From Planctomycetota bacterium (GTDB lineage Bacteria; Planctomycetota; Phycisphaerae; Phycisphaerales; SM1A02), in the NCBI GenBank assembly GCA_003671025.1, contig QWPW01000004.1, positions 1 through 64,000 on the forward strand: DNA of 64,000 bases, read 5' to 3'. A model generated the notes under the pieces. It searched no databases and was not told the DNA's origin. It saw nothing but the letters and a program-made list of their open reading frames with translations. The translations under genes and the position numbers were made by a program. Shown here in pieces: positions 1 through 64,000 of this stretch (position 1 is its first letter; every line of letters begins with the position of its first letter).

Positions 1-2
1 AC

Positions 3-779
3 GAGCTTGCGCGACTGCTCGCCGTCGGCGAAACGAATGGGCGCGGCTTGTGGTACTCGCTCGCGTATTGGGCGGGACTTCGACGCGGCGAGATCGGGCG
101 CGTGACGTGGGGCGACGTCGACTTCGAGAGCGGCACGCTCACGATCCGCAACGTGAAGGCGGGGCGTCGTGACCAGCTTCCACTCCGACCCGAGTTGCTC
201 GACCAACTGCGCGCGGCTCGTCCGCTGCTCACGACTGCGGCTCTCAACACGTCGAGACTCTTCGACACGCCGGTGCACGCACGCACGCAACGCCGCGACT
301 TCGATCGCGCTGGTATCTCTCCGTGCGACGCCGACGGTCGCGTGGCTGACCTGCACGCTCTCCGCACGACGCTGTGCACGACGATGGTGCGAGCGGGCGT
401 CACGCCGACGATCCTTCAACGCGCGATGCGGCACGCGGATATTCGCACGACCTTGAAGCACTACACGCGACTGCAACTCGCGGACGTTGCGGTCGCATTT
501 GACGCCTTGCCGGCGATCGTCTCGTCGTCGGTTTCATTGGCAACAGGCACGGCGAATTCGGTCGCCGTAAGTTGTGAAAACAGCGGTAGCAGTAGCGGTA
601 GCAGTAGGCACACAAAACCGCGTAAAACGGCGTGCAGCGGCGGGAAACCGTCAACGAGCACGGCGTCGACGGACGATTCGCAAAGTACGTCGCGGCGAGA
701 AGATACGGGGCGATTTGCTAAACAACGAGCAAGTGTGCTACTCTTCCCAATCACTCGGGCGATTAGCTCAGCTGGTTAG
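3..779 (+). CDS. Tyrosine recombinase (integrase), 5' truncated by window edge
   Basis: This is the C-terminal catalytic half of a phage-type integrase. The reading frame is open to the left edge, so the core-binding domain and the true start lie outside the window. The visible catalytic set is classical: Arg in LRRGEI near the start, H-x-x-R in LHALRT, His in MRHAD and the nucleophilic Tyr in LKHYTR. About 100 residues follow the Tyr and look low-complexity (Ser/Gly/Thr rich, with a short GSS repeat). The last residues (ITRAISSAG) are translated from the first 23 bases of the tRNA-Val gene. Family knowledge: such enzymes cut and join DNA at att sites, often in tRNA genes. The overlap suggests the window opens at the edge of an integrated element. 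The family assignment is firm; whether the gene is functional is unknown. Confidence 0.9.
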   Translation, partial: ELARLLAVGETNGRGLWYSLAYWAGLRRGEIGRVTWGDVDFESGTLTIRNVKAGRRDQLPLRPELLDQLRAARPLLTTAALNTSRLFDTPVHARTQRRDFDRAGISPCDADGRVADLHALRTTLCTTMVRAGVTPTILQRAMRHADIRTTLKHYTRLQLADVAVAFDALPAIVSSSVSLATGTANSVAVSCENSGSSSGSSRHTKPRKTACSGGKPSTSTASTDDSQSTSRREDTGRFAKQRASVLLFPITRAISSAG

Positions 780-830
780 AGCACACGCATCACACGCGTG
801 GGGTCGCTGGTTCGAATCCAGTATTGCCCA
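757..830 (+). tRNA. tRNA-Val (anticodon CAC)
   Basis: A full cloverleaf folds by eye. The acceptor stem is GGGCGAT/ATTGCCC with discriminator A. The D arm is GCTC/GAGC, and the anticodon stem is CACGC/GCGTG around loop ATCACAC. A five-base variable region follows, then the T arm GCTGG/CCAGT with loop TTCGAAT. Loop positions 34-36 read CAC, so it decodes GTG (Val). No CCA is encoded. The integrase reading frame ends inside the 5' half of this gene, and a hairpin terminator follows. Confidence 0.93.
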
Positions 831-873
831 TTGAGAAGACGCGGGGGAAACGCGGGGAAAACGCGGGGAAAAC

Positions 874-930
874 AATGAATTGCCGAAGATTTCGCAGGTC
901 ACGCTGCGGGTCTTCGGCATATTCATTTTT
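874..930 (+). terminator. Intrinsic terminator after tRNA-Val
   Basis: The left arm 874-889 (AATGAATTGCCGAAGA) pairs with 911-927 with one bulge. An inner CGCAG/CTGCG stem closes the loop, and a run of T follows at 926-930. It probably ends the tRNA transcript. Just upstream (about 841-872) the unit AAACGCGGGG is repeated imperfectly three times. Confidence 0.7.
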
Positions 931-1083
931 GCGGCGGAGCACAGGCCGTGCGCGAGGCGCCGAGAGTGGCTTGCCTGTCCTCGCGAGTCGTCCTAGCGAG
1001 CCCTGGTTGGTGCCCGATTCTTGTGCTTTCGCGTCGCGGCTGTTGCGTTGCAGCGGCCACGAATCGCCGCTATCTTTTCTGCC

Positions 1084-1770
1084 ATGAATCTCCTCAAAAT
1101 CGTTGTCCTCTCCTCACTCACGTTAGTCCTCGCTGCGTGCAACACCCCTTCGACTGTGGCGGCGCGCACTGACGGAATCAAATTCGGCGAGGCGAAACAA
1201 GACCTCGCCGCAGGAAATCAGCGCTATCTCGTGGGCGGCATGCAGTCGCACACCTGGCAGGCGGAGCGCGTCATTCAAACTGGCGAGTTCGGGCAATCGC
1301 CGAGCATCGGCGTGCTCACCTGCGCCGATTCGCGCACGCCACCAGAACTCATCTTCGACTGCGGCGTGGGCGATCTCTTCGTCGTGCGCATGGCGGGCAA
1401 TGTCGAAGATCCCGCCACCGCAGGTACGTTTGAGTACGGCTTCGCGGCACTGGGCATGCACACCATCCTCGTGATGGGTCACACCAAGTGCGGCGCCGTG
1501 ACCGCCGCAGTTGATGGCCAGCCACTCCCGGGCAACATGCCTGCGTTTATGGACATGATCACGCCCGCGCTCGCTGGATTGGCCAAGCCAACGATCGGTC
1601 CCGATGGCATGCCCAACATGACCCCCGCCGCCGAGGCGAATGTGCGTTGGCAATTGAAGCAACTGCTCGCTCGCAGCGCGATGCTCACCAAGGCGCAGAA
1701 GGAAGGCAAGCTCGCGGTCCTGTGCGCGATGTATGACGTCGACACGGGCGAAGTGCGATTCCTTGACTGA
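1084..1770 (+). CDS. Lipoprotein beta-carbonic anhydrase
   Basis: A 228-residue beta-class carbonic anhydrase that interconverts CO2 and bicarbonate at a zinc ion. The ligands are Cys80 (in CADSR), His133 and Cys136 (in HTKCG), with the Asp82-Arg84 dyad typical of the class. The N-terminus (MNLLKIVVLSSLTLVLAAC) is a lipoprotein signal with the lipidated Cys at residue 19, so the enzyme should be membrane-anchored outside the cytoplasm. The ATG at 1084 is chosen because it gives this signal peptide; the frame is open further upstream without useful sequence. The gene stands alone and ends in a very strong terminator. An exported beta-enzyme may help carbon supply or pH control at the envelope; that role is inference. 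Confidence 0.93.
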   Translation: MNLLKIVVLSSLTLVLAACNTPSTVAARTDGIKFGEAKQDLAAGNQRYLVGGMQSHTWQAERVIQTGEFGQSPSIGVLTCADSRTPPELIFDCGVGDLFVVRMAGNVEDPATAGTFEYGFAALGMHTILVMGHTKCGAVTAAVDGQPLPGNMPAFMDMITPALAGLAKPTIGPDGMPNMTPAAEANVRWQLKQLLARSAMLTKAQKEGKLAVLCAMYDVDTGEVRFLD

Positions 1771-1805
1771 GATTCGCAGGACGCTGTCTTGGTACGGAAC
1801 TAACT

Positions 1806-1852
1806 TCGAGTCATCGCGCGAATTGCATCGCGCGATGACTCGAGTTTTTTTT
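1806..1852 (+). terminator. Strong intrinsic terminator of the carbonic anhydrase gene
   Basis: A perfect 16-bp inverted repeat (1806-1821 with 1828-1843) encloses a 6-base loop and is followed by eight T at 1845-1852. It lies 36 bases after the stop codon. Confidence 0.92.
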
Positions 1853-1983
1853 GATGATTGATCGACGCGCACGCGCGCGAGCTTCGAGCCTGCGTTGCGG
1901 TCGCATGTGTCTAGAACGCGACGCGCCGGGTGCGAATCTGTTGGCGAAGCCACAGGTGATCGTGGGATGTTGATATTCGCACC

Positions 1984-2325
1984 ATGAAGAATGGTGCCTT
2001 CAACCATCATTTTTCATGGAAGACGAAGGACGCAACGCGCCGGACAACAGCACCGCATGCGCTTGATGCGCGTTCACGCGGCGACAAACTTTTGCGTTAT
2101 GAATTCCGCATGCTCACTTCGCATTCGTCGGTGGTCGTGATGATGCTCGCTATTTCCGGGATGACGGTGGGAGCATCGTCCACCGAGAGCACGATCAACC
2201 CGCGGTTGAGCATGAACGGCGAAACGCCGCGACGAATCAACTTCGAAATGTCAGTGTCGATTGAAGCGCGGTCCGTTGAATCCAATTCACCGACTGCAAT
2301 TACGTTAGTTTGCGCGTACCTATGA
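1984..2325 (+). other. Ambiguous coding stretch with competing ORFs on both strands
   Basis: Between the terminator at 1852 and the lipoprotein start at 2322 two weak candidates overlap. On the plus strand, ORF 1984-2325 (or an internal ATG at 2110) ends in an ATGA overlap with the next gene, which would suit translational coupling, and it has a short hydrophobic stretch (VVVMMLAISGMTVG). On the minus strand, ORF 2097-2411 has natural-looking codons and a plausible fold-like segment (ISKLIRRGVSPFMLNRGL) but overlaps the lipoprotein gene. I recognise neither. At most one is real, and the minus-strand one may be a gene fragment. Confidence 0.3.
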
Positions 2326-2795
2326 AGCAAATCTTCAAGACGCTCACGGTGTTGTTTGTCTGTGCTCAATGCGCACTCGCAATCGGATGCTCGCTCAAGC
2401 ATGAGGTGCAACCGGTGAAGGCCGGGCTCATCGCGGATGGGCCGCAGCCGATCGCGCTCGTACGCAATGACGCCGTCTTCTTAGGGTTCCACAATGCAAT
2501 CACGTTGTCACTCTCGCGATGTGGCTTTGTGGTCGAATCAGTTCCGCAAGGCACGGCCTTCGCCACGCTGCCCTTGGCGATGACCTACACCGCGAACTGG
2601 ACTTGGGATTTCGATCTCTATCTGCGCTACGCACACATCGAACTCTTCAAGGACGGGGTCGTCGTCGGGGATGCGGTGTACGACGCGTTTTGGGGTGGGC
2701 TCCATCTCGGGAAGTTCATCGAGACAGAGAAGAAGGTCGACCGACTTGTGTGCGATCTGTTTCCAGAGCGCGCCCCCGCGAAGGCGCCTCGATAG
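2322..2795 (+). CDS. Sbal_3080-like small lipoprotein
   Basis: A 157-residue secreted lipoprotein of unknown function. The ATG at 2322 gives a signal peptide ending in the lipobox LAIGC. The mature part has features I associate with the Sbal_3080 lipoprotein family: a central MTYTANWTWDFDLYL segment, then an amphipathic strand with VVVGDAVYDAFWGG and a C-terminal helix (FIETEKKVDRLVCDLF). The length matches that family. It is transcribed alone or with the doubtful ORF upstream, and faces the sulfatase gene across 40 bases. The family match is from memory of the motif and was not searched. Confidence 0.75.
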   Translation: MKQIFKTLTVLFVCAQCALAIGCSLKHEVQPVKAGLIADGPQPIALVRNDAVFLGFHNAITLSLSRCGFVVESVPQGTAFATLPLAMTYTANWTWDFDLYLRYAHIELFKDGVVVGDAVYDAFWGGLHLGKFIETEKKVDRLVCDLFPERAPAKAPR

Positions 2796-2835
2796 CGCGA
2801 TCGCGGGCGGTCGAAGTTTTGCTGCGTCCCGCGAC

Positions 2836-5718
2836 TCACTTCGCAGTGTTGCTCGAGATCCGAATCCAATTGACGCTGCCGCTGCAGGTTTCGACGTAGT
2901 TCGTCACTGAGTCGTCGGCGAAGAACGTGATGTTGCCATCGCTCGGCGGAATCGCCAAGCCCAGCGGATCGGGCATCACCCATTGCACGACACCGTTGAC
3001 GGACGCGCTCAACAAACGCGTGCCGCCGTCGCGTGCGAGTCGCACGGTTGTTGTGACACCGAGAGGCAACGTGGTCGCGCTCATCGGACCAAACGGCGGA
3101 AGAATCTGGAAGACTGCGCCAGTTGGGCCGCGATAGAAACCGCGATCTTCGGTGCGATTGAAGAAGTCCAACAACTTGGAGAACGCGAACTGGGTGGCGT
3201 TGACTTTCATTTCAAACTCGATGGCGAAGTCGCTTAAGTCGAGCCCGTCCACCGCCACAACTAAGCCTTGGTTGGCACCAAACACATAGCCGCCATCGAC
3301 GAGCGTGCCGCCGAGCGGCTGCGCCACTACATCGGTGCCGACGCTGTCGTTGTAATTCCCATCGAGCTGATACTCGTGCACTAGGGTGACTTCAGAAAGC
3401 AACAGACACTCGGGGACATTGGCGATAGGAAACGGATTGTCGCCCCACGCGTTGAGCACGCACGCGAGATCGTTGCCGTCGACGACGCCATCTTGCGTTG
3501 CATCCCAGAAGCCCATCGAGCCCCACTCGTTGAGCACGCCCGCGATGTCCGCGCCATCGACGACGCCATCAAGATTGCCGTCGGAGAGCGAAGTCGGCTC
3601 CGAGAGAATCATGCGGATCAGTTCCGCCTTGAGCAGTTCGTACTCGAGCCGCGCCACTGTGGGCATGTCATCAATCAGCGGATTCCACACGCCTTCGTCG
3701 CCTTCTTCGCCCTCAATTCCTGGCACATAAGGCGCTACCGGGGTCTTGAGTTTATAGAGACGAATGCCGCAATCCTCAGGCGCGAGGCAAGTTGGCAACT
3801 GCTGCACGATGAGTTTCCAGTGTCCGTGACGCACCGCGTATTGCACCAGTGATGGAGGCGCGGCCCAGGTACTTCCTGCAGGACATTGGTCTTGCAACTC
3901 GGGCGGAAGCATGCAGTAGTTGGTGCCGCCGCAGGGATAGATCGCGTTCTTAGGATCGGTCGAAGCGATGTCGCAATAGTTGGTATTGGGATAGGGCGCG
4001 ACAACGGAGCCGCCGGCCCAACATCCACCGTTGGCGACACAGAGCGAGTCGCTGGTGATAAGCCCGTCAACCACCGAGCCCTGCATGATGCATGGGCCAA
4101 CGGCGCCCTCGGCGAAACTGCCCTGCTTGTACATCGCGAAATCGAATTCGCGAATGGCTCCTTGGTTTGGATTCGTCAGATACGGCATCATCGGTTTGCA
4201 ATCGATGCGCCGCGAAGGTGTCTCGACCTTGGTCCAATCCACGCCCGCGGTTTCGCAGAGCAGACCGAACAAGTCGGTGATGGACACAATTTCATCGACA
4301 GCGCGTGCTGGTCCTTGCACACCAACACCCGCGATGATGCAGGCGCTGCGCACGCCGGACTCGAACACAGTTTGCTTTGATCGCTGCGGATCGAATGGAG
4401 GCAGCACGTCGTAGCCATAAGTTCCATTGTCATTCACGATGAGCAACATCGTGTTCGCTGCTTGAAGATCGCCTAGTTCAAAGACTCCGTTCACACGCGA
4501 ACCAAGACCAAGATCAACCAGCATGTTGCCGATCGATTTGTCCAGCGACTGCGCCATGAGTTTGAACTGTTGGCGGAAGCCCACTCCCGAGAGCGCGCAA
4601 GAAACGTTGGTCACCGCAGGACCAGTCAGCGATGGCGGCGGCGTCTGAATTGGCGTATGCGCCGAGGAATGCATGGAAAACGCGATCCACGGTTGGCCGC
4701 TTTCGCGCGCGTTCTCGATCCACTCCGCGGTGCGCCGACTAATGAAACTGGTGAGGTATTCGCGTTGAGGCAGCTCGGGACGAAGCGCAAGGTTGGCCGT
4801 GGTGATCGTGCGCGACCAAACGTAATACGCGTTGAGCGCTTCGAAATTGATACCACTACAAACACCCTCGGCGCATGTCGCCGCGAGCGTTCCGTCTGCT
4901 TTGAGCAACGGCGTCGCGCCCATGGCCATCGCTTGATAGGGATTCACATTCTCGACGCACATGCCATTGGGAAAGCACGCGGCGCCGCGCACGGTGAATC
5001 CGCCGATGCCGCCACAGTCATAGGTTCCGATCGCGGTCTGACCACCGATGGTTGAATCCACCGACGGCGGAAGATCCCAATACCCGTCATAGAAATCGAC
5101 ACCCAACGTAGCCGACGGCGCTTCATAGCCGTAGCCCGGCGGAGTGTTTTCGGAGCCGCCGCCCATGTGATATTTCCCAAGCATGCCCGAGATATAACCC
5201 GCGCCCGCGAGCAACTTAGGAACAGTGACTTCACTCGGATGTAACTGTGTGATCGGCAACATCGGATCAACGATCGCTGTGACCACGCCCGTGCGCAAAC
5301 TCTGTCGACCCGTGAGCATCGACGCGCGCGAGGGCGAACATTCTGGCGTCGCCCAAAAGTTACGGAAGCTCACGCCGTGCGCGGCAATCTCCGCGAGCAC
5401 TGGAAGCGACGGCGATTCAGGCGCGGCGTTCCAATTGAACGGCGGAAACGACATCTGATCCATGCCGATGTCGTCGAGCACGATGACGAGGATGTTTGGT
5501 TTCGCGGCGGCAGCGCTCTTCGTTCGCGGCTCTGGCGCGCGATTCGATCCGAGTTTGTTCCTGGCGGGCGGCTTGCTACTCGCAACAGTTGGCGGCGCAT
5601 CAGCCTGCAATGCACTCACAACAAACATCGACAACAGCGCGCACGCCGCAAAGCGAAACTGCGCAACAGGAAGGACAGAAGCCGCCGCGCGAGCGCCGTG
5701 AAGAGATAGTTTCCGCAT
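2836..5718 (-). CDS. Secreted sulfatase with dockerin repeats and a C-terminal lectin-like domain
   Basis: A 960-residue exported type I sulfatase that should hydrolyse sulfate esters. A signal peptide occupies about residues 1-40, followed by a Ser/Ala/Lys-rich linker. The catalytic domain opens with the metal-binding LDDIG (81-85). The modification motif CSPSR (127-131) is where the Cys becomes formylglycine. A Cys-rich insertion (about 540-620, including CVANGGCW and CGGTNYC) sits late in the domain. Two dockerin-type EF-hand repeats follow (about 705-760: DGVVDGADIAGVLNEWG and a second copy), then a concanavalin-like LamG domain (about 770-955). The gene is far longer than a plain sulfatase (about 500). 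It is a paralogue of the gene at 21816-24137. The natural substrate is not visible; a sulfated polysaccharide is inference. Confidence 0.93.
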   Translation of the reverse strand: MRKLSLHGARAAASVLPVAQFRFAACALLSMFVVSALQADAPPTVASSKPPARNKLGSNRAPEPRTKSAAAAKPNILVIVLDDIGMDQMSFPPFNWNAAPESPSLPVLAEIAAHGVSFRNFWATPECSPSRASMLTGRQSLRTGVVTAIVDPMLPITQLHPSEVTVPKLLAGAGYISGMLGKYHMGGGSENTPPGYGYEAPSATLGVDFYDGYWDLPPSVDSTIGGQTAIGTYDCGGIGGFTVRGAACFPNGMCVENVNPYQAMAMGATPLLKADGTLAATCAEGVCSGINFEALNAYYVWSRTITTANLALRPELPQREYLTSFISRRTAEWIENARESGQPWIAFSMHSSAHTPIQTPPPSLTGPAVTNVSCALSGVGFRQQFKLMAQSLDKSIGNMLVDLGLGSRVNGVFELGDLQAANTMLLIVNDNGTYGYDVLPPFDPQRSKQTVFESGVRSACIIAGVGVQGPARAVDEIVSITDLFGLLCETAGVDWTKVETPSRRIDCKPMMPYLTNPNQGAIREFDFAMYKQGSFAEGAVGPCIMQGSVVDGLITSDSLCVANGGCWAGGSVVAPYPNTNYCDIASTDPKNAIYPCGGTNYCMLPPELQDQCPAGSTWAAPPSLVQYAVRHGHWKLIVQQLPTCLAPEDCGIRLYKLKTPVAPYVPGIEGEEGDEGVWNPLIDDMPTVARLEYELLKAELIRMILSEPTSLSDGNLDGVVDGADIAGVLNEWGSMGFWDATQDGVVDGNDLACVLNAWGDNPFPIANVPECLLLSEVTLVHEYQLDGNYNDSVGTDVVAQPLGGTLVDGGYVFGANQGLVVAVDGLDLSDFAIEFEMKVNATQFAFSKLLDFFNRTEDRGFYRGPTGAVFQILPPFGPMSATTLPLGVTTTVRLARDGGTRLLSASVNGVVQWVMPDPLGLAIPPSDGNITFFADDSVTNYVETCSGSVNWIRISSNTAK

Positions 5719-6261
5719 GAAGTAAAGTCCGCAATCAACCGCACATTGGCACTGAACTTGCGCGGGTGCAACGAAGCGCCTGCCCCCTCACCATGCCGCG
5801 GGATGAGCGAAAGGCAAGCGGCGAGAGGCACGAACGCATGAGTTTCATAGTCCACTCGCTCCTCTAGGCGGGCAAGCGGGCGAGAAACGATCACGCAATT
5901 GTGGACGGGCACACCTCGACGAGAGGATGAGTTTGTGTGAATTTCACCCGCCTGCTAGGTTCAGAATTTCCAAGTCATTCGAGGGCAGAAGGCCCGATCC
6001 ATCAATGGGGTGCCTGAGATGGGGCGGGCTTCCGGCCCTCTCACAGTTTCTCGGCAGGTTGCTGTGGCGTTGACCCAAGGCTGGGATGCGACGCACTGTT
6101 GGCGCTCTCGGACAAAACATCAGACTAGGACCGGCGACTTGTGACACGCACTCTTCCCAACGCCATTTTGTGGAGATGGACTAGCATCCGAGACGAATTG
6201 ATTCGACGTCGTCTGACGACTCATCGCAGCGCCGACAAAACGCCTTGTACGCAGGGACATC
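5719..6261. other. Intergenic region between divergent genes
   Basis: These 543 bases separate the divergent sulfatase and zinc-ribbon membrane protein genes and must hold both promoters. Short ORFs here (for example 5944-6147 on the minus strand) read as unstructured, Pro/Arg-rich peptides and are not called. A GGGGTGCCTGAGATGGG string near 6007 looks like part of a TPP riboswitch, but the rest of that motif is missing. I see no RNA gene. Confidence 0.5.
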
Positions 6262-7353
6262 ATGCCTGAGATCGGAACCGAATCGTTCGCGCACATCGCT
6301 TGCCCGCGCTGTGGCTATCCGATCGGTCCAACGATTGCGGCAAGCGAAGCACGCGGCGAGACATCGGGACCATGCACGGAGTGCGGACTGCACATCGAGT
6401 GGGAGTCGTTGCGCTCGGTGAGTGGCGATCCGCGGTGGTTCGTCGAGTCGCGCGTGCGCGGTCCATGGACCGTTTGGCGTGCGGTGATCACGCTCGCGCG
6501 GCTCGTCAGGCCGCACCGATTCTGGTCGCAAGTCTCGATGGTCATTCCCGTTCGACCGCGGCGCATCGCCGTGTTCTTCCTCGCGATTGCGCTGTGCCTG
6601 CATGTCATTGCAGCGGCCGCGCGCATCAACCGAATCGCGAGCACGTCGACCGCTCTCACCCCTGCCTCATTCGCGATTGATCTCGTCGTCGCAGCGGCGC
6701 TGCCACTGTCTCGAATGACTGGAAGCGGGATGTTGATCGAGTCCGATGCCGTCTTCCCTCTTCCCGATCAGAGGTCGCAGCGCGCGTTGCATTTCGCACA
6801 ATCACTAGCGCTCGCGGGCGTGTTGCCATTTCGCAGCGACTACACGCGCATGGGTAAGCAGGTCACTGGCAGGAGGGTCGCTGGGATTATTCTCGGCTTC
6901 AACTACGGGAAATTCAGCTCGCCGTGCGAGTTCGATCTCGTCCACAGCCGCGAAGTTCACACGTTGCTGTCCATCGCTTCCGTGGCCATCACCGCGCCGT
7001 TCGTCGTGCTGCTGCTGCCCACGTCGCTGCGTCGCGCGCGCGTGCGTCGCGTCCACTTGCTGCGCATGAGCGCGTACTCGACCGCGTTGATCATTCCACT
7101 GTTCGCGCTGTTTGTCTTTACGCCACGAACGTATGTCACCACCGACAACGACCTCTTCGTGCCCATCATTCACTTTGCAAGGTTGAATGGTTGGCCGCTG
7201 TTTCTCGCGGCATACTTCGTGATGGTTGTCGTATCGATGCACGCGATGGCGAGTCGCTATCTCAAACTTCCACACGCGACTGGTGTTGCGCTTTCGTGTT
7301 CGTTGATCGCAACGCTCACGACTGTTGTGATACTGGCGATGTGGCTTGATTGA
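6262..7353 (+). CDS. Membrane protein with N-terminal zinc ribbon
   Basis: A 363-residue protein of unknown function. Residues 10-45 hold two CxxC knuckles (CPRCGY and CTECGL) that should bind one zinc. Roughly seven hydrophobic segments follow (for example AVFFLAIALCLHVIAAAA and AFVVLLLPTSL), and the protein ends in a membrane helix. This layout of a cytoplasmic zinc ribbon joined to a polytopic membrane part is common among uncharacterised planctomycete proteins. It is a single gene with no operon partner; the next gene converges on it. No catalytic motif is visible, so no function is proposed. Confidence 0.8.
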   Translation: MPEIGTESFAHIACPRCGYPIGPTIAASEARGETSGPCTECGLHIEWESLRSVSGDPRWFVESRVRGPWTVWRAVITLARLVRPHRFWSQVSMVIPVRPRRIAVFFLAIALCLHVIAAAARINRIASTSTALTPASFAIDLVVAAALPLSRMTGSGMLIESDAVFPLPDQRSQRALHFAQSLALAGVLPFRSDYTRMGKQVTGRRVAGIILGFNYGKFSSPCEFDLVHSREVHTLLSIASVAITAPFVVLLLPTSLRRARVRRVHLLRMSAYSTALIIPLFALFVFTPRTYVTTDNDLFVPIIHFARLNGWPLFLAAYFVMVVVSMHAMASRYLKLPHATGVALSCSLIATLTTVVILAMWLD

Positions 7354-7567
7354 GCATCGTGCATGAGACAGTCGAGTTAGATGCGGGAAATGTAAGGAAC
7401 GCATCGTTCCTAACTGGTTCGATGCGAAAGGGACCGATTCGTTCCGGCGGAAGGCCAAGCTCAAACCCGCGCGAGCGGTGCGAACCATCGGAATTATTCA
7501 CGGGCGAGTTCGCCATCGATTCAGCAGCGCACTCCTTCGCCAGTTCGATGGACTCAGTCAGCGCACC

Positions 7568-9007
7568 TCACGGCCCGATCCACACTCCATCGATGCGGCG
7601 ATAGGGCGCTGCGCGTGGAATCGTGCTGCCGGGATTCAAACGATCCCACAACACGATGCCTGCGGCGTTCACTTCGAACGTGCGAGCACTATTGGTGAGC
7701 GTGATGATGGTGGTGTTGTCGAGCGTGCGAAACGCTCCACACTGGGTTGCGCCTCCATAGATTTGTCCTGGCGCGCCGTAGCTCCATAGCGCGGAACTCG
7801 GCGCGAAGGCGGCACTCTTGCCAATCGTGTAGTTGCCCGACGCGTCGCGCGGGGGAACGATTTCCAGCACCGTCGAGTAGTCGTTGCTCGTGCCCGTGCG
7901 ATCGCCGTTGTTGAACGCGAGGATGTTGCCCGCGCCGCGCAGACCGCTGTCGATCCATGTCGCGCTGTGCACCGTGAAGAAGACTTTGTCTGCGGCGACT
8001 CCGCGATCGTAATTTTGCGGGTTGCCCCAACGATAAAGAATGTCGCCGCCCTTGCCGCGCGCACCGCCGCTGTGCGAGGCCGCTTGCGCGGTGGTCGTCG
8101 AGTGATCGATGACATAGATCTCGTTGAGCGATCGTGAACTAATCACGATCTCGTCACGCACGGGGTCGTAGTCAATCGCATTCATGTGCGTCCAATCACC
8201 CGCAGTAACCAGGCCGAGATTGATGTCGACGAGTTCAGGATGCGCGCTGACAACTCCATAGTTGGCGAGCGCGGGATTCACATCTTGGATGAGGTGATCC
8301 CACATGTTCCAACGCCAGACGATGTCATAGGTCGTCGTGCCTGTGGGACGAATTTCCAGCACGGAATCAGGCCAAAACGCGGAGGTGATGGTGGTTCGTC
8401 CCGCGGCCATCGCGGCTGCTTGAGTGTGACCTTCCCAACAGATGCACAGGATGTTTCCGTTGGGCATCGGACGAATATCGTGATGCTGTTGGAACGCCGA
8501 CGTGGAGACGATGAGATCGTTTGTGAGCGTGCCCTCGGCGTTGAAGATCTGAATGCGTCCGCCGACCGCCGCGCCGACGTACGCACCCGCCGCGTGACGA
8601 CTCGGGCGTACCAGCGAGCCGTCGCCGCGCAGATAGCCCACACTCGCGCCGCCTGTTGCGCCCGTCCAAGTTTTCTGCGTGACGCCGGAAGAATCGATCG
8701 CAGTTGTCGATGTGCCGTTGGTTGTGGTGAGAAGAATCCAATCGATGACTGGTTCGACGGGACACGCGCCCCACGCGCTCAGCAGCGCGGCGAGGTCCGT
8801 CGCATCAGTCACGCCATCGCCAGAGATGTCGCCGCTGCTGCTGCCCCATCCTGAGAGCACGCTGCTGAGATCCGCGCCATCGACAATCTGGTCAGCGGTG
8901 AGATCGGCGGGGCAATCGCCGAGCACGCGCGAGGCGCACGCGAGGAATGCGGTCGCGCTGATGGTGGCGAGCGTCGTGCGATGAAGAGGACGGAGAATCC
9001 GATGCAT
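7568..9007 (-). CDS. Secreted arylsulfotransferase-like protein with N-terminal dockerin repeats
   Basis: A 479-residue exported protein. The ATG at 9007 is preferred because it begins a clear signal peptide (MHRILRPLHRTTLATIS...); the frame is open further upstream. Directly after the signal peptide lie two dockerin-type repeats (about residues 33-85: DQIVDGADLSSVLSGWG and DGVTDATDLAALLSAWG). The rest is a beta-propeller of the arylsulfotransferase (ASST) family, with HHDIRPMPNGN, then HMNAIDYDPVRDEIVISSR and the YVIDH strand that mark the family. Bacterial ASST enzymes move sulfate between phenolic donors and acceptors through a transient sulfo-histidine. Which His is the nucleophile here cannot be told by eye. 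The dockerin pair is N-terminal, whereas most others in the window are C-terminal. Confidence 0.85.
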   Translation of the reverse strand: MHRILRPLHRTTLATISATAFLACASRVLGDCPADLTADQIVDGADLSSVLSGWGSSSGDISGDGVTDATDLAALLSAWGACPVEPVIDWILLTTTNGTSTTAIDSSGVTQKTWTGATGGASVGYLRGDGSLVRPSRHAAGAYVGAAVGGRIQIFNAEGTLTNDLIVSTSAFQQHHDIRPMPNGNILCICWEGHTQAAAMAAGRTTITSAFWPDSVLEIRPTGTTTYDIVWRWNMWDHLIQDVNPALANYGVVSAHPELVDINLGLVTAGDWTHMNAIDYDPVRDEIVISSRSLNEIYVIDHSTTTAQAASHSGGARGKGGDILYRWGNPQNYDRGVAADKVFFTVHSATWIDSGLRGAGNILAFNNGDRTGTSNDYSTVLEIVPPRDASGNYTIGKSAAFAPSSALWSYGAPGQIYGGATQCGAFRTLDNTTIITLTNSARTFEVNAAGIVLWDRLNPGSTIPRAAPYRRIDGVWIGP

Positions 9008-9484
9008 GAAGCGAACTCGAAGGCGTGCGTGAACAACGAACCTCGTCGCCGCGGTCGCGTGACACGCGTGGCACACGTAGAAGTTCATGTTCCCTTCGAA
9101 GATGCCACCACTTGGGGACAAGCAAAGTCGCTCAAAGCGAATACGGAACAATTCAGCCCAGAGCCAGCGCGTGTCATGCGAATAACTCGACGCACGCGCG
9201 GCGATGAGTTGCTCCACGCCGCTTGCGCATCGCGATCGTGGACAGGCACAATTTTTTCATCGCCCCGCGCATGTCGATCTCGACGGAGTTGTCCGCCGCG
9301 CGTCAACTCGACCAGGCGCCCGTTCAGTGCAGCAAGTCCTGCATCAGCGCGAAGTCCGCGTCGATCTCCTTGGGACGGATTCCTTCGCGCTCGAGGAGTC
9401 ACGCAGCGCGTCGCGCGATCGATGCGCCGTCACGCAATTGATATTCGACGCACTGGTGATTGGGGACACTCGCAATCAACCTCT
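9008..9484. other. Gene-poor stretch, possible decayed sequence
   Basis: These 477 bases separate two minus-strand genes. Six-frame reading gives only short or Arg-rich ORFs. On the minus strand around 9330-9400 one frame reads EGIRPKEIDADFALMQDLL before a stop, which looks protein-like and may be the end of a lost gene. No RNA gene or repeat was seen. Confidence 0.4.
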
Positions 9485-10390
9485 TCACTTCACGACGGCG
9501 CCAAACGGCGCGTCCCAATCCCAAGAGTTGCGCGGTTCGCCGATGTCGTTCACGCCCTGAATGCGAATGAACATTTCTGCCGACGGCTTTGAGTGGGGCA
9601 TCGCGCGGAGGCGATTGAGCACGCTCAAGAGTGCATTCGCCCCCTGCTTCTTTTGCAAATCCGATCTCGTCAGCAAGTAAATCTTGGTCGGAAGAATTCG
9701 CGCCATGCGCAACACCGTGAGCGCGCGATTGTTTTCTGTGACCCAATGTGCGTCGCCATCCTGATCGACATAGTGAAACACGTGAATGGGCAAATCGTCG
9801 GCGGTCAACGCGCCGCTGCGCAGGTCAGCGACGTCTTCTGCGAGTGGCCTGCCGCGCTTCACCTCTAGGCCGTCAACGTCCACCATGTGAGTTGTGGCCG
9901 CCTTGCCTCCGTCACCAAAGAGATCCGTGACGCTCGACTGACCGAATGCAATCTTGGCGGCTTCAGGCGCGGAAGTGAACGTTTCACTCACCGTTCCAAA
10001 CGCGGTGATCGGATCATGATGGGCAATCTTTCCAAGTTCATAGCGCGTCATTCGATTGAACTCATCCGCGGAATCATCGCCAAATGCAGCGCGCTGCTGC
10101 GCGAGGAAGACGGTTGAGAAATTCACGGGACCATGTTGAGTGAGCGCGACGCCATCACGCACGACGGGAAAGTCTGGCGTGAGTTGCACGAAGGTCGGCG
10201 TGACGGTGAGCGATGTTGCGGACGACACCGCACCGTTGTGACTTCCCGCTTGCGTCGCGCATGACGCAAGCCACACGAGCGCGAGCGAACAGGAAATGAC
10301 TCTCAGCGGATACTTCGGTTGGGCACCGATGCGATGCGCCACGGTTGCGAAGTTCTTGCGTTGCAGACTTCGTCGATTCAGCGTGAGCAT
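9485..10390 (-). CDS. Putative lipoprotein with a weakly ParB-like C-terminal region
   Basis: A 301-residue protein of unknown function. The ATG at 10390 is chosen; a hydrophobic segment ending in LASC about 45 residues in suggests a lipoprotein or secreted protein with a long n-region, so a later start is also possible. The C-terminal third has the order 'lPIhvF-xx-vDxDGdxhwvTENNRALtvlrmA', then a strand (TKIYLLT) and a helix. This faintly resembles the ParB/sulfiredoxin-like fold, which uses an NRR motif, but that is a guess from pattern only. It lies downstream of katG on the same strand, with about 300 bases between them. Confidence 0.6.
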   Translation of the reverse strand: MLTLNRRSLQRKNFATVAHRIGAQPKYPLRVISCSLALVWLASCATQAGSHNGAVSSATSLTVTPTFVQLTPDFPVVRDGVALTQHGPVNFSTVFLAQQRAAFGDDSADEFNRMTRYELGKIAHHDPITAFGTVSETFTSAPEAAKIAFGQSSVTDLFGDGGKAATTHMVDVDGLEVKRGRPLAEDVADLRSGALTADDLPIHVFHYVDQDGDAHWVTENNRALTVLRMARILPTKIYLLTRSDLQKKQGANALLSVLNRLRAMPHSKPSAEMFIRIQGVNDIGEPRNSWDWDAPFGAVVK

Positions 10391-10692
10391 CGGATTCGTG
10401 TTTCTCAATCGAGTGTCTTGCGATGGATGAGCCGTCAATGATTCGCGTTGGCAAGGTGAGGTGTGATTGTGGACAGCGGCTGTGATCAATGCAAACGGGA
10501 TAGCGAAGGGTTGACACAGTCACACGTCGCATCCAATTGTGCCTCGGCACCAATTCGGCCCTGAAGCGCCTCAAAAATGAGCGCTTCTCTGATTTGGCGC
10601 GAAGACTAAATCACCGCTCCTGGTGACGCAGACCACTGCGCTAGCAATCGAAGCGCAGCCATCGCGCGCAACTCCACACAACGCGCGCGCAA
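10391..10692. other. Intergenic region below katG
   Basis: These 302 bases lie between the katG stop and the putative lipoprotein gene, both on the minus strand. They contain a 7-bp inverted repeat GAAGCGC/GCGCTTC (10563-10587) with no adjacent T run, so it is not called a terminator. No convincing ORF was seen. Confidence 0.4.
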
Positions 10693-12906
<2,214 letters not shown>

Positions 12907-13154
12907 TCAGTTGCATTGCACTGGATGAGGGGGGTGATGAGGCTAGCAGAGTCGCGAGCGCGAGTCACTAAGAACAGATGCGCAGCGTGCGGCGGCGAGA
13001 GCGCGAGTGAAGGCGTGTGCGTTAGTTGGGAGCGCACTTGGGGCAGCGAATATCAACATTGAGAACCCACGCATTCCGCTTTGCTGTTTGAGACTCGCGC
13101 CCAATTGCGCGTGTGCAAAGTCCTCCTCCGCAGTCCTCCGTGTCCAATGTCCTG

Positions 13155-13406
13155 CTACGACATGTATCGGTGTGCAATTGTTGCAGCGAGTGCGGCGCCA
13201 ACAGCGCTCAGCACCATCGACACGCGATGCATTGCCCAACTCGCCACGGGAAGTTCGCCCGCAGAAAGTCGAGCGAAGATCAATGATGCGAATCGGTCAA
13301 TTGCAGTGACGACCTCATTCGCATCTCGCACGAGTTGGCGCTTGCGCTCCATGAGCGCAGCGATCTGCTTCATGAGCTCAGCGATCTGCTCCCCGGAAAG
13401 ATCCAC
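13155..13406 (-). CDS. Small coiled-coil/membrane-tail protein
   Basis: An 83-residue ORF starting at GTG. Residues 1-40 form an amphipathic, charged helix (QIAELMKQIAALMERKRQLV) suggestive of a coiled coil. Residues 60-78 are hydrophobic (VSMVLSAVGAALAATIA) and could be a tail anchor. A GGAA lies ten bases before the start. It overlaps the end of the next upstream minus-strand ORF by 37 bases, which is unusual, so one of the two starts may be wrong. No family was recognised. Confidence 0.5.
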   Translation of the reverse strand: MDLSGEQIAELMKQIAALMERKRQLVRDANEVVTAIDRFASLIFARLSAGELPVASWAMHRVSMVLSAVGAALAATIAHRYMS

Positions 13407-13648
13407 GTGACTGTTCCGCGGTCGTTTCGCAAACGCTCGGCGCGATCGCTCGCAGTCGGCAAATGCTTCGCGGGAATCACGGCCGACAAGTTTGAGAAAT
13501 CGGGACCGCTGGCGTTCTTGCCTGCGGGTTGCGATCCTAAGTCAACCTCCAAGTCGAAGCCCCACTCGGGAGCTCCGCCGAACTGAGACTTCGTGCTCAA
13601 TCTCTTGATGATGAGATTTGAGTGCCTCGATTGTCCGCGCGCGCTCAC
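13370..13648 (-). CDS. Small hypothetical protein
   Basis: An ORF of up to 92 residues. The first 20 residues are doubtful and a start near 13600 is more likely. Codon use from about 13585 downward looks coding, with GAPEWGFDLEVDLG, then PDFSNLSAVIPAKHLP and an Arg-rich helix. There is no signal peptide or membrane segment. It faces the TolC-type gene and may be the first gene of a short minus-strand pair with the ORF at 13155-13406. No family was recognised. Confidence 0.4.
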   Translation of the reverse strand: MSARGQSRHSNLIIKRLSTKSQFGGAPEWGFDLEVDLGSQPAGKNASGPDFSNLSAVIPAKHLPTASDRAERLRNDRGTVTWIFPGSRSLSS

Positions 13649-13721
13649 CGAGTACCTGCGACATCGAGGCTCGTCGTATATTCACCTTCTGCGCGATGAG
13701 TCGTCGCGTGCCCCGCTTTCG

Positions 13722-15437
13722 ATGTCAATCAACACTCCTTCATCTCCAATGCGTTGCTCGATGATGTGCGTGACTCCGCTCATCGCTGCGGTGCTTGCAG
13801 CGGGTGTGTTGACCGCGTGCAAGTCGCGCTCGTCGCTGTGGGAGTCGAGCCTCAACGACATGGAGGCGAAGATTGATCGCAAGGTTGCGCGTACGGCGGC
13901 TGCTCCGATGTCGCAACTATCGAACGATGAGACGCGCGAGGGCGACGATCCCAATTCGCTAGTCGCGCGATTGAATGAACTCGAACGCGCATCAGATGAG
14001 GAGCAAGCGCGCATGATTGCCCGTGGCATTGATGCTGCGGTGCAACTCGAGAGCGCGAAAGATCCTGACGCGTCGTCTACTGAGACACGCACGGAAACAC
14101 CGCAAAACACAGCAGTTCCTGCGACGCGAGAATTTGTTCTAGGCATCTCGCGTGTGTGGCATCTCGCGGAAATTGTTGCGGTGGCGCTCGAAGCAAATCC
14201 GGAAACGCGCGAAGCATGGCAACTCGCTCGCGCTGCCGCTGCGCGCGAGCAATCTGCGTTGGCCGCCTACGCACCAGACATGGGTGTGCGCGCCGGTGCG
14301 GAGCTCACGACGGCGCCTGGCCTCTCCAACTCTCCTTCGAAGTCCATGATTGACACGGAGTTTCGTGCGGCGCCGCAGATTTATCTCACATGGGTGTTGC
14401 TCGATTTTGGTCGACGCGATGCTGTGACCGACCGCACCCGTGCTGAACTTGCTGCAGCGAATCTCACGCACGATCGCTCGATTCAACGCGTGCTCTATGC
14501 CGTCGAGCGCAACTACTTCGCGCTCGAAGCGACCATCGGATTGCGCACCGCGGCGCAACAAGATGTCGCCTCCGCGCGCAGCGTGCTCGAGGCCACTGAA
14601 GAACGACTCGTGCTTGGGTTGGCGACACGCCCCGAGGCATTGATCGCGCGACAGTCGTACGCGGAAGCGCTCTATCAACTGGAGAAGTCGCGCGCGGATG
14701 TCTTCGTCGCCGAAGGCGAATTGCGCAGAAGCGCTGGATTTCCCGCAAATCTCCCGATTCCCATCGACGCCACGCCCGAGGGTGAACTGCCCCCCGCGCT
14801 CGCAGTTGGAGTTGACGGCATCATCGACATGGCGCTCACGCAACGACCAGATCTCGCCGCTGCGGTGCTCGAGTTGCGTGCGCGTGAGGCGGACATTCGT
14901 CGTGCTGAAGCATCGTTCATGCCGCAGGTTGATTTCGCCGGCGCGGTTGGTCCAGGCTTTTACGACTTCGATGTTGAAGGACTCAGCCTCGATGGCTCGG
15001 GCTGGGAATTGCAAGGAAACGTCTTGCTTGGTGGATCATGGCTGCTCTACGACGGCGGCGCGCGCGACGCCGCGTTGGCGGAAGTGCATGCCAAGCGTTC
15101 AGTGGCCGCCGCGCGTCTCGCCGCACTGCGACTCGATGCAGAGAATCAAGTGTGGCGCGCATACTTCGAACTGCAAAGCAATCGCGCGCAGTACGACGCG
15201 GCCAAGGCACTCGTACTCGCCGCAACCGATTCGTTCGATGCAGTGCGCGAGTCCTATCAACTAGGACTCTCGACATTGCCAGAGATGCTCGACTCCGAAC
15301 GTGATTTGTTCGAAGCACGCGCGCAACGAATCCAAAGCCGCGCGGACTTCCTCACCTCAAGTGCGCAACTTGTGTTCGCTTGCGGAGCTGGTCCTGGTGA
15401 AGTTGTGTCCGCGAGCAGCGTCGACGCACAGCGCTAG
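13722..15437 (+). CDS. TolC-family outer-membrane efflux channel, lipoprotein type
   Basis: About 571 residues. The N-terminus holds a lipoprotein signal (MRCSMMCVTPLIAAVLAAG then LTAC); starts at 13722 or 13749 both keep it. A polar, helix-rich stretch of about 110 residues follows. Then come the two OEP repeats of the TolC fold with long heptad helices (for example NLTHDRSIQRVLYAVERNYFALEA and AAKALVLAATDSFDAVRESYQLGLSTLPEMLDSE, each quoted in part). The last motif, YQLGLSTLPEMLDSERDLF, is the classic end of repeat two. It should form the trimeric exit duct for a tripartite pump. The convergent operon 15480-19448 encodes the matching adaptor and inner-membrane component. Confidence 0.9.
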   Translation: MSINTPSSPMRCSMMCVTPLIAAVLAAGVLTACKSRSSLWESSLNDMEAKIDRKVARTAAAPMSQLSNDETREGDDPNSLVARLNELERASDEEQARMIARGIDAAVQLESAKDPDASSTETRTETPQNTAVPATREFVLGISRVWHLAEIVAVALEANPETREAWQLARAAAAREQSALAAYAPDMGVRAGAELTTAPGLSNSPSKSMIDTEFRAAPQIYLTWVLLDFGRRDAVTDRTRAELAAANLTHDRSIQRVLYAVERNYFALEATIGLRTAAQQDVASARSVLEATEERLVLGLATRPEALIARQSYAEALYQLEKSRADVFVAEGELRRSAGFPANLPIPIDATPEGELPPALAVGVDGIIDMALTQRPDLAAAVLELRAREADIRRAEASFMPQVDFAGAVGPGFYDFDVEGLSLDGSGWELQGNVLLGGSWLLYDGGARDAALAEVHAKRSVAAARLAALRLDAENQVWRAYFELQSNRAQYDAAKALVLAATDSFDAVRESYQLGLSTLPEMLDSERDLFEARAQRIQSRADFLTSSAQLVFACGAGPGEVVSASSVDAQR

Positions 15438-15479
15438 AGATGCATCGCGCCATAAGCCGTGCAAGCGAATCGAATGAAC

Positions 15480-16748
15480 TCAACGCGCGGGCGCGCCGGA
15501 GCCTGATGTTGGAAACGCATCGGCGGGCGCGAGAAACGGCGAGCCGAGCAAACCCATTTGCTCGAGCATTGGATCGCGTCCTTCTGTCTTCACGATCGCC
15601 GTGACAGTCGCGCCCATGCGAAATGGATACGCGGCGTCAAATGGCTCAAGACTGATGCGCACGGGAAACCGTTGCGCGAGGCGGATCCAGTTGAGCGTTG
15701 GCTTCACATCGGGCAGCGATTGCTGCGTCGCGCCGTTGGCTTGATAGAGCGCCCAGCCGATTCCTTGCACGGTGCCTTTGAAGCGATGACCGGGATACGC
15801 GTAGAGGTAGACCGCGACTTCTTGTCCGACCTTAATTTGCTCGATTTCGGTCTCGAGAAAATTCGCCATCACCCACCACTGCGAATTCTGCACGATCGAA
15901 AACAGCGTGTCGCCGACCTTCACGAACTCGCCGACGTTGGTGTTGAGATTGGTGACCCAGCCATCAAGCGGCGCGCGCACTTCGCAGTACTGCACATTGA
16001 GTTGCGCATCGGCGACTTCAACTGTGGCGACTGCGATGCGCGCGTTGACATCATCGACCTGACCGAGTTCGTTGCGCGCTTGCTGCTCGCGCGCCTGAGC
16101 CCCGACCACTTCCGCTTTCGCTGCGACCACCACGGCCGTTGCGTTGGCCACCGACGCTTGCGCCGCCACGACGGCAGCACTCGCCGCGTCGAGGTCACTC
16201 TGCGCGAGGGCCACGCGATCTGCGGTCACAAACTGTTTGACCAACAGCGGCTTGATGCGTGAGAGGTAGTCCGCGGCATAGTCTTGACGTGCCTGCGTGG
16301 CGACCACTTGCGCTTGACGTTCCGCAACCAGCGATTCACTGCGAGCGATCTGCGCGCGCGCTGTTTCGACATCTGCGGCGGCGACAATGATCGCGTCCTT
16401 GAGTGCTTGCACTTCGAATTCGACGAGGAGCAAGTGCGCATTCGCGCGCTCAAGCACCACTTCGTAGGGGCGCGCATCGATGCGATAGAGCAGCGTTCCC
16501 GCCGCCACGAATTGGTTGTCTACCAGCGGCAATTCGACGATTTGGCCATACACGCGCGGCGCCATGCCAATCGTGTTCGCGCGCACATAGGCATCGTCGG
16601 TGCGCGGATACCGCTGCAACTGCTGCCACGCGATGATCGCGCACACGAATGCCGACACGATGGAGGCGATGGAAAAGAACACCGCGATCGCGCGTCGTAC
16701 ACGGTCGCCATTGTTGTTCGCGGAGTTGGAGTTGAGCGTCGCGGCCAT
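15480..16748 (-). CDS. HlyD/EmrA-type membrane fusion protein of an efflux pump
   Basis: A 422-residue periplasmic adaptor. One N-terminal membrane anchor (about 20-42) is followed by TDDAYVRANTIGMAPRVYGQI, the typical first half of the lipoyl domain. A long alpha-hairpin rich in Ala/Gln/Glu follows (about 110-235), then the second lipoyl half (VRAPLDGWVTNLNTNVGEFV) and a beta-barrel. The sequence resembles the AaeA/MdtN branch that works with FUSC-type permeases. It is the last gene of a three-gene operon, starting 7 bases after the YtcA-like gene. It should bridge the FUSC protein and the TolC-type channel encoded opposite. Confidence 0.93.
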   Translation of the reverse strand: MAATLNSNSANNNGDRVRRAIAVFFSIASIVSAFVCAIIAWQQLQRYPRTDDAYVRANTIGMAPRVYGQIVELPLVDNQFVAAGTLLYRIDARPYEVVLERANAHLLLVEFEVQALKDAIIVAAADVETARAQIARSESLVAERQAQVVATQARQDYAADYLSRIKPLLVKQFVTADRVALAQSDLDAASAAVVAAQASVANATAVVVAAKAEVVGAQAREQQARNELGQVDDVNARIAVATVEVADAQLNVQYCEVRAPLDGWVTNLNTNVGEFVKVGDTLFSIVQNSQWWVMANFLETEIEQIKVGQEVAVYLYAYPGHRFKGTVQGIGWALYQANGATQQSLPDVKPTLNWIRLAQRFPVRISLEPFDAAYPFRMGATVTAIVKTEGRDPMLEQMGLLGSPFLAPADAFPTSGSGAPAR

Positions 16749-16755
16749 CGAAGAA

Positions 16756-17052
16756 TCAGTAGCGGAAGAAGATGAGCCAACTCAATGAACCAAACAGAAC
16801 CGTCAACGAGACGTAGACCAACGGACGCGCAATGAGATAACGATCGAGCCCCAGACGAACCAATGCTGCGCGCGCGCCGATGGTCATGCACAAGCCAAGA
16901 ATCACCGCGATAAGCCACGCGGGGATCAGTGCGCCATCAACATCAAGATTGGGATTGCAACCGAGGCACGACATCATGCACACGCTCATGAACACGACAC
17001 GACTCGCAGTCTTTCGCGTGATGGTGTCGAGCATGTCGGAGAGGCATCGCAT
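16756..17052 (-). CDS. YtcA-like small lipoprotein
   Basis: A 98-residue protein with a lipobox (MMSCLGC) and two membrane helices (AWLIAVILGLCMTIGAR and YVSLTVLFGSLSWLIFF). The size, the lipobox, the WLIAVI...R pattern and the FF end fit the YtcA family. The ATG at 17052 overlaps the stop of the FUSC gene (TGATG), so translation is probably coupled. In E. coli ytcA sits beside mdtNOP, and the same partnership here supports a small accessory subunit of the pump. Its mechanism is not known. Confidence 0.8.
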   Translation of the reverse strand: MRCLSDMLDTITRKTASRVVFMSVCMMSCLGCNPNLDVDGALIPAWLIAVILGLCMTIGARAALVRLGLDRYLIARPLVYVSLTVLFGSLSWLIFFRY

Positions 17053-19448
17053 CAATGAGTCGAGGGCGAAAGTGTACCGACGACCTCCGCGATGGTGCGT
17101 CCTGAGTCGGTGACTTCCATCGCGCAGTAGAGCGTGTGATCTTTCCAGATGAATCCTCGCCGCGCGTCGCATTGTGCGCGCACTGCAGTTTGCTCAACCA
17201 GGCCCAAGACTTCGCGCCGATAGAGCAGCCGCGCCACCATTGCTGCGTCGCATCCGTGTGCGACGGCGCGCGCGCGAACTTCCGTGGCCATCGGAACTAC
17301 GCACGGAAGCGATTCATCAGCGATCTCCTCGACACTGAAGTACTGCGCAAGTCTGTCGACATGCGTTGCCAGTGTGCGCAATTGCGCGTCGAGCAACTCA
17401 CTCACTTCGCGCGGAGGAAGCGGTTCATGAAAGCGTCCACTAGCCAACGAACGCACCAACAACAGCACGCGTTGTTGCTCGGCGAGCATGCTCAGCATGG
17501 GCACAAATGTGTCGATGCGAATCCGATGTTCAAACGCGTGTTGCTCGCGTAGATCCGCCGTCGCCGCGAGATTGACCATCGCGCGTTGGTTCAGCGCGCG
17601 AAACGCCACCAACTCACGCTCAGTGAAATCATGCAGTTGACTGCTGCGAATGAGATCTGCGATGAGCGTCCAACCGTTGCCAATCGACTCCATCGCGATG
17701 GAACGTGACGTGCGATTGCGCACCACCATCAACACGGCGCTCACGCACACGCATGCCACCAACACACTCAGCACGCGATCGAGCACCACTTGCAGCGAGG
17801 TGGGGGCTTGCGAATCCGAGGCGATTCCGGTGATAAACGCGGTGCCCATCATGAATCCGATGTAACTGGTGCGCGGACTCCCCACCATCACCCACGCGCT
17901 GATGAATGACATCGCGGACATGATGATGAGATAGCCGCCAATGTCTTGCAGTCCACCGGCCAACATCGTCACTGCCACAAACGTCATGATGGCGCCGATG
18001 ACGGTGCCTACAAATCGGAGCAGTCCGCGCCGACCCGCTGCACCCATGGTCGACTGCAACACGGCAACGGCGCCAGTTGCTGCAGGAGAAGCCGCAACTG
18101 GCGCGAGCAATGGCGATGCCACCATCGTGAGTGCCACTCCACACACCGCCGCGAGCGACATCACTGCGGCGCCGCCGTCAAAGCGGTGAAACACCGACCA
18201 GAACGTGGCGCTGTTTCCCAACGGACTCGCGGGCGGAAATCCCAGCGGCAACGCTAACGACGCTTCGCCAAATCGCGCAGGCAGCGGGCGTTCGGTGAGC
18301 ACGGTGCGCACTGAGTTGCCCACGCGATAGGCGAAGCCCGCGACGGAAGTCAGCGCGTCGTTGCTCTCGACGCCATCGCGCGCGAGGATTGCATCGCCCA
18401 TCGCAATGATGGATTCCGCTTTCGCGATGAGCGCGTTGAGTTCGGGTGATGCATCGCCCGCACGCGACCAATACTTCGCAAGCGTCAAGCTCCGTGATTG
18501 CTCAAAGAACTCCGCAAGTGCGTTGGCAATCTGGGCAATCGCCGCGCGCACCGATCGATCCTCACTCTCGCGCGCGAGAGCCGAGAGATGCAACGCCGCT
18601 GAATCGGAGAATGATGCCAACCGCGTGATCGGCACCAGCTCGGGAAACTGTGAGTGCGCACTCACATACGTCGAGACTGCCGTGGTGAGAACGTCGATGT
18701 GCGCGAGTACCGCGCTCGACATCGAGTCTTCCAACTCGGCGCGCACAACAGGCGACGCAGGATCGAGCGTGCACGCCTGCGCGATGGCGCGCAATCGCGT
18801 CTGCGCTTCCGCGAGCAATCCATCGGCGGCGATGCGCGCGCGTTGGGTCTCGACTCCGGGGAACGCAAACACCGCGCACAGGTACGCGATCACAACGCCC
18901 GCGATGACACCCGCCGTCGAATACACCATCGAGACATCGAAGCCGGCTGGATCTGTCAACGGTTTCACAAGCAGTGGCGAGATGGCCCACATCGCGACGA
19001 GCAATCCCGATGAGCCAACTGGGAGCACCTTCGCTGCATAGAGCACGCACCAGAGCACGCCGAGAATCAAGGCAAAGAGCATCGGCGCGTTCTGAGGAAA
19101 CGCCGCGACCAATGCAACGGCGCACACGCCAATCACCAGTGCGACAGCGATGCGCTTCAACAACAGCATGGGCGTGTGGGAGATGCCCGGCTGCAACTCG
19201 GTGAGCACGGTGATCGGACAGAGCACGAATGCTCCATTTCCCACCAACGCCGTGAGCACCAACGCAAGTGCAAGCGCGATCGTCACGCGCAGTGATGCGC
19301 GCACGCGTCCATGCGCGGGCATCTGCTCCGCGAGGAGAACATTCCACCACGTGCCACGATGCAAGATTCGCTCAGCGCCGGCGAGGTTGATCGGTGATGG
19401 CGTTGAGAAACGAGACACGATCGCCATGATGTCACACTTGGACATCAT
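17052..19448 (-). CDS. FUSC-family inner-membrane efflux protein (MdtO/AaeB-like)
   Basis: A 798-residue polytopic protein. It shows the duplicated FUSC layout: about five to six membrane helices near the N-terminus (FVLCPITVLTELQPGISHTP leads the first set), a soluble domain of about 180 residues, and a second helix set (about 400-560, including SPAATGAVAVLQSTMGAAGRR). A soluble tail follows. The relatives AaeB and MdtO export aromatic acids and related compounds with an HlyD-type adaptor. It is the first gene of the operon FUSC-YtcA-adaptor. ATG codons at 19448 and 19427 are both possible starts. The substrate is not predictable. Confidence 0.9.
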   Translation of the reverse strand: MMSKCDIMAIVSRFSTPSPINLAGAERILHRGTWWNVLLAEQMPAHGRVRASLRVTIALALALVLTALVGNGAFVLCPITVLTELQPGISHTPMLLLKRIAVALVIGVCAVALVAAFPQNAPMLFALILGVLWCVLYAAKVLPVGSSGLLVAMWAISPLLVKPLTDPAGFDVSMVYSTAGVIAGVVIAYLCAVFAFPGVETQRARIAADGLLAEAQTRLRAIAQACTLDPASPVVRAELEDSMSSAVLAHIDVLTTAVSTYVSAHSQFPELVPITRLASFSDSAALHLSALARESEDRSVRAAIAQIANALAEFFEQSRSLTLAKYWSRAGDASPELNALIAKAESIIAMGDAILARDGVESNDALTSVAGFAYRVGNSVRTVLTERPLPARFGEASLALPLGFPPASPLGNSATFWSVFHRFDGGAAVMSLAAVCGVALTMVASPLLAPVAASPAATGAVAVLQSTMGAAGRRGLLRFVGTVIGAIMTFVAVTMLAGGLQDIGGYLIIMSAMSFISAWVMVGSPRTSYIGFMMGTAFITGIASDSQAPTSLQVVLDRVLSVLVACVCVSAVLMVVRNRTSRSIAMESIGNGWTLIADLIRSSQLHDFTERELVAFRALNQRAMVNLAATADLREQHAFEHRIRIDTFVPMLSMLAEQQRVLLLVRSLASGRFHEPLPPREVSELLDAQLRTLATHVDRLAQYFSVEEIADESLPCVVPMATEVRARAVAHGCDAAMVARLLYRREVLGLVEQTAVRAQCDARRGFIWKDHTLYCAMEVTDSGRTIAEVVGTLSPSTH

Positions 19449-19562
19449 GCGCGCGACGTTGATGCGTCACGCGATGAACAGCCGGGCGACGCGATCGGTG
19501 ATTGAGCCGAAGGTCGCGACGAACACGCTCGTCTCGATTTGTAAACACACGACGCGCTCCAC

Positions 19563-21029
19563 TTACTTCGCGAGCGCTGCGTCGATCGCCTTGCGCAGCG
19601 ATGAACCCGAACTGTCGGACATGCCAATCTCGATCGCGGCGATCGTGCCGTCCTTGCCGATGATGATCAGCGTCGGAATGCCGCGAATGCCGTATTTCGT
19701 AGCGAGATCGTCGCCATTGAGCAGACAGCCGTAGGTGAATTTCTGCTTCGCGATGTACTGCTTCGCTGCGTCGGGCGTCCTCTCCCATGTATTCACGCCA
19801 AGGATCACGACATCCTTCTTCGCGGCCGCGTACTCGTCATGCAACTTCTGCATCGCAGGCATCGCGGCTTTGCACGGAGCGCACCACGTTGCCCAGAAGT
19901 CGAGCAGTACGACCTTGCCTTTGAGCGAAGCGAGTGAGATTTCTTTGCCGTCGAGATTGATGAGCGTGAAGTCGAGCGCGGGCTCGCCGACTCCAAACGA
20001 GAGTTCCGGCGCGCCGGGCATTTCGCCACCAGGCCCGCCACCTGGGCCGCCACCGGGGCCCATCATGCTGGGCATATCAAACTCGACTTTACGGAAGCCC
20101 TCGGGCGCGGTTAGCGCAAACGCCGAGTCTTCGATTTTCGGATCGAGCGTGAGCGCGGTCACCGTTACGGTGATACACGGCGCGGAGTCGCCGGGGTCGC
20201 CGGTGGTGCCGTCGCCAAAGACTGGCTTCGTCGCAAACTGCCGCGGCAATCCATCAGCGCGGGCGATGGCCATTGTCTGGAACAACGTGACTTTCATGCC
20301 CTCGGGGGGTGCGGGCGGTTCACCCATCTCGGGCGCTTCACCATCTTTTTGGCCACCCTCGGCGATAGCGAACGACGAAACTGCAACCTCGCGGACAACC
20401 TCGATGACATCGCACTCGAGATCGTCGATCGTAATCGTGCCGACGAATTTCATCGATCGCGGCTCACTGAACTTCGCGCCTGATGGCCTGGCCTTCCCCA
20501 GCTCGCGGAATTCAGTGGCCCACTCAGGGAAGGCCTGCGTCGACATCATCGCCGCAATTGCGGGTTGCGCACCTCCGTCGTTGTAGGTCTTCTTCGCGGC
20601 ATCGAGCTGCAACATTTTCCCGCCGTGAAGGACGACCACCGCGCCTGCATTGGGACCGTCAAGCGTCTCCAGTCGAATTGAATCAGCCGGAAACGGCGGC
20701 ATTCCTCCCGCGACCTTCGCAGGCGCACCCTCGACGAAGCGGACCGTGACGCGGTGCGCACCTTTCAGCTCAGGCGGCGCAGACGCGTCCATGGCCTCGC
20801 CGAAACTCACACGACTCGTCATCTGCATCGACTTCGCGGCCTTGACCGCGGCGACGGACTTGTCGTAGATCGCCTGCGCCTTCGGCTCGATTGCCGAGTC
20901 GGTTGCTGTCTGAGCCGCCGACTTGGAAGCCTCGGTAGGCGCAGCACTCTGCGCGCAGAGAGGAGACGGGGTGAGTGCGCAGAGCGCAACGGCGGCACAG
21001 ATGCTTGATGTAAATCTTGAGGTGAGCAT
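19563..21029 (-). CDS. Secreted DUF2092-type/TlpA-like thiol-disulfide protein
   Basis: A 488-residue exported fusion. The ATG at 21029 opens a signal peptide (MLTSRFTSSICAAVALCALTP). The first domain (about 40-330) resembles the DUF2092/LolA-like outer-membrane-lipoprotein carrier fold, with paired beta-strands (HRVTVRFVEGAPAKV, MLQLDAAKKTYND). A Met/Gly/Pro-rich linker (GPGGGPGGGPGGEMPG) joins it to a TlpA-type thioredoxin domain with the active site WCAPC and the cis-Pro segment GIRGIPTLIII. It probably acts as an exported reductase for disulfides or cytochrome c assembly, as TlpA/ResA proteins do. This two-domain pairing recurs in planctomycetes. It is a single gene, following the NTF2-like gene on the same strand. 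Confidence 0.88.
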   Translation of the reverse strand: MLTSRFTSSICAAVALCALTPSPLCAQSAAPTEASKSAAQTATDSAIEPKAQAIYDKSVAAVKAAKSMQMTSRVSFGEAMDASAPPELKGAHRVTVRFVEGAPAKVAGGMPPFPADSIRLETLDGPNAGAVVVLHGGKMLQLDAAKKTYNDGGAQPAIAAMMSTQAFPEWATEFRELGKARPSGAKFSEPRSMKFVGTITIDDLECDVIEVVREVAVSSFAIAEGGQKDGEAPEMGEPPAPPEGMKVTLFQTMAIARADGLPRQFATKPVFGDGTTGDPGDSAPCITVTVTALTLDPKIEDSAFALTAPEGFRKVEFDMPSMMGPGGGPGGGPGGEMPGAPELSFGVGEPALDFTLINLDGKEISLASLKGKVVLLDFWATWCAPCKAAMPAMQKLHDEYAAAKKDVVILGVNTWERTPDAAKQYIAKQKFTYGCLLNGDDLATKYGIRGIPTLIIIGKDGTIAAIEIGMSDSSGSSLRKAIDAALAK

Positions 21030-21209
21030 GATGCCGCCACGATGCGCGTGCACTGCGCATCCGTCGACCATAAATGCAATTCGCGGTGAACACGCGACCA
21101 CCGCAGCTGGTGCGTGCATCGAATCGCCGCGCCGCCTCCGCGCATGAAGATGCTCGCGCGCTGTCGAGTACGCCGCGAAAAACGCTTGCAAACAAGCGAC
21201 TTTCACGCG

Positions 21210-21755
21210 TTACTTCGCGGTGCCGCCGGTTGGATTCTGCAGTTCGGGCGAGAGATCGGTGTGGTGATGCACCAACTTCCAATCTCCATCTTCGCGACGA
21301 AAGATGTTGGTCGCGCGAAACTTAGGCGCAACTTTGATTCCATTCGCGGTCATGCCCTTGGCAATTTCGGTGCACACGGCGTAGCCCCAATCGGTGCCTT
21401 CAACCAGATGAAGGTCGTAACACTCCACCTCGCCACCGAGTTTCATCGCGGCTTCCTTCTTGAACTCCGCACGCACGGCGTTCCATCCCACCAGCGTTCC
21501 GCCGAATGGACCAAGGTCGGTCACATCGCCGGCGTGGGACCAGATCGCATCCATCGCCGACGCATCGCCGGTGGCCATCGCATTGAGCGCCTTGTAAAAC
21601 TTCGCGTTGGCGCCCGAGAGCGATTTGTCTTCGCTCGTCAGCGCATGCACCACCACGTGAGTAGTGACCGCCGCGACGGGATGTTTGCGGATGCAAGCAC
21701 TACTGCAAAGGACGGTCGCACCGAGAAACAAGGTGATCGTGATGTTGCTGTTCAT
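21210..21755 (-). CDS. NTF2/SnoaL-like (DUF4440-type) lipoprotein
   Basis: A 181-residue protein. A lipoprotein signal ends at CSSAC (about residue 21). The mature part has the NTF2-like order: a long helix starting FYKALNAMATGDASAMDAIWSH, then VTDLGPFGGTLVGWNAVRAEF, curved strands and the terminal FRREDGDWKLVHHHTD. This is typical of DUF4440/SnoaL-like proteins, which bind small ligands or act as simple isomerases. No catalytic residues can be assigned. It lies between a sulfatase and the TlpA-like gene on the same strand with gaps of 60 and 180 bases, so co-transcription is possible. Confidence 0.85.
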   Translation of the reverse strand: MNSNITITLFLGATVLCSSACIRKHPVAAVTTHVVVHALTSEDKSLSGANAKFYKALNAMATGDASAMDAIWSHAGDVTDLGPFGGTLVGWNAVRAEFKKEAAMKLGGEVECYDLHLVEGTDWGYAVCTEIAKGMTANGIKVAPKFRATNIFRREDGDWKLVHHHTDLSPELQNPTGGTAK

Positions 21756-21815
21756 ACGGTCACCCTATCAGTACTGAGTTAAGAAGGGATGCGGTGATAC
21801 AAAGCGTGCACCGCT

Positions 21816-24137
21816 TTAACGGGAGCACGGTCCCCAGTTGGTGAGGATCTGCGCGAGATCAGAACCGTCAGTAGTGCCGTCGTTGTTGAAGTCGTACACC
21901 GAACTCTGCCCCCACCACGTCGCGATTTCCGCGAGATCAACCGAATCGATCACGCCGTCGATGTTGCCGTCACCTAAGCACGCAGGTTGAGTCGCCATCA
22001 AGTCATACATGTACGACTGCAGCGCAGTAAACGCCGCGGCCGCTTCGGGGGTGAGTTCGCCGGGAGAGCACGCCGCATCGCCCGAGGGCAACAAACTCAC
22101 GGAGGGAAAGTCAACGCCGCGACCGCCGAGCAACACATGATTGAATGGCGCGGTGGTGAGGTCATAGAACTCGAAGGCGCACTTGCTCGACTGATCGCAG
22201 CCTTCGAGTTGTTTGATGATGAGTTTGTAACGTCCGTCCGTCGCCGCCATCGCGGAGGGCGGAAGGATGGCGAAGTCGCCGCACTGCGCATACAACGCCG
22301 CATCGGTCGCGGCAGCAGCGCGCAAGTCACAACATTTGGCGTAGTCATCAAACCAAACACCGCCAGTGGAGACACACAGTTGCTCGCTGTACAAAATCGC
22401 GTCGCTGCAGGTCGCGGCCGAGGTCAGCGCCACGATGACGCAGGCGCGCAGTTGGCCTTCGGGAAGGCTTAGATTCGTGCCGTTTTGTGCGAAATTCACC
22501 GTGCGCACCGGCGACGCTTGAGGGTCGGTGAGGTAACCAATCATGCTCTGACAATCGAGCGCGTGCGATGCGGGCACCGCCGCGCGCACATCAACACCCG
22601 CGAGCTCACCGAAGAGCTGGAAGAGATCCGTGAGGTTCACCATCGCGTCAACGCTGCGCCCTGGCGCATTCACTCGCGCACCCGCGATGATCATTGGAAC
22701 ACAGACTCCAGTTTGATTGACATAGCCCTTGCCCCGCAGTGGATCAAACGGCGCGCGCACGACGTCGAGAAAACTTCCGTTGTCACCGATGAACACGACG
22801 GTGGTGTTGCTGTCCAACATCTGCACGCCATTGCCCGACCACTCCGCAACTTTTGCTTCGACGAGCAAACGACCAATCTCACGGTCCGATGCCTCAACCA
22901 TCTGATTCATGATCTCACGCTCAGACGGCGCTGGAGAGCTCGTCAAGTCCGCTTGCGGCCCGCACACATAGGGCAAGCCGCTCGGCCATTGATAATCCTT
23001 CGCGAGCAAGTGATAAGGAACGGGTTGATAGGGATCATGCGCGGTGACAAACGCGACGGTGCACATCCACGGCGTTCCGGCTTTCTGCGCCTTGATCCAC
23101 TGCAGTGCGAGATCGACATCTTGCGTTGATTCATAGACATGGTCGATGGTGTTCACCACGGGTGATCCCTCGACCACCAACGCGCGAGGCATGCTGTAGA
23201 AGCCATTCGTGTCGTCGAAGTCGACGCGCGCCCATGCGGCGGCGGATCCTTTGGTCACCGTCGTGCCATCGGAGTTGACTAACGGCACACCGCCGAGGGT
23301 GAAGCAATCGACGGCGTCGATGTTGTCGCTCCACGTGCCATCGGGAAATCCGCATGAACACACTGCGGGCGAGTTGGTCGCGGAATCCACCGGGAATCCG
23401 CAGGAATACATAGGAAGTTCGCCCGCAGCGGGCGGGGGCATCTGCCCCGCGAGCGTGATATCGATGAACGAAGGTCCACCGTAAGGCGTGCCGCTGAAGT
23501 ACGGAAATCCCAGTGCACCGGGGTAGCCATCACCTGCAGGATTCAATGTCGGATCACCGAGATGAAGTTTGCCCATGTAGCCCGAGGCATAGCCCGCCGT
23601 CGCGAGCATTTGCGGCACGGTGAATTCATACGGCGATGTTTGCGAGCGTGGCGGCGCGGTGGGAAGACACGCGTTGAGCACGGTGGTGCGAAACGGATAG
23701 CGACCAGTCATGATCGCAGAACGTGAAGGCGAACACTCGGGCATGCCCCACACATTGGTGAAGCGCACTCCAGCGGTACACAGCGAATCGATGACTGGAG
23801 TGTTGGGAAGGTTCACGCCTGCGGGATTGAATTTCGTCAGCTGATCCACACCGACATCGTCAATCACGACGAAGAGGATGTTTGGTTTCGCGGCTTTCGC
23901 GGCGGCCTTTGCGGCCTTGGCAGTTTTTGCCGCGGTCTTGAGGTCGGCTTTGCTTGCATTCTTCGGACCAGTTTGGACCGCAGCGCTCGCGCGTTTGTCC
24001 ATGCGCACGGACTCTCGCGCTGTCGATGTTGCATCAGACTTCGCGTTTGGCGGCGCTTCCGCGTGCACGGCGGGAACGAACATGCTTGCCACAAGAAGTG
24101 CCGCGCAGAGAGGACGACCAGTGAGAGTGAGTTTCAT
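21816..24137 (-). CDS. Secreted sulfatase with C-terminal dockerin repeats
   Basis: A 773-residue exported sulfatase. After the signal peptide (to about residue 26) comes an Ala/Lys/Thr linker (61-84). The sulfatase domain follows, with VIDDVG and the formylglycine motif CSPSR (135-139, in MPECSPSRSAIMTGRYPFR). A Cys-rich insertion (about 540-640) matches the position of that in the 2836-5718 paralogue, with CVSTGGVW in place of CVANGGCW. Two dockerin-type repeats close the protein (DGVIDSVDLAEIATWWG and DGTTDGSDLAQILTNWG). It differs from its paralogue by lacking the C-terminal lectin domain. It should remove sulfate from an extracellular ester; the substrate is unknown. Confidence 0.93.
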   Translation of the reverse strand: MKLTLTGRPLCAALLVASMFVPAVHAEAPPNAKSDATSTARESVRMDKRASAAVQTGPKNASKADLKTAAKTAKAAKAAAKAAKPNILFVVIDDVGVDQLTKFNPAGVNLPNTPVIDSLCTAGVRFTNVWGMPECSPSRSAIMTGRYPFRTTVLNACLPTAPPRSQTSPYEFTVPQMLATAGYASGYMGKLHLGDPTLNPAGDGYPGALGFPYFSGTPYGGPSFIDITLAGQMPPPAAGELPMYSCGFPVDSATNSPAVCSCGFPDGTWSDNIDAVDCFTLGGVPLVNSDGTTVTKGSAAAWARVDFDDTNGFYSMPRALVVEGSPVVNTIDHVYESTQDVDLALQWIKAQKAGTPWMCTVAFVTAHDPYQPVPYHLLAKDYQWPSGLPYVCGPQADLTSSPAPSEREIMNQMVEASDREIGRLLVEAKVAEWSGNGVQMLDSNTTVVFIGDNGSFLDVVRAPFDPLRGKGYVNQTGVCVPMIIAGARVNAPGRSVDAMVNLTDLFQLFGELAGVDVRAAVPASHALDCQSMIGYLTDPQASPVRTVNFAQNGTNLSLPEGQLRACVIVALTSAATCSDAILYSEQLCVSTGGVWFDDYAKCCDLRAAAATDAALYAQCGDFAILPPSAMAATDGRYKLIIKQLEGCDQSSKCAFEFYDLTTAPFNHVLLGGRGVDFPSVSLLPSGDAACSPGELTPEAAAAFTALQSYMYDLMATQPACLGDGNIDGVIDSVDLAEIATWWGQSSVYDFNNDGTTDGSDLAQILTNWGPCSR

Positions 24138-24348
24138 AGTTTGTTCGTCGGTCTTGAGAGTGCCTGCAGGGATCTATGCCAAAGCCGTGCATGTACGCGC
24201 GGCTGCACTCTCTTCGGACATTACGTCCGCGTTGCTCAGTTGAGACATTCAAGAGCGTGAATTCAATTCAAGTCCGGGTAGTTCGATGCGCGTAGTTTCG
24301 TGGTCGCGTGACCAATGCTCCGCGTTATCACGACGCACAATCGTCGCC

Positions 24349-25821
24349 TCATTCACTGCGCCGCGCGTCATGCATCGCCGCGAGCGCGTCCCACGACTGA
24401 TCGAACGCCCATTCATAGTTTCGGAAGCGCCCAATCGATGTCGAGTTGATGGGACGACGAACCTGCTCGTGACTCAGAGTGAACACGGCGCGCGCGTTGC
24501 GTTCGGGTTGCACGACTTGCGGCTCCATCGCGAGTTCCATGCGAGCCAAGCAGCGCGTCGCGTGCGCGGCGGGATCAGCCACGAGTTGTTCGTACACGAT
24601 GCTTTGGTGGGGAATTCCCAGCGTTTCCAAGCTGAGTGGAACGATGACACGCTCGGCTTCGATGACGCGGCGAATCGAAGCGAGACTCGCGGTCCACCCT
24701 TTGGAGTGCGGGTGAAAGTAGGAGAGGAAGATGCTGATCGCCATGTCGCGCGCGTCGCGTTGCACATCAAAGCACACCGCGCCGGGCAACACCGCGGCAA
24801 TCGCGGGCAAGAGTCTCCATGCCTCGAGCGTCTTGTCAAAGCTCCACGCCGCGCCCGCGCGACGCAATCGCTGCGCGCCGTTGAGATAGGACTGCTGCAT
24901 CTCCATCAACGTCGCGCGTGGCAAGAGGTTGATCGAGCGCGGCCAGCGCCCCGTCGAAATCAATGATGCGGCGATCACATCAACGCCATCGAATTCGCCG
25001 ATGCCGCTGATTTGTGAGTGACTGTCGAGCATCTGCTCGAGCAACGTTGAGCCGCAACGAGGCAACCCAACCACCATCGCGACGCCCGTAACGGGATCGG
25101 CAGTGGTGGCGAGCGCGCGCGTCGCTGCGACGGCGGATTTCTCGAGCACGCCGCGCTGCTCGTTTATCTCTCCCAGCATTCCGTACAGATCAAACGGCGG
25201 AGTCGTCGCGGCGTGCAATTGCGTTGCGAGTTCAAACGCCTCGCGATAGCGCCCTGCTTTGTCGAGTAATCCCACCGCATCAAAGCCAGCGACACGACGC
25301 AACACCGGATTGCGTTCAAGCTCGGCGATTGCGCGCAGTTGAACGATCGCGGCCTCAGGGTCCGTTTGCGCGCACACACGCGCGACCATAAGCGCGGCGC
25401 GCGGATCGTTCATCCACGCGCCACCGCGCGTCAACAACGCGGCGAGTTCATCGCGTCGATGCGCAAACCAAAACACTTCCGCGAGCGCCACGGCGGCCTC
25501 GAGGGCCTGTGGAGTTTTTCCTGCTGCAAGCGGGCGCAATCGATCGACGGCGCGATCGATGCGCCCAAGCCGTTGGTCAACCATTCCCCGCAACAGCGCT
25601 GCCTGCGGGTCGCTGGGTGTCAGTTTCAATGCGTGATCGAGATCGGTGTCCGCATCGGCCAATCGCCCTAGATTAAAATTGGCGCAACCGCGACCGAGCC
25701 ATCCCGCGAAACTGCGCTGCGACTGCGCGAGCATTTGATCGGCCACTCGCAACGCCCCGACATGATCGTTGGCGCGAAACAACCGATCAAGCGCGGCAGT
25801 CGGAGTCTCAGGAGGCGGCAT
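24349..25821 (-). CDS. TPR protein with C-terminal sulfotransferase domain
   Basis: A 490-residue two-domain protein. Residues 1-240 form tetratricopeptide-like helices (for example GCANFNLGRLADADTDLDHAL). The sulfotransferase domain begins at about 255 with the PAPS 5'-phosphosulfate loop VGLPRCGSTLLEQMLDSH. It continues with AWSFDKTL, the DVQRDARDMAISIFLSYF strand-helix (3'-phosphate loop region) and IVYEQLVADP. The layout matches the bacterial TPR-sulfotransferase family related to tyrosylprotein sulfotransferases. There is no signal peptide, so it acts on cytoplasmic or membrane-face acceptors using PAPS. It is the last gene of a possible operon with the ATP-grasp and DUF1338 genes. Confidence 0.92.
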   Translation of the reverse strand: MPPPETPTAALDRLFRANDHVGALRVADQMLAQSQRSFAGWLGRGCANFNLGRLADADTDLDHALKLTPSDPQAALLRGMVDQRLGRIDRAVDRLRPLAAGKTPQALEAAVALAEVFWFAHRRDELAALLTRGGAWMNDPRAALMVARVCAQTDPEAAIVQLRAIAELERNPVLRRVAGFDAVGLLDKAGRYREAFELATQLHAATTPPFDLYGMLGEINEQRGVLEKSAVAATRALATTADPVTGVAMVVGLPRCGSTLLEQMLDSHSQISGIGEFDGVDVIAASLISTGRWPRSINLLPRATLMEMQQSYLNGAQRLRRAGAAWSFDKTLEAWRLLPAIAAVLPGAVCFDVQRDARDMAISIFLSYFHPHSKGWTASLASIRRVIEAERVIVPLSLETLGIPHQSIVYEQLVADPAAHATRCLARMELAMEPQVVQPERNARAVFTLSHEQVRRPINSTSIGRFRNYEWAFDQSWDALAAMHDARRSE

Positions 25822-25887
25822 GGATGAACTCTACAAACTTGCGTGCCGTCGCGGTTCTGTGCACATCACGTGAACGACACGAAGTGC

Positions 25888-26754
25888 TCACGCAGACGCT
25901 GACGGAAGATCCGCGCACACCGCGTCCACCAACCATCGAGCGTGTTCAGGCGCGCATTCGAGATAGAGCGAAGGCTCGACAATCTCAAGTTCCATGAGCA
26001 CGGCGTGGTCATTCGCGTCGCGCGCGACATCGACGCGCGCGTACGCGGCGTTGCCTAATCCCTTTGATGCCACGAATTCCAACACGCGCGCTGCGAGGTG
26101 CAACTCATCGGCCTGAGCTGTCACAACGCCGCGCGACTGTTCATGATCCCCACTCCACCGCGGGCCCTTATAGATGGCGTGCGAAAACACTCCGCCCAAA
26201 TGCACCATGTTGCGTTCACCGTGAGTCGACACCGAGTGCAACAGTGGCTGCACCAAGAAATCACGCGTCACGTGTTCGAGGTGATGCGCGGTAACGGTGG
26301 CGATGTCGCCGCGCATCACGCGAATGGTGGCGAACGATCCCGCCGACACTGCGGGCTTGACCACAAGATCGCCGAAGTGTTTGAAGAGCGCGGGCCAATC
26401 GGGATCATCGCCCGCCCGCAGCACGTGGGTGGGAACGACGGGAATTCCCGCGTCGGCAAGTTCAACGAGGTAACCCTTGTGCAGATTCCAACGCAGCAGC
26501 GGAAGCGGATTTACCAACTGCGTGACACGCGCCGTCGCCTCGAGCCATGCGCAAAACGCTGGAAAATGCTCGACATAATTCCATGTCGAGCGAATGATGG
26601 CCGCGTCAAACTCGCTCCAGTTGGTCGTCGTGCACTCCCATGGAACGACCTGCGCATCAATGCCGCGGCGCGCAAACGACGACACCAGAATCGGCAGGTC
26701 GCCATCGGCGCGAGGAAGTTGCGTTGCAGTCACAAGGGCGACGCGAGTTGGCAT
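25888..26754 (-). CDS. ATP-grasp family ligase
   Basis: A 288-residue soluble protein. The N-terminal domain (RVALVTATQLP; DAAIIRSTWNYVEHF) and the central ATP-grasp fold (DLVVKPAVSAGSFATIRV; RDFLVQPLL) are clear. The metal/ATP-binding end is YARVDVARD...AVLMELEIVEPSLYL. It resembles the uncharacterised RimK/DcsG-like branch, whose members couple a carboxylate to an amine using ATP. The acceptors here cannot be read. It lies 42 bases below the DUF1338 gene and 66 above the TPR-sulfotransferase gene on the same strand. Confidence 0.85.
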   Translation of the reverse strand: MPTRVALVTATQLPRADGDLPILVSSFARRGIDAQVVPWECTTTNWSEFDAAIIRSTWNYVEHFPAFCAWLEATARVTQLVNPLPLLRWNLHKGYLVELADAGIPVVPTHVLRAGDDPDWPALFKHFGDLVVKPAVSAGSFATIRVMRGDIATVTAHHLEHVTRDFLVQPLLHSVSTHGERNMVHLGGVFSHAIYKGPRWSGDHEQSRGVVTAQADELHLAARVLEFVASKGLGNAAYARVDVARDANDHAVLMELEIVEPSLYLECAPEHARWLVDAVCADLPSASA

Positions 26755-26796
26755 TGGCGCATCGTAGAAAATCGCACGCGCGTCGTGGCCGTCACG

Positions 26797-28530
26797 TCAC
26801 GACGAAGCAGCGACTCGTTGCAACTGGGAACACTCCTCGTCGCTGAGCATTTCGATCACTCCCAGTTGGGTAAACGTGTCGAGCTTCGACTGCGCTTCCA
26901 TCGCCGCGTAAATCAACGTCGCGTCGATGATGCGCCTACCGAGCACGGCTTCCAACTGCGACTGTGAGTAGGTCGGTTTCTCTGCGGCGCTCGATTTGGT
27001 TCCGTACTGATTGAGGTTCGAGGCGAAGATTCCTGCAGCGCTCACGGGCAGAAAATCTTCGTAGCGCAATCCCTCGTATGCGACGAAACCTTGCGCGATG
27101 AGCGTAGGCAGATCGATCGAGTCAACTGCGCCGCGCTCCTTGGCCGCGATACCTGCGTCGGTGGCGACATAGCGCGCGTACACAAATCGTTGCGCGATCA
27201 ACCCAGGCAACGACTTCTCAAAGGCGGCGAACTCGTCGGCGTAGCGCGCCTCGAAGGCCGCGGACTCGGCTTCGTCGGCCATCCTCTCATCGGTCGTTCC
27301 TGGCGCGGCTCCCAACAACTCGGTCTGCGCCAGACATGCGTCGTATGCCGCGCGTCCCTTTGGAGTGCAGGCGTAACCGCGTTCTTCGATTTCGCCAAAG
27401 CGCGCAGTGTGCGTCGCGTCAATCACCGCACCATCTGCCTCGGTGAACTGCACGGGTTCAGTGAGCGCCTTATATGCGTCTTGCCGCAAGAAAATAGCGG
27501 TATCCGCGCTCGGGCCCTCGGTGGACTCTTTGCATCCCGCGTGATCGAGTTCAGACAACGCGAACTCAGGAAGCGAAAACTCCGCGACCAACTCGTCGGC
27601 GCACTGCGCGATCTGCGCGTTCGTAACCACGCCCGCGCGATAGAGCGCAATCTCTTCCAACGGCACATGCTTGAAGTGCAACTTCATGAAGTCATGATCC
27701 GCCCGCGCAACCAATGCAGTGAGCGCGCGCATTGTTCGTGCACGAAACCAATGCGCGTCGACTTCACCAAGGCAATGTTTGATCGCAGCGGTATACAGAT
27801 CCATGCACAGCGTGTTGGGCGTGAGGTGATTGAGATGATGCGATTGGAAACACGCGATGTCGGCGGCAATCTTGAAGCCATGGGCGCAGAGCTGGTTGTA
27901 CAGCGCGAAGTCGCGCGCGCGTCCCGTCCATTTGAAGATGTGCTGGGTGCACTCGTTGATCAACGCCTGCGCATCGTCGGGTGAAAGTCCATCGTCGCGT
28001 TCGCTGCGCTCGATGAGTTCCTTCGCGCGTGGCGAAAATGTTTCGCGTTGTGCGAGCAGCGTCTCGATGCGGGCGCGAGTGTCCGCGTCGAAGTAATCCG
28101 TCATGAGCAACGAGGTGAACACGCGGTGTTCAGGACGATGGCGCGAGCGAAACGCAGTCGCGATCACTGGTTGACTCTTGGCGCCGATCGCAGTCATGTC
28201 GTAGAAGCAATGCGGCTCCATCGCGAAACAGGCGAAGAGACGACCCATCCAGTGGTACTCATCGGCGCGACCGATGCGAATCGCGCCGTGACGCTCTCCG
28301 CTGGCGCGCTCGAGATCGCTCTGATCAATGGTGAACCCAATATGAAGTTGTGACATCAGCGCGCACACGCGCGTGTTGCACACCATGTTGACGCGCAGTG
28401 CCTTGTCGTACAGCGGAACCTCGCGACCAAACATCGCGGAAAGCGCGGTAAACAGGCGGTTTTGCAGCTCGGTCTTGCAAGCAAGGCTGTGAGCGAAGGA
28501 GGGAGCAAGTGTCGTGCCACGGGCAAGCAT
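26797..28530 (-). CDS. DUF1338-family 2-oxoadipate dioxygenase/decarboxylase-like protein
   Basis: A protein of about 577 residues of the YdcJ/HglS family. The ATG at 28530 is chosen because the conserved start (LQNRLFTALSAMFGREVPLYDKAL) follows it. Family signatures include HRPEHRVFTSLL, FQSHHLNHLTPNTL and DHDFMKLHFKHVPLEEIALYRAGVV. Family knowledge: characterised HglS binds iron through two His and a Glu and converts 2-oxoadipate to 2-hydroxyglutarate in lysine breakdown. It is about 110 residues longer than HglS, with the extra length mainly in the C-terminal half. No other lysine-pathway gene is in the window, so the physiological substrate is inferred from family only. Confidence 0.88.
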   Translation of the reverse strand: MLARGTTLAPSFAHSLACKTELQNRLFTALSAMFGREVPLYDKALRVNMVCNTRVCALMSQLHIGFTIDQSDLERASGERHGAIRIGRADEYHWMGRLFACFAMEPHCFYDMTAIGAKSQPVIATAFRSRHRPEHRVFTSLLMTDYFDADTRARIETLLAQRETFSPRAKELIERSERDDGLSPDDAQALINECTQHIFKWTGRARDFALYNQLCAHGFKIAADIACFQSHHLNHLTPNTLCMDLYTAAIKHCLGEVDAHWFRARTMRALTALVARADHDFMKLHFKHVPLEEIALYRAGVVTNAQIAQCADELVAEFSLPEFALSELDHAGCKESTEGPSADTAIFLRQDAYKALTEPVQFTEADGAVIDATHTARFGEIEERGYACTPKGRAAYDACLAQTELLGAAPGTTDERMADEAESAAFEARYADEFAAFEKSLPGLIAQRFVYARYVATDAGIAAKERGAVDSIDLPTLIAQGFVAYEGLRYEDFLPVSAAGIFASNLNQYGTKSSAAEKPTYSQSQLEAVLGRRIIDATLIYAAMEAQSKLDTFTQLGVIEMLSDEECSQLQRVAASS

Positions 28531-28656
28531 GGTCGTAGAGGGCAAGGTTGAGGACAAAATAGAGAGCCAGGATAGGAAGCCAGGAGTTCGAGAGTTGAAA
28601 ACATCTTGCAACTCGCCGCATCGGCGCGCAATTGGGTCGCGAAGAGTATCGAAAAA

Positions 28657-30825
28657 TTAGCCGCCGCTGTGATTCTGTAAGCGGGTGATTCCGGCGAGAT
28701 CAAGAAAGAACGCTTGCTCGCGCGCTGCTTCCTTCAAATGCCTGAAGCGCCCGGAGTTTCCGCCGTGCCCCGCTTCCATGTTGATGTGAAAGATGAACGC
28801 GTTGCTATCGGTACGCAGTCGGCGGCATCGCGCGACGTACTTGGCTGGCTCGTAGTACTGCACTTGCGAATCCCACAAACCGGTGGTCACCAACATCGCG
28901 GGATAGGGCTTCGCCGAGAGATTGTCGTAGGGCGAGTACGAACGAATGTATTGATACGCCTCCGCCTCGCGCGGATCGCCCCACTGCGTCCACTCGTTGG
29001 TGGTGAGAGGAATGGTTTCGTCGAGCATGGTGGTCAACGCATCGACGAACGGAACGTTGAGCGCGATGCCGCGATAGCGTTCACCCGCTTCATTGGCGAC
29101 TGCACCCATGAGCAATCCGCCTGCAGATCCGCCCGTGGCAAACACGCGGTCTTTCGCGGCGTAATTGGCGCGCACCAGCTCATCGGTCGCATCCACAAAA
29201 TCGTTGAAGGTGTTGCGCTTGTTCATCATGCGGCCGTCCTCGTACCACTCTTGGCCGAGGTCACAACCGCCGCGCACATGCGCGAGCGCGACCGCAACGC
29301 CGCGATCCATCAAACAGATTGCTGCGTTGCTGAACTCGGCATCGGTGGGCAACCCATACGCGCCGTAGCCTTCGATGACGATGGGATGATTGCCGTCGCA
29401 CTGGTACGCCTCGCGCCGCCACGCGAGCGAAATCGGAATGCGCTTGCCATCGCGCGCGGGCGCCCAGATGCGCGTCGTTACATAGAGCGATGCGTCGTAG
29501 CCAATCACGGGACGCACTTTGCGCGTGATGCACGCGCCGCTCTTGAGATCAACGTCAATCGTCGTGTCAGGCGTAATCATCGAAGTGCACACAACACGCA
29601 GCGCAGGATTACTGGCGTCGAGGTTCTCGCCAAACGACATCTTGAACGCGCTCTCGGCGCAAGGAACAGTGAAGCCCACGCCGCCCGACCACGGGATCAC
29701 GCGCACGCGTGCGTTCGCTTCAACGCGCTCGACAATAGCGAGCGCGCCATCGAGCAACACGAACTCATCGAGCCCCACGTCTTCGCGATGCGCGACGATG
29801 TCTTGCCACGAACGACTATCGCTCGGCGCTGCTTCACTCGCCTGAACCAGCCGAAAATTGCGGGCTTCGAGATTGGTACGAATCACCCAACGCGCATTCA
29901 AATGATCGGCGTAACTGCGTACCTCCGCCGTGCGTTCGATGATGACGCGCGGCGTGCTCGCGGGTTGCGCCATCGCCACGGCGCGAAGCTCGGTGGTGTC
30001 GTAGCCATCGATATCGATGAGCAACCAATCGTGCGACGCACTGCTGCGAATGCTGGTGGAAAGCGTTTTGTCGGGCTCGTCATAGACCAACGTATCGCTC
30101 GCGACCGGCGTTCCGATTTCGTGGCGATACACAGGTCCACTCTGCAACAGCACGGGATCTTGTCGCACATAGAAGATGGTGCGATTGTCCGCCGCCCACT
30201 CCACGGGTTCGAGCACACCAGCGATTTCGTCGGCGAGCGTTTCACCTGTGCGCAAATTCTTCACGCGCAACGCATGTGTGCGTCGACCCGCGGTGTCTTG
30301 CGTCCACGCGATCCACTGGCCGTCGTTGCTCACGGCAGTTGAGCCGATGCGGAAATACTCGTGATCCTTCGCGAGTGACGGACAATCGAGCACGACCTCG
30401 GTGGGCGAGGCGCTGTCGCGTGCGAGCGCTGATCCTTGTTGGCGCAAGTGACGCGGGTACTCGCCGCCGAGATCGAATGACTGCCAGTACCAGTAGCCGC
30501 GATCAAACGCGGGCACAGTGGAATCATCTTCTTTGATGCGGCCGCGCATCTCGGCCACCAGAGTTTCTTGCAATGGCGCGAGCCGTTGCAGGCACGCGGT
30601 GGCGTAGGCTTGCTCCGCGTTGAGATGGGCCATGATTTCGGGCGACTTCTTCGCGTCGTCATCGTCGCGCATCCAGTAGTACTCATCGACGCGTTCGCCA
30701 TGAAGACTCTTGATCACGAAGGGACGCTGCGCCGCGATCGGCGGCGTTCGAGCCGTGCATGCCACCAACAACGCCGAGAGAAACGGGCATGTCGCGCCTA
30801 GCGCCTGCGTCGAATGAGATTTCAT
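28657..30825 (-). CDS. S9A oligopeptidase (oligopeptidase B/prolyl oligopeptidase type), lipoprotein
   Basis: A 722-residue serine peptidase. The ATG at 30825 gives a lipoprotein-like signal ending LLVAC. The beta-propeller part starts with DEYYWMRDDD, typical of oligopeptidase B. The hydrolase part contains GGSAGGLLMGAVANE (nucleophile Ser near residue 565). An Asp in TTGLWDSQVQYYEP and the catalytic His in AGHGGNSGR complete the triad. It should cut short peptides after basic residues or proline outside the cytoplasm; the two subfamilies cannot be separated with certainty by eye. A large ORF on the other strand (28714-30342) is a shadow. Confidence 0.93.
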   Translation of the reverse strand: MKSHSTQALGATCPFLSALLVACTARTPPIAAQRPFVIKSLHGERVDEYYWMRDDDDAKKSPEIMAHLNAEQAYATACLQRLAPLQETLVAEMRGRIKEDDSTVPAFDRGYWYWQSFDLGGEYPRHLRQQGSALARDSASPTEVVLDCPSLAKDHEYFRIGSTAVSNDGQWIAWTQDTAGRRTHALRVKNLRTGETLADEIAGVLEPVEWAADNRTIFYVRQDPVLLQSGPVYRHEIGTPVASDTLVYDEPDKTLSTSIRSSASHDWLLIDIDGYDTTELRAVAMAQPASTPRVIIERTAEVRSYADHLNARWVIRTNLEARNFRLVQASEAAPSDSRSWQDIVAHREDVGLDEFVLLDGALAIVERVEANARVRVIPWSGGVGFTVPCAESAFKMSFGENLDASNPALRVVCTSMITPDTTIDVDLKSGACITRKVRPVIGYDASLYVTTRIWAPARDGKRIPISLAWRREAYQCDGNHPIVIEGYGAYGLPTDAEFSNAAICLMDRGVAVALAHVRGGCDLGQEWYEDGRMMNKRNTFNDFVDATDELVRANYAAKDRVFATGGSAGGLLMGAVANEAGERYRGIALNVPFVDALTTMLDETIPLTTNEWTQWGDPREAEAYQYIRSYSPYDNLSAKPYPAMLVTTGLWDSQVQYYEPAKYVARCRRLRTDSNAFIFHINMEAGHGGNSGRFRHLKEAAREQAFFLDLAGITRLQNHSGG

Positions 30826-30916
30826 GACGCGCACACTAGCGCGATTTCCCCGCAGAATTGTGTAGGTTCATCGACAAGCGCACACCGTCAACGGTGCATC
30901 GCGGGCGACGATGATG

Positions 30917-31094
30917 TCAGTGCCAGTTCGCGAGCAGGATGGCCAAGTCGGATCCTTGCACCAACTGATCGCCATCAAAATCTGCGGCGCCGCGCGACCT
31001 TGATAGAGCGTGACCCCGTGAATCGGTGCGCAAGCGCGCAAAGAATCAACGCGGCGGCAGTGAGTCCAATGAAGCGTGCGCTGGTGATGCGCAT
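30917..31094 (-). pseudogene. Frameshifted remnant: signal peptide plus one dockerin repeat
   Basis: Reading from the ATG at 31094 gives a signal-peptide-like N-terminus (MRITSARFIGLTAAALILC...) that runs to a stop at 30975. The +1 frame over the last 75 bases encodes an exact dockerin-type half-repeat, ADFDGDQLVQGSDLAILLANWH, ending in a stop at 30917. The 178-base span is one base over a multiple of three, so a single insertion (or two-base loss) joins the two pieces. It looks like the collapsed remains of a secreted dockerin protein whose middle has been deleted. A dockerin-only ORF at 38794-39156 is the closest comparison. Confidence 0.7.
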
Positions 31095-31164
31095 GGAGCG
31101 AAATCGTATGGACTCACGCGCGGTGCGTCACGTGTGCGCAACGAGTGCGATCCTGATTGATCGC

Positions 31165-32127
31165 TTACTCCGCACGACCGAAGATCCCGTCCATCGGGTC
31201 GCCGCTTGTTGGTTCACGTGCGGGAGGCGTGGCGGTCTCTCGCAAGAGCATTGCACCAAGCAGCGCGAGTGCCAACACGGTGCTACCGAGAACGACCCAA
31301 AGCGTCGCGCGTGTGCGCGTCGATGCGGCGTTGGCGCGCGACAGAAACGCGCAACCGCCGAGTGGAATCATCGCGGCGGTCAGCCACGCCCACAGCGGAA
31401 TCGCCGCGGTGTCGTAGGCAATTCCGCAACTGGTCACCAGTGCAATCATGGTTCCAATCGCGACTGCTAACGCGCCAACAGAATCAAGCGGAGCCGCATC
31501 GCGCGTCCAACGTGCACCCGCACTCACGACGGTCGCGATGATCAACGCGCCGCTGCAAGTTGCGGCACACATCACCGCGAGCGAAGCGAAGCCTCCGAGT
31601 ACGGCCAGCGGCGCAAGGCACGCAAACACGAGACACGCAATCCATAGCACCGCGATGCGTGTGCACGTGCTCACTGTCGCGATGCAGGCGAGCACCAACG
31701 CAGACTGCGCAAGTTGCGTCCACATCGTCGCCCCAGGAAACACCACGAAAACACCGACAAAGATCGACACGATGAGCGCGCTCGCGATGGTGATCGCGCG
31801 CGCCCACCATTGACCGGCTGCAAAGCGTGCAAATGCGATCAACGCCGACGCACCCATCAACAGCAATGCGGCTAGCCCGATTCGATGCCATCGTTCGATC
31901 GGTGCGCTCTCGCCTTCGATGGCGAAAAAATTCCGGACCAAGCCCCACGCATCAACTTCGCGCGCAAAGCTCAGCGTGAACGCGAGGCAGAACGCACTCG
32001 CGAGTCCCGCCTCAAGCAACGCAGGCTTTCGTCGCAACGGACCAACCGCGACTATCAACGCGAACACTCCCGCAACCAACGCGGGAACGAAGACGGCATT
32101 CAGGAGATACGGCATGAGTGCATTCAT
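31165..32127 (-). CDS. Polytopic membrane protein of unknown function
   Basis: About 320 residues with some nine hydrophobic helices (first MNALMPYLLNAVFVPALVAGVFALIVAVG; last ATLWVVLGSTVLALALLGAML, each quoted in part). The ATG at 32127 is used. Codon use is ordinary for the region. No transporter or enzyme motif was recognised. The lone short polar tail (RETATPPAREPTSGDPMDG) is C-terminal. It sits between the dockerin remnant and yceI on the same strand, with no evident shared function. Confidence 0.75.
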   Translation of the reverse strand: MNALMPYLLNAVFVPALVAGVFALIVAVGPLRRKPALLEAGLASAFCLAFTLSFAREVDAWGLVRNFFAIEGESAPIERWHRIGLAALLLMGASALIAFARFAAGQWWARAITIASALIVSIFVGVFVVFPGATMWTQLAQSALVLACIATVSTCTRIAVLWIACLVFACLAPLAVLGGFASLAVMCAATCSGALIIATVVSAGARWTRDAAPLDSVGALAVAIGTMIALVTSCGIAYDTAAIPLWAWLTAAMIPLGGCAFLSRANAASTRTRATLWVVLGSTVLALALLGAMLLRETATPPAREPTSGDPMDGIFGRAE

Positions 32128-32184
32128 AAGCGACTCAGCATCGCGGATGCTCCGACGATGCACGCACCCTTCGTCCGCGCAGAC

Positions 32185-32865
32185 TCACTTCGCCGGAGCA
32201 ACGGCCTGCGCGACATCACCTTCAAGCGCGATGATCATCTTCACTTCATTACCCAGCGCACCCTTAGGCGCCTCGATGCCCCACTTCATGCCGTAGTCCG
32301 CGCGAAGCACGGTAAACGTGCACTCAAACCCTGCTTTTTGCCCGTTGGGAGTCGTGCCCACACCAGCGACGATGCAATCGACTTCGACTGACTTCGTGAC
32401 GCCGCGCATCGTGAGATCGCCGGTCACCGTGTAGTGACGCTCACCGAGTTTCTTAGCGCTGCTGGATTTGAAAGTGATCGTGGGAAATTCTGCTTGATTG
32501 AAAAAGTTCGGTCCCTGCAAGTTGCCGTCGAGCCTCTCATTGCCCGTGTCCACTTTGTTTACCTGAACGACAACATCAAATATTGGAGCAGCGCTGTCAT
32601 CGAGTGGCCACGTCACGCTGCCGCTCACTTCGTTGAATCGTCCCCAAAAATAGCCCGCACCGAGATGTTGAATGCGAAACATCGCCATCGAGTGCACGGG
32701 GTCGAGCGTGATCGCTGAGTCAGCGCTCGCGGCAGGCGCCGTGGTCGCAGCAGGCGCCACGCTCTTGGAGTCTTGAATCAGTGAGGAAGTCACGCGCGCG
32801 TGCGCGAGCGTGGCCAACCAAGAAGTCAGGGCAATCGTTGCGACGAGTACGGGCGCGTGTTTCAT
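32185..32865 (-). CDS. YceI-family periplasmic lipid-binding protein
   Basis: A 226-residue exported protein. The signal peptide (about 1-24) is followed by an Ala/Thr-rich linker, then the YceI lipocalin-like barrel. That starts with ITLDPVHSMAMFRIQHLG and has the GRFNEVSGSVTW, FFNQAEFPTITFKS and YTVTGDLTMRGVTKSVEVD strands. The family binds isoprenoid-type lipids in an elongated pocket; the ligand here is unknown. It is a single gene on the minus strand. Confidence 0.93.
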   Translation of the reverse strand: MKHAPVLVATIALTSWLATLAHARVTSSLIQDSKSVAPAATTAPAASADSAITLDPVHSMAMFRIQHLGAGYFWGRFNEVSGSVTWPLDDSAAPIFDVVVQVNKVDTGNERLDGNLQGPNFFNQAEFPTITFKSSSAKKLGERHYTVTGDLTMRGVTKSVEVDCIVAGVGTTPNGQKAGFECTFTVLRADYGMKWGIEAPKGALGNEVKMIIALEGDVAQAVAPAK

Positions 32866-32980
32866 AGTGGTCTCTCCAATTGGGGGAAAGACTCATGCTA
32901 ACGCGCGTGCGCCGCCGAGTGGTGCGATCACCAACGCGTCGCTCGCATCATCGGTCGCCTTGATGACTCGCTGAGATGTT

Positions 32981-33345
32981 TCACGCTCCGCTGCGCAGTT
33001 GCGCTTCGAGTTCCTCAATCTGCTGTGAGAGAGAAGCAGGAGCAAACGCACGACTGGTGCGCAGACGCCGTGCTTGAGCGAGCAACGCGCGCGCTCCGCT
33101 CGTGTCCGAACTCGCCAACGCGACGCGCGCTCGCGCGATCAATCGCTCCACGGTGACATCGCCGCGCGCAAGAAGTTCGCGTGCTTGGGATGTGCTTCCG
33201 TTGTTGGCCAACGCGATGGCGAACAACTCAGTGACTTCGGCGTCGGCCGAGTTCCACGTTTGTGATTGCTGAATGAGCGCAAGGCCGCGGGCATCGCGAG
33301 GATCTCGCGCGAGCAGCGCGCGCGCTTCAGAGGTTTCGCCAACGG
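32981..33345 (-). pseudogene. 3' fragment of a TPR-type gene
   Basis: Only the last 120 or so residues look like protein: alternating helices such as SEARALLARDPRDARGLALI, ELFAIALANNGSTSQARELL and SDTSGARALLAQARRL, with a TPR-like spacing. There is no start codon near the beginning of this region. Upstream of about 33345 the same frame reads nonsense, because it runs antisense through a different gene fragment on the plus strand. The 5' end of the gene has therefore been lost at the junction near 33.34 kb. Confidence 0.65.
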
Positions 33346-33463
33346 CGGGTCTGACAAGGTGACCGCAGACTTCACTCCGGTGCCTATTCCCATGCCGCTT
33401 GCTGTTGCTGGAGCAGGACTGCTCGCGGTCGGCTTCATCCGCCGCCGCCGTGCTGCACACTGA
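33345..33463 (+). pseudogene. 3' fragment of a PEP-CTERM-like gene
   Basis: About 38 in-frame residues ending in a sorting signal: FTPVPIPMPLAVAGAGLLA, then the basic tail VGFIRRRRAAH and a stop. This is the proline motif, hydrophobic helix and Arg cluster of a PEP-CTERM tail, comparable to the intact gene at 42861-43508. Upstream of about 33345 the frame becomes the antisense of the TPR fragment, so the secreted body of the protein is missing. A proper terminator follows at 33517-33556. Confidence 0.7.
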
Positions 33464-33516
33464 CAGGCTTGAGGCAGACGCGTCGTCTAGAACCAGAGAT
33501 CTCTTCCCCAAAACAA

Positions 33517-33556
33517 CGCGCGGCCGATTCATCATCGGCCGCGCGCATTTATTTTT
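33517..33556. terminator. Bidirectional hairpin terminator
   Basis: A perfect 12-bp inverted repeat (CGCGCGGCCGAT, 33517-33528, with 33534-33545) surrounds a 5-base loop. On the plus strand it is followed by ATTTATTTTT. On the minus strand it is followed by TTGTTTT, so it can end both the PEP-CTERM remnant and the convergent oxidoreductase gene. Confidence 0.85.
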
Positions 33557-33584
33557 GAGGGTTCGACACGCGTGCGCGCGGCGC

Positions 33585-34898
33585 TCATTGCAAGCGATAT
33601 TCACCAGGCTTGCGCACGAACGGAGCGGGCGCGTCGCCTGGAAGCGTGACCAGTTTGGGCATGAGATCAAGCTTCGACTTGGTGGTCATGAACTCCCACG
33701 TCGCCGATTGTCCCGCGTACGCAGCTTCGCGTCCCATCACTGCCATCAACGAACTCTCGGCGGTTTGCCTCAGTTCAACGATGGGACTTCCACCGGTCAC
33801 GATCGATTCAACCAACTCCGCGTGCTCCTGTCGATACGCCGCGCCGATGTCACCCTTGCAACTCCACAGTTCGTTGCCCGCAAGATCGGTGATGCGACTT
33901 CCATCGCTGAACGCGCGCAGTGTTGCAATGCCCTTCGATCCGTAGACCACGTTGTCGAACTGGTTCTCACAGTTCTGCCAATGCCGACCAGTGAAAGAGC
34001 AAATCTTTCCGTTGGCGAATTCATAGTCGACGGACATGCTGTCCCACATTTCGCTGTCTGCGGGGCGACTCCAACGACTTCCAGAGGCGAACGCGCGCAC
34101 CGGTGGACCGCCCATGACCCAGTGCACCACATCGATGTTGTGCACCGCTTGCTCGCAAATCTGATCGCCCGAGAGCCAGATGAAGTGCATCCAGTTATAG
34201 ATTTGATACTCCATGTCCGACATGCCCGGCTTGCGATCGCGATACCAAATGCCGTTGGAGCAATAGCGCGCCGTCATGCCCACCACTTCGCCGATCATGC
34301 CTTCACGAATGCGCTTGATCGCGTCCATGAAACTCGGTTGACGGCGGTACTGCGTGCCCGTGACGATGGCCGTGCCTTGCGCCTTGGCCGCGTCATGTGC
34401 CGCGCAACACGCGTGGTAGCCCGCGGTGTCGAGACACACTGGTTTTTCCGCGAAAACGTGCTTTTTTGCCGCCACTGCTGCGGTGATATGAACGGGGCGA
34501 AATCCAGGCGCAGTCGCGAGGATCACAAGATCAACGTCTTTGAGATCGAGCACTTTTTGATAGCCATCGATTCCGCCGAAGATGCGCTCATCGCTGGCCG
34601 CTATACGGTCACCGTGCTCTGCGGCCAACGCATCGCGAATGCCCTTGGCCTTCTCGACATCGATGTCGGCGAAGGCAACGATGCGCACATTTTTGTTGGC
34701 GGTGAGCGTGTCGTTGGCCGCGCCGGATCCGCGCCCACCACAACCGATGAGGCCGATGTTGATGATCTTCTTCGCGCCGTTGGTCGCGGATTGCAAGCTT
34801 GCAAAGTCGAGCGCTCCCGCGGCTAGTGGTGCGACGATTCCTGCGGCGCCAAGCGCTGCAGAAGTTGCGAGAAAATCACGGCGCGTCGGTTCGGACAT
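33585..34898 (-). CDS. Tat-exported Gfo/Idh/MocA-family oxidoreductase
   Basis: About 437 residues. The ATG at 34898 has GGAG nine bases upstream and begins with a twin-arginine signal (TRRDFLATSAALGAAGI), so the folded enzyme should be exported. The Rossmann domain carries INIGLIGCGGRGSG for NAD(P) binding. The active-site Lys lies in VFAEKPVCLD, and the C-terminal domain starts around GTQYRRQPSFMDAIKRI. Family knowledge: these enzymes oxidise or reduce sugars, inositols or their derivatives. Exported Tat versions are numerous in planctomycetes. The substrate is unknown. It is the last gene before the terminator at 33.5 kb. Confidence 0.92.
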   Translation of the reverse strand: MSEPTRRDFLATSAALGAAGIVAPLAAGALDFASLQSATNGAKKIINIGLIGCGGRGSGAANDTLTANKNVRIVAFADIDVEKAKGIRDALAAEHGDRIAASDERIFGGIDGYQKVLDLKDVDLVILATAPGFRPVHITAAVAAKKHVFAEKPVCLDTAGYHACCAAHDAAKAQGTAIVTGTQYRRQPSFMDAIKRIREGMIGEVVGMTARYCSNGIWYRDRKPGMSDMEYQIYNWMHFIWLSGDQICEQAVHNIDVVHWVMGGPPVRAFASGSRWSRPADSEMWDSMSVDYEFANGKICSFTGRHWQNCENQFDNVVYGSKGIATLRAFSDGSRITDLAGNELWSCKGDIGAAYRQEHAELVESIVTGGSPIVELRQTAESSLMAVMGREAAYAGQSATWEFMTTKSKLDLMPKLVTLPGDAPAPFVRKPGEYRLQ

Positions 34899-35036
34899 CG
34901 TTGACTCCATCGTTGAATGTATGACTCGTTGCTTGAAGCGCGCCTTGCTCAGCACGCAGTGCCAGCGTTTGGCACAAGGACACAGAGTAACTCGGCGCCG
35001 TGGCACCGCCATCGACTTGCTTCGGTGCCGCGCGCT

Positions 35037-35624
35037 TTACTCGACGTCGTTGAGATTCTTGTATCGCACGTGAGCGAGCGCAATGCTCATCCCCGCCATG
35101 AGTCCAGCTTGATCGCCGACATAGACCGCGACGCCCTCTTTGAATTGCGCCGAGGCAGCGGCTCCCGAGTTGGCCGCAACTGCGGTGGCTGCGACATCGC
35201 CACGCCACGCGCCCTCTTTGAAATCCGCAACGGTCTTGTCGTCCTGAAGCACCATCAACATCTTGAATCCCTGCACGCCCAGCTGCAGACCGATCGAGGC
35301 GCGGTTGATCGCAGCCCATCCAACTTGTGTGCCCGTCTTGTCGTAGACGGCGCCGCGACCGAATGTTCCGCCACCAAAGATGATGCCGAACTGGCCCACA
35401 TCAGGAAACACGATGTATCCCGCGGCGCCTTTGATTTGCGCGCCGACTCCGGTGACGTTGGTGTCAAACCACTGTTGTGCCGCCTGTGCCTCGAGCGCAA
35501 AGGTCGCACGACTTTCGGCTTTGGGCGCGGTGTTGCATCCGAGCGAAACCAACGGCACGCACGCGAATGCGAGCGCGGTCATGGTGCAGATTGATGCGGA
35601 TGTTTGCTGAAGTCGATTGCTCAT
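35037..35624 (-). CDS. SYLF-domain (Ysc84-like) lipoprotein
   Basis: A 195-residue secreted lipoprotein. The ATG at 35624 gives a signal with lipobox VSLGC. The mature part is a SYLF domain: AAGYIVFPDVGQFGIIFGGG, TFGRGAVYD, ASIGLQLGVQGFKMLMVLQD and VAVYVGDQAGLMAGMSI. SYLF domains bind lipids in eukaryotic homologues, and bacterial members sit at the envelope. The gene precedes the Gfo/Idh gene on the same strand by about 140 bases; a link in function is not evident. Confidence 0.92.
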   Translation of the reverse strand: MSNRLQQTSASICTMTALAFACVPLVSLGCNTAPKAESRATFALEAQAAQQWFDTNVTGVGAQIKGAAGYIVFPDVGQFGIIFGGGTFGRGAVYDKTGTQVGWAAINRASIGLQLGVQGFKMLMVLQDDKTVADFKEGAWRGDVAATAVAANSGAAASAQFKEGVAVYVGDQAGLMAGMSIALAHVRYKNLNDVE

Positions 35625-35760
35625 GGTGGTTGCTTTCGTGTGTGATGCGTTGTGGCGTATTACGAAGTCGCTTCGTGCGACTTCGTGATTTTGCGTGAGT
35701 GACTCGGCGAGTGTAACTATGCTCCGTTTCGCGCGCGACGCATATTTCTCTGAGCTCCCG

Positions 35761-36867
35761 ATGCCCACTCTTCACGATCCCATTTCTCTCCGCGGGCTTG
35801 CCTGTCCCAATCGCGTGTTCATGGCTCCGCTCACACGTCAACGCGCGCGCGCTCCCGGCGATGTGCCGCACGAATTGCACGCGGAGCATTACGCGCAACG
35901 CGCTTCGTTCGGCCTGATCATCGCCGAGGCCACGCAAATTTCACCTGAAGGCAAGGGCTACCCGAACACGCCAGGCATCTACTCGCCCGAGCAAGTTGCG
36001 GGATGGAAACTTGTCACGGAACGCGTGCACGCCGCGCACGGAAGAATCTTCTTGCAGCTGTGGCATGTTGGACGCGTGAGTCATGTTCATCACCAATTGG
36101 ATGGACAAGCGCCGGTCTCGAGCATGGCCGTTCGCTCGACCGGACAGGTTTCCGTGCGCCAGGCGGACGGGCGACGTGAACGCGTGCAAGCGAGCGAACC
36201 GCGCGCGCTGGCGACGGCGGAAATGCCGCGAATTCTCGAGGATTACGCGCATGCCATGCGCTGCGCCAAGCAAGCTGGGTTCGACGGCATCGAGATTCAC
36301 GGCGCCAACAGTTACCTCATCAATCAGTTTCTTTCGGGCAGTCTCAACACGCGCGATGATGCTTGGGGCGGCGCGATTGAGAATCGCCTGCGCTTGCTGC
36401 TTGAGGTCACCGATCTGGGCGTTGCGGAGTTCGGCGCGTCGCGCGTTGGCGTTCGACTTTCGCCAATGGGAAGTGTGAAAGACCTGCCGGTGCATCACGA
36501 CGATGAAGAACTCATGCGCCGCGCGGCCCAAGCGCTAGGCGCACGCGGATTGAGCTACCTCCATCTCTACAACCATTACTGGCCCACCGAGAAGTGGCAA
36601 GGTCCGTTCACCGAGCAACTGGCACGCGAAATGAAGGAACGATTCGCGGGACCGATCGTGCTCAACGGCTACGGCGCCGACACGGCCTCTGCAGAACAAG
36701 ACCTCGAGGGCGGACTCGGTGACGCCATCGCGTTTGGCAAACTCGCCATCTCTAATCCCGATCTGCCCGAGCGATTGGCCGCAGGAGTCGCGCTCGCGCC
36801 CTGGGATGCCGCGACTTTCACCGGCGACGATGCGGTGGGATACAACGATTATCCGCGCGCGACGTGA
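35761..36867 (+). CDS. Old Yellow Enzyme-type ene-reductase
   Basis: A 368-residue FMN enzyme of the NADH:flavin oxidoreductase family. The start at 35761 (MPTLHDPISLRGLACPNRVFMAPLTR) matches the conserved N-terminus. The substrate-binding pair is in IEIHGANSYLINQFL (the His-x-x-Asn version seen in yeast OYE). The segment NTRDDAWGGAIENRLRLLLE and the phosphate-binding end NGYGADTASAEQDL...DAIAFGKLAISNPDLPERL are typical. It reduces activated C=C bonds with NAD(P)H; the natural substrate is unknown. It is transcribed divergently from the SYLF gene. Confidence 0.95.
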   Translation: MPTLHDPISLRGLACPNRVFMAPLTRQRARAPGDVPHELHAEHYAQRASFGLIIAEATQISPEGKGYPNTPGIYSPEQVAGWKLVTERVHAAHGRIFLQLWHVGRVSHVHHQLDGQAPVSSMAVRSTGQVSVRQADGRRERVQASEPRALATAEMPRILEDYAHAMRCAKQAGFDGIEIHGANSYLINQFLSGSLNTRDDAWGGAIENRLRLLLEVTDLGVAEFGASRVGVRLSPMGSVKDLPVHHDDEELMRRAAQALGARGLSYLHLYNHYWPTEKWQGPFTEQLAREMKERFAGPIVLNGYGADTASAEQDLEGGLGDAIAFGKLAISNPDLPERLAAGVALAPWDAATFTGDDAVGYNDYPRAT

Positions 36868-37037
36868 GTTTGGACCAGCAGTGGCGGCGGCGAGTAGTGC
36901 TACGAATTGCCACGAAACAAGGCGTTTTCGTGAGTGTGCACGATTCAGGTGCCGCTGCTCCTGCGCCGCCCATCGATTGAATCGCAGTATTTTTGACCTT
37001 CGCTGTCCCGACTTCACGCACGCCGCAAACGGGACAC

Positions 37038-37607
37038 ATGACCGCGCACGAGCCTTCTGCCCGCGAACTCTTCGAAGTGCTCATCCGCGACAACGGTGAG
37101 GCGCTCATGGCGTCGATCCGCGCCAACGCGGGCGCGAACAATGCCGACGACATTTTTCAGGACACCGTGCTTGTCGCGTGGCGGCGGTTGGCGGACTACG
37201 ACCGCACGCGGCCATTTGGTCCGTGGCTGCGTGGCATCGCGCGTGTTCTCGCCATGGAGTACTCAGGAAGGCGCGCACGCTTGCGACTCGCCGATCCGGC
37301 GACGCTTGATTTGATCGAGCGTCACGTCGCGGCCTTCGAGCGTTACTCGGGAACCAGCGCGGAGCCTGCGATGAGCTTTCGTGAACGTCTCAGTGCGCTC
37401 GACGATTGCCTCGCGCAACTGCCCTCGATGTACGCGCAAACCGTGCAGGCCGTGTATCGCGAGACGCGCTCGTTGTCGCAAATCGCTGTTTTACTCGGTG
37501 AAAACGAAGAGACGGTCAAGAAGCGCCTGCAACGCGCGCGCGCTCTCTTGGCGCAGTGCCTCACGCGCAAGACTGCGTTTGGAAATGATTCCGGAGTCGT
37601 GGCATGA
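37038..37607 (+). CDS. ECF-type RNA polymerase sigma factor
   Basis: A 189-residue sigma factor. Region 2 is visible as DDIFQDTVLVAWRRLADYDRTRPFGPWLRGIARV, in the style of planctomycete ECF groups. Region 4 (LPSMYAQTVQAVYRETRSLSQIAVLLGENEETVKKRLQRARALL) has the helix-turn-helix, each quoted in part. The ATG at 37038 removes a short poor extension. The stop overlaps the next gene's start (ATGA), so the two are translationally coupled and the partner is probably its regulator. Which promoters it reads cannot be seen. Confidence 0.93.
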   Translation: MTAHEPSARELFEVLIRDNGEALMASIRANAGANNADDIFQDTVLVAWRRLADYDRTRPFGPWLRGIARVLAMEYSGRRARLRLADPATLDLIERHVAAFERYSGTSAEPAMSFRERLSALDDCLAQLPSMYAQTVQAVYRETRSLSQIAVLLGENEETVKKRLQRARALLAQCLTRKTAFGNDSGVVA

Positions 37608-38761
37608 ACGAGACACCGACTCCAACTCCACTCGATGATGCGCGCGATCGCGTGCTCGACGCGTTGCTCATTCAACATCTCACGGAATCGACACAGAGCA
37701 CTGAGGCGCGCTATCAACGCGCGTTCATCGCACTCGATGCGGCGCGTGATGCGGCGCGTGAAGAGGAGGGACGCGCGCCACTTTCGTTGAGAACGAGCGG
37801 TCGCGCACGCGATTCCGCGCTGCGTCTTTCACGCGCGGCGTTGCTCATGTTCGCTGCGATTGCGTTGCTCATGCTCACTCCAGTGCACAGCAGTGCGACC
37901 ATGATCTTGGCCGAAACAATGACGGGCGAAACGCGCGCGCTCCAGAACGCGAGCGATCGACGCTACGAAGTCGCAGTGCTGTTGCAATCACGCGACTCGC
38001 GCAACGCCATCGACGACAACGACGTCTGGCTTCGCGGCACATGGGATCTGCGCGGCCGCGAGAGCCGCCTTGACTTGGGCCGCGAGGGATTCGCAACACT
38101 CACGCGCGTCGACAGCGTCGACGGTGCATGGGAGAAGCCGCTCAACGAGAACGCGAGGACGCTCGACTCGAATGAATTGTGGCCGCGTTGGATCGAAGAG
38201 CGCGATGGCCGCATCGCCGTGGAGCGCATGGACGCGTTGTTGCGTCTGGTGCAACGCGATTACGACGCCGCGTTTGCGCGCGCAGGCAGTGAATCCTCGG
38301 TGTATTTGCGCGGCGCGATGCACATCGTGGCGTCGCGTCGAGGCGATGTGCGCGGCCCCGACGAGATCGAGTTGTGGATCGACACGCAACGCAACGTCGT
38401 TCTCGAAGCGCGACTGCGTTGGTCGGACGCAGGCCCGCGCGCCGGCTCACCTACGCGTGACGCGCGCCTTCCGCCGCGTGATGGTCCACCGCCACGTGAT
38501 GGTCCACCGCCGCGTGATGGTTGGCCGCCGCGTGATGGTTCGCCGTCGCGTGATGGTTCGCCGTCGCGTGGAGCTCCTCCGTTTGATGCTGGTCCGCCGC
38601 CACATGGTGGTCGCCCACCTGATAGCGGACCGCCGCCTGATGATGACTATCGCCGCGCGCGGGGCGCACTTCCGCCGAGTCCTCCGCGCGAATTGCGGCT
38701 GCGACGCATCGAGCCGATTTCGTTTCCTGCGGATCACTTCACGATGCCTGTCGCGAAGTGA
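37604..38761 (+). CDS. Membrane protein coupled to the sigma factor, probable anti-sigma-type partner
   Basis: A 385-residue protein. A cytoplasmic N-terminus of about 70 charged residues is followed by one membrane helix (AALLMFAAIALLMLTPV, about 76-92). An exported domain of about 190 residues follows (WLRGTWDLRGRESRLDLG; SSVYLRGAMHIVAS; IELWIDTQRNVVLEARL, a LolA-like strand pattern). Then comes a low-complexity tail of PPRDGP/SPSRDG units (about 288-355), and a basic end. Gene order and the 4-base overlap with the sigma gene suggest a transmembrane regulator of that sigma factor. No ZAS zinc motif was seen, so the mode of binding is unclear. Confidence 0.75.
   Translation: MNETPTPTPLDDARDRVLDALLIQHLTESTQSTEARYQRAFIALDAARDAAREEEGRAPLSLRTSGRARDSALRLSRAALLMFAAIALLMLTPVHSSATMILAETMTGETRALQNASDRRYEVAVLLQSRDSRNAIDDNDVWLRGTWDLRGRESRLDLGREGFATLTRVDSVDGAWEKPLNENARTLDSNELWPRWIEERDGRIAVERMDALLRLVQRDYDAAFARAGSESSVYLRGAMHIVASRRGDVRGPDEIELWIDTQRNVVLEARLRWSDAGPRAGSPTRDARLPPRDGPPPRDGPPPRDGWPPRDGSPSRDGSPSRGAPPFDAGPPPHGGRPPDSGPPPDDDYRRARGALPPSPPRELRLRRIEPISFPADHFTMPVAK
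38471..38580 (+). repeat. 18-bp tandem coding repeat (PPRDG units)
   Basis: About six imperfect copies of an 18-base unit (CCGCCGCGTGATGGTCCA-like) lie inside the membrane partner gene and encode repeated PPRDGP/SPSRDG residues. The unit is a multiple of three, so copy-number change keeps the frame. Confidence 0.85.
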
Positions 38762-38793
38762 TTCGAATCGGTTCGCGATGATCGAATCCAATC

Positions 38794-39156
38794 GTGCGTT
38801 TCATCAAGGGGCGCGCTGTTACGCATCATTCAATGCGGGGATCGCTGTTTCCAAAAACCCAATTGACATGGATGACACTCGTCTCGCAAGCAATTGCTAC
38901 CGACGAGGGCAAGAGCGCTGCGTTGGGCACGCGCGACGACGTCGCTGACTGCGGTGAATCACGCGTTTTCTGCACGCTTTGCGCTGCCGACATCAACGGC
39001 AACAACGAAGTCAACGGCATCGACCTCGCGATCATCCTCGACAAATGGTGCAGCAGCGGCGGCAAGGATTACCCGCAAGCGGACATGGATGTTTCGGGAA
39101 CGATCGACGCGTCGGACCTCGCCTTCGTCCTCGATGGCTGGTGCGCTTGTCCGTAA
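38794..39156 (+). CDS. Dockerin-only small protein
   Basis: Up to 120 residues; ATGs at 38794, 38833 and 38872 are possible. The last 60 residues are two dockerin-type EF-hand repeats (ADINGNNEVNGIDLAIILDKW and ADMDVSGTIDASDLAFVLDGW, each quoted near the allowed length) followed by CACP. Four extra Cys (CGESRVFCTLC) precede them. The N-terminal part has no good signal peptide. It may be a free-standing dockerin protein or the 3' remainder of a larger secreted protein, as at 30917-31094. It lies 33 bases after the sigma/anti-sigma pair. Confidence 0.6.
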   Translation: MRFIKGRAVTHHSMRGSLFPKTQLTWMTLVSQAIATDEGKSAALGTRDDVADCGESRVFCTLCAADINGNNEVNGIDLAIILDKWCSSGGKDYPQADMDVSGTIDASDLAFVLDGWCACP

Positions 39157-39210
39157 CTCTTGTCCCTCACAAACAATTCGCATGAGCACGCGTGGTAGCC
39201 TCCGCGCGCA

Positions 39211-40314
39211 ATGAACGCGTCTGCATCCGATCGCCTTGCCGCCTGCATTTCACTCAGTGATCTGAGCGCGTTGGCGCAAGAGAACATCGAGCACACCGCA
39301 TGGGATTACTACCGCTCGGGCGCGTGGGATGAAACGACGCTCGCGCGCAACGAATCGGCGTGGCGCGAGTTGCTCATCCACGCGCGCGGCATGGTTGATG
39401 TTTCACAGCGGACTTCTGCGACCACGCTGCTCGGTCGCGCCATCTCGTGTCCCTTGTTGAGTGCGCCCACGGCGATGCAAAAGATGGCGCACCGCGATGG
39501 CGAACTCGCAACGGCGCGTGCGTGTTGCGCCGCGCGTGTGCCGATGTGTTTGTCGAGTCTCTCCACCACCTCACTCGAGGAAGTGCGCGCCGCGACGACC
39601 GAGCCGCTGTGGATGCAGATCTACATTTCCAAAGATCGCGGCTTCACTCGCGCGCTGGTGCAACGCGCGGAAAGTGCTGGAATTGAAGCGTTTGCCGTCA
39701 CCGCCGACACTCCGGTGTGGGGCGTGCGCGAACGCGACATGCGCAATGGCTTTCGCGTTCCCGATGGCATGCACATCGTCAACCTCGAACGCGCGGGCGA
39801 GCCGACTGGTCACGCGGGTGTGGGCATCGGCGGCGCGCTTTCGTGGACCATCGATGCGTCGCTCACGTGGAAAGATGTCGAACTGCTCGCCGCGAGCACG
39901 ACGCGTCCGATTCTGGTGAAGGGACTCTGTCGCCCTGACGATGTTGCTGCGGCGTTTGATTCGGGCGCGCAAGGCGTGTGGATTTCCAACCACGGCGGAC
40001 GGCAACTCGACGGCGCTCCCGCGACTGCGGATGTGTTAGCGAAGTGCGCGTTGGCAGCGCGCGGTCGTGGCTGCACGATTGTCGATGGTGGCGTTCGTCG
40101 CGGCATCGACGTTTTGCGCGCACTCGCGCTCGGCGCGGATGCCGTTGCGGTTGGTCGACCGATTCTGTGGGGTCTCGGCGCGGGCGGCGAACAAGGCGCC
40201 ACGCGTGCGCTGGAAATTTTGCGCAGCGAGTTTGATCTTGCGATGGCACTCGCGGGCGTGCGCTCTGTCGAAGAGATTCGCGCGCTCGGCGCGGATCTCG
40301 TGCGCGCGCGATGA
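39211..40314 (+). CDS. FMN-dependent alpha-hydroxy-acid oxidase/dehydrogenase
   Basis: A 367-residue TIM-barrel enzyme of the glycolate oxidase/LldD family. Seen in order: AWDYYRSGAWDETT near the N-terminus, SCPLLSAPTAMQKM, LWMQIYISKDRG, FAVTADTPVWGVRERDMRNGF (quoted in part) and ILVKGLCRPDDV. The active-site SNHGGRQLDGAPATADVL carries the catalytic His and Arg, followed by the FMN-phosphate loop (VDGGVRRGIDVLRALALGADAVAVGRP, quoted in part). It oxidises L-lactate, glycolate or similar acids; the exact substrate is not certain. It ends convergently, ten bases from the next gene. Confidence 0.95.
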   Translation: MNASASDRLAACISLSDLSALAQENIEHTAWDYYRSGAWDETTLARNESAWRELLIHARGMVDVSQRTSATTLLGRAISCPLLSAPTAMQKMAHRDGELATARACCAARVPMCLSSLSTTSLEEVRAATTEPLWMQIYISKDRGFTRALVQRAESAGIEAFAVTADTPVWGVRERDMRNGFRVPDGMHIVNLERAGEPTGHAGVGIGGALSWTIDASLTWKDVELLAASTTRPILVKGLCRPDDVAAAFDSGAQGVWISNHGGRQLDGAPATADVLAKCALAARGRGCTIVDGGVRRGIDVLRALALGADAVAVGRPILWGLGAGGEQGATRALEILRSEFDLAMALAGVRSVEEIRALGADLVRAR

Positions 40315-40324
40315 ACTCACACGT

Positions 40325-41329
40325 TCAGCGCGCAATCGCTGGCGGAGTCGCAGCTCCTGCTTCCATCGACGCGGCCGTCTGCGTATCAAACGCAATCTTC
40401 TTCCACAATTCATTACGAATCGGAAGACCCTTCGCGTGCGCGATGGTGAGGCCGGGATACGAGTAACGATGCTCGGGATCGCCCTCGGTTTTCCAGTCTT
40501 TCCAGAAGGAAAAGTTTTCCAGCGCGCTGGTGTTGGTGCCGTGTCCCACAATTCGTTTCGTTGAAGGATCGATCGCGATGGTCATCTCGCCATACAGCGT
40601 GATCGCGCCCGGACGGGGCAGTGACGCGGTGATCAACACCGCAGGCTGTCCATCGACAATCACTGCGCCAGGGAGCAAATCGATCTTGGCAAACTGCGCG
40701 GTGAGAAATCGATGCGGGTCCATGAACAGCACGAGCGAGCGGAATCCTTCGCCGCGCGAAGAGACCTCGTTGCCAGGGATGCGCTGCAAGCCGCCCGCTG
40801 AAATTTGCCAGCCACCCGCTGAATCGCAGCCGAAATCGAGTTCGTTCGGTGGCGTGATGGACTTGGTATGCACGCGAAAGAGTTCGCGCGAGAACCACGT
40901 GACTTCGGTGAACGTGGGCGCGGTCGGCTTGTCGCGCTCGATGCGCACGGTCTCGATTTCGACGCGCCACGACTTCGCATTCTTCAAGCTTGCCGCGCAC
41001 ATGATGTTCGACGCTTCCGCGAGCAATGCCAGCGCACCCTCGTTGTGTTTGAGCGCACCCTCTTGCGTGGCGACGGTCGGTGTTGTCGGCGCGGTCGGTC
41101 GCGGCTCAGTGTTGGGAGCGAGCGAGGGCTTGCTCGTCTTCGAAGGCTTGATCGGCTGCGCAGGCTTGCTCGGCGGCACGGGCTTGGCATCGGGGTCAAC
41201 AGGCGGTGTCGGCGCCGTTTGCGCAATCAATGAGGGCGCAGTGTGCGCGGCGGCTTGCATCACGGGCTGCGCTGCGGCAATGACGGCGAGCGCAATCGGC
41301 CACGCGAAACGCGAAGTGTTTGGAAGCAT
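40325..41329 (-). CDS. Secreted protein with Pro-rich linker, LolA-like pattern
   Basis: About 334 residues. A signal peptide (SRFAWPIALAVIAAAQPVMQ) is followed by a Pro/Lys/Thr linker (PPSKPAQPIKPSKTSKP; about 40-85). The beta-rich domain has the order KSWRVEIETVRIER, VTWFSRELFRVHTKS, GGWQISAGGLQRIPG, SRPGAITLYGEMTIAIDPSTKRIVG-like strands. This reminds me of the LolA/DUF2092-type outer-membrane carrier fold, but I do not recognise a named family. No active-site motif was seen. It diverges from the phosphodiesterase gene. Confidence 0.6.
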   Translation of the reverse strand: MLPNTSRFAWPIALAVIAAAQPVMQAAAHTAPSLIAQTAPTPPVDPDAKPVPPSKPAQPIKPSKTSKPSLAPNTEPRPTAPTTPTVATQEGALKHNEGALALLAEASNIMCAASLKNAKSWRVEIETVRIERDKPTAPTFTEVTWFSRELFRVHTKSITPPNELDFGCDSAGGWQISAGGLQRIPGNEVSSRGEGFRSLVLFMDPHRFLTAQFAKIDLLPGAVIVDGQPAVLITASLPRPGAITLYGEMTIAIDPSTKRIVGHGTNTSALENFSFWKDWKTEGDPEHRYSYPGLTIAHAKGLPIRNELWKKIAFDTQTAASMEAGAATPPAIAR

Positions 41330-41523
41330 GCGCGCAAGATACTCAAAGAGGATTCGTGCGAACAACGAGCATCACGCGCCGCACGCGCGAAGAATTCTCC
41401 GCGAGCACTCGTACGACTACGACGCGCTAGCCATCTTGATGGATCAAGCAGCGTGATCCTCGCAAACTCTCGTCGCCGCGCGGCTTCACACGAAACAAAT
41501 CGTTGCGTTGGTACTCTGAGTTG

Positions 41524-42651
41524 ATGCTCGTTCGACCACTCGCTGCAGTTGTGCTCATTCTCGTCGCCAACTTCGCGTGCGACCGCGCCGCGTCGCAGAC
41601 AACCGCGCCTCAATCTGCGAGTTCGGCCGCGCCCGCGACACCTCTGCCGACGAACCACGTCCTCGTCATCAGCGTCGACGGATTGCGCGCGGACATGCTC
41701 GAGCCGCCGATGATCACCGAATTTCCCGCACTCACGCGACTCCTGCGCGGGCCGCACACGCTCAACGCGCGCACCGATCCCGACTTCACGGTCACGCTGC
41801 CCAACCACATCAGCATGGTCACGGGACGCGCGACGCTCGGCGAAGCGGGACATGGATGGACCCTCAACACCGATCCCGCCGGAGTCGATCAAGGCGGGAC
41901 GATTCACGCAACGAAGGGCGCGTATGTCGCGAGCATGTTTGATGTCGCGCACGATGCCGGCGTGGCGACGGGCGTGTTCGTCTCCAAGACGAAATTCTGG
42001 GTGTTCACGCAGAGCTACGGCGATACGTTTGGCGCGCCCGACATCGTCGAGCCAGACGAAGGCACCGCGAAGATCGACCTCTTCGTCCATGCGGATTCAA
42101 TGAGCGATCTCGGCGGCACCGTTGCCGATCACCTGCGCCGAAAGCACGGGAAAACCCTAGATTTCGTGCACTTTGCGGCTCCCGACATTGCAGGACACAG
42201 TTACGACTGGAAGGTGAACAACACGTCGAAGTACTTCGAGGCAGTCGTCGAAGTGGACCACGCGATCGCGGAGATTCTGCGCGCCATCGATGAGACCGAG
42301 CACCTGCGCGGAACCACCGCGATCATCCTCACCGCTGACCACGGCGGCGGCGTTCCCCTCAAGACACACACCGATATGACCTGCCCACTGAACTTCCGCA
42401 TTCCCTTTCTCGTGTGGATGGGCGACGCGAGCGCCGCGCTTGATTTACAGGCGCTCAATCCTGCGCGCACCAAACCAGCGCGCGACGAACTGATCACCCG
42501 CGTCGCCGATAAGCAGCCGATTCGTAACGGCGACGCAGCGAATGCCGCACTTCACTTGCTGGGACTCCCCTCGGTGCCGGGCTCTCGCTACGGCGCGGAT
42601 GAACCGTTGCACTTCGCGCCGCCGACTTCTTCCGATAAAACGAAAAACTGA
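41524..42651 (+). CDS. Type I phosphodiesterase/nucleotide pyrophosphatase-like lipoprotein
   Basis: A 375-residue member of the alkaline phosphatase superfamily. The ATG at 41524 gives a lipoprotein signal ending VANFAC. Metal and active-site motifs are VLVISVDGLRADML, the nucleophile Thr in FTVTLPNHISMVTG, AAPDIAGHSYDW and LTADHGGG. This is the pattern of NPP/autotaxin-type phosphodiesterases acting at the cell surface. The substrate could be a nucleotide or a lipid head group and is not predictable here. It is a single gene. Confidence 0.9.
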   Translation: MLVRPLAAVVLILVANFACDRAASQTTAPQSASSAAPATPLPTNHVLVISVDGLRADMLEPPMITEFPALTRLLRGPHTLNARTDPDFTVTLPNHISMVTGRATLGEAGHGWTLNTDPAGVDQGGTIHATKGAYVASMFDVAHDAGVATGVFVSKTKFWVFTQSYGDTFGAPDIVEPDEGTAKIDLFVHADSMSDLGGTVADHLRRKHGKTLDFVHFAAPDIAGHSYDWKVNNTSKYFEAVVEVDHAIAEILRAIDETEHLRGTTAIILTADHGGGVPLKTHTDMTCPLNFRIPFLVWMGDASAALDLQALNPARTKPARDELITRVADKQPIRNGDAANAALHLLGLPSVPGSRYGADEPLHFAPPTSSDKTKN

Positions 42652-42783
42652 CGCGATTGCGGGGGAATTCCGAGGTTTCCGCGCAGAGGCGCGACGAAAT
42701 TTCTGCGGAGCGGGCCGAACTTCGTCCAATTCTGACCGACCTTCTTGGATGCATCCGAAACGGTGCTAAGTTTGGCGCGGAAG

Positions 42784-42853
42784 CGATGGGTTTTTGCCCA
42801 TCGTCAAGGGCAAGTGAGCGGGAACTCACTTGCGAGGGTCAGTAGAAAAGGGA
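42784..42853 (+). promoter_or_regulatory. Structured 5' leader and ribosome binding site of the PEP-CTERM gene
   Basis: Two hairpins precede the start: CGATGGG/CCCATCG (42784-42803) and GCAAGTGAG/CTCACTTGC (42810-42833, 9 bp, loop CGGGAA). The ribosome binding site AAAAGGGA lies at 42846-42853, seven bases before ATG. The same AGAAAAGGGA-nCA block precedes the lectin/dockerin gene at 55791. The hairpins match no riboswitch class I know. Confidence 0.5.
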
Positions 42854-42860
42854 TCACAAT

Positions 42861-43508
42861 ATGAATATGTACTCGCGCACCGCACTTGCGGCGGTGGCGG
42901 CTTTGACGGTTCTACCAACCGCCAATGCTGCATTCGTTTATGTCTCATCCGCACGTTCGGTCGACTTGACGTCGTTCGGATCAACCGTTGACAGCGACAG
43001 TACTGCGGCCACTGGCTCGTGGTACGGCTCTGCCAGCGGGGTGACTTCGAGCTTCAACGCGCTCATCACGCAGGGCTCCGAGCTCGCCTCCAACGAAATG
43101 ACTTTCGTTGGCGCGGCGCAACTCGATGTCTTCGGATCGTCGGCGCTGGTGGGAACCAGTCGCGCCGATGTGACGTTCCTCAGTGATTCCACTGAGAGCA
43201 TCACGTGGATCACCAATCTCTGGCGCGACGCGTCGGGTGGCGGAAACAGCGCTTCTATCTCGTTGATGGTCACGAATGTCGCGACCGGGTCAGTGCTACT
43301 GGCCTTCGCTGGTCCAGCACTCGGATCAGGTTCGTTCGATGTGGCCGCAGGAAGCACGTATCGCGTGCAACTCGTCGCCACTGCCACCGGTGCTTCAGCG
43401 GGCGATGCGTTGTCCAACTACAACCTCGGCTTCTTCAGCACGGTTCCTGCTCCAGGCGCGATTGCGTTGCTCGGACTTGCAGCATTGGTCGCGCGCCGAC
43501 GCCGCTGA
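42861..43508 (+). CDS. PEP-CTERM-type surface protein
   Basis: A 215-residue exported protein. The signal peptide ends near residue 24 (PTANA). The body is a Ser/Ala/Thr/Gly-rich beta-sandwich-like domain with no Cys, of a type common in PEP-CTERM proteins. The C-terminus has the sorting signal: VPAPGA, the hydrophobic stretch IALLGLAALVA and RRRR. It should be processed by an exosortase and sent to the surface or matrix; no exosortase is in the window. It has a strong ribosome binding site and a strong terminator. Confidence 0.88.
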   Translation: MNMYSRTALAAVAALTVLPTANAAFVYVSSARSVDLTSFGSTVDSDSTAATGSWYGSASGVTSSFNALITQGSELASNEMTFVGAAQLDVFGSSALVGTSRADVTFLSDSTESITWITNLWRDASGGGNSASISLMVTNVATGSVLLAFAGPALGSGSFDVAAGSTYRVQLVATATGASAGDALSNYNLGFFSTVPAPGAIALLGLAALVARRRR

Positions 43509-43543
43509 TTGTCAGACAAATCACATTCGGTACAAAATATAAA

Positions 43544-43580
43544 CCACGCGCGATGCTCCAGTGAGCATCGCGCGTGGCTG
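43544..43580 (+). terminator. Hairpin terminator after the PEP-CTERM gene
   Basis: A perfect 15-bp stem (CCACGCGCGATGCTC, 43544-43558, with 43563-43577) has a 4-base loop. The following T run is weak (CTGGTTGGTTT), so termination may be partial, or the element may mainly protect the 3' end. Confidence 0.75.
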
Positions 43581-43658
43581 GTTGGTTTCCGAGGGGTTAC
43601 CCCTTGAGGCCGCAATCGCTTGCTGAGGTGTCAGCGCCCGAAGTCTTGACCCGTTCAG

Positions 43659-44936
43659 TTAGGACGCGCTCGGCTTGGGAGCGCGCGGCACTGGTGTCAC
43701 GGCCGCGGGAGTCGGCGCGGTGATTGGCGTGGAGGCCGGCAGCGTCGTTGGCATGGTGGTGAAGCGATGACTCATCATGTGCAAGTACGTCTGCCCAGGA
43801 CGCAGAATCACATCTGGCCAACCCGCTTTGCCTTGCTTGTTGATGCTGTCGGGAAACGCCTGTGTTTCTAGGCATAACGCTGCGTTTTTCTGATAAACCG
43901 CGCCGTCCTTTCCAGGCACGCCATCGAGAAAGTTGCCCGAGTAAAACTGAATCCCCGGCTGATTCGACCAGACTTGCATCGAGCGTCCCGAGGTGGGATC
44001 AACCAGCACCGCACAGAGCCAGAGGCCACCGACCTCGAACTTCTTATCGAGCACATAGTTGTGGTCGTAGCCGCCTGGATCCTCGCCGGTCGCGGGAAGT
44101 TTCGCGAAGTCCTTGCCCACCGTCTTCATCATTGTGAAATCCAACGGCGTGCCTGCGACTGGCGCAATCTCGCCCGTGGTGATGAGCGTCGAGTCGACAG
44201 GAGTGTAATTCTTCGCTGGAATCATCAACAGATGCTCGAGGATGTTGCCCGAGCCAGCGCCGGCGAGATTCCAGTAGGTGTGATGCGCCATGTTGACCAC
44301 GGTGGGTGCGTCAGTCGACGCGGTCATGGTGACATCGAGCGTGTTCTGCGGCGTGAGCGCGTACATCACCGTGGCATCAACCGTGCCGGGATAGCCCTCT
44401 TCGCCCGCGACCGAGCGATAGGTGAACTCGACCATCGCCACTCCATCAACGACCTTGCCTTCACCTTTCCACACCACCTTGTCGAAGCCTTTGACGCCGC
44501 CATGCAAATGGTTGACGCCGTTGTTGGTGGCAAGCGTGTACTCCTTGCCCTCGAGCGTGAACTTCCCACCCGCGATGCGATTGGCGCAGCGACCAGCGGT
44601 GCAACCGAAGTACTGCGTGCGTGCGACGTAGTCCGCGACACTGCCGCGACCGAGCACCACATCTGCCGATTTGCCCTTGATATCAGGCACTTTGAGCGCA
44701 ACGACGATCGTGCCGTAATCGGTGATCTGCGCTTCCATGCCCGCGCCGTTGTCGAGCGTCCACAGATGAACGGGCTTGCCGTCGACTTCGCCCCACTCCT
44801 TCATGGTGATGGTCGCGGGCGCGCGCGCGGAGGCCGCCTTCTCAGTCGCTGGCGTTGGAGGAACGGCGGCGCTCGCGAACGAAACCGCGACGAGTGCGAG
44901 TGGTGCAACGAATGCAATGCTTGTTGAGATCGACAT
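43659..44936 (-). CDS. galM: Secreted galactose mutarotase (aldose 1-epimerase)
   Basis: About 425 residues. The ATG at 44936 is preferred over 44966 because AGGAG lies 7-8 bases upstream and it begins a clean signal peptide (MSISTSIAFVAPLALVAVS). Aldose epimerase motifs are present: VVLGRGSVADYV, GCTAGRCANRIAGGKFTL, the catalytic NGVNHLHGGVKGFDKVVW, VNMAHHTYWNLAG (second His), and PGIQFYSGNFLDG near the catalytic Glu region. It equilibrates the anomers of hexoses. It is the last gene of the sugar-uptake operon, so it probably prepares sugar outside the inner membrane for import. The C-terminal tail is Pro/Thr rich. Confidence 0.93.
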   Translation of the reverse strand: MSISTSIAFVAPLALVAVSFASAAVPPTPATEKAASARAPATITMKEWGEVDGKPVHLWTLDNGAGMEAQITDYGTIVVALKVPDIKGKSADVVLGRGSVADYVARTQYFGCTAGRCANRIAGGKFTLEGKEYTLATNNGVNHLHGGVKGFDKVVWKGEGKVVDGVAMVEFTYRSVAGEEGYPGTVDATVMYALTPQNTLDVTMTASTDAPTVVNMAHHTYWNLAGAGSGNILEHLLMIPAKNYTPVDSTLITTGEIAPVAGTPLDFTMMKTVGKDFAKLPATGEDPGGYDHNYVLDKKFEVGGLWLCAVLVDPTSGRSMQVWSNQPGIQFYSGNFLDGVPGKDGAVYQKNAALCLETQAFPDSINKQGKAGWPDVILRPGQTYLHMMSHRFTTMPTTLPASTPITAPTPAAVTPVPRAPKPSAS

Positions 44937-44970
44937 GCAAACTCCTAGACAGCGTGATAAAGACATGAAA

Positions 44971-44995
44971 TGAAGTGAAGTGAAGTGAAGTGAAG
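44971..44995. repeat. (TGAAG)5 microsatellite
   Basis: Five perfect copies of TGAAG lie between the permease stop and the mutarotase ribosome binding site. Length change here could alter spacing or create an alternative start context for the mutarotase gene. Confidence 0.9.
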
Positions 44996-45016
44996 ACGGC
45001 GTCGGTGATGAGAAAC

Positions 45017-46006
45017 TCAGTGAATGGCGGCGTGACTCGCGCGCTCGAGACGCTGCGCGTTGAAGCGACGGATCAACTCATCAGCCGCGACTCCGACAAG
45101 CAGAACCGAACCGATGACGGCGAACTCAAGCTGTGAACTCAAGCCGAGCAAGATGATGGCGGTGCGCAAGACTTGCAGCGTTGCGGCGCCGACAATGATT
45201 CCAAAGACGCTCGCTTCGCCGCCACGCAAACTGCAACCGCCTAAGACTGCCGCGGCGATGGCGTAGAGCTCGTAGAAGTTTCCAAAGTCCGAAGGCTGCG
45301 CGCTGCCAATGTCAAAGATGAAGAGCATCCCGCCGAAGCCTGCGAGAAAACTGCACGCGACATAGGCCAAGGTGATGAGTCGCGCGGTAGGAACGCCGCT
45401 GTAGCGAGCGGCAGATTCGTTGCGTCCCGTCGCGAGTAACCAGCGACCCCACACCGTGCGCGACAGAAACAACGCGAGCACCACCGCGAGCGCCGTGACG
45501 GGAATCACCGTCGAGGGAAGTCGATAGTTTTCTAGTCCAGGGATGGTGAATTTCGTGAGCGCGATTGCGCGCACACCCTCGAATTCGCCTTGAAAGCCCT
45601 GCGATTGATCACCAGTCATCCATCGCGCGATGCCGCGATAGAGCAGCAATCCGCACAGCGTGACCAGAAATGGTTGCAGTCGAAGTTTGGTGATGAGCAC
45701 GCCGTGAAACAGCCCGATCAACGCCGAGCCCAGCAACACCGTGGGCAGCACCAACCACGGCGACCATTCGTGTTCGACCAACAACCACGGAGTCGTGATG
45801 CCCGCGAGACAGACCACGGAACCGATCGAGAGATCGATGCCACCAGTCACGATCACGATGCCGGCACCGAGCGCCAAAATCGAAAACAGCGCGGTGCGCT
45901 GCGTAAGGTTCATCAGGTTGTAGCCGGTGAGAAAGTTCTCGCCGAAAATCGCGGCCACGAGACACACCGTGATGAAGATGCCGAGGATGCCGAACGATTT
46001 CTTCAT
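45017..46006 (-). CDS. Sugar ABC transporter permease (RbsC type)
   Basis: A 329-residue inner-membrane permease with about ten hydrophobic segments. Family signatures include LNLMNLTQRTALFSILALGAGIVIVTGGIDLSIGSVV-like helices near the start (quoted in part), GRNESAARYSGVPTARL and ELYAIAAAVLGGCSLRGGEASVFG. These mark the ribose/simple-sugar permease family. It forms the channel of the importer with the ATPase and binding protein encoded upstream on the same strand. The exact sugar is unknown. Confidence 0.94.
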   Translation of the reverse strand: MKKSFGILGIFITVCLVAAIFGENFLTGYNLMNLTQRTALFSILALGAGIVIVTGGIDLSIGSVVCLAGITTPWLLVEHEWSPWLVLPTVLLGSALIGLFHGVLITKLRLQPFLVTLCGLLLYRGIARWMTGDQSQGFQGEFEGVRAIALTKFTIPGLENYRLPSTVIPVTALAVVLALFLSRTVWGRWLLATGRNESAARYSGVPTARLITLAYVACSFLAGFGGMLFIFDIGSAQPSDFGNFYELYAIAAAVLGGCSLRGGEASVFGIIVGAATLQVLRTAIILLGLSSQLEFAVIGSVLLVGVAADELIRRFNAQRLERASHAAIH

Positions 46007-46039
46007 ACCAATGAACTCTTCAAATCACGTGACCTCAAG

Positions 46040-47641
46040 CTACGCATGCACAGCACCATCGCGTGATTCATCTGCAGCCGCGTGTGACGGACCAGTCGCA
46101 AGATGCATGATGGCGAGTTCAGTCGCTTCGTGCGCGGCGAGCTCGCCCATGATCGCGCCTTCATGCATGACGATGATGCGATCCGCGAGCAGCAGCACTT
46201 CTTCGAGTTCACTCGAAGCGAAGAGCACGGCGCTTCCCGCATCGGCGAGTCGGCGCACGTGGTCGTGGATTTCTCCGCGCGCACCAACATCGACTCCGCG
46301 AGTTGGCTCGTCGAGCAAGAGCAACCTAGGCGCAACCGCAATCCATCGGCCGAGCACTGTTTTCTGCTGATTTCCGCCGGAAAGCGTGTGCACGCGCCGT
46401 TGTGATTGTGGAGGTCGCACCGCCATTCGTGTCACCATTTGTTGCACCAATGTGCGTTCGCCAGAGCGATCAACGGTGCCGAGACGACTGCGTTGATCAA
46501 TCCATGCCAGCGACAAGTTCATGGCCACGGGATCTTCGAGAAAGCAACCGTGGCGCGCGCGATCTTCGGGAACCAGCGTGACGCCGCGACGCACACGCTC
46601 CGCGGCAAGTCCCCGCAACTCGATGCCGTCAAGATGCACCTGACCTTCATGAGTGGTGATGCCCGCGATCGCTTCGAGTACTTCGGTGCGCCCCGCGCCC
46701 ACGAGCCCCGCGAGTCCAACGATCTCGCCCGCGCGCACGGTGAACGAAACCTCGCGTCGCTTGCGATGCGCACTCACCACGCGACTCACGGTGAGGCATG
46801 TCGCGGCATCACCGTGTTGGGCGCGACGATCGTTCGTCGTGATGTCGCGTCCCACCATCAATCGCTCGAGTCCCGCGCGATCGAACTCGCCGCGCAACAG
46901 CGTTCCGCGCGATTGTCCATCACGCAACACCACCACGCGATCCGCGATGCGCATCACTTCATCAAGATGATGAGAGACGAACACCACCGCCACGCCTTGC
47001 GCGCGCAACTCCGCGAGAATCACCAGCAAACGATCGGTCTCCCGCAGCGAAAGGCTCGATGTTGGTTCATCGAGAATCAGCACGCGCGCTTGACACGAAA
47101 GCGCTTTGGCAATCTCGACCAACTGTCGCTGCGCAATCGGCAGCACGGAACACGGCGTGCGCGGATCCAAATCCAATCCCACGCGCGCGAGCCACATGGC
47201 CGCATCACGTCGCATCGCATTGAGATCGAGCACGCCCCATCGCGCGGGTTCGCGCCCTAAGAAAATGCATCCCGCAAGATCGAGATTCTCCGCGAGATTG
47301 AGCTCTTGATGCACCAACGCGATGCCCGCACCCGTCGCGTCGCGCACGCTCTTGAGTTGCGTCGCGCGCAACGCGCCCTGCGCATCCGCCATCTCGAGCG
47401 TGCCTTCACTAGGCGCGACAACTCCCGACAAGATCTTGAGCAGCGTGCTCTTGCCCGCGCCGTTCTCTCCGACGATGCCTAGCACTTCGCCCGCGCGAAT
47501 TTCAAGATCGATCGGCGAAAGCGCGGGCACTCCGCCGTAGCGACGGCCGATCCCACGCGCGCGCAACACCACATCCGTCGCCGACTCACGCGATGAGTCG
47601 GACCAAGTGCTGCTCGAAGTTGGTTGCGATTCGTTGCTCAC
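46040..47641 (-). CDS. Sugar ABC transporter ATP-binding protein (RbsA/MglA type)
   Basis: A 533-residue fused double ATPase starting at GTG. The first domain has Walker A GENGAGKSTLLKILSG, the atypical LSGxxxQ region (VLPIAQRQLVEIAKAL) and Walker B VLILDEPTSSL. The second has the characteristic degenerate start GEIVGLAGLVGAGRTEVLEAI, then TLVPEDRARHG, the signature HTLSGGNQQKTVLGRW and LLLLDEPTRGVDVGARGEI. This pattern is specific to monosaccharide importers. It lies between the binding-protein and permease genes in one operon. Confidence 0.96.
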   Translation of the reverse strand: MSNESQPTSSSTWSDSSRESATDVVLRARGIGRRYGGVPALSPIDLEIRAGEVLGIVGENGAGKSTLLKILSGVVAPSEGTLEMADAQGALRATQLKSVRDATGAGIALVHQELNLAENLDLAGCIFLGREPARWGVLDLNAMRRDAAMWLARVGLDLDPRTPCSVLPIAQRQLVEIAKALSCQARVLILDEPTSSLSLRETDRLLVILAELRAQGVAVVFVSHHLDEVMRIADRVVVLRDGQSRGTLLRGEFDRAGLERLMVGRDITTNDRRAQHGDAATCLTVSRVVSAHRKRREVSFTVRAGEIVGLAGLVGAGRTEVLEAIAGITTHEGQVHLDGIELRGLAAERVRRGVTLVPEDRARHGCFLEDPVAMNLSLAWIDQRSRLGTVDRSGERTLVQQMVTRMAVRPPQSQRRVHTLSGGNQQKTVLGRWIAVAPRLLLLDEPTRGVDVGARGEIHDHVRRLADAGSAVLFASSELEEVLLLADRIIVMHEGAIMGELAAHEATELAIMHLATGPSHAAADESRDGAVHA

Positions 47642-47662
47642 GCGGATCTCGCACGCGTGTTG

Positions 47663-48742
47663 TTACTTGGCGCTGGCTTCTTTGCCCGCCTTGAGCTTCG
47701 CCTTGAGATCGGCCCAGAACGAATCGACGTTGTCCTTCTTGATCACGCGCGCAGGAATCGAAAGCACGCCATTGGCAGGCACCATCGACATGTTGCCTTG
47801 ATTGAACGCGTGCAGCACTTTGATGCTCTCAAATCCGTAGCCGTATGGATCTTGCACCACCGTGCCGAGCACGATGCCGTCGCGAATTCCCACGAGGACA
47901 TCCGCGCCCTCATCAAACGCAGCGATCTTGATTTTGCCGGTTTTCCCAGCCTGTTTGAAGACTTCGACGGCCAAGGTTGAGTTGTATTCAAACAACCCCG
48001 TGACCAACGCAAGCTTGGGATGCTTGATCATCACGTCTTCGATGTTGGCCTTGGCCTTGGCGCGATCAAACGAGTCAGTCCACGTGCCCACGATGGTGTA
48101 ACCCGCTTCGTTGATGACCGTCGCAGGTTCGTCGTAGCGCGTGGGATCGCTTGAACGACCGAGCAAACCATCGATGAATCCCTGGCGGCGACGCTTGGCG
48201 TTGTCTTGTTCAAGTCGACCGATGAAGATCGCGACTTCGCCGCCTTGGGGCAGACCCGCGCGCGCGAGTTCGCCACACATGCGGCCTGCGATGTAGTTGT
48301 CCATGCCGATGTAACACAGGCGCGGAGCCGACGGCGCATCGGAATCGTTGGTGATGAGAAACGAGCGCTCCGCAACCAACTGCATCACTTCCAACTGATT
48401 AGTGGGATCGATGGGGCTCACGGAAATGCCGTCAATTCCCTTGGTCACGAGGTCTTCGAGCATGCGCTTCTGATCACCCAAGCCGCCGCCAGGAAACTCG
48501 ACGGTGACTTGGCATCCGAGCTCGCGGCCCGCGGCGAGAGCGCCAGCTTTGGCGATGGTCCAGAAGTCCGCAACTCCGTTGGAGACGAAGGCGAGGTGTG
48601 GCTTCGTGTCCGGGTGATCCTTGAGCGCCGCGATGCGCGCCTTCTGATCGGCGACCAGATCGCCATTCGCAAAGACGTGCGTGGTGGCCATCGCTGCAAC
48701 GAGTGCAGAGAGTGAGACGAGGGAGAGGATTCGATTCTTCAT
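47663..48742 (-). CDS. Periplasmic sugar-binding protein of the ABC importer
   Basis: A 359-residue exported binding protein. The signal peptide is MKNRILSLVSLSALVAAM... The type I periplasmic-binding fold shows HLAFVSNGVADFWTIAKAGA, VEFPGGGLGDQKRMLEDLVTKGIDGISVSPID (quoted in part), LITNDSDAP, YIGMDNYIAGRMCGELA and TVVQDPYGYGFESIKVLHAF. It delivers the sugar to the RbsC/RbsA-type pump encoded directly downstream. The ligand cannot be read; family members bind ribose, xylose, inositol or similar. Confidence 0.94.
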   Translation of the reverse strand: MKNRILSLVSLSALVAAMATTHVFANGDLVADQKARIAALKDHPDTKPHLAFVSNGVADFWTIAKAGALAAGRELGCQVTVEFPGGGLGDQKRMLEDLVTKGIDGISVSPIDPTNQLEVMQLVAERSFLITNDSDAPSAPRLCYIGMDNYIAGRMCGELARAGLPQGGEVAIFIGRLEQDNAKRRRQGFIDGLLGRSSDPTRYDEPATVINEAGYTIVGTWTDSFDRAKAKANIEDVMIKHPKLALVTGLFEYNSTLAVEVFKQAGKTGKIKIAAFDEGADVLVGIRDGIVLGTVVQDPYGYGFESIKVLHAFNQGNMSMVPANGVLSIPARVIKKDNVDSFWADLKAKLKAGKEASAK

Positions 48743-48809
48743 TGGTGTTGCCTTGATGAAAGTCGTCAGTTTGAGGAAGCAAAAACTTGCGGAGAGATCA
48801 CCGACCCAC

Positions 48810-49574
48810 TCAACCGACGGTCATACCGCCGTTGACATGAATCTCGGTGCCAGTGATGAAACTCGCCGCATCGCTGGCGAGAAAGACGCATGCGCCGCCC
48901 ATGTCCGCAGGAATTCCCCAACGGTTCATGGGAATGCGCCCGCGATACGAGTTCTTGAGATGCTCGGGATCGTTGTCATGGCGCTCGACAGGAATCCAAC
49001 CGGGAGCAAGCATGTTGACAGTGATATTGAAGTTGGCCAACTCGTTGGCCATAGAGCGCGACCAGCCGATTTGCGCGCCTTTGGCTGCCACATAGGCCGA
49101 AAACGGCGCGACGCCCTGCTCAAAGACTTCGCTGGTGATGTTGATGATGCGTCCCCACTTCTGTCGCTTCATGTGCGGAAGAACCGCACGCGTCAACAAA
49201 TATGGACTGCGCACGAAGTAGTCGAACATCGATTGATAGAAGTCCCAGTCGTACTCTTCGATGGTGCGTTGTGGCTGTGCTGGTGTCGCATTGACCACGA
49301 CGATGTCGACAGGACCCAGCGTCTGCGCGATCTCGTCGTGCAGGCGATTGACCTCTGCTTCATCAATCACGCTTGCGCGAAAGAGTCCGCCCTCGAAACC
49401 TGCGGCGTGATACTCGGCGAGCGTGCGTTCGGCGTGCTCATGACTGTTCGCGTAGTTGAACGCGACTTTCGCGCCGGCGGAACCCAATGCAAATGCCATC
49501 GCTTTGCCGAGACCTTTGCTCGAGCCAGTGACCAGAGCAACCTTGCCATCAAGACGAAAGTTTGGAGCGTGCAT
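48810..49574 (-). CDS. SDR-family short-chain dehydrogenase
   Basis: A 254-residue Rossmann enzyme. The cofactor motif is VALVTGSSKGLGKAMA. The NAG-like position reads VVVNATPAQP, and the catalytic Tyr-x-x-x-Lys is in FSAYVAAKGAQIGWSRSMA, preceded by IINITSEVFEQ (Ser of the triad). The C-terminus ends SFITGTEIHVNGGMTVG as usual. It starts the sugar operon (68 bases before the binding-protein gene) and may oxidise the imported sugar or its acid; the substrate is unknown. Confidence 0.94.
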   Translation of the reverse strand: MHAPNFRLDGKVALVTGSSKGLGKAMAFALGSAGAKVAFNYANSHEHAERTLAEYHAAGFEGGLFRASVIDEAEVNRLHDEIAQTLGPVDIVVVNATPAQPQRTIEEYDWDFYQSMFDYFVRSPYLLTRAVLPHMKRQKWGRIINITSEVFEQGVAPFSAYVAAKGAQIGWSRSMANELANFNITVNMLAPGWIPVERHDNDPEHLKNSYRGRIPMNRWGIPADMGGACVFLASDAASFITGTEIHVNGGMTVG

Positions 49575-49586
49575 GAAGCGGACAGT

Positions 49587-50981
49587 CTAGTGAATTGAAC
49601 TCGCCGCTTGCGTCCGCGCGGGCGTTCGACCGTAACTCAAGCGACGCCACACCCACTCCATCGGCCCGATGCGAAATCGTTGCAGCCACAGCGTCGCCAT
49701 CAGGAGCAACGAGATCCACACTGCAATGGCAATCAACGAGAGTCGCAGATCGAGCATGGATCCAAAGAGCGCGAATCCCCACCACGAAGCCAATGTTGTG
49801 CAGATCAACGACTCCGTCAAGTAGAGCGAGAGCGCCATGCGTCCCGCGCGTTCGATGGGAATCGAGATTGCTGCGGGCCAACGCGGACCGTACTCCACGA
49901 TCAACATCGCGTAACCCAGAGGGAGCACCAGCGCGCCCAACTCGAGGAACACTGCGTGCATGGCGAGCGCGAACGGACTCTCCAGTCCCATGATCCACAA
50001 CGGCGCGACCGCGAGAATTGACAAACCCAGTCCAACAATCGTGCAACCAATGCCGACGCCCATGCGACGCGCGCGCGTCTCAGCGCTGAACAGTCCGGTG
50101 CGAAACACATAGACGCCGATGAGCATCATGATCAGCGCATGCCAGCCGTAGCCGAAGAGTCCGGCGATGAGCGACATCGCGAACTCTGACCAACGAAAGA
50201 GCAGCGCATCGATGAACGGACCCTCGCGAAAGGCCGCCGTTTCTGCCTCGCGCCACACCTCTGAACTGATGTCACCGCCCGCTTCGTAAATGGCATCGAA
50301 GCCGCGCAGTGGTGTGGTGGTCGTGGCGATGTTTGCGATGGGCGCGTCCGACGCGATTTCGCTGTCCTCAGTAGTAGCTGCAGCTCCATCGAAACTCTGG
50401 ACCAGAACGACATCCGTGGGTTGAAATGCGAACACTTCTGGATACACCCGCGCGGCCCACTGCAAAATCGCGCCCAACACGGTCAACACCACGAGGACGC
50501 TGATGAGTGTCACGATGACGAAGCGCAGCGCCTTGAGCGACACGCGCGCCATCGCAAACACTGCAAACCCCAGCAGCGCATACAGCGTGAGAATGTCGCC
50601 GTACCACACGAAGAGTCCATGCACGAGCCCGATTGCGAGCAGCACTCCGCAGCGCCGCGCGCCGAAAGCCCAGCAGTTTCCGCCCGCGCGCAACACGCGA
50701 TCCACTTGGGTTGCGATGCCGAAACCAAATAGCAGTGAGAACAGCGAGATGCACTTGAACGTGCACAGCGTCTCGACCACGCTCCATGCAATGCGATCCG
50801 CGTCGGTTGTTGCGACGCCATCGATTTCGAGCGTGGGATCAATCGCCACCGCCAGCGGCCAGAAAAAGAAGCGCACGTTGACGAGAAGGATTCCCAGCAG
50901 CGCGAGGCCACGCGCGATGTCAACGCCGCGAATGCGCTGTGACGGTGCGACCGGGCTCAGCGTTGACGCCAGAGTGATCAT
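49587..50981 (-). CDS. DUF418-family membrane protein
   Basis: A 464-residue polytopic protein. It begins with the conserved RIRGVDIARGLALLGILLVNV, then FKCISLFSLLFGFGIA and HGLFVWYGDILTLYALLGF. The DUF418 end is GRMALSLYLTESLICT and LQRFRIGPMEWVWRRLSYG. Members have about ten membrane helices and resemble acyltransferase/heparan N-acetyltransferase-type proteins; their substrates are mostly unknown. It is on the same strand as the sugar operon, 12 bases upstream of the SDR gene, so co-transcription is likely. Confidence 0.92.
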   Translation of the reverse strand: MITLASTLSPVAPSQRIRGVDIARGLALLGILLVNVRFFFWPLAVAIDPTLEIDGVATTDADRIAWSVVETLCTFKCISLFSLLFGFGIATQVDRVLRAGGNCWAFGARRCGVLLAIGLVHGLFVWYGDILTLYALLGFAVFAMARVSLKALRFVIVTLISVLVVLTVLGAILQWAARVYPEVFAFQPTDVVLVQSFDGAAATTEDSEIASDAPIANIATTTTPLRGFDAIYEAGGDISSEVWREAETAAFREGPFIDALLFRWSEFAMSLIAGLFGYGWHALIMMLIGVYVFRTGLFSAETRARRMGVGIGCTIVGLGLSILAVAPLWIMGLESPFALAMHAVFLELGALVLPLGYAMLIVEYGPRWPAAISIPIERAGRMALSLYLTESLICTTLASWWGFALFGSMLDLRLSLIAIAVWISLLLMATLWLQRFRIGPMEWVWRRLSYGRTPARTQAASSIH

Positions 50982-51016
50982 GGGTCGCAGCGTAGCTCCG
51001 CGTGTGCGCGACTCAT

Positions 51017-51049
51017 GATCAAGTGACGATCAAGTGACGATCAAGTCAT
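51017..51049. repeat. 11-bp tandem repeat across the DUF1501 stop codon
   Basis: GATCAAGTGAC occurs at 51017 and 51028, and a variant GATCAAGTCAT at 51039. The last copy covers the end and stop of the DUF1501 gene (minus strand), so the stop region has been duplicated twice. This is probably replication slippage. Confidence 0.85.
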
Positions 51050-52531
51050 GATCGCGCGAATCGGTTCCGCGCCTTCGACGCCGACCAATTTCTGATCGAG
51101 TCCCGCATAGAAGTAGCTCAGATGATTGGGGTCAAGACCAAGACACGCGAGCGCGGTGGCGTGGAGATGTTTGACATGGAAGCGCTCGCCAACTCCAGTC
51201 GCGCCGAGTTCATCAGTCTCGCCGATGCTGGTGCCGCCTTTGATTCCACCGCCGGCCATCCACATGGTGAAGCCGTACGAATTGTGGTCGCGCCCCGTGC
51301 CATTCGCGTACTCCGCGGTGGGTTGACGACCAAACTCGCCACCCCAAATCACCAGCGTTTCGTCGAGCAATCCGCGACGTTTGAGATCCTTGAGCAAGCC
51401 AGCGACGGGCTTGTCGGTGCGCCCCGCGTGAAAGTCGTGATTCGATTTGAGATCACCGTGCGCGTCCCACGACTCATCGTTGTGGCCGCCGCCCGAGTAG
51501 ATCTGCACGAAGCGAACGCCACGCTCGACCAAGCGGCGCGCCAGCAAACACTTCTCACCAAACTCGCGCGTTTGCTCTTGATCGCAACCGTAGAGCTCTT
51601 TGGTTTCCTTGCTCTCCAGCGACATGTCCACCGCTTCGGGCGCAGTCGATTGCATGCGATACGCGAGTTCGTAACTCTCGATGCGACTCTCGAGTTCCGA
51701 GTTGCCCGAGCGCAACAACGCGTGACGCGTGTTCCACAACTTGAGTCGATCAAGCATCGAACGCTGCAGTGCATCCGAGCGACCTGCAGGATTCGCGAGA
51801 TCAAGAATGGGCGGGCCTTTGCCGCGCAACACCGTTCCTTGATACATCGCGGGCATGTATCCACTCGACCAGTTTTTCGCGCCTGAAATAGGCCCGCCCG
51901 CGCTATCGAGCATGACCACGAAGCCCGGAAGATTCTGATTGACCGTGCCCAATCCGTAGTTGGCCCAACTTCCAATCGAAGGGCCGCCCAACAGTTTGCC
52001 CGAGTTCATCATGAGCATCGCCGAGCCGTGAATCGGACTGTCGGCGTACATGCTCTTGATGAACGAGATGTCGTCGACGCATCCAGCGACGTGAGGAAAG
52101 AGATCACTCACCCACGCGCCGCATTGACCGTACTGACGAAACTTCCACTTCGGTCCTACAACGCGCCCTTCACTCTTGTCACCGCCGCGACCTTTGGTTT
52201 TCACCGCGATGGTTTGCCCGTCGTACTTGTAGAGATCAGGCTTGTAATCAAAGGTATCGATGTGGCTGGGACCGCCGTAACAGAAGAAGAAGATGACGCT
52301 CTTCGCTTTGCCAGGAAGCATCGCGGTCTTCGCGGCCATGGGGTTGTCGCGCGCGATGCTCATTCCCTCTGGCAACCGCGTCGTTCCGTCGAAGGCCAAC
52401 GCTTGCTGCTGCAAGAAACCATCGTTGGACAACAACCCCGCGAGCGCGACCGAGGTGAACGCGCCACCTGCTTGCCACAAAAACTCGCGACGAGTTTGGC
52501 CGCAGAAAGTGTTGAGAGGTGGTTGGTTCAT
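51041..52531 (-). CDS. DUF1501 protein (Tat-exported, sulfatase-like fold)
   Basis: A 496-residue protein. The Tat-type start contains TRREFLWQAGGAF. DUF1501 markers are VIFFFCYGGPSHIDTFDYKP, MMNSGKLLGGPSIGSWANYGLG (quoted in part), RGVRFVQIYSGGGHNDESWDAHGD and LVIWGGEFGRQPTAEYANGTGRDH. The fold is related to alkaline phosphatase/sulfatases, with no formylglycine Cys. In planctomycetes these genes are almost always paired with DUF1549/DUF1553 genes, as here. A role in breaking down complex, often sulfated, polymers is assumed in the field but not shown. Confidence 0.95.
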   Translation of the reverse strand: MNQPPLNTFCGQTRREFLWQAGGAFTSVALAGLLSNDGFLQQQALAFDGTTRLPEGMSIARDNPMAAKTAMLPGKAKSVIFFFCYGGPSHIDTFDYKPDLYKYDGQTIAVKTKGRGGDKSEGRVVGPKWKFRQYGQCGAWVSDLFPHVAGCVDDISFIKSMYADSPIHGSAMLMMNSGKLLGGPSIGSWANYGLGTVNQNLPGFVVMLDSAGGPISGAKNWSSGYMPAMYQGTVLRGKGPPILDLANPAGRSDALQRSMLDRLKLWNTRHALLRSGNSELESRIESYELAYRMQSTAPEAVDMSLESKETKELYGCDQEQTREFGEKCLLARRLVERGVRFVQIYSGGGHNDESWDAHGDLKSNHDFHAGRTDKPVAGLLKDLKRRGLLDETLVIWGGEFGRQPTAEYANGTGRDHNSYGFTMWMAGGGIKGGTSIGETDELGATGVGERFHVKHLHATALACLGLDPNHLSYFYAGLDQKLVGVEGAEPIRAIMT

Positions 52532-52580
52532 GGGAACTCGCGGTCGTATGCGATAAGGACAAATTCAATCGATACAAAAC

Positions 52581-52604
52581 TAATCGACTAATCGACTAAT
52601 CGAT
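52581..52604. repeat. 8-bp tandem repeat (TAATCGAC)3
   Basis: Three copies of TAATCGAC/T lie between the DUF1549/1553 gene and the DUF1501 gene, right at the end of the former. They may reflect slippage; no function is evident. Confidence 0.85.
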
Positions 52605-55469
52605 ATACAGAAACTCATTGAGGTTGAAGCACACGAGACACAGGCTGTCGAGGGCTTGTTCGGGCGAGAGTTTCTCGGTGTTCTGCAATTCCTGGACAAA
52701 CGCGATCGCCTCGTCCACTTCATCACCACTGGGAGTGCGCCCGCTGGTGAGTTGACGTGCGCGCACGATTTGTTGGCGCAATTGCCCAGGGAATTCACGC
52801 TCAACGCGTCGCGCGAGCAGTGCGGCTTCGCGATTGGTGAGATCACCATTGATCATCGACAACGCCTGCGTGGGAACGACGGTAGCGAAGCGCACCGGGC
52901 ACGGACTGTCGAGATCGGCGAGATCAAATGCGGACAACAGTGGCATCTGCAACGAACGCTTGAGCATCACATAGAGCGAGCGTCGCGTCCATGACGACTC
53001 TTCGGTGAGCGGCCACACTTCATTGGGACGCGAACTGGTCTCAAGTACTTCGCGCGGCAAAGGAGGACGAACGGCGGGTCCACCCATCGCATTATTGAGC
53101 GTTCCGTTGGCGGCCAACATCGAGTCGCGCAATTCTTCGGCGGTGAGACGACGCATGCGAAAGCGCGTGAGCAACTCGTTCGGTGCATCGAGACTCAACG
53201 CTTGTTCGGTGGCCACGCTGGACATGCGATAAGACGCGCTGGTCATCATCACCCGATGCATTGCTTTGAGGCTGCCACCATTCTCGATCAATGTTGCTGC
53301 GAGCCAATCGACAAGCTCTGGATGCGTGGGCTCTTCACCGAGACGACCGAAGTCGTTGGGAGTGGGCACCACCGCTTCGTTGAAATGATGCTGCCACAGC
53401 CGATTGGAGATGGTTCGCCAGGTCAATCCGTTGCGCGCGTCGGCGATCCAATTGGCCAGCGCCAAGCGGCGACCACTCGATTCGCCATGCGCGGGCGCGA
53501 CTGCGAGATCGGGCGCGAAGCGCGCGGCGATGAGCGGCACATCGGGCTGCACTTCTTCGCCGAGCGCGTGCGGGCTGCCGCGCTGCATGATGTGCGTTGC
53601 CGAGGGCGCAGACTTTTCGCGCACCGCCAACACCGTCTCACCCTCTAACTCTGGAAGACGCAGCGCATCGAGACTCGCATGCGTTTGCGTAAGCGTCTGC
53701 GCTGAGCTCTCGCCGAGCACGCGCGTGACTTCGCTTCGCGCAAATTCGACGCTGTGAATCCCTAACGCCATCGAGCGCACTTCGGTCGCGGGCAACGCGC
53801 GTGTGTACAGACGAACCTCATCGATGTCACCGCTAAACGGGCCGTCAGCATGCAACATCGCGCCGATGGCCAAACTCTTCGGTGCGTCGAGTCGCTCAGT
53901 CGAACCGCGCGCGTGATCAACCATCATGCCGTCGACGAAGAGTTCGAGTTCTCCGCTGCTACGCACGCGTGTGAGCGCAACGTGATGCCACTGACCATCG
54001 TTGTAGCCTGGACCGGACGTGAGAAATGTCTCAGGCGCGCCGGCTCCCGCTGCGATGTAGCCGTTGGCGATGAGTGAGATTCCAAAGTCGCGCGTGATGC
54101 CACCGATCTCGCCATCGACGAGTCCGTCACCGCGAAACCAACGACGATCGCTTTCACTACCGCCGCCGACATCGGTGGTGCGCATGAAAAATGAAATCGT
54201 GAAGTCATCGCCAATCGTGCGCTTGATCTCGACGCGATCGTCGCCGCCATCAAAGTGAAACGCGCGACCGATGCGGCCTTCGACGGCGAATCCGGCATCA
54301 CGCACGGTCGCGGCGGGCGCGTCGTTCACCGCGTTGGCTGCGCTGTTCCCGCGATCATCTTCAAAGCGCAAGTGCGCGACCAACGCGTCATTGCTCGCGC
54401 GATCAGGAAATCCTGTTGCATCGCAGAGCCCTGCTTGCACCTCGATCGCGCGAATGTCTTTGATCAAGGATGCGCGCGTGGCGACATACGCCGCGAGCTC
54501 GACTTCGGGATCGACATGTCCAAAGTCACTGCGCACCATGCGCAACACATTGTCTGCTTCGAGAGAATTGAAGGCCGACTCTTTGTACGGCGCGACTCCC
54601 GCAAACCACGCGGCGAATTGGTAGTACTCCTTCTGACGAATGGGATCACCCTTGTGATCATGACAACGCGCGCATCCAAGGCTGATGCCGAGAAACGTGC
54701 GCGCAGTGGTATCGACGATGCCATCCATGTCGTCCGCAAGCGCTTGCGCGAGATCGGGAACTTCGTCATCCCACAGTCCTAGCCGATAGAAGCCGGTGGC
54801 CACGATGGAGTCGAAATCGCGACCGCGGATCTCATCACCGGCGAGCTGTTCGCGAATGAACTCCGCGTATGGCAAGTCCTCGTTGAACGAACGCACCACG
54901 AAATCGCGGTACTTCCACGCAGAGGTCTTCTCGCTGTCACGTTCGAATCCGTTGGTGTCGGCGTAGCGCACGAGATCAAGCCAGTGCCGCGCCCACTTCT
55001 CTCCGTAGTGCTCACTCGCGAGCAATCGATCGATGAGCGTTTCGTATGCGAGAGAAGATTCATCCACGACAAACGCGGCAACTTCTTCTGGCGTTGGAGG
55101 GAGTCCGGTGAGATCAAGCGACGCACGACGAATGAGTACCTCACGCGATGCTTCCACCGCGGGCTGCAGATTCTTCGCTTCGATGCGAGCAAGAATGAAT
55201 CGATCGATGTCGTTGCGGCACCACGACTCATCGCGCACCGTCGGCGCTGTCGGCTTGGTCAACGCGCGATAGGCCCACCACGAATCGCGCGCGTTGTTGG
55301 CGCGCGCGACGATGGTTGCTTCGGAGGTTTTTTTGGTTGCGCTCAGTGCAACGTCATCGGCGTACACGATGGATGTGATCGGTGCGACGAATTCACTGAG
55401 CATCAATGCGCACGCACTGACACCAGAGCATCGAAGCGCGCGGACAAAGGTGATCTGACGATGGCCCAT
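52596..55469 (-). CDS. DUF1549/LamG/DUF1553 planctomycete surface protein
   Basis: A 957-residue exported protein. The signal region (about 1-38) is followed by DUF1549: WWAYRALTKPTAP, DRFILARIEAKNLQP, LIRRASLDLTGLPPTPEEV and HWLDLVRYADTNGFE. Near residue 270 is CARCHDHK, a CxxCH heme c motif typical of this domain. A LamG/concanavalin-like domain (about 400-570: RIGRAFHFDGGDDRVEI; WHHVALTRVRSSGELELFVDG) is inserted before DUF1553 (about 690-950: LANWIADARNGLTWRTISNRLWQHHF; RFATVVPTQALSMINGDLTNREAALLARRV, each quoted in part). There is no separate N-terminal PSCyt1 cytochrome. It forms an operon with the DUF1501 gene. Confidence 0.94.
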   Translation of the reverse strand: MGHRQITFVRALRCSGVSACALMLSEFVAPITSIVYADDVALSATKKTSEATIVARANNARDSWWAYRALTKPTAPTVRDESWCRNDIDRFILARIEAKNLQPAVEASREVLIRRASLDLTGLPPTPEEVAAFVVDESSLAYETLIDRLLASEHYGEKWARHWLDLVRYADTNGFERDSEKTSAWKYRDFVVRSFNEDLPYAEFIREQLAGDEIRGRDFDSIVATGFYRLGLWDDEVPDLAQALADDMDGIVDTTARTFLGISLGCARCHDHKGDPIRQKEYYQFAAWFAGVAPYKESAFNSLEADNVLRMVRSDFGHVDPEVELAAYVATRASLIKDIRAIEVQAGLCDATGFPDRASNDALVAHLRFEDDRGNSAANAVNDAPAATVRDAGFAVEGRIGRAFHFDGGDDRVEIKRTIGDDFTISFFMRTTDVGGGSESDRRWFRGDGLVDGEIGGITRDFGISLIANGYIAAGAGAPETFLTSGPGYNDGQWHHVALTRVRSSGELELFVDGMMVDHARGSTERLDAPKSLAIGAMLHADGPFSGDIDEVRLYTRALPATEVRSMALGIHSVEFARSEVTRVLGESSAQTLTQTHASLDALRLPELEGETVLAVREKSAPSATHIMQRGSPHALGEEVQPDVPLIAARFAPDLAVAPAHGESSGRRLALANWIADARNGLTWRTISNRLWQHHFNEAVVPTPNDFGRLGEEPTHPELVDWLAATLIENGGSLKAMHRVMMTSASYRMSSVATEQALSLDAPNELLTRFRMRRLTAEELRDSMLAANGTLNNAMGGPAVRPPLPREVLETSSRPNEVWPLTEESSWTRRSLYVMLKRSLQMPLLSAFDLADLDSPCPVRFATVVPTQALSMINGDLTNREAALLARRVEREFPGQLRQQIVRARQLTSGRTPSGDEVDEAIAFVQELQNTEKLSPEQALDSLCLVCFNLNEFLYID

Positions 55470-55790
55470 GAATAGGTAAGGCTACTTGAGAAAAAATGCG
55501 AAAGCCACCATGAAATGAGCCAATTGCGGGCAACAAGTTCGCACGCGTGATGCGTCTGCCCCAATCAATTCGAGTAAGCGTCGATACCCATGCAAAGATC
55601 GAAAGATGGGTCCTAGTCTTCGGGTTCTCAAGGCACGCAGCCTACAGAGGTTTCAGCGGGGTGGCGTTCAGCGCTGTTATGACGGCCAGGCAAGTCGTGC
55701 TAGTGCACGACGCCAACTACCAACACCCCGAGGGTGATTCAGTAATGAGTTGACAGAGCGTTCGTAGCTGCGACAGAAAAGGGAACAACC
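55470..55790 (+). promoter_or_regulatory. Long leader region of the lectin/dockerin gene
   Basis: These 321 bases between divergent genes hold several inverted repeats, including ACCCAT/ATGGGT near 55587-55612 and GTCGTGC/GCACGAC at 55694-55711 (loop TAGT). The ribosome binding site AAAAGGGA (55777-55784) lies six bases before ATG 55791 and closely matches that of the PEP-CTERM gene. A GAAA-loop hairpin near 55600 suggested a c-di-GMP riboswitch, but the conserved core is absent. The short ORF 55547-55753 is not convincing. Confidence 0.4.
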
Positions 55791-56660
55791 ATGATTGTGG
55801 GATCAATGTTTCGCGTCGCACTGACGCGTGTGTTGTACTTCGCCGTGAGCGCATCCATGTTGTTGGTGGTGAACTCTGTGAACGCGCAGATTTATGAGTG
55901 GAAGGTCGCCGACGGCGGTAACGGACACGCCTACACCATTCTGAGTAATCCGCCGGACACGCAACCGATGAACTGGTGGCAAGCGCGATCGATTGCAGAA
56001 GAAGCAGGCGGTCATCTCGCCACGTTCAGCAATCGCGCCGAAGCCGAGTGGGTCTTCGAGAATGTGGTCAATCATGCGTGGGTGTTCCCGACACCAGCTG
56101 GTCCGTGGATCGGCGCGCTTCATGATGGTGTGACAACGATCAGACCACAACCAGGTCAAGGCTGGCGTTGGATTGACGGGACACTATGGAACTGGGCGCC
56201 TTGGGACGACGGTCTGTGTGCGGCGCCGGTCAGTCAATGCAACAAAGGGCCTGAAGACGCGCTGCTTTTCAGCAATCCACAGTGCCTCGCCTCGCCTTCG
56301 CAAAGTTGGACTTGTGCCGAGCCGTACGGCGCATGCACTCCTTGCAATGACCAAGTGCTCACCTACTACGCGCTTGTCGAATACGACATGGACTGCAATC
56401 AAAATGGTGTCAACGATCGCATCGAGCTTCAATTCTCTCTCGCACCCGATCGCAACGACAATCTCGTTCCCGATGAATGCGAGTGTCTTGCCGACATCAA
56501 TCTCGACGGCTCGATTGATGAACACGACCTCTCAATCTTGATCGGAAACTGGGGCGAGTTCGGCATCGGCGACCTCGACGAGGATGGCATCGTCGGACAG
56601 AGTGACTTGATGTTGCTCTACGAGTTCTGGGGGCCATGTGTGTATTGCTCGGTGTGCTGA
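55791..56660 (+). CDS. Secreted C-type-lectin-like protein with dockerin repeats
   Basis: A 289-residue exported protein. The signal peptide ends near VNSVNA (about residue 32). A C-type-lectin-like domain follows (about 33-195): NGHAYTILSN, MNWWQARSIAEEAGGHLATFSNRAEAEWV (quoted in part), PWIGALHDG, WRWIDGTLWNWAPW and YYALVEYDMDC. A short Asp/Asn-rich calcium-type segment (DCNQNGVNDRIELQFS...VPDECEC) leads to two dockerin repeats (DGSIDEHDLSILIGNWG; DGIVGQSDLMLLYEFWG). It probably binds a glycan or protein outside the cell. Its leader and ribosome binding site resemble those of the PEP-CTERM gene. Confidence 0.9.
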   Translation: MIVGSMFRVALTRVLYFAVSASMLLVVNSVNAQIYEWKVADGGNGHAYTILSNPPDTQPMNWWQARSIAEEAGGHLATFSNRAEAEWVFENVVNHAWVFPTPAGPWIGALHDGVTTIRPQPGQGWRWIDGTLWNWAPWDDGLCAAPVSQCNKGPEDALLFSNPQCLASPSQSWTCAEPYGACTPCNDQVLTYYALVEYDMDCNQNGVNDRIELQFSLAPDRNDNLVPDECECLADINLDGSIDEHDLSILIGNWGEFGIGDLDEDGIVGQSDLMLLYEFWGPCVYCSVC

Positions 56661-56705
56661 GCCGCGAGTGCACTGCCGCGCGCCCATGTGCCGATAGCGA
56701 GGGCG

Positions 56706-57065
56706 ATGGACGCCGCCGCTCTTGTACTTCCACCGCTACTGCTTCTTGCGCTTCCGCTCGCGCTTCCATCGTGGCTATTCGAAGTGCTCGGTTGGGTTCC
56801 CGCCGTCGTGTTTCCAGTGGGAAGCGGACTGCAATTGCTCGCGATCATTCATCGTCGATGCGCCGAAGGCGTGTCGATCCCAGCGTGGATGCTCTTCGCG
56901 GTGGCAAACGTGTGCATGTTTCTTTACACCGAAAAATACGAGGAAATCGAGTCGATTCTCGGCGCGCTGGGCACGGCGGTGCTCAATGTCTGCGTGGTCA
57001 TCGCGGCGATTCGATTCAAGAATCTCAAGAAGCGCGCGGCCGCGATCGCGTCCGTCGATGCGTGA
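56706..57065 (+). CDS. SemiSWEET/PQ-loop-like small membrane protein
   Basis: About 119 residues with four hydrophobic segments. After a leading helix (LVLPPLLLLALPLAL), the rest matches one triple-helix bundle of the PQ-loop/SemiSWEET type: LGWVPAVVFPVGSGLQLLAIIHRR, GVSIPAWMLFAVANVCMFLY and ILGALGTAVLNVCVVIAAIRF (quoted in part). Such half-transporters form dimers that pass sugars or other small solutes. The canonical PQ pair is not obvious, so the assignment is moderate. It starts 45 bases after the lectin gene on the same strand. Confidence 0.7.
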   Translation: MDAAALVLPPLLLLALPLALPSWLFEVLGWVPAVVFPVGSGLQLLAIIHRRCAEGVSIPAWMLFAVANVCMFLYTEKYEEIESILGALGTAVLNVCVVIAAIRFKNLKKRAAAIASVDA

Positions 57066-57085
57066 CGCAATCATGCACAGATGGA

Positions 57086-59821
57086 TTACGACACGTCTGT
57101 CGCGTTTTGTTGCGTCGCCTGATTCGCCTCGCGAATCACCCCTTCAATCACCAACGCCAACTGCTCGATATCAATCGGCTTGCGCATAAACGCGTTGACG
57201 CCTGCTTCCATCGCGCGGCGTTCGGTGGCCGGAGTACCAAATCCCGTGATGCACACGACGGGAAGTGTGCGACGCAATCGCTTTGATTCGCGCGCGAGTG
57301 CGATGCCGTCCATCACTGGCATGTTGAAATCCGTGAGCAAGAGCGACAAGTCGAGTGACGCATCGCTGAGGCATTCGATTGCGTGCGCGGCAGTGGGACA
57401 GGCGGTCACGTTGTAGCCGCAGGAAACGAGCATCTCAGTGGCGACTTGCAGTACGGATGCGTCGTCATCTACGAGCAGAATGCGTCGGGCATGTGTCGGT
57501 TCCGTTGCCGAAATCGAAGGCGCTGGAACAAGGGACGACGACATTTCCCTTGTGTCATGAACGGGGAGCAACAACTCGACGCTGGTTCCGACGCGCGCAT
57601 CAGGCAGCACCGTGACCGTCCCTCCCATGTGCGCAACCACCCGCTGCACATGTGCCATCGCGAATCCATGATGGCGTTCACTTGAGCCCGCCGCAGCAGC
57701 GTTGCCGCGAAACATGGTGAACGTCTCGTCGCGCGTGTGCGCCTCGCTGCCCTCTGAATTCGAAGTTGCATCCGTGCGCGACTCGTCGATTTCCTCGCAC
57801 ACCAGAAGGCGGATCCACTCGCCGTCCTTGCGCTCGATTCGTTCCACGTGAAAGCGAATAGCACCTGCTGACTGCTTCATTGCGTCGAACGCGCTTGTGG
57901 CCAAAGTCATCAGTACTTCACGGAATTCGTTGACATCGCCGAGCACAACGCCAGAGTCAGTATCGATCGAGTCGTGCACACTCACACTCGGTGGAGCCAT
58001 GCGCCGAAACATCGCGGAGACTTCCATGACCATGGTGCTTACTGCGACGAGTTCAAACGCGCAATCAGGCCGATGCGAAATGGTCAATACCTGCTGCGCT
58101 AGGTCGCTTGCTCGACGACCCGCCTGTGCTATCTCGCGCAACAACTCTTGCGCGCGTTTATCCATCGAGGGCATGCCTTCAAGGATTTCGGTGTACGTCA
58201 AGATTGGCCAGAGCAGCGTGTTGAATTCCTGCGCGACCCGTTGCGCAAGCAAGCCCACCGCGTCGAATTTGTGCCGGCGATGGACCGCCTCGTGCAGGCG
58301 TTCGCGCACGATCACACTGGTGAATGAATTCGCCAACGTACGTAGTGCCACGAGTTCATGAACATCGAGCTCGCGCCGCGCATCAACGCGAGATTCATGG
58401 GCGAGAACGCCCCAAAGGACGCCGTCCGCAACGATGGGTTTGAGCACCGTTGGATGCGACGCATCATCAAACGCGACAGTGACCGATTGCCCCGCGGTGA
58501 GACGGATGCGCTCTTGCTGCGTCAATCGCGAAAGGCGCCTGCCGTGCATCCACGGCAAACCAAAGGTCGGATGCCACACGCACTCGACCGATCGTCCCTT
58601 CGGGTGGGCATCGTGTGCGTCGTTCAATGCGAAGTTGCTCACCGTTGACCCGGTTTGCGCGTCCTGCTCCTCCACTTCATGCGACAGCTCAACGAGCGCG
58701 AGTGTTCCGGCATCCATCGCGCTGCCCACGATGGCGAGCGCCGCATTGGCGCAGGGCAACCATTGAACGGCACCGAGTAATCGTTCGGTGGCGATGCGTG
58801 ACGCATCCATTAACGCGCCGCCTCGGCTTTGCCCATGCTGCACCGCGACTCGCGCGTAGGTCAAGCCCGCGAAGTCTGCCAACATCGAGAGTGCGGGACG
58901 ATGTTGCGACGGAACGGTGTTGCCGTTGGTGCTGGCGAATCCGATGCAACCGATGACCACACCATCGACATGCACAGGGATGTACAGACGCGAATGCAAG
59001 CGCACGCATTGTTCGCGGGACAAGTTGGCGAAGCTCTGTGTCGGTTTCGTTGCCTCGGCAAGTTCGATGACGCGGCCGGTACGCAAGACTTCGTGTGGCG
59101 ACGCATCGATGTTCATCGCCGACGCGTCGACATCCATCGCGAACGGCTGCACTGCTGTCGCGCACACACGCATGAGCTGCGCAGATTCTGGATCAAGAAA
59201 GGAGATCGATGAATGCTCGACGGCGAACAGTTCGGCGGCGAGGCGCTGAATAGTTGCGGCGAGTTCAACCAACGTGCGCACATCCGCGAAGGCTCGAGCC
59301 AAGCGACGATCGACTTCATTGCGCAATTGAAGGCGGCGATTCAATTGCACAAGCGTGTGCTGCGGAAGTCGCGCCGCCACTGCGTCGGTCACGCGAGCGA
59401 CGACTGATCGCAGCACGCCAACGGTTGCTTGGTTGATGGAGTGATGCTCGCGCGCAAGCACGACGAATCCATACATGCCCAGCGAAAGCGTGAGGACACG
59501 CAAGTGGGCCGCGGTTGAGTGATGCGGCTCGTGTGTGAGCGAATAGGTGGGCGAATGGGCGAGCAAAGCCTCGCTATTTCCCGCGATCCCCACGAGTTCT
59601 TCGCCCGACACGAGTTCGTCGCCCGAGATGGTTCGTGGATGGGCGGCGATGAGATCGAGGCGAAGCTCGTCACTCGCACGCGCGCGAAAGACCCAAACTT
59701 CGCAGTGCGGGGTCTCGCAGAATGTCGCCAGCTCTTGCGCGATACGAACCAAAAACGCTTCCAGCGTCGATGGTTCGTCGATGACGTCGGCGAGGATGGC
59801 ATCGAGGTTTCGTTGCATCAA
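57086..59821 (-). CDS. Multi-GAF hybrid histidine kinase with a degenerate kinase core
   Basis: A 911-residue cytoplasmic signalling protein. Three GAF-like sensor domains occupy about 15-165, 190-340 and 350-515. The dimerisation helix follows, but where active relatives have AHDFNN it reads VAQEFNTLLWPIL, so the phospho-accepting His is Gln531. The ATPase domain is also degraded: the N box reads TLATSAFDAM instead of NLxxNAxDAM, the DTG metal box is absent (CEEIDES), and GTGLGL is replaced by SERHHGFAMAHV. In contrast the C-terminal receiver (about 785-905) keeps DDD, the phospho-Asp in LLTDFNMPVMDG, the Thr in CITG and Lys in RKPID. It cannot work as a normal kinase; the receiver may be phosphorylated by another kinase. 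It diverges from the ThuA gene. Confidence 0.9.
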   Translation of the reverse strand: MMQRNLDAILADVIDEPSTLEAFLVRIAQELATFCETPHCEVWVFRARASDELRLDLIAAHPRTISGDELVSGEELVGIAGNSEALLAHSPTYSLTHEPHHSTAAHLRVLTLSLGMYGFVVLAREHHSINQATVGVLRSVVARVTDAVAARLPQHTLVQLNRRLQLRNEVDRRLARAFADVRTLVELAATIQRLAAELFAVEHSSISFLDPESAQLMRVCATAVQPFAMDVDASAMNIDASPHEVLRTGRVIELAEATKPTQSFANLSREQCVRLHSRLYIPVHVDGVVIGCIGFASTNGNTVPSQHRPALSMLADFAGLTYARVAVQHGQSRGGALMDASRIATERLLGAVQWLPCANAALAIVGSAMDAGTLALVELSHEVEEQDAQTGSTVSNFALNDAHDAHPKGRSVECVWHPTFGLPWMHGRRLSRLTQQERIRLTAGQSVTVAFDDASHPTVLKPIVADGVLWGVLAHESRVDARRELDVHELVALRTLANSFTSVIVRERLHEAVHRRHKFDAVGLLAQRVAQEFNTLLWPILTYTEILEGMPSMDKRAQELLREIAQAGRRASDLAQQVLTISHRPDCAFELVAVSTMVMEVSAMFRRMAPPSVSVHDSIDTDSGVVLGDVNEFREVLMTLATSAFDAMKQSAGAIRFHVERIERKDGEWIRLLVCEEIDESRTDATSNSEGSEAHTRDETFTMFRGNAAAAGSSERHHGFAMAHVQRVVAHMGGTVTVLPDARVGTSVELLLPVHDTREMSSSLVPAPSISATEPTHARRILLVDDDASVLQVATEMLVSCGYNVTACPTAAHAIECLSDASLDLSLLLTDFNMPVMDGIALARESKRLRRTLPVVCITGFGTPATERRAMEAGVNAFMRKPIDIEQLALVIEGVIREANQATQQNATDVS

Positions 59822-59981
59822 GTGCGCTTGGCGAGTGCAGCGTACTTACTCGGCGCAGCGCACGACGCATCGATGTTGGACATCACCAGTCAGCGTCGAG
59901 CGTGAATGAGCACCCGAGCAGATCGCGTAAAGAGGCACCGTCGGCCTTGACTTTCCTCAAACCGAGCGCGACGCTGAATGG

Positions 59982-60872
59982 ATGAGCTTGATTCCCCTCG
60001 CGGTTTTCTCTTCTCACTTGCACGGTTCACTGCGCTGCTTCGGCGCGCTCCTCGCGATCGCCGCGACACACAACGCGCTCTCGACGCCTCCTGTTGCGCC
60101 GATCAAACCGACCACCACCGCAAGCGAAAACACCCCTGCACGTGGGCGAATCTTGCTGTTTTCTAAGACTGCGAGCTTTCGCCACGACTCGATTCCTAAC
60201 GCGATTGCATGCGTGAAAGAGTTGCTTGCGGATCGCTACGACATCGATGCGACCGAGGATGCGACGGTCTTCACCGCCGAGAATCTCGCGCGCTATCGCG
60301 CGGTGGTGTTCCTCTCAACCACGGGCGACATTCTCAACGACGCCCAACAAGCCGCGTTTGAAGGCTTTATTCATAACGGCGGCGGCTACGCGGGCGTGCA
60401 CGCGGCGGCCGATACCGAGCACACATGGCCGTGGTACGGAAAACTCGTCGGCGCATACTTCAAGACGCATCCCAAACCGCAAGAGTCGACGGTGCGCGTC
60501 GAAGATCGAACCCATCGATCGACGCGCATGCTGCCCGCAGAATGGAAGCGCTTCGATGAGTGGTATGTCTACGACCACAACCCGCGCTCGAGCGTCACCG
60601 TGCTCGCCAATCTCGATGACAGCACCGTGACCGGAGCCAACATGGGCGGCGATCATCCCATCGCGTGGTATCACGAATGGGAGGGCGGACGCTCGTGGTA
60701 CACCGGCGGTGGTCACACCAAAGAGAGTTACGACGAGCCGCTGTTTCGCCAGCATCTCGAAGGCGGAATTCTCTGGGCCGCGAGCGCGCCGGAGAGTGCG
60801 AAGGTGCCGCAAGATGCACCTGCGACGCGAGACAGCAAAGCGAACACGCCAGCTCCGTCAACCACCAAGTGA
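59982..60872 (+). CDS. Secreted ThuA-domain protein
   Basis: A 296-residue exported protein with a signal region at about 1-36 and a Thr/Pro-rich linker. The ThuA-like (glutamine-amidotransferase-like) domain has ILLFSKTASFRHDSIPNAI, VVFLSTTGDILNDAQQAAFEGFIHNGGGYAGVHAAADT (quoted in part), WYGKLVGAYF, PIAWYHEWEGGRSWYTGGGHT and the end LEGGILWA. ThuA domains are frequent in planctomycete carbohydrate clusters and are thought to act on sugars, with no settled reaction. Two overlapping ATGs occur; 59982 gives this frame. The tail is Pro/Thr rich. Confidence 0.93.
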   Translation: MSLIPLAVFSSHLHGSLRCFGALLAIAATHNALSTPPVAPIKPTTTASENTPARGRILLFSKTASFRHDSIPNAIACVKELLADRYDIDATEDATVFTAENLARYRAVVFLSTTGDILNDAQQAAFEGFIHNGGGYAGVHAAADTEHTWPWYGKLVGAYFKTHPKPQESTVRVEDRTHRSTRMLPAEWKRFDEWYVYDHNPRSSVTVLANLDDSTVTGANMGGDHPIAWYHEWEGGRSWYTGGGHTKESYDEPLFRQHLEGGILWAASAPESAKVPQDAPATRDSKANTPAPSTTK

Positions 60873-61225
60873 CGCTTGCATCCCGTGCTTGCGCGAGTCG
60901 ATCGCTCTCGTGCCTCGGCCTAGATGCGATGAGTTTCGCGTGACGGCTTCACGCGGATATACACACTCACGCCAACGACGCGGAACCGCGGCGAAATGCC
61001 TCGATTCCGCCATCTCTCGACCTCCCGTAGTCCATCGTGTGTAAAAAAGAAAAAGGGCCAATGCGGGATCGGCTCCGCATTAGCCCCATGGGGGAAAAGA
61101 TCTGCTTAGTGGCCGCACACATACGCGACAACAAAACAATAGCTGACGAATCAGGGGTGGTCAACGGGTTCTTCTAAAAGCCGAACCGATTTCTTGTGTT
61201 TTTCGTGAATTCGACAATGAAGGAT
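60873..61225. other. Intergenic region with terminator
   Basis: These 353 bases lie between convergent genes. They contain the minus-strand terminator at 61042-61086 and otherwise only short, Arg-rich ORFs. No RNA gene was seen. Confidence 0.6.
61042..61086 (-). terminator. Intrinsic terminator of the SolA-type oxidase gene
   Basis: A 12-bp stem with one mismatch (GGGCCAATGCGG, 61055-61066, with 61075-61086) is followed on the minus strand by TTTTTCTTTTTT. It lies about 140 bases past the oxidase stop codon. Confidence 0.85.
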
Positions 61226-62416
61226 TTATCCGCGCCCCATCCATCCCGCACCCTGACGCGTGGGAGCGAGAAACGCGATGGGGAGCGCGGTGTTTCCCGA
61301 GACCGCTAAGTCGGCGAGCACCTCGCCGATGACGGGGGCAAACTTGAAGCCGTGTCCACTGAAGCCGCAGGCCACCGCAACACGCGGCAAGTGTGGATGC
61401 AAACCAAGCACGAATTCGCTGTCCGCCGACATGGTGTAGAGGCAGTGGCGCGCGGCATCGACGCGTCGCGCGCGCGCGGATGGAAGCCAGTGGGCGACCG
61501 TTGCCAATGTTTGCGCCACAACTTCCGAATCGATGACGGCATCGACCGAGCCGCCGCTAGAGTCGAGCTCAATCGCAGGCCCGCGTCCATGCAATCCAAC
61601 CTTGAGTCCCGTGGGCGAACCCATGCCCGGCCAGCGTGGAATGCCGTACACGGCAGGCTCGCTTCCACGATCGAAGAGCCAGACGGGCATCCTGTTGCTG
61701 TGCGTGCCCACTTGCCATGCGGGGTCGCTCTCGTCATCGATCCACACCATGGTTTCGCGGGTGGGTTGAAGCGCGGGTGCGTCGGCGCCGAGAATTTCGC
61801 GCATCCACGCACCGCCGCAGAGGACGAGTGACGACGCTTCAAATCGTCCGCGTGCAGTCTCGACCCACGCGCCGCTCGCGTCGCTGCCCCATGAAAGCAC
61901 TGGAGATGAGCGTTCGATGCGCGCGCCGTCTCGTGCCGCGGCCTCGAGTGCGGCGGCGATCGTCGCTTCGGGACGCACGAATCCACCACGCCGTTCAAAT
62001 ACTGCGTCGCCATCGCGCGGCATCGCAAACTGCGGAAAGCGACGCATGACTTCGGCGCCATCGAGTGCCGTCACTTCGAGGTCGTGCAATTGCGCGCTGC
62101 GCAACATCCCTGCGGCGGCCGTATTGCCCGCGGCGCCTCCGACAAGCAAACCAGTTTCGAAACGCAACGTCGTGCCCGCGTCATGACTCATGCGATCGAA
62201 GCATTCGTACGAACGCCGCAGCAGCGGAACATAATCAGGATGCTCGAAATACGAGAGGCGGATGACGCGGGAGCCGCCGTGCGATGAACCGCGATCATGC
62301 GGCGGGTCGAAGCGATCGATGCCCAGCGCGCGCACTCCGCGACGCGCGAGTTCGGCCAATGCGCACGAACCCATCGCGCCCAGTCCCACCACAATCGTTT
62401 CGAATGAGTTGCTCAA
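61226..62416 (-). CDS. FAD-dependent N-methyl amino acid oxidase (SolA/monomeric sarcosine oxidase type)
   Basis: A 396-residue flavoenzyme. The dinucleotide motif VVGLGAMGSCALAELARRG is at the start, followed by the family signature DRGSSHGGSRVIRLSYFEHPDYVPLL (quoted in part). The Cys that carries the covalent flavin in this family is present (HCLYTMSADSEFVLG, about residue 325), as is the C-terminal ACGFSGHGFKFAPVIGEVLADL block. It oxidises sarcosine, N-methyltryptophan or similar secondary amines and releases peroxide. No other one-carbon gene lies nearby. It follows the metalloprotease gene on the same strand. Confidence 0.94.
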   Translation of the reverse strand: MSNSFETIVVGLGAMGSCALAELARRGVRALGIDRFDPPHDRGSSHGGSRVIRLSYFEHPDYVPLLRRSYECFDRMSHDAGTTLRFETGLLVGGAAGNTAAAGMLRSAQLHDLEVTALDGAEVMRRFPQFAMPRDGDAVFERRGGFVRPEATIAAALEAAARDGARIERSSPVLSWGSDASGAWVETARGRFEASSLVLCGGAWMREILGADAPALQPTRETMVWIDDESDPAWQVGTHSNRMPVWLFDRGSEPAVYGIPRWPGMGSPTGLKVGLHGRGPAIELDSSGGSVDAVIDSEVVAQTLATVAHWLPSARARRVDAARHCLYTMSADSEFVLGLHPHLPRVAVACGFSGHGFKFAPVIGEVLADLAVSGNTALPIAFLAPTRQGAGWMGRG

Positions 62417-62480
62417 GCGTGCGCTCCGTCATGCACAACGCGGCGAACACACATGTGTCAGCGGCGCTGCTGCGATGCGC

Positions 62481-64000
62481 TCATTCAATCACATTCCACC
62501 GAGCCATGAGCAGAGTCATGTCCCACGCGTTGACCCATCCGTTGAGATCAAGATCCGCCAAACCCGTTTCTCCCCAATCATTGAGTAAGAGCACGAGATC
62601 GGCCGCGTTCACGAGCGTGTCGCCGTTGAGATCGGCGGAGTTGAACTCGCGGGGCACGATGGTGATGGTGATCGTGCGTTCACTGAAGAGTTCGCCCGAA
62701 TCCGTGCCGCGCAGCGTGATGATGTGAACGCCGGGAAGAAGTTGGCGCACCACCAGCAATCGCCCGGTGCCCAGCGCTCCCTCCAACGATGAAGTCCACG
62801 TGAGACTCGATTCGGGCAGCAGTTGATCGTCGATGTCCCACGCCGAACCGTGCAGAATCACGCTCGCCCCCGCAGGAAAAGTGGTGGCGGTGTCGGGAGC
62901 GATGACATGCACATCGGGCGGTTGACTGTTGCCCAACATCATCGACGATTGCGCGGGAGTGTCGGTGTGCGCGACGTTGAATCCATCGCTCACACGCAGG
63001 CGAAACCGTGCGTTTGCGCCGCGACTTGCGGGTAAATCGCTGGAGTCGAACACAAACGATCCCGTCGTCTCACCGACCACCACAGGCCACCATGCGTCGC
63101 CGCCATCGGGGCTGTAGAGGATGTCGGCGACGAGCGCGTCGCCGTCGAGATCACTGGCGTTCCAGTGAATCGCGATGGATCCAACGAGCGGCTTGATGTC
63201 GAGATCAGGCGTATCGCGCATTGAGCCGTGGGTGCCCATGACTTCATCCTCGGTTTCGTCGAGTGTCTCACCCGAGTCGACAGTGAAGTTGGCAATCAAC
63301 GGAGCCGATGCGCTGCGCGTGAGTTCGGCGAGCACATGACTACGCGCGTTGTCGTGATGGTTTCGTTCGCGCACGACGACGCGCGCCGACTCGCGACCGC
63401 CCACGTATCGCGGAAGATTGACGTAGAGACTCGTCGACTCATGATTGGTCGCGCCCTCGCTGCAGCACTGCCGCGCGCTCAACGTGTTCACGCGCAGCGT
63501 CGTCAAGAGCGCGCCGAAGCAGTCGTAACTTTCGATCACCACGTTGCCCTGCGCGTCGTCCGCAGTGACGGGCACAAGCTCGTGAGTCATGGCGTGATCA
63601 AGGCGTACGACGCGCGCGACATGATCGTGTGCGCCGCAGATGCGCAGCACGGGCACTTGCATCAGACTTGTCGCGTCGGCGATGAATGAACTCGCGGCGC
63701 CTTCTTCGGAATCATCGCCACCACCGTGAAACGAAGTGCACGCGGAGCGCAGATCGTTGATGCAGTCGAGCGACGTGGTCGAACCCACCCACGCATCTTG
63801 GGTGATTTGCGCGGCAAACATCACATCTTTCTTGATGCTCTCTTTGACGATCGGAAGCCCGAGCGGATTGCGCAGTTGATGCTCGACATCAATTCCAACC
63901 ACTCCAATCGTTTGCGTGTTGTGCGGCTGACCCCAGCAATGCCCGAGTTCATGGGCGAAGGTGCGCTGAAACTTGGCGGGATCGGTATTGCCAAACGCCG
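62481..64000 (-). CDS. Secreted zinc metalloprotease with C-terminal dockerin repeats, 5' truncated
   Basis: At least 506 residues are visible; the frame runs off the right edge. Near the edge the frame reads FAHELGHCWGQPHN (63.93-63.96 kb), the HExxHxxGxxH zinc motif of metzincin proteases. About 200 residues of mixed sequence with paired Cys follow (SLDCINDLRSACTSF; DCFGALL; QCC). Then come one or two Ig/cadherin-like beta domains (IAIHWNASDLDGDALVADILYSPDGG, ANARFRLRVSDGFNVAHTDT, quoted in part) and another (ASVILHGSAWDIDDQLL). The end has two dockerin-type repeats (DLNGDTLVNAADLVLLLNDWG; DLDLNGWVNAWDMTLLMARW, quoted near the length limit). It should be an extracellular protease; its propeptide and signal lie outside the window. 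Confidence 0.88.
   Translation of the reverse strand, partial: AFGNTDPAKFQRTFAHELGHCWGQPHNTQTIGVVGIDVEHQLRNPLGLPIVKESIKKDVMFAAQITQDAWVGSTTSLDCINDLRSACTSFHGGGDDSEEGAASSFIADATSLMQVPVLRICGAHDHVARVVRLDHAMTHELVPVTADDAQGNVVIESYDCFGALLTTLRVNTLSARQCCSEGATNHESTSLYVNLPRYVGGRESARVVVRERNHHDNARSHVLAELTRSASAPLIANFTVDSGETLDETEDEVMGTHGSMRDTPDLDIKPLVGSIAIHWNASDLDGDALVADILYSPDGGDAWWPVVVGETTGSFVFDSSDLPASRGANARFRLRVSDGFNVAHTDTPAQSSMMLGNSQPPDVHVIAPDTATTFPAGASVILHGSAWDIDDQLLPESSLTWTSSLEGALGTGRLLVVRQLLPGVHIITLRGTDSGELFSERTITITIVPREFNSADLNGDTLVNAADLVLLLNDWGETGLADLDLNGWVNAWDMTLLMARWNVIE

Follow-up and report, generated by a model that had tools for sequence, protein, structure and literature searches.

The minus-strand gene at 57,086-59,821 of the window (the whole 64,000-nucleotide stretch of Planctomycetota DNA analysed here, positions 1 to 64,000 of contig QWPW01000004.1) raises the question of what a hybrid histidine kinase is kept for when its kinase residues are missing. 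The frame runs uninterrupted over 911 residues and a stop. Its first codon is TTG and its second ATG, so that the true start may lie at the latter and the protein comprise 910 residues. A sequence-only reading had taken the product for a pseudo-histidine kinase with an intact receiver, selected for a non-catalytic role. The features on which the following argument draws are:

57086-59821, minus strand: pseudo-histidine kinase with C-terminal receiver, 911 residues (910 with a start at the ATG, codon 2)
59372-59809, minus strand: N-terminal module, residues 5-150, GAF-like by reading of the model's secondary structure alone
58862-59272, minus strand: GAF domain, residues 184-320 (Pfam, 9e-11)
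58382-58768, minus strand: third alpha/beta module, residues 352-480, GAF-like by model reading alone, with partly low model confidence
58076-58279, minus strand: DHp (HisKA-like) helical hairpin, residues 515-582 (Pfam below cut-off, AlphaFold2)
58229-58231, minus strand: Gln531 at the phospho-acceptor His position (alignment)
58217-58228, minus strand: E532 to T535, the latter at the His+4 phosphatase position (genus alignment; motif roles from excerpts of PMC3510030)
58175-58213, minus strand: lower DHp helix 1, LWPILTYTEILEG, residues 537-549, conserved, a probable partner-docking segment
57554-58039, minus strand: degenerate ATPase (CA) domain, residues 595-756 (Pfam, alignment, model)
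57878-57907, minus strand: former N box TLATSAFDAM, without both Asn (alignment)
57677-57778, minus strand: former ATP-lid region, residues 682-715, of low model confidence
57146-57481, minus strand: receiver domain, residues 781-892, with D785, D786, D831, T859 and K881 intact (Pfam, alignment)

Apart from the GAF domain, Pfam recognised the receiver (residues 781-892, 5.2e-20) and, barely above its cut-off, an HATPase_c domain (residues 628-754, 4.4e-6). The HisKA match at residues 524-582 stayed under the cut-off (20.0 vs 26.9 bits), and no PAS domain was found by Pfam in the 911-residue protein. The N-terminal module evolves fast, with a mean identity of 24.7% within the genus. An AlphaFold2 model built on 50 sequences (mean pLDDT 69.0, pTM 0.46) shows a long DHp hairpin (pLDDT 66-88), an ATPase sandwich (81-95 outside the lid), a receiver (mostly 83-98) and two further alpha/beta modules before the DHp, while pLDDT falls below 50 in the lid stretch 682-715. 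Foldseek against the PDB returned CckA, RetS, GacS and DivL among the matches to the core, with TM-scores that are modest because the query was the whole chain. A second PDB comparison was uninformative on the kinase core since all 50 matches shown span the receiver part of the model only. The fold elements thus do remain, as had been claimed, and Pfam HATPase_c, model and PDB matches together identify a histidine-kinase fold in the sense in which excerpts of PMC12632262 use it for pseudo-histidine kinases.

Alignment with canonical relatives bore out the catalytic losses read from the letters. In all 12 relatives from sister genera the residue opposite Gln531 is the His, Thr639 and Ser643 replace the N-box Asn pair, and EEIDESR and HHGFAM occupy the places of DDGxG and GTGLGL, with the central Gly719 as the only G2 glycine that survives. 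The H-box region reads QEFNT, so an HExxT box is not kept. Acceptor His and N and G boxes of an active hybrid histidine kinase are therefore absent, whereas the receiver set is present: D785, D786, D831, T859 and K881 correspond to the D, D, D, T/S, K residues described in excerpts of PMC12632262. The substitution of the His is more than chance, since 13 of 14 HisKA matches in the same genome retain it and the protein studied here is the sole exception. Nor has a replacement His appeared elsewhere in the dimerisation helix, as might have overturned the sequence-only reading: the stretch 490-600 holds four His, of which not one is conserved among genus members. The protein is, on good support, a pseudo-histidine kinase with an active-looking receiver, and to judge from these residues its autokinase activity is almost certainly absent.

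All 16 genomes of the genus carry the gene at a single conserved locus, flanked by two genes on the opposite strand:

59982-60872, plus strand: divergent ThuA-domain gene, syntenic in the genus
56688-57065, plus strand: convergent gene of 125 residues without Pfam match, syntenic in the genus

The ThuA-domain gene lies upstream in all 14 genomes whose contig reaches that far (for G012 on a second contig), the 125-residue gene downstream in 14 of 15 (it was not found in G010), and a DUF1549/DUF1553 gene beyond it in 15 of 15. This shared neighbourhood marks the genus members as one-to-one orthologues. Two observations on the neighbourhood itself may be recorded here. A dockerin-bearing gene sits at 55,791-56,660 of the window, between the 125-residue and the DUF1549/DUF1553 genes, and no match to it was found between these two at any of the 13 other genus loci that show both. 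The DUF1549/DUF1553 protein (52,596-55,469) carries a Laminin_G_3 match at its residues 407-564, between its two named domains.

Across these orthologues, position 531 is occupied by H in six, Q in six and K, S, N and R in one each. The His is absent in 10 of 16 members and the catalytic N-box Asn in 13; the latter is kept in G005, G010 and G011 and DxGxG in these three as well as in G001 and G007. The losses are mosaic. The ATP site is retained and the His gone in G005, the reverse applies to G009, G013, G014 and G015, and the lid is deleted in G008, G009 and G014, where N box and ATPase end lie 69-70 residues apart instead of the 85-88 seen in sister genera (104, longer than usual, in the present protein). 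In alignment A1, which holds 11 of the 16 genus members and one sister-genus protein, Pfam recognised HATPase_c in 8 of 12 proteins and receiver, GAF and HisKA in all 12. The receiver catalytic set is complete in all 15 readable members, one having Ser for Thr; G015, cut by the contig end, was left out of this count. Conservation of Gln531 itself, a proposed check, was not found: since the site varies freely among six letters, the glutamine is ruled out as a residue selected as such. Orthologues with normal boxes, which were expected to betray recent decay or a sequencing error, do exist in part, as six of 16 members keep the His and one keeps His, Asn and DxGxG together. The conclusion attached to them did not hold, for the aligned residues point to repeated erosion at one locus throughout the genus and not to one recent decay or a sequencing error. 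The single member with all three motifs (G010:C49, L031), which is also the one without a detected 125-residue neighbour, is a contig-end fragment from a genome 78% complete; judged by its motifs, it may still be an active kinase.

Outside the genus, the canonical state prevails. The 12 sister-genus relatives, which represent four further genera of this family, all have the His, the N-box Asn and DxGxG, and 11 of them the strict GxGLG pattern; they come from a search of 181 family genomes with the best five candidates at most per genome, so relatives may be missed, as they may in the order-level search with at most the best three. Of 80 nearest loci from named genomes, 79 could be aligned, and every one of these has His and Asn (the remaining locus was dropped as not aligned over at least 330 residues; two of the 79, L065 = G021:C43 and L067 = G150:C84, are sister-genus contigs within the 12). 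A protein tree built without the H-box and ATPase columns requires at least five changes between His and non-His and at least seven letter changes at this site. A tree of four neighbour genes requires at least three and at least six, respectively, and four losses if regain of the His is disallowed. Support is uneven, with 15 of 25 inner branches well supported in the protein tree and 5 of 15 in the neighbour-gene tree.

We then asked what selection has retained. For five pairs picked for closeness, dN/dS was calculated after Nei-Gojobori with a script of our own. Two genus members that both lack His, Asn and G boxes (G006-G002) gave 0.129 overall, with 0.027 in the receiver, 0.05 in DHp, 0.084 in GAF and 0.328 in CA. 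Since dS is near saturation in this pair (1.12 overall), the ratios are rough and it is the order of the domains that counts. G009-G015, a pair with the His kept, was less constrained (0.392 overall; receiver 0.211, DHp 0.157, CA 0.575). Three canonical sister-genus pairs lay at 0.18-0.23 overall, 0.13-0.41 in the receiver and 0.11-0.31 in the ATPase domain, so the 0.33 in CA is by itself not distinctive. These ratios indicate that the gene remained under purifying selection after the kinase residues had gone.

Two kinases encoded in the same genomes served as matched controls, a canonical hybrid kinase (c1) and a large hybrid kinase (c2), which were grouped as putative orthologues by match and motifs; a third set, c3, was dropped as the frame taken matched the receiver only in five of six cases. 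His, N box, G1 and G2 are kept in every row of c1 (15, counting G007) and of c2 (10), and the H box reads AHNFNN in six c1 rows. G007, plainly of another group, was removed from the c1 identity comparison. Over 14 genomes, mean identity (%) in c1 vs this protein was 74.4 vs 60.7 for DHp, 63.9 vs 35.1 for CA and 62.5 vs 56.3 for the receiver; over 10 genomes, c2 vs this protein gave 82.2 vs 62.3, 65.5 vs 35.8 and 56.8 vs 58.6. Within the DHp, where G012 was left out as nearly identical to G002, the H-box segment 528-536 fell to 60.3 in this protein against 87.0 in c1 (13 genomes) and to 58.3 against 95.7 in c2 (9 genomes). Lower helix 1 (537-549), in contrast, stayed at control level, with 77.2 vs 79.8 (c1, 13 genomes) and 82.7 vs 78.4 (c2, 9 genomes), and helix 2 (564-582) lay below it (64.9 vs 75.5 and 67.3 vs 94.0). 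One docking face is thus kept and the other is not. Trp538, Pro539 and Tyr543 do not vary among genus members. Lower helix 1 covers the receiver-specificity positions of HK853 (offsets +8, +11 and +15 from H260, after PDB entry titles); of the equivalent positions, 539 is the invariant Pro, Leu occupies 542 in 14 of 15 members with Thr here, and 546 is variable. With autophosphorylation gone, selection has spared the active site of the receiver, the lower part of DHp helix 1 and the GAF domain, but not the ATP site. Kinase residues are lost while the gene persists, and these comparisons show selective retention of the receiver and lower helix 1.

The explanation that we favour, by a little more than an even chance, is a catalytically dead yet maintained hybrid histidine kinase whose receiver is phosphorylated in trans and which modulates another two-component pathway. 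The GAF module or modules would set the conformation of a DHp dimer that makes no phospho-His, yet may dock a receiver or another kinase. The C-terminal receiver would obtain phosphoryl groups in trans from another kinase or an Hpt protein, and from such a transfer it would follow that the other pathway is modulated by a sensor-gated phosphate sink, phosphatase or scaffold, comparable to the action of RetS on GacS or to DivL as the link between DivK and CckA. That some non-catalytic role is under selection, as the sequence-only reading had argued, we consider very likely in view of the purifying selection on frame and receiver and of the precedents RetS and DivL. Phosphorylation of the receiver in trans is rather probable, and action on another kinase in the manner of RetS, argued from analogy, is possible at somewhat less than even chance. 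Hpt matches in all 16 genus genomes make a relay donor possible; no partner kinase or Hpt protein was found among the six neighbouring proteins scanned. As a common partner, c2 was considered and rejected: its docking segment looks similar by eye, but a threshold of E 1e-60 finds it in 10 of 16 genomes, the present one not among them. Several findings sit less easily with our explanation, among them the possibly active G010, the weaker constraint in the G009-G015 pair and the loss of the His+4 phosphatase residue in five members. Helix 2, also part of docking surfaces, is less conserved than in the controls, which speaks against it. The acid at His+1 (E532 here) is kept in all 16 members, which a kinase-dead reading does not predict: in HisKA proteins, according to excerpts of PMC3510030, kinase activity depends on this acid and phosphatase activity does not. 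The sole explanation that we can offer is a role in structure or docking.

A first alternative is that the kinase was lost and the DHp still works as a transmitter phosphatase on its own or another receiver, the sequence QExxT with the Thr at His+4 being kept. According to excerpts of PMC12632262, HisKA phosphatase activity can do without the His, and according to those of PMC3510030 T/N is the phosphatase residue; T535 fits this here, as does T/N at His+4 in 11 of 16 members. Phosphatase activity could therefore, by its motif, persist in this protein. The remaining five members, which otherwise look maintained, have D, Q, Q, Q or A at His+4 and by the known motif would not possess it, which means that the genus cannot have phosphatase action as its common function. 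A universal phosphatase role is ruled out on these grounds, and as the explanation of the locus we regard this alternative as unlikely.

A phospho-independent scaffold, in which DHp and GAF only bind a partner and the receiver is kept for folding or binding, would account for a lower helix 1 as conserved as in the catalytic controls, and DivL, according to excerpts of PMC4211667, functions without kinase or phosphatase activity. A mere fold, however, would not need catalytic positions, and all five of those in the receiver are kept in the 15 readable members (with one Ser for Thr), while receiver dN/dS is the lowest of all domains in the pair without motifs. We judge such a scaffold improbable.

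Ongoing decay, with a dispensable kinase turning into a pseudogene, would agree with the relaxed ATPase domain and with the low identity of the genus orthologues to this protein (33-40%, against 54-79% for four neighbour proteins and 44-53% for a fifth of 473 residues). However, the frame is open across the match in 16 of 16 genomes, contig-end fragments counted, as had been claimed for the present one; the stops met in search matches sit at match edges, outside the extracted frames, and overall dN/dS is 0.13 in a pair already without all motifs. With no stops or frameshifts inside the frames and no neutral evolution, a pseudogene is ruled out, and decay of any kind is very improbable. Cryptic catalysis by an unusual acceptor or donor, for instance trans-phosphorylation in a heterodimer with one half-site per partner, finds some echo in the members with His but no ATP site, in the reverse case of G005 and in the acid at 532 in all 16, but is hardly to be expected of a protein that has lost both half-sites and has no conserved His in 490-600.

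Returning to a dead kinase with a receiver phosphorylated in trans, we tentatively suggest, as slightly less than an even bet, that the hybrid kinase took on a new task before the species of the genus diverged: the state of the receiver together with the DHp docking face would have become its output, and autokinase activity would then have been dismantled independently in most species. If so, the routes of dismantling differ (loss of the His with the ATP site kept, loss of the ATP site with the His kept, deletion of the lid in several members), receiver and lower helix 1 stay fixed throughout, and the genus would offer a natural series in which a histidine kinase's docking, phospho-acceptance and catalysis can be told apart.

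Among known systems, hybrid kinases of the CckA / PRK13557 type are nearest by sequence: they provide the best NCBIfam models over DHp, CA and receiver (7.4e-36 and 2.3e-35) and the best PDB match by sequence, 5idj. This protein, however, scores far under the model cut-offs (123.7 of 631 and 121.9 of 1000 bits) and has lost the catalytic residues. By analogy, the closest working example for the proposed mechanism is RetS of Pseudomonas aeruginosa, which excerpts of PMC5992135 describe as having an ATPase domain without G boxes and no autophosphorylation, with a receiver phosphorylated by GacS, and as being also a phosphatase and an inhibitor of GacS. The degenerate ATPase domain without G boxes and the receiver are found here as well, and the RetS core is among the PDB matches, but RetS has an HExxT box where this protein has Gln for His, and two receivers instead of one.

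In DivL of Caulobacter, the phospho-His is Tyr across orthologues and a receiver-docking surface is conserved (PMC4211667, in excerpts). Replacement of the phospho-His and the DivL structure among the PDB matches of the model link the two proteins. DivL, in contrast, has N, G1, F and G2 boxes and PAS domains, whereas here the ATP motifs are gone, GAF stands in front and the receiver is fused, and the substitution of the His varies among orthologues instead of being Tyr. The combination of a GAF domain, a degenerate kinase domain and a receiver within a single chain recurs, compared by description only, in ETR2, a subfamily II plant ethylene receptor (PMC10968091, in excerpts), which differs by its membrane ethylene-binding domain and a reported Ser/Thr kinase activity. 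HisKA domains without His make up about 0.9% (722 of 76,471 sampled; excerpts of PMC12632262), few bacterial pseudo-histidine kinases had been studied as of 2014 (excerpts of PMC5361649), and among titles of open-licence papers we found none that dealt with this family or with Phycisphaerales pseudo-histidine kinases. Proteins of this kind are already known. The novelty lies in a single orthologous gene from which kinase residues have gone repeatedly and in mosaic fashion throughout a genus, a process that can be followed as it unfolds in 16 genomes, with canonical sister-genus relatives and the catalytic kinases of the same genomes as internal controls.
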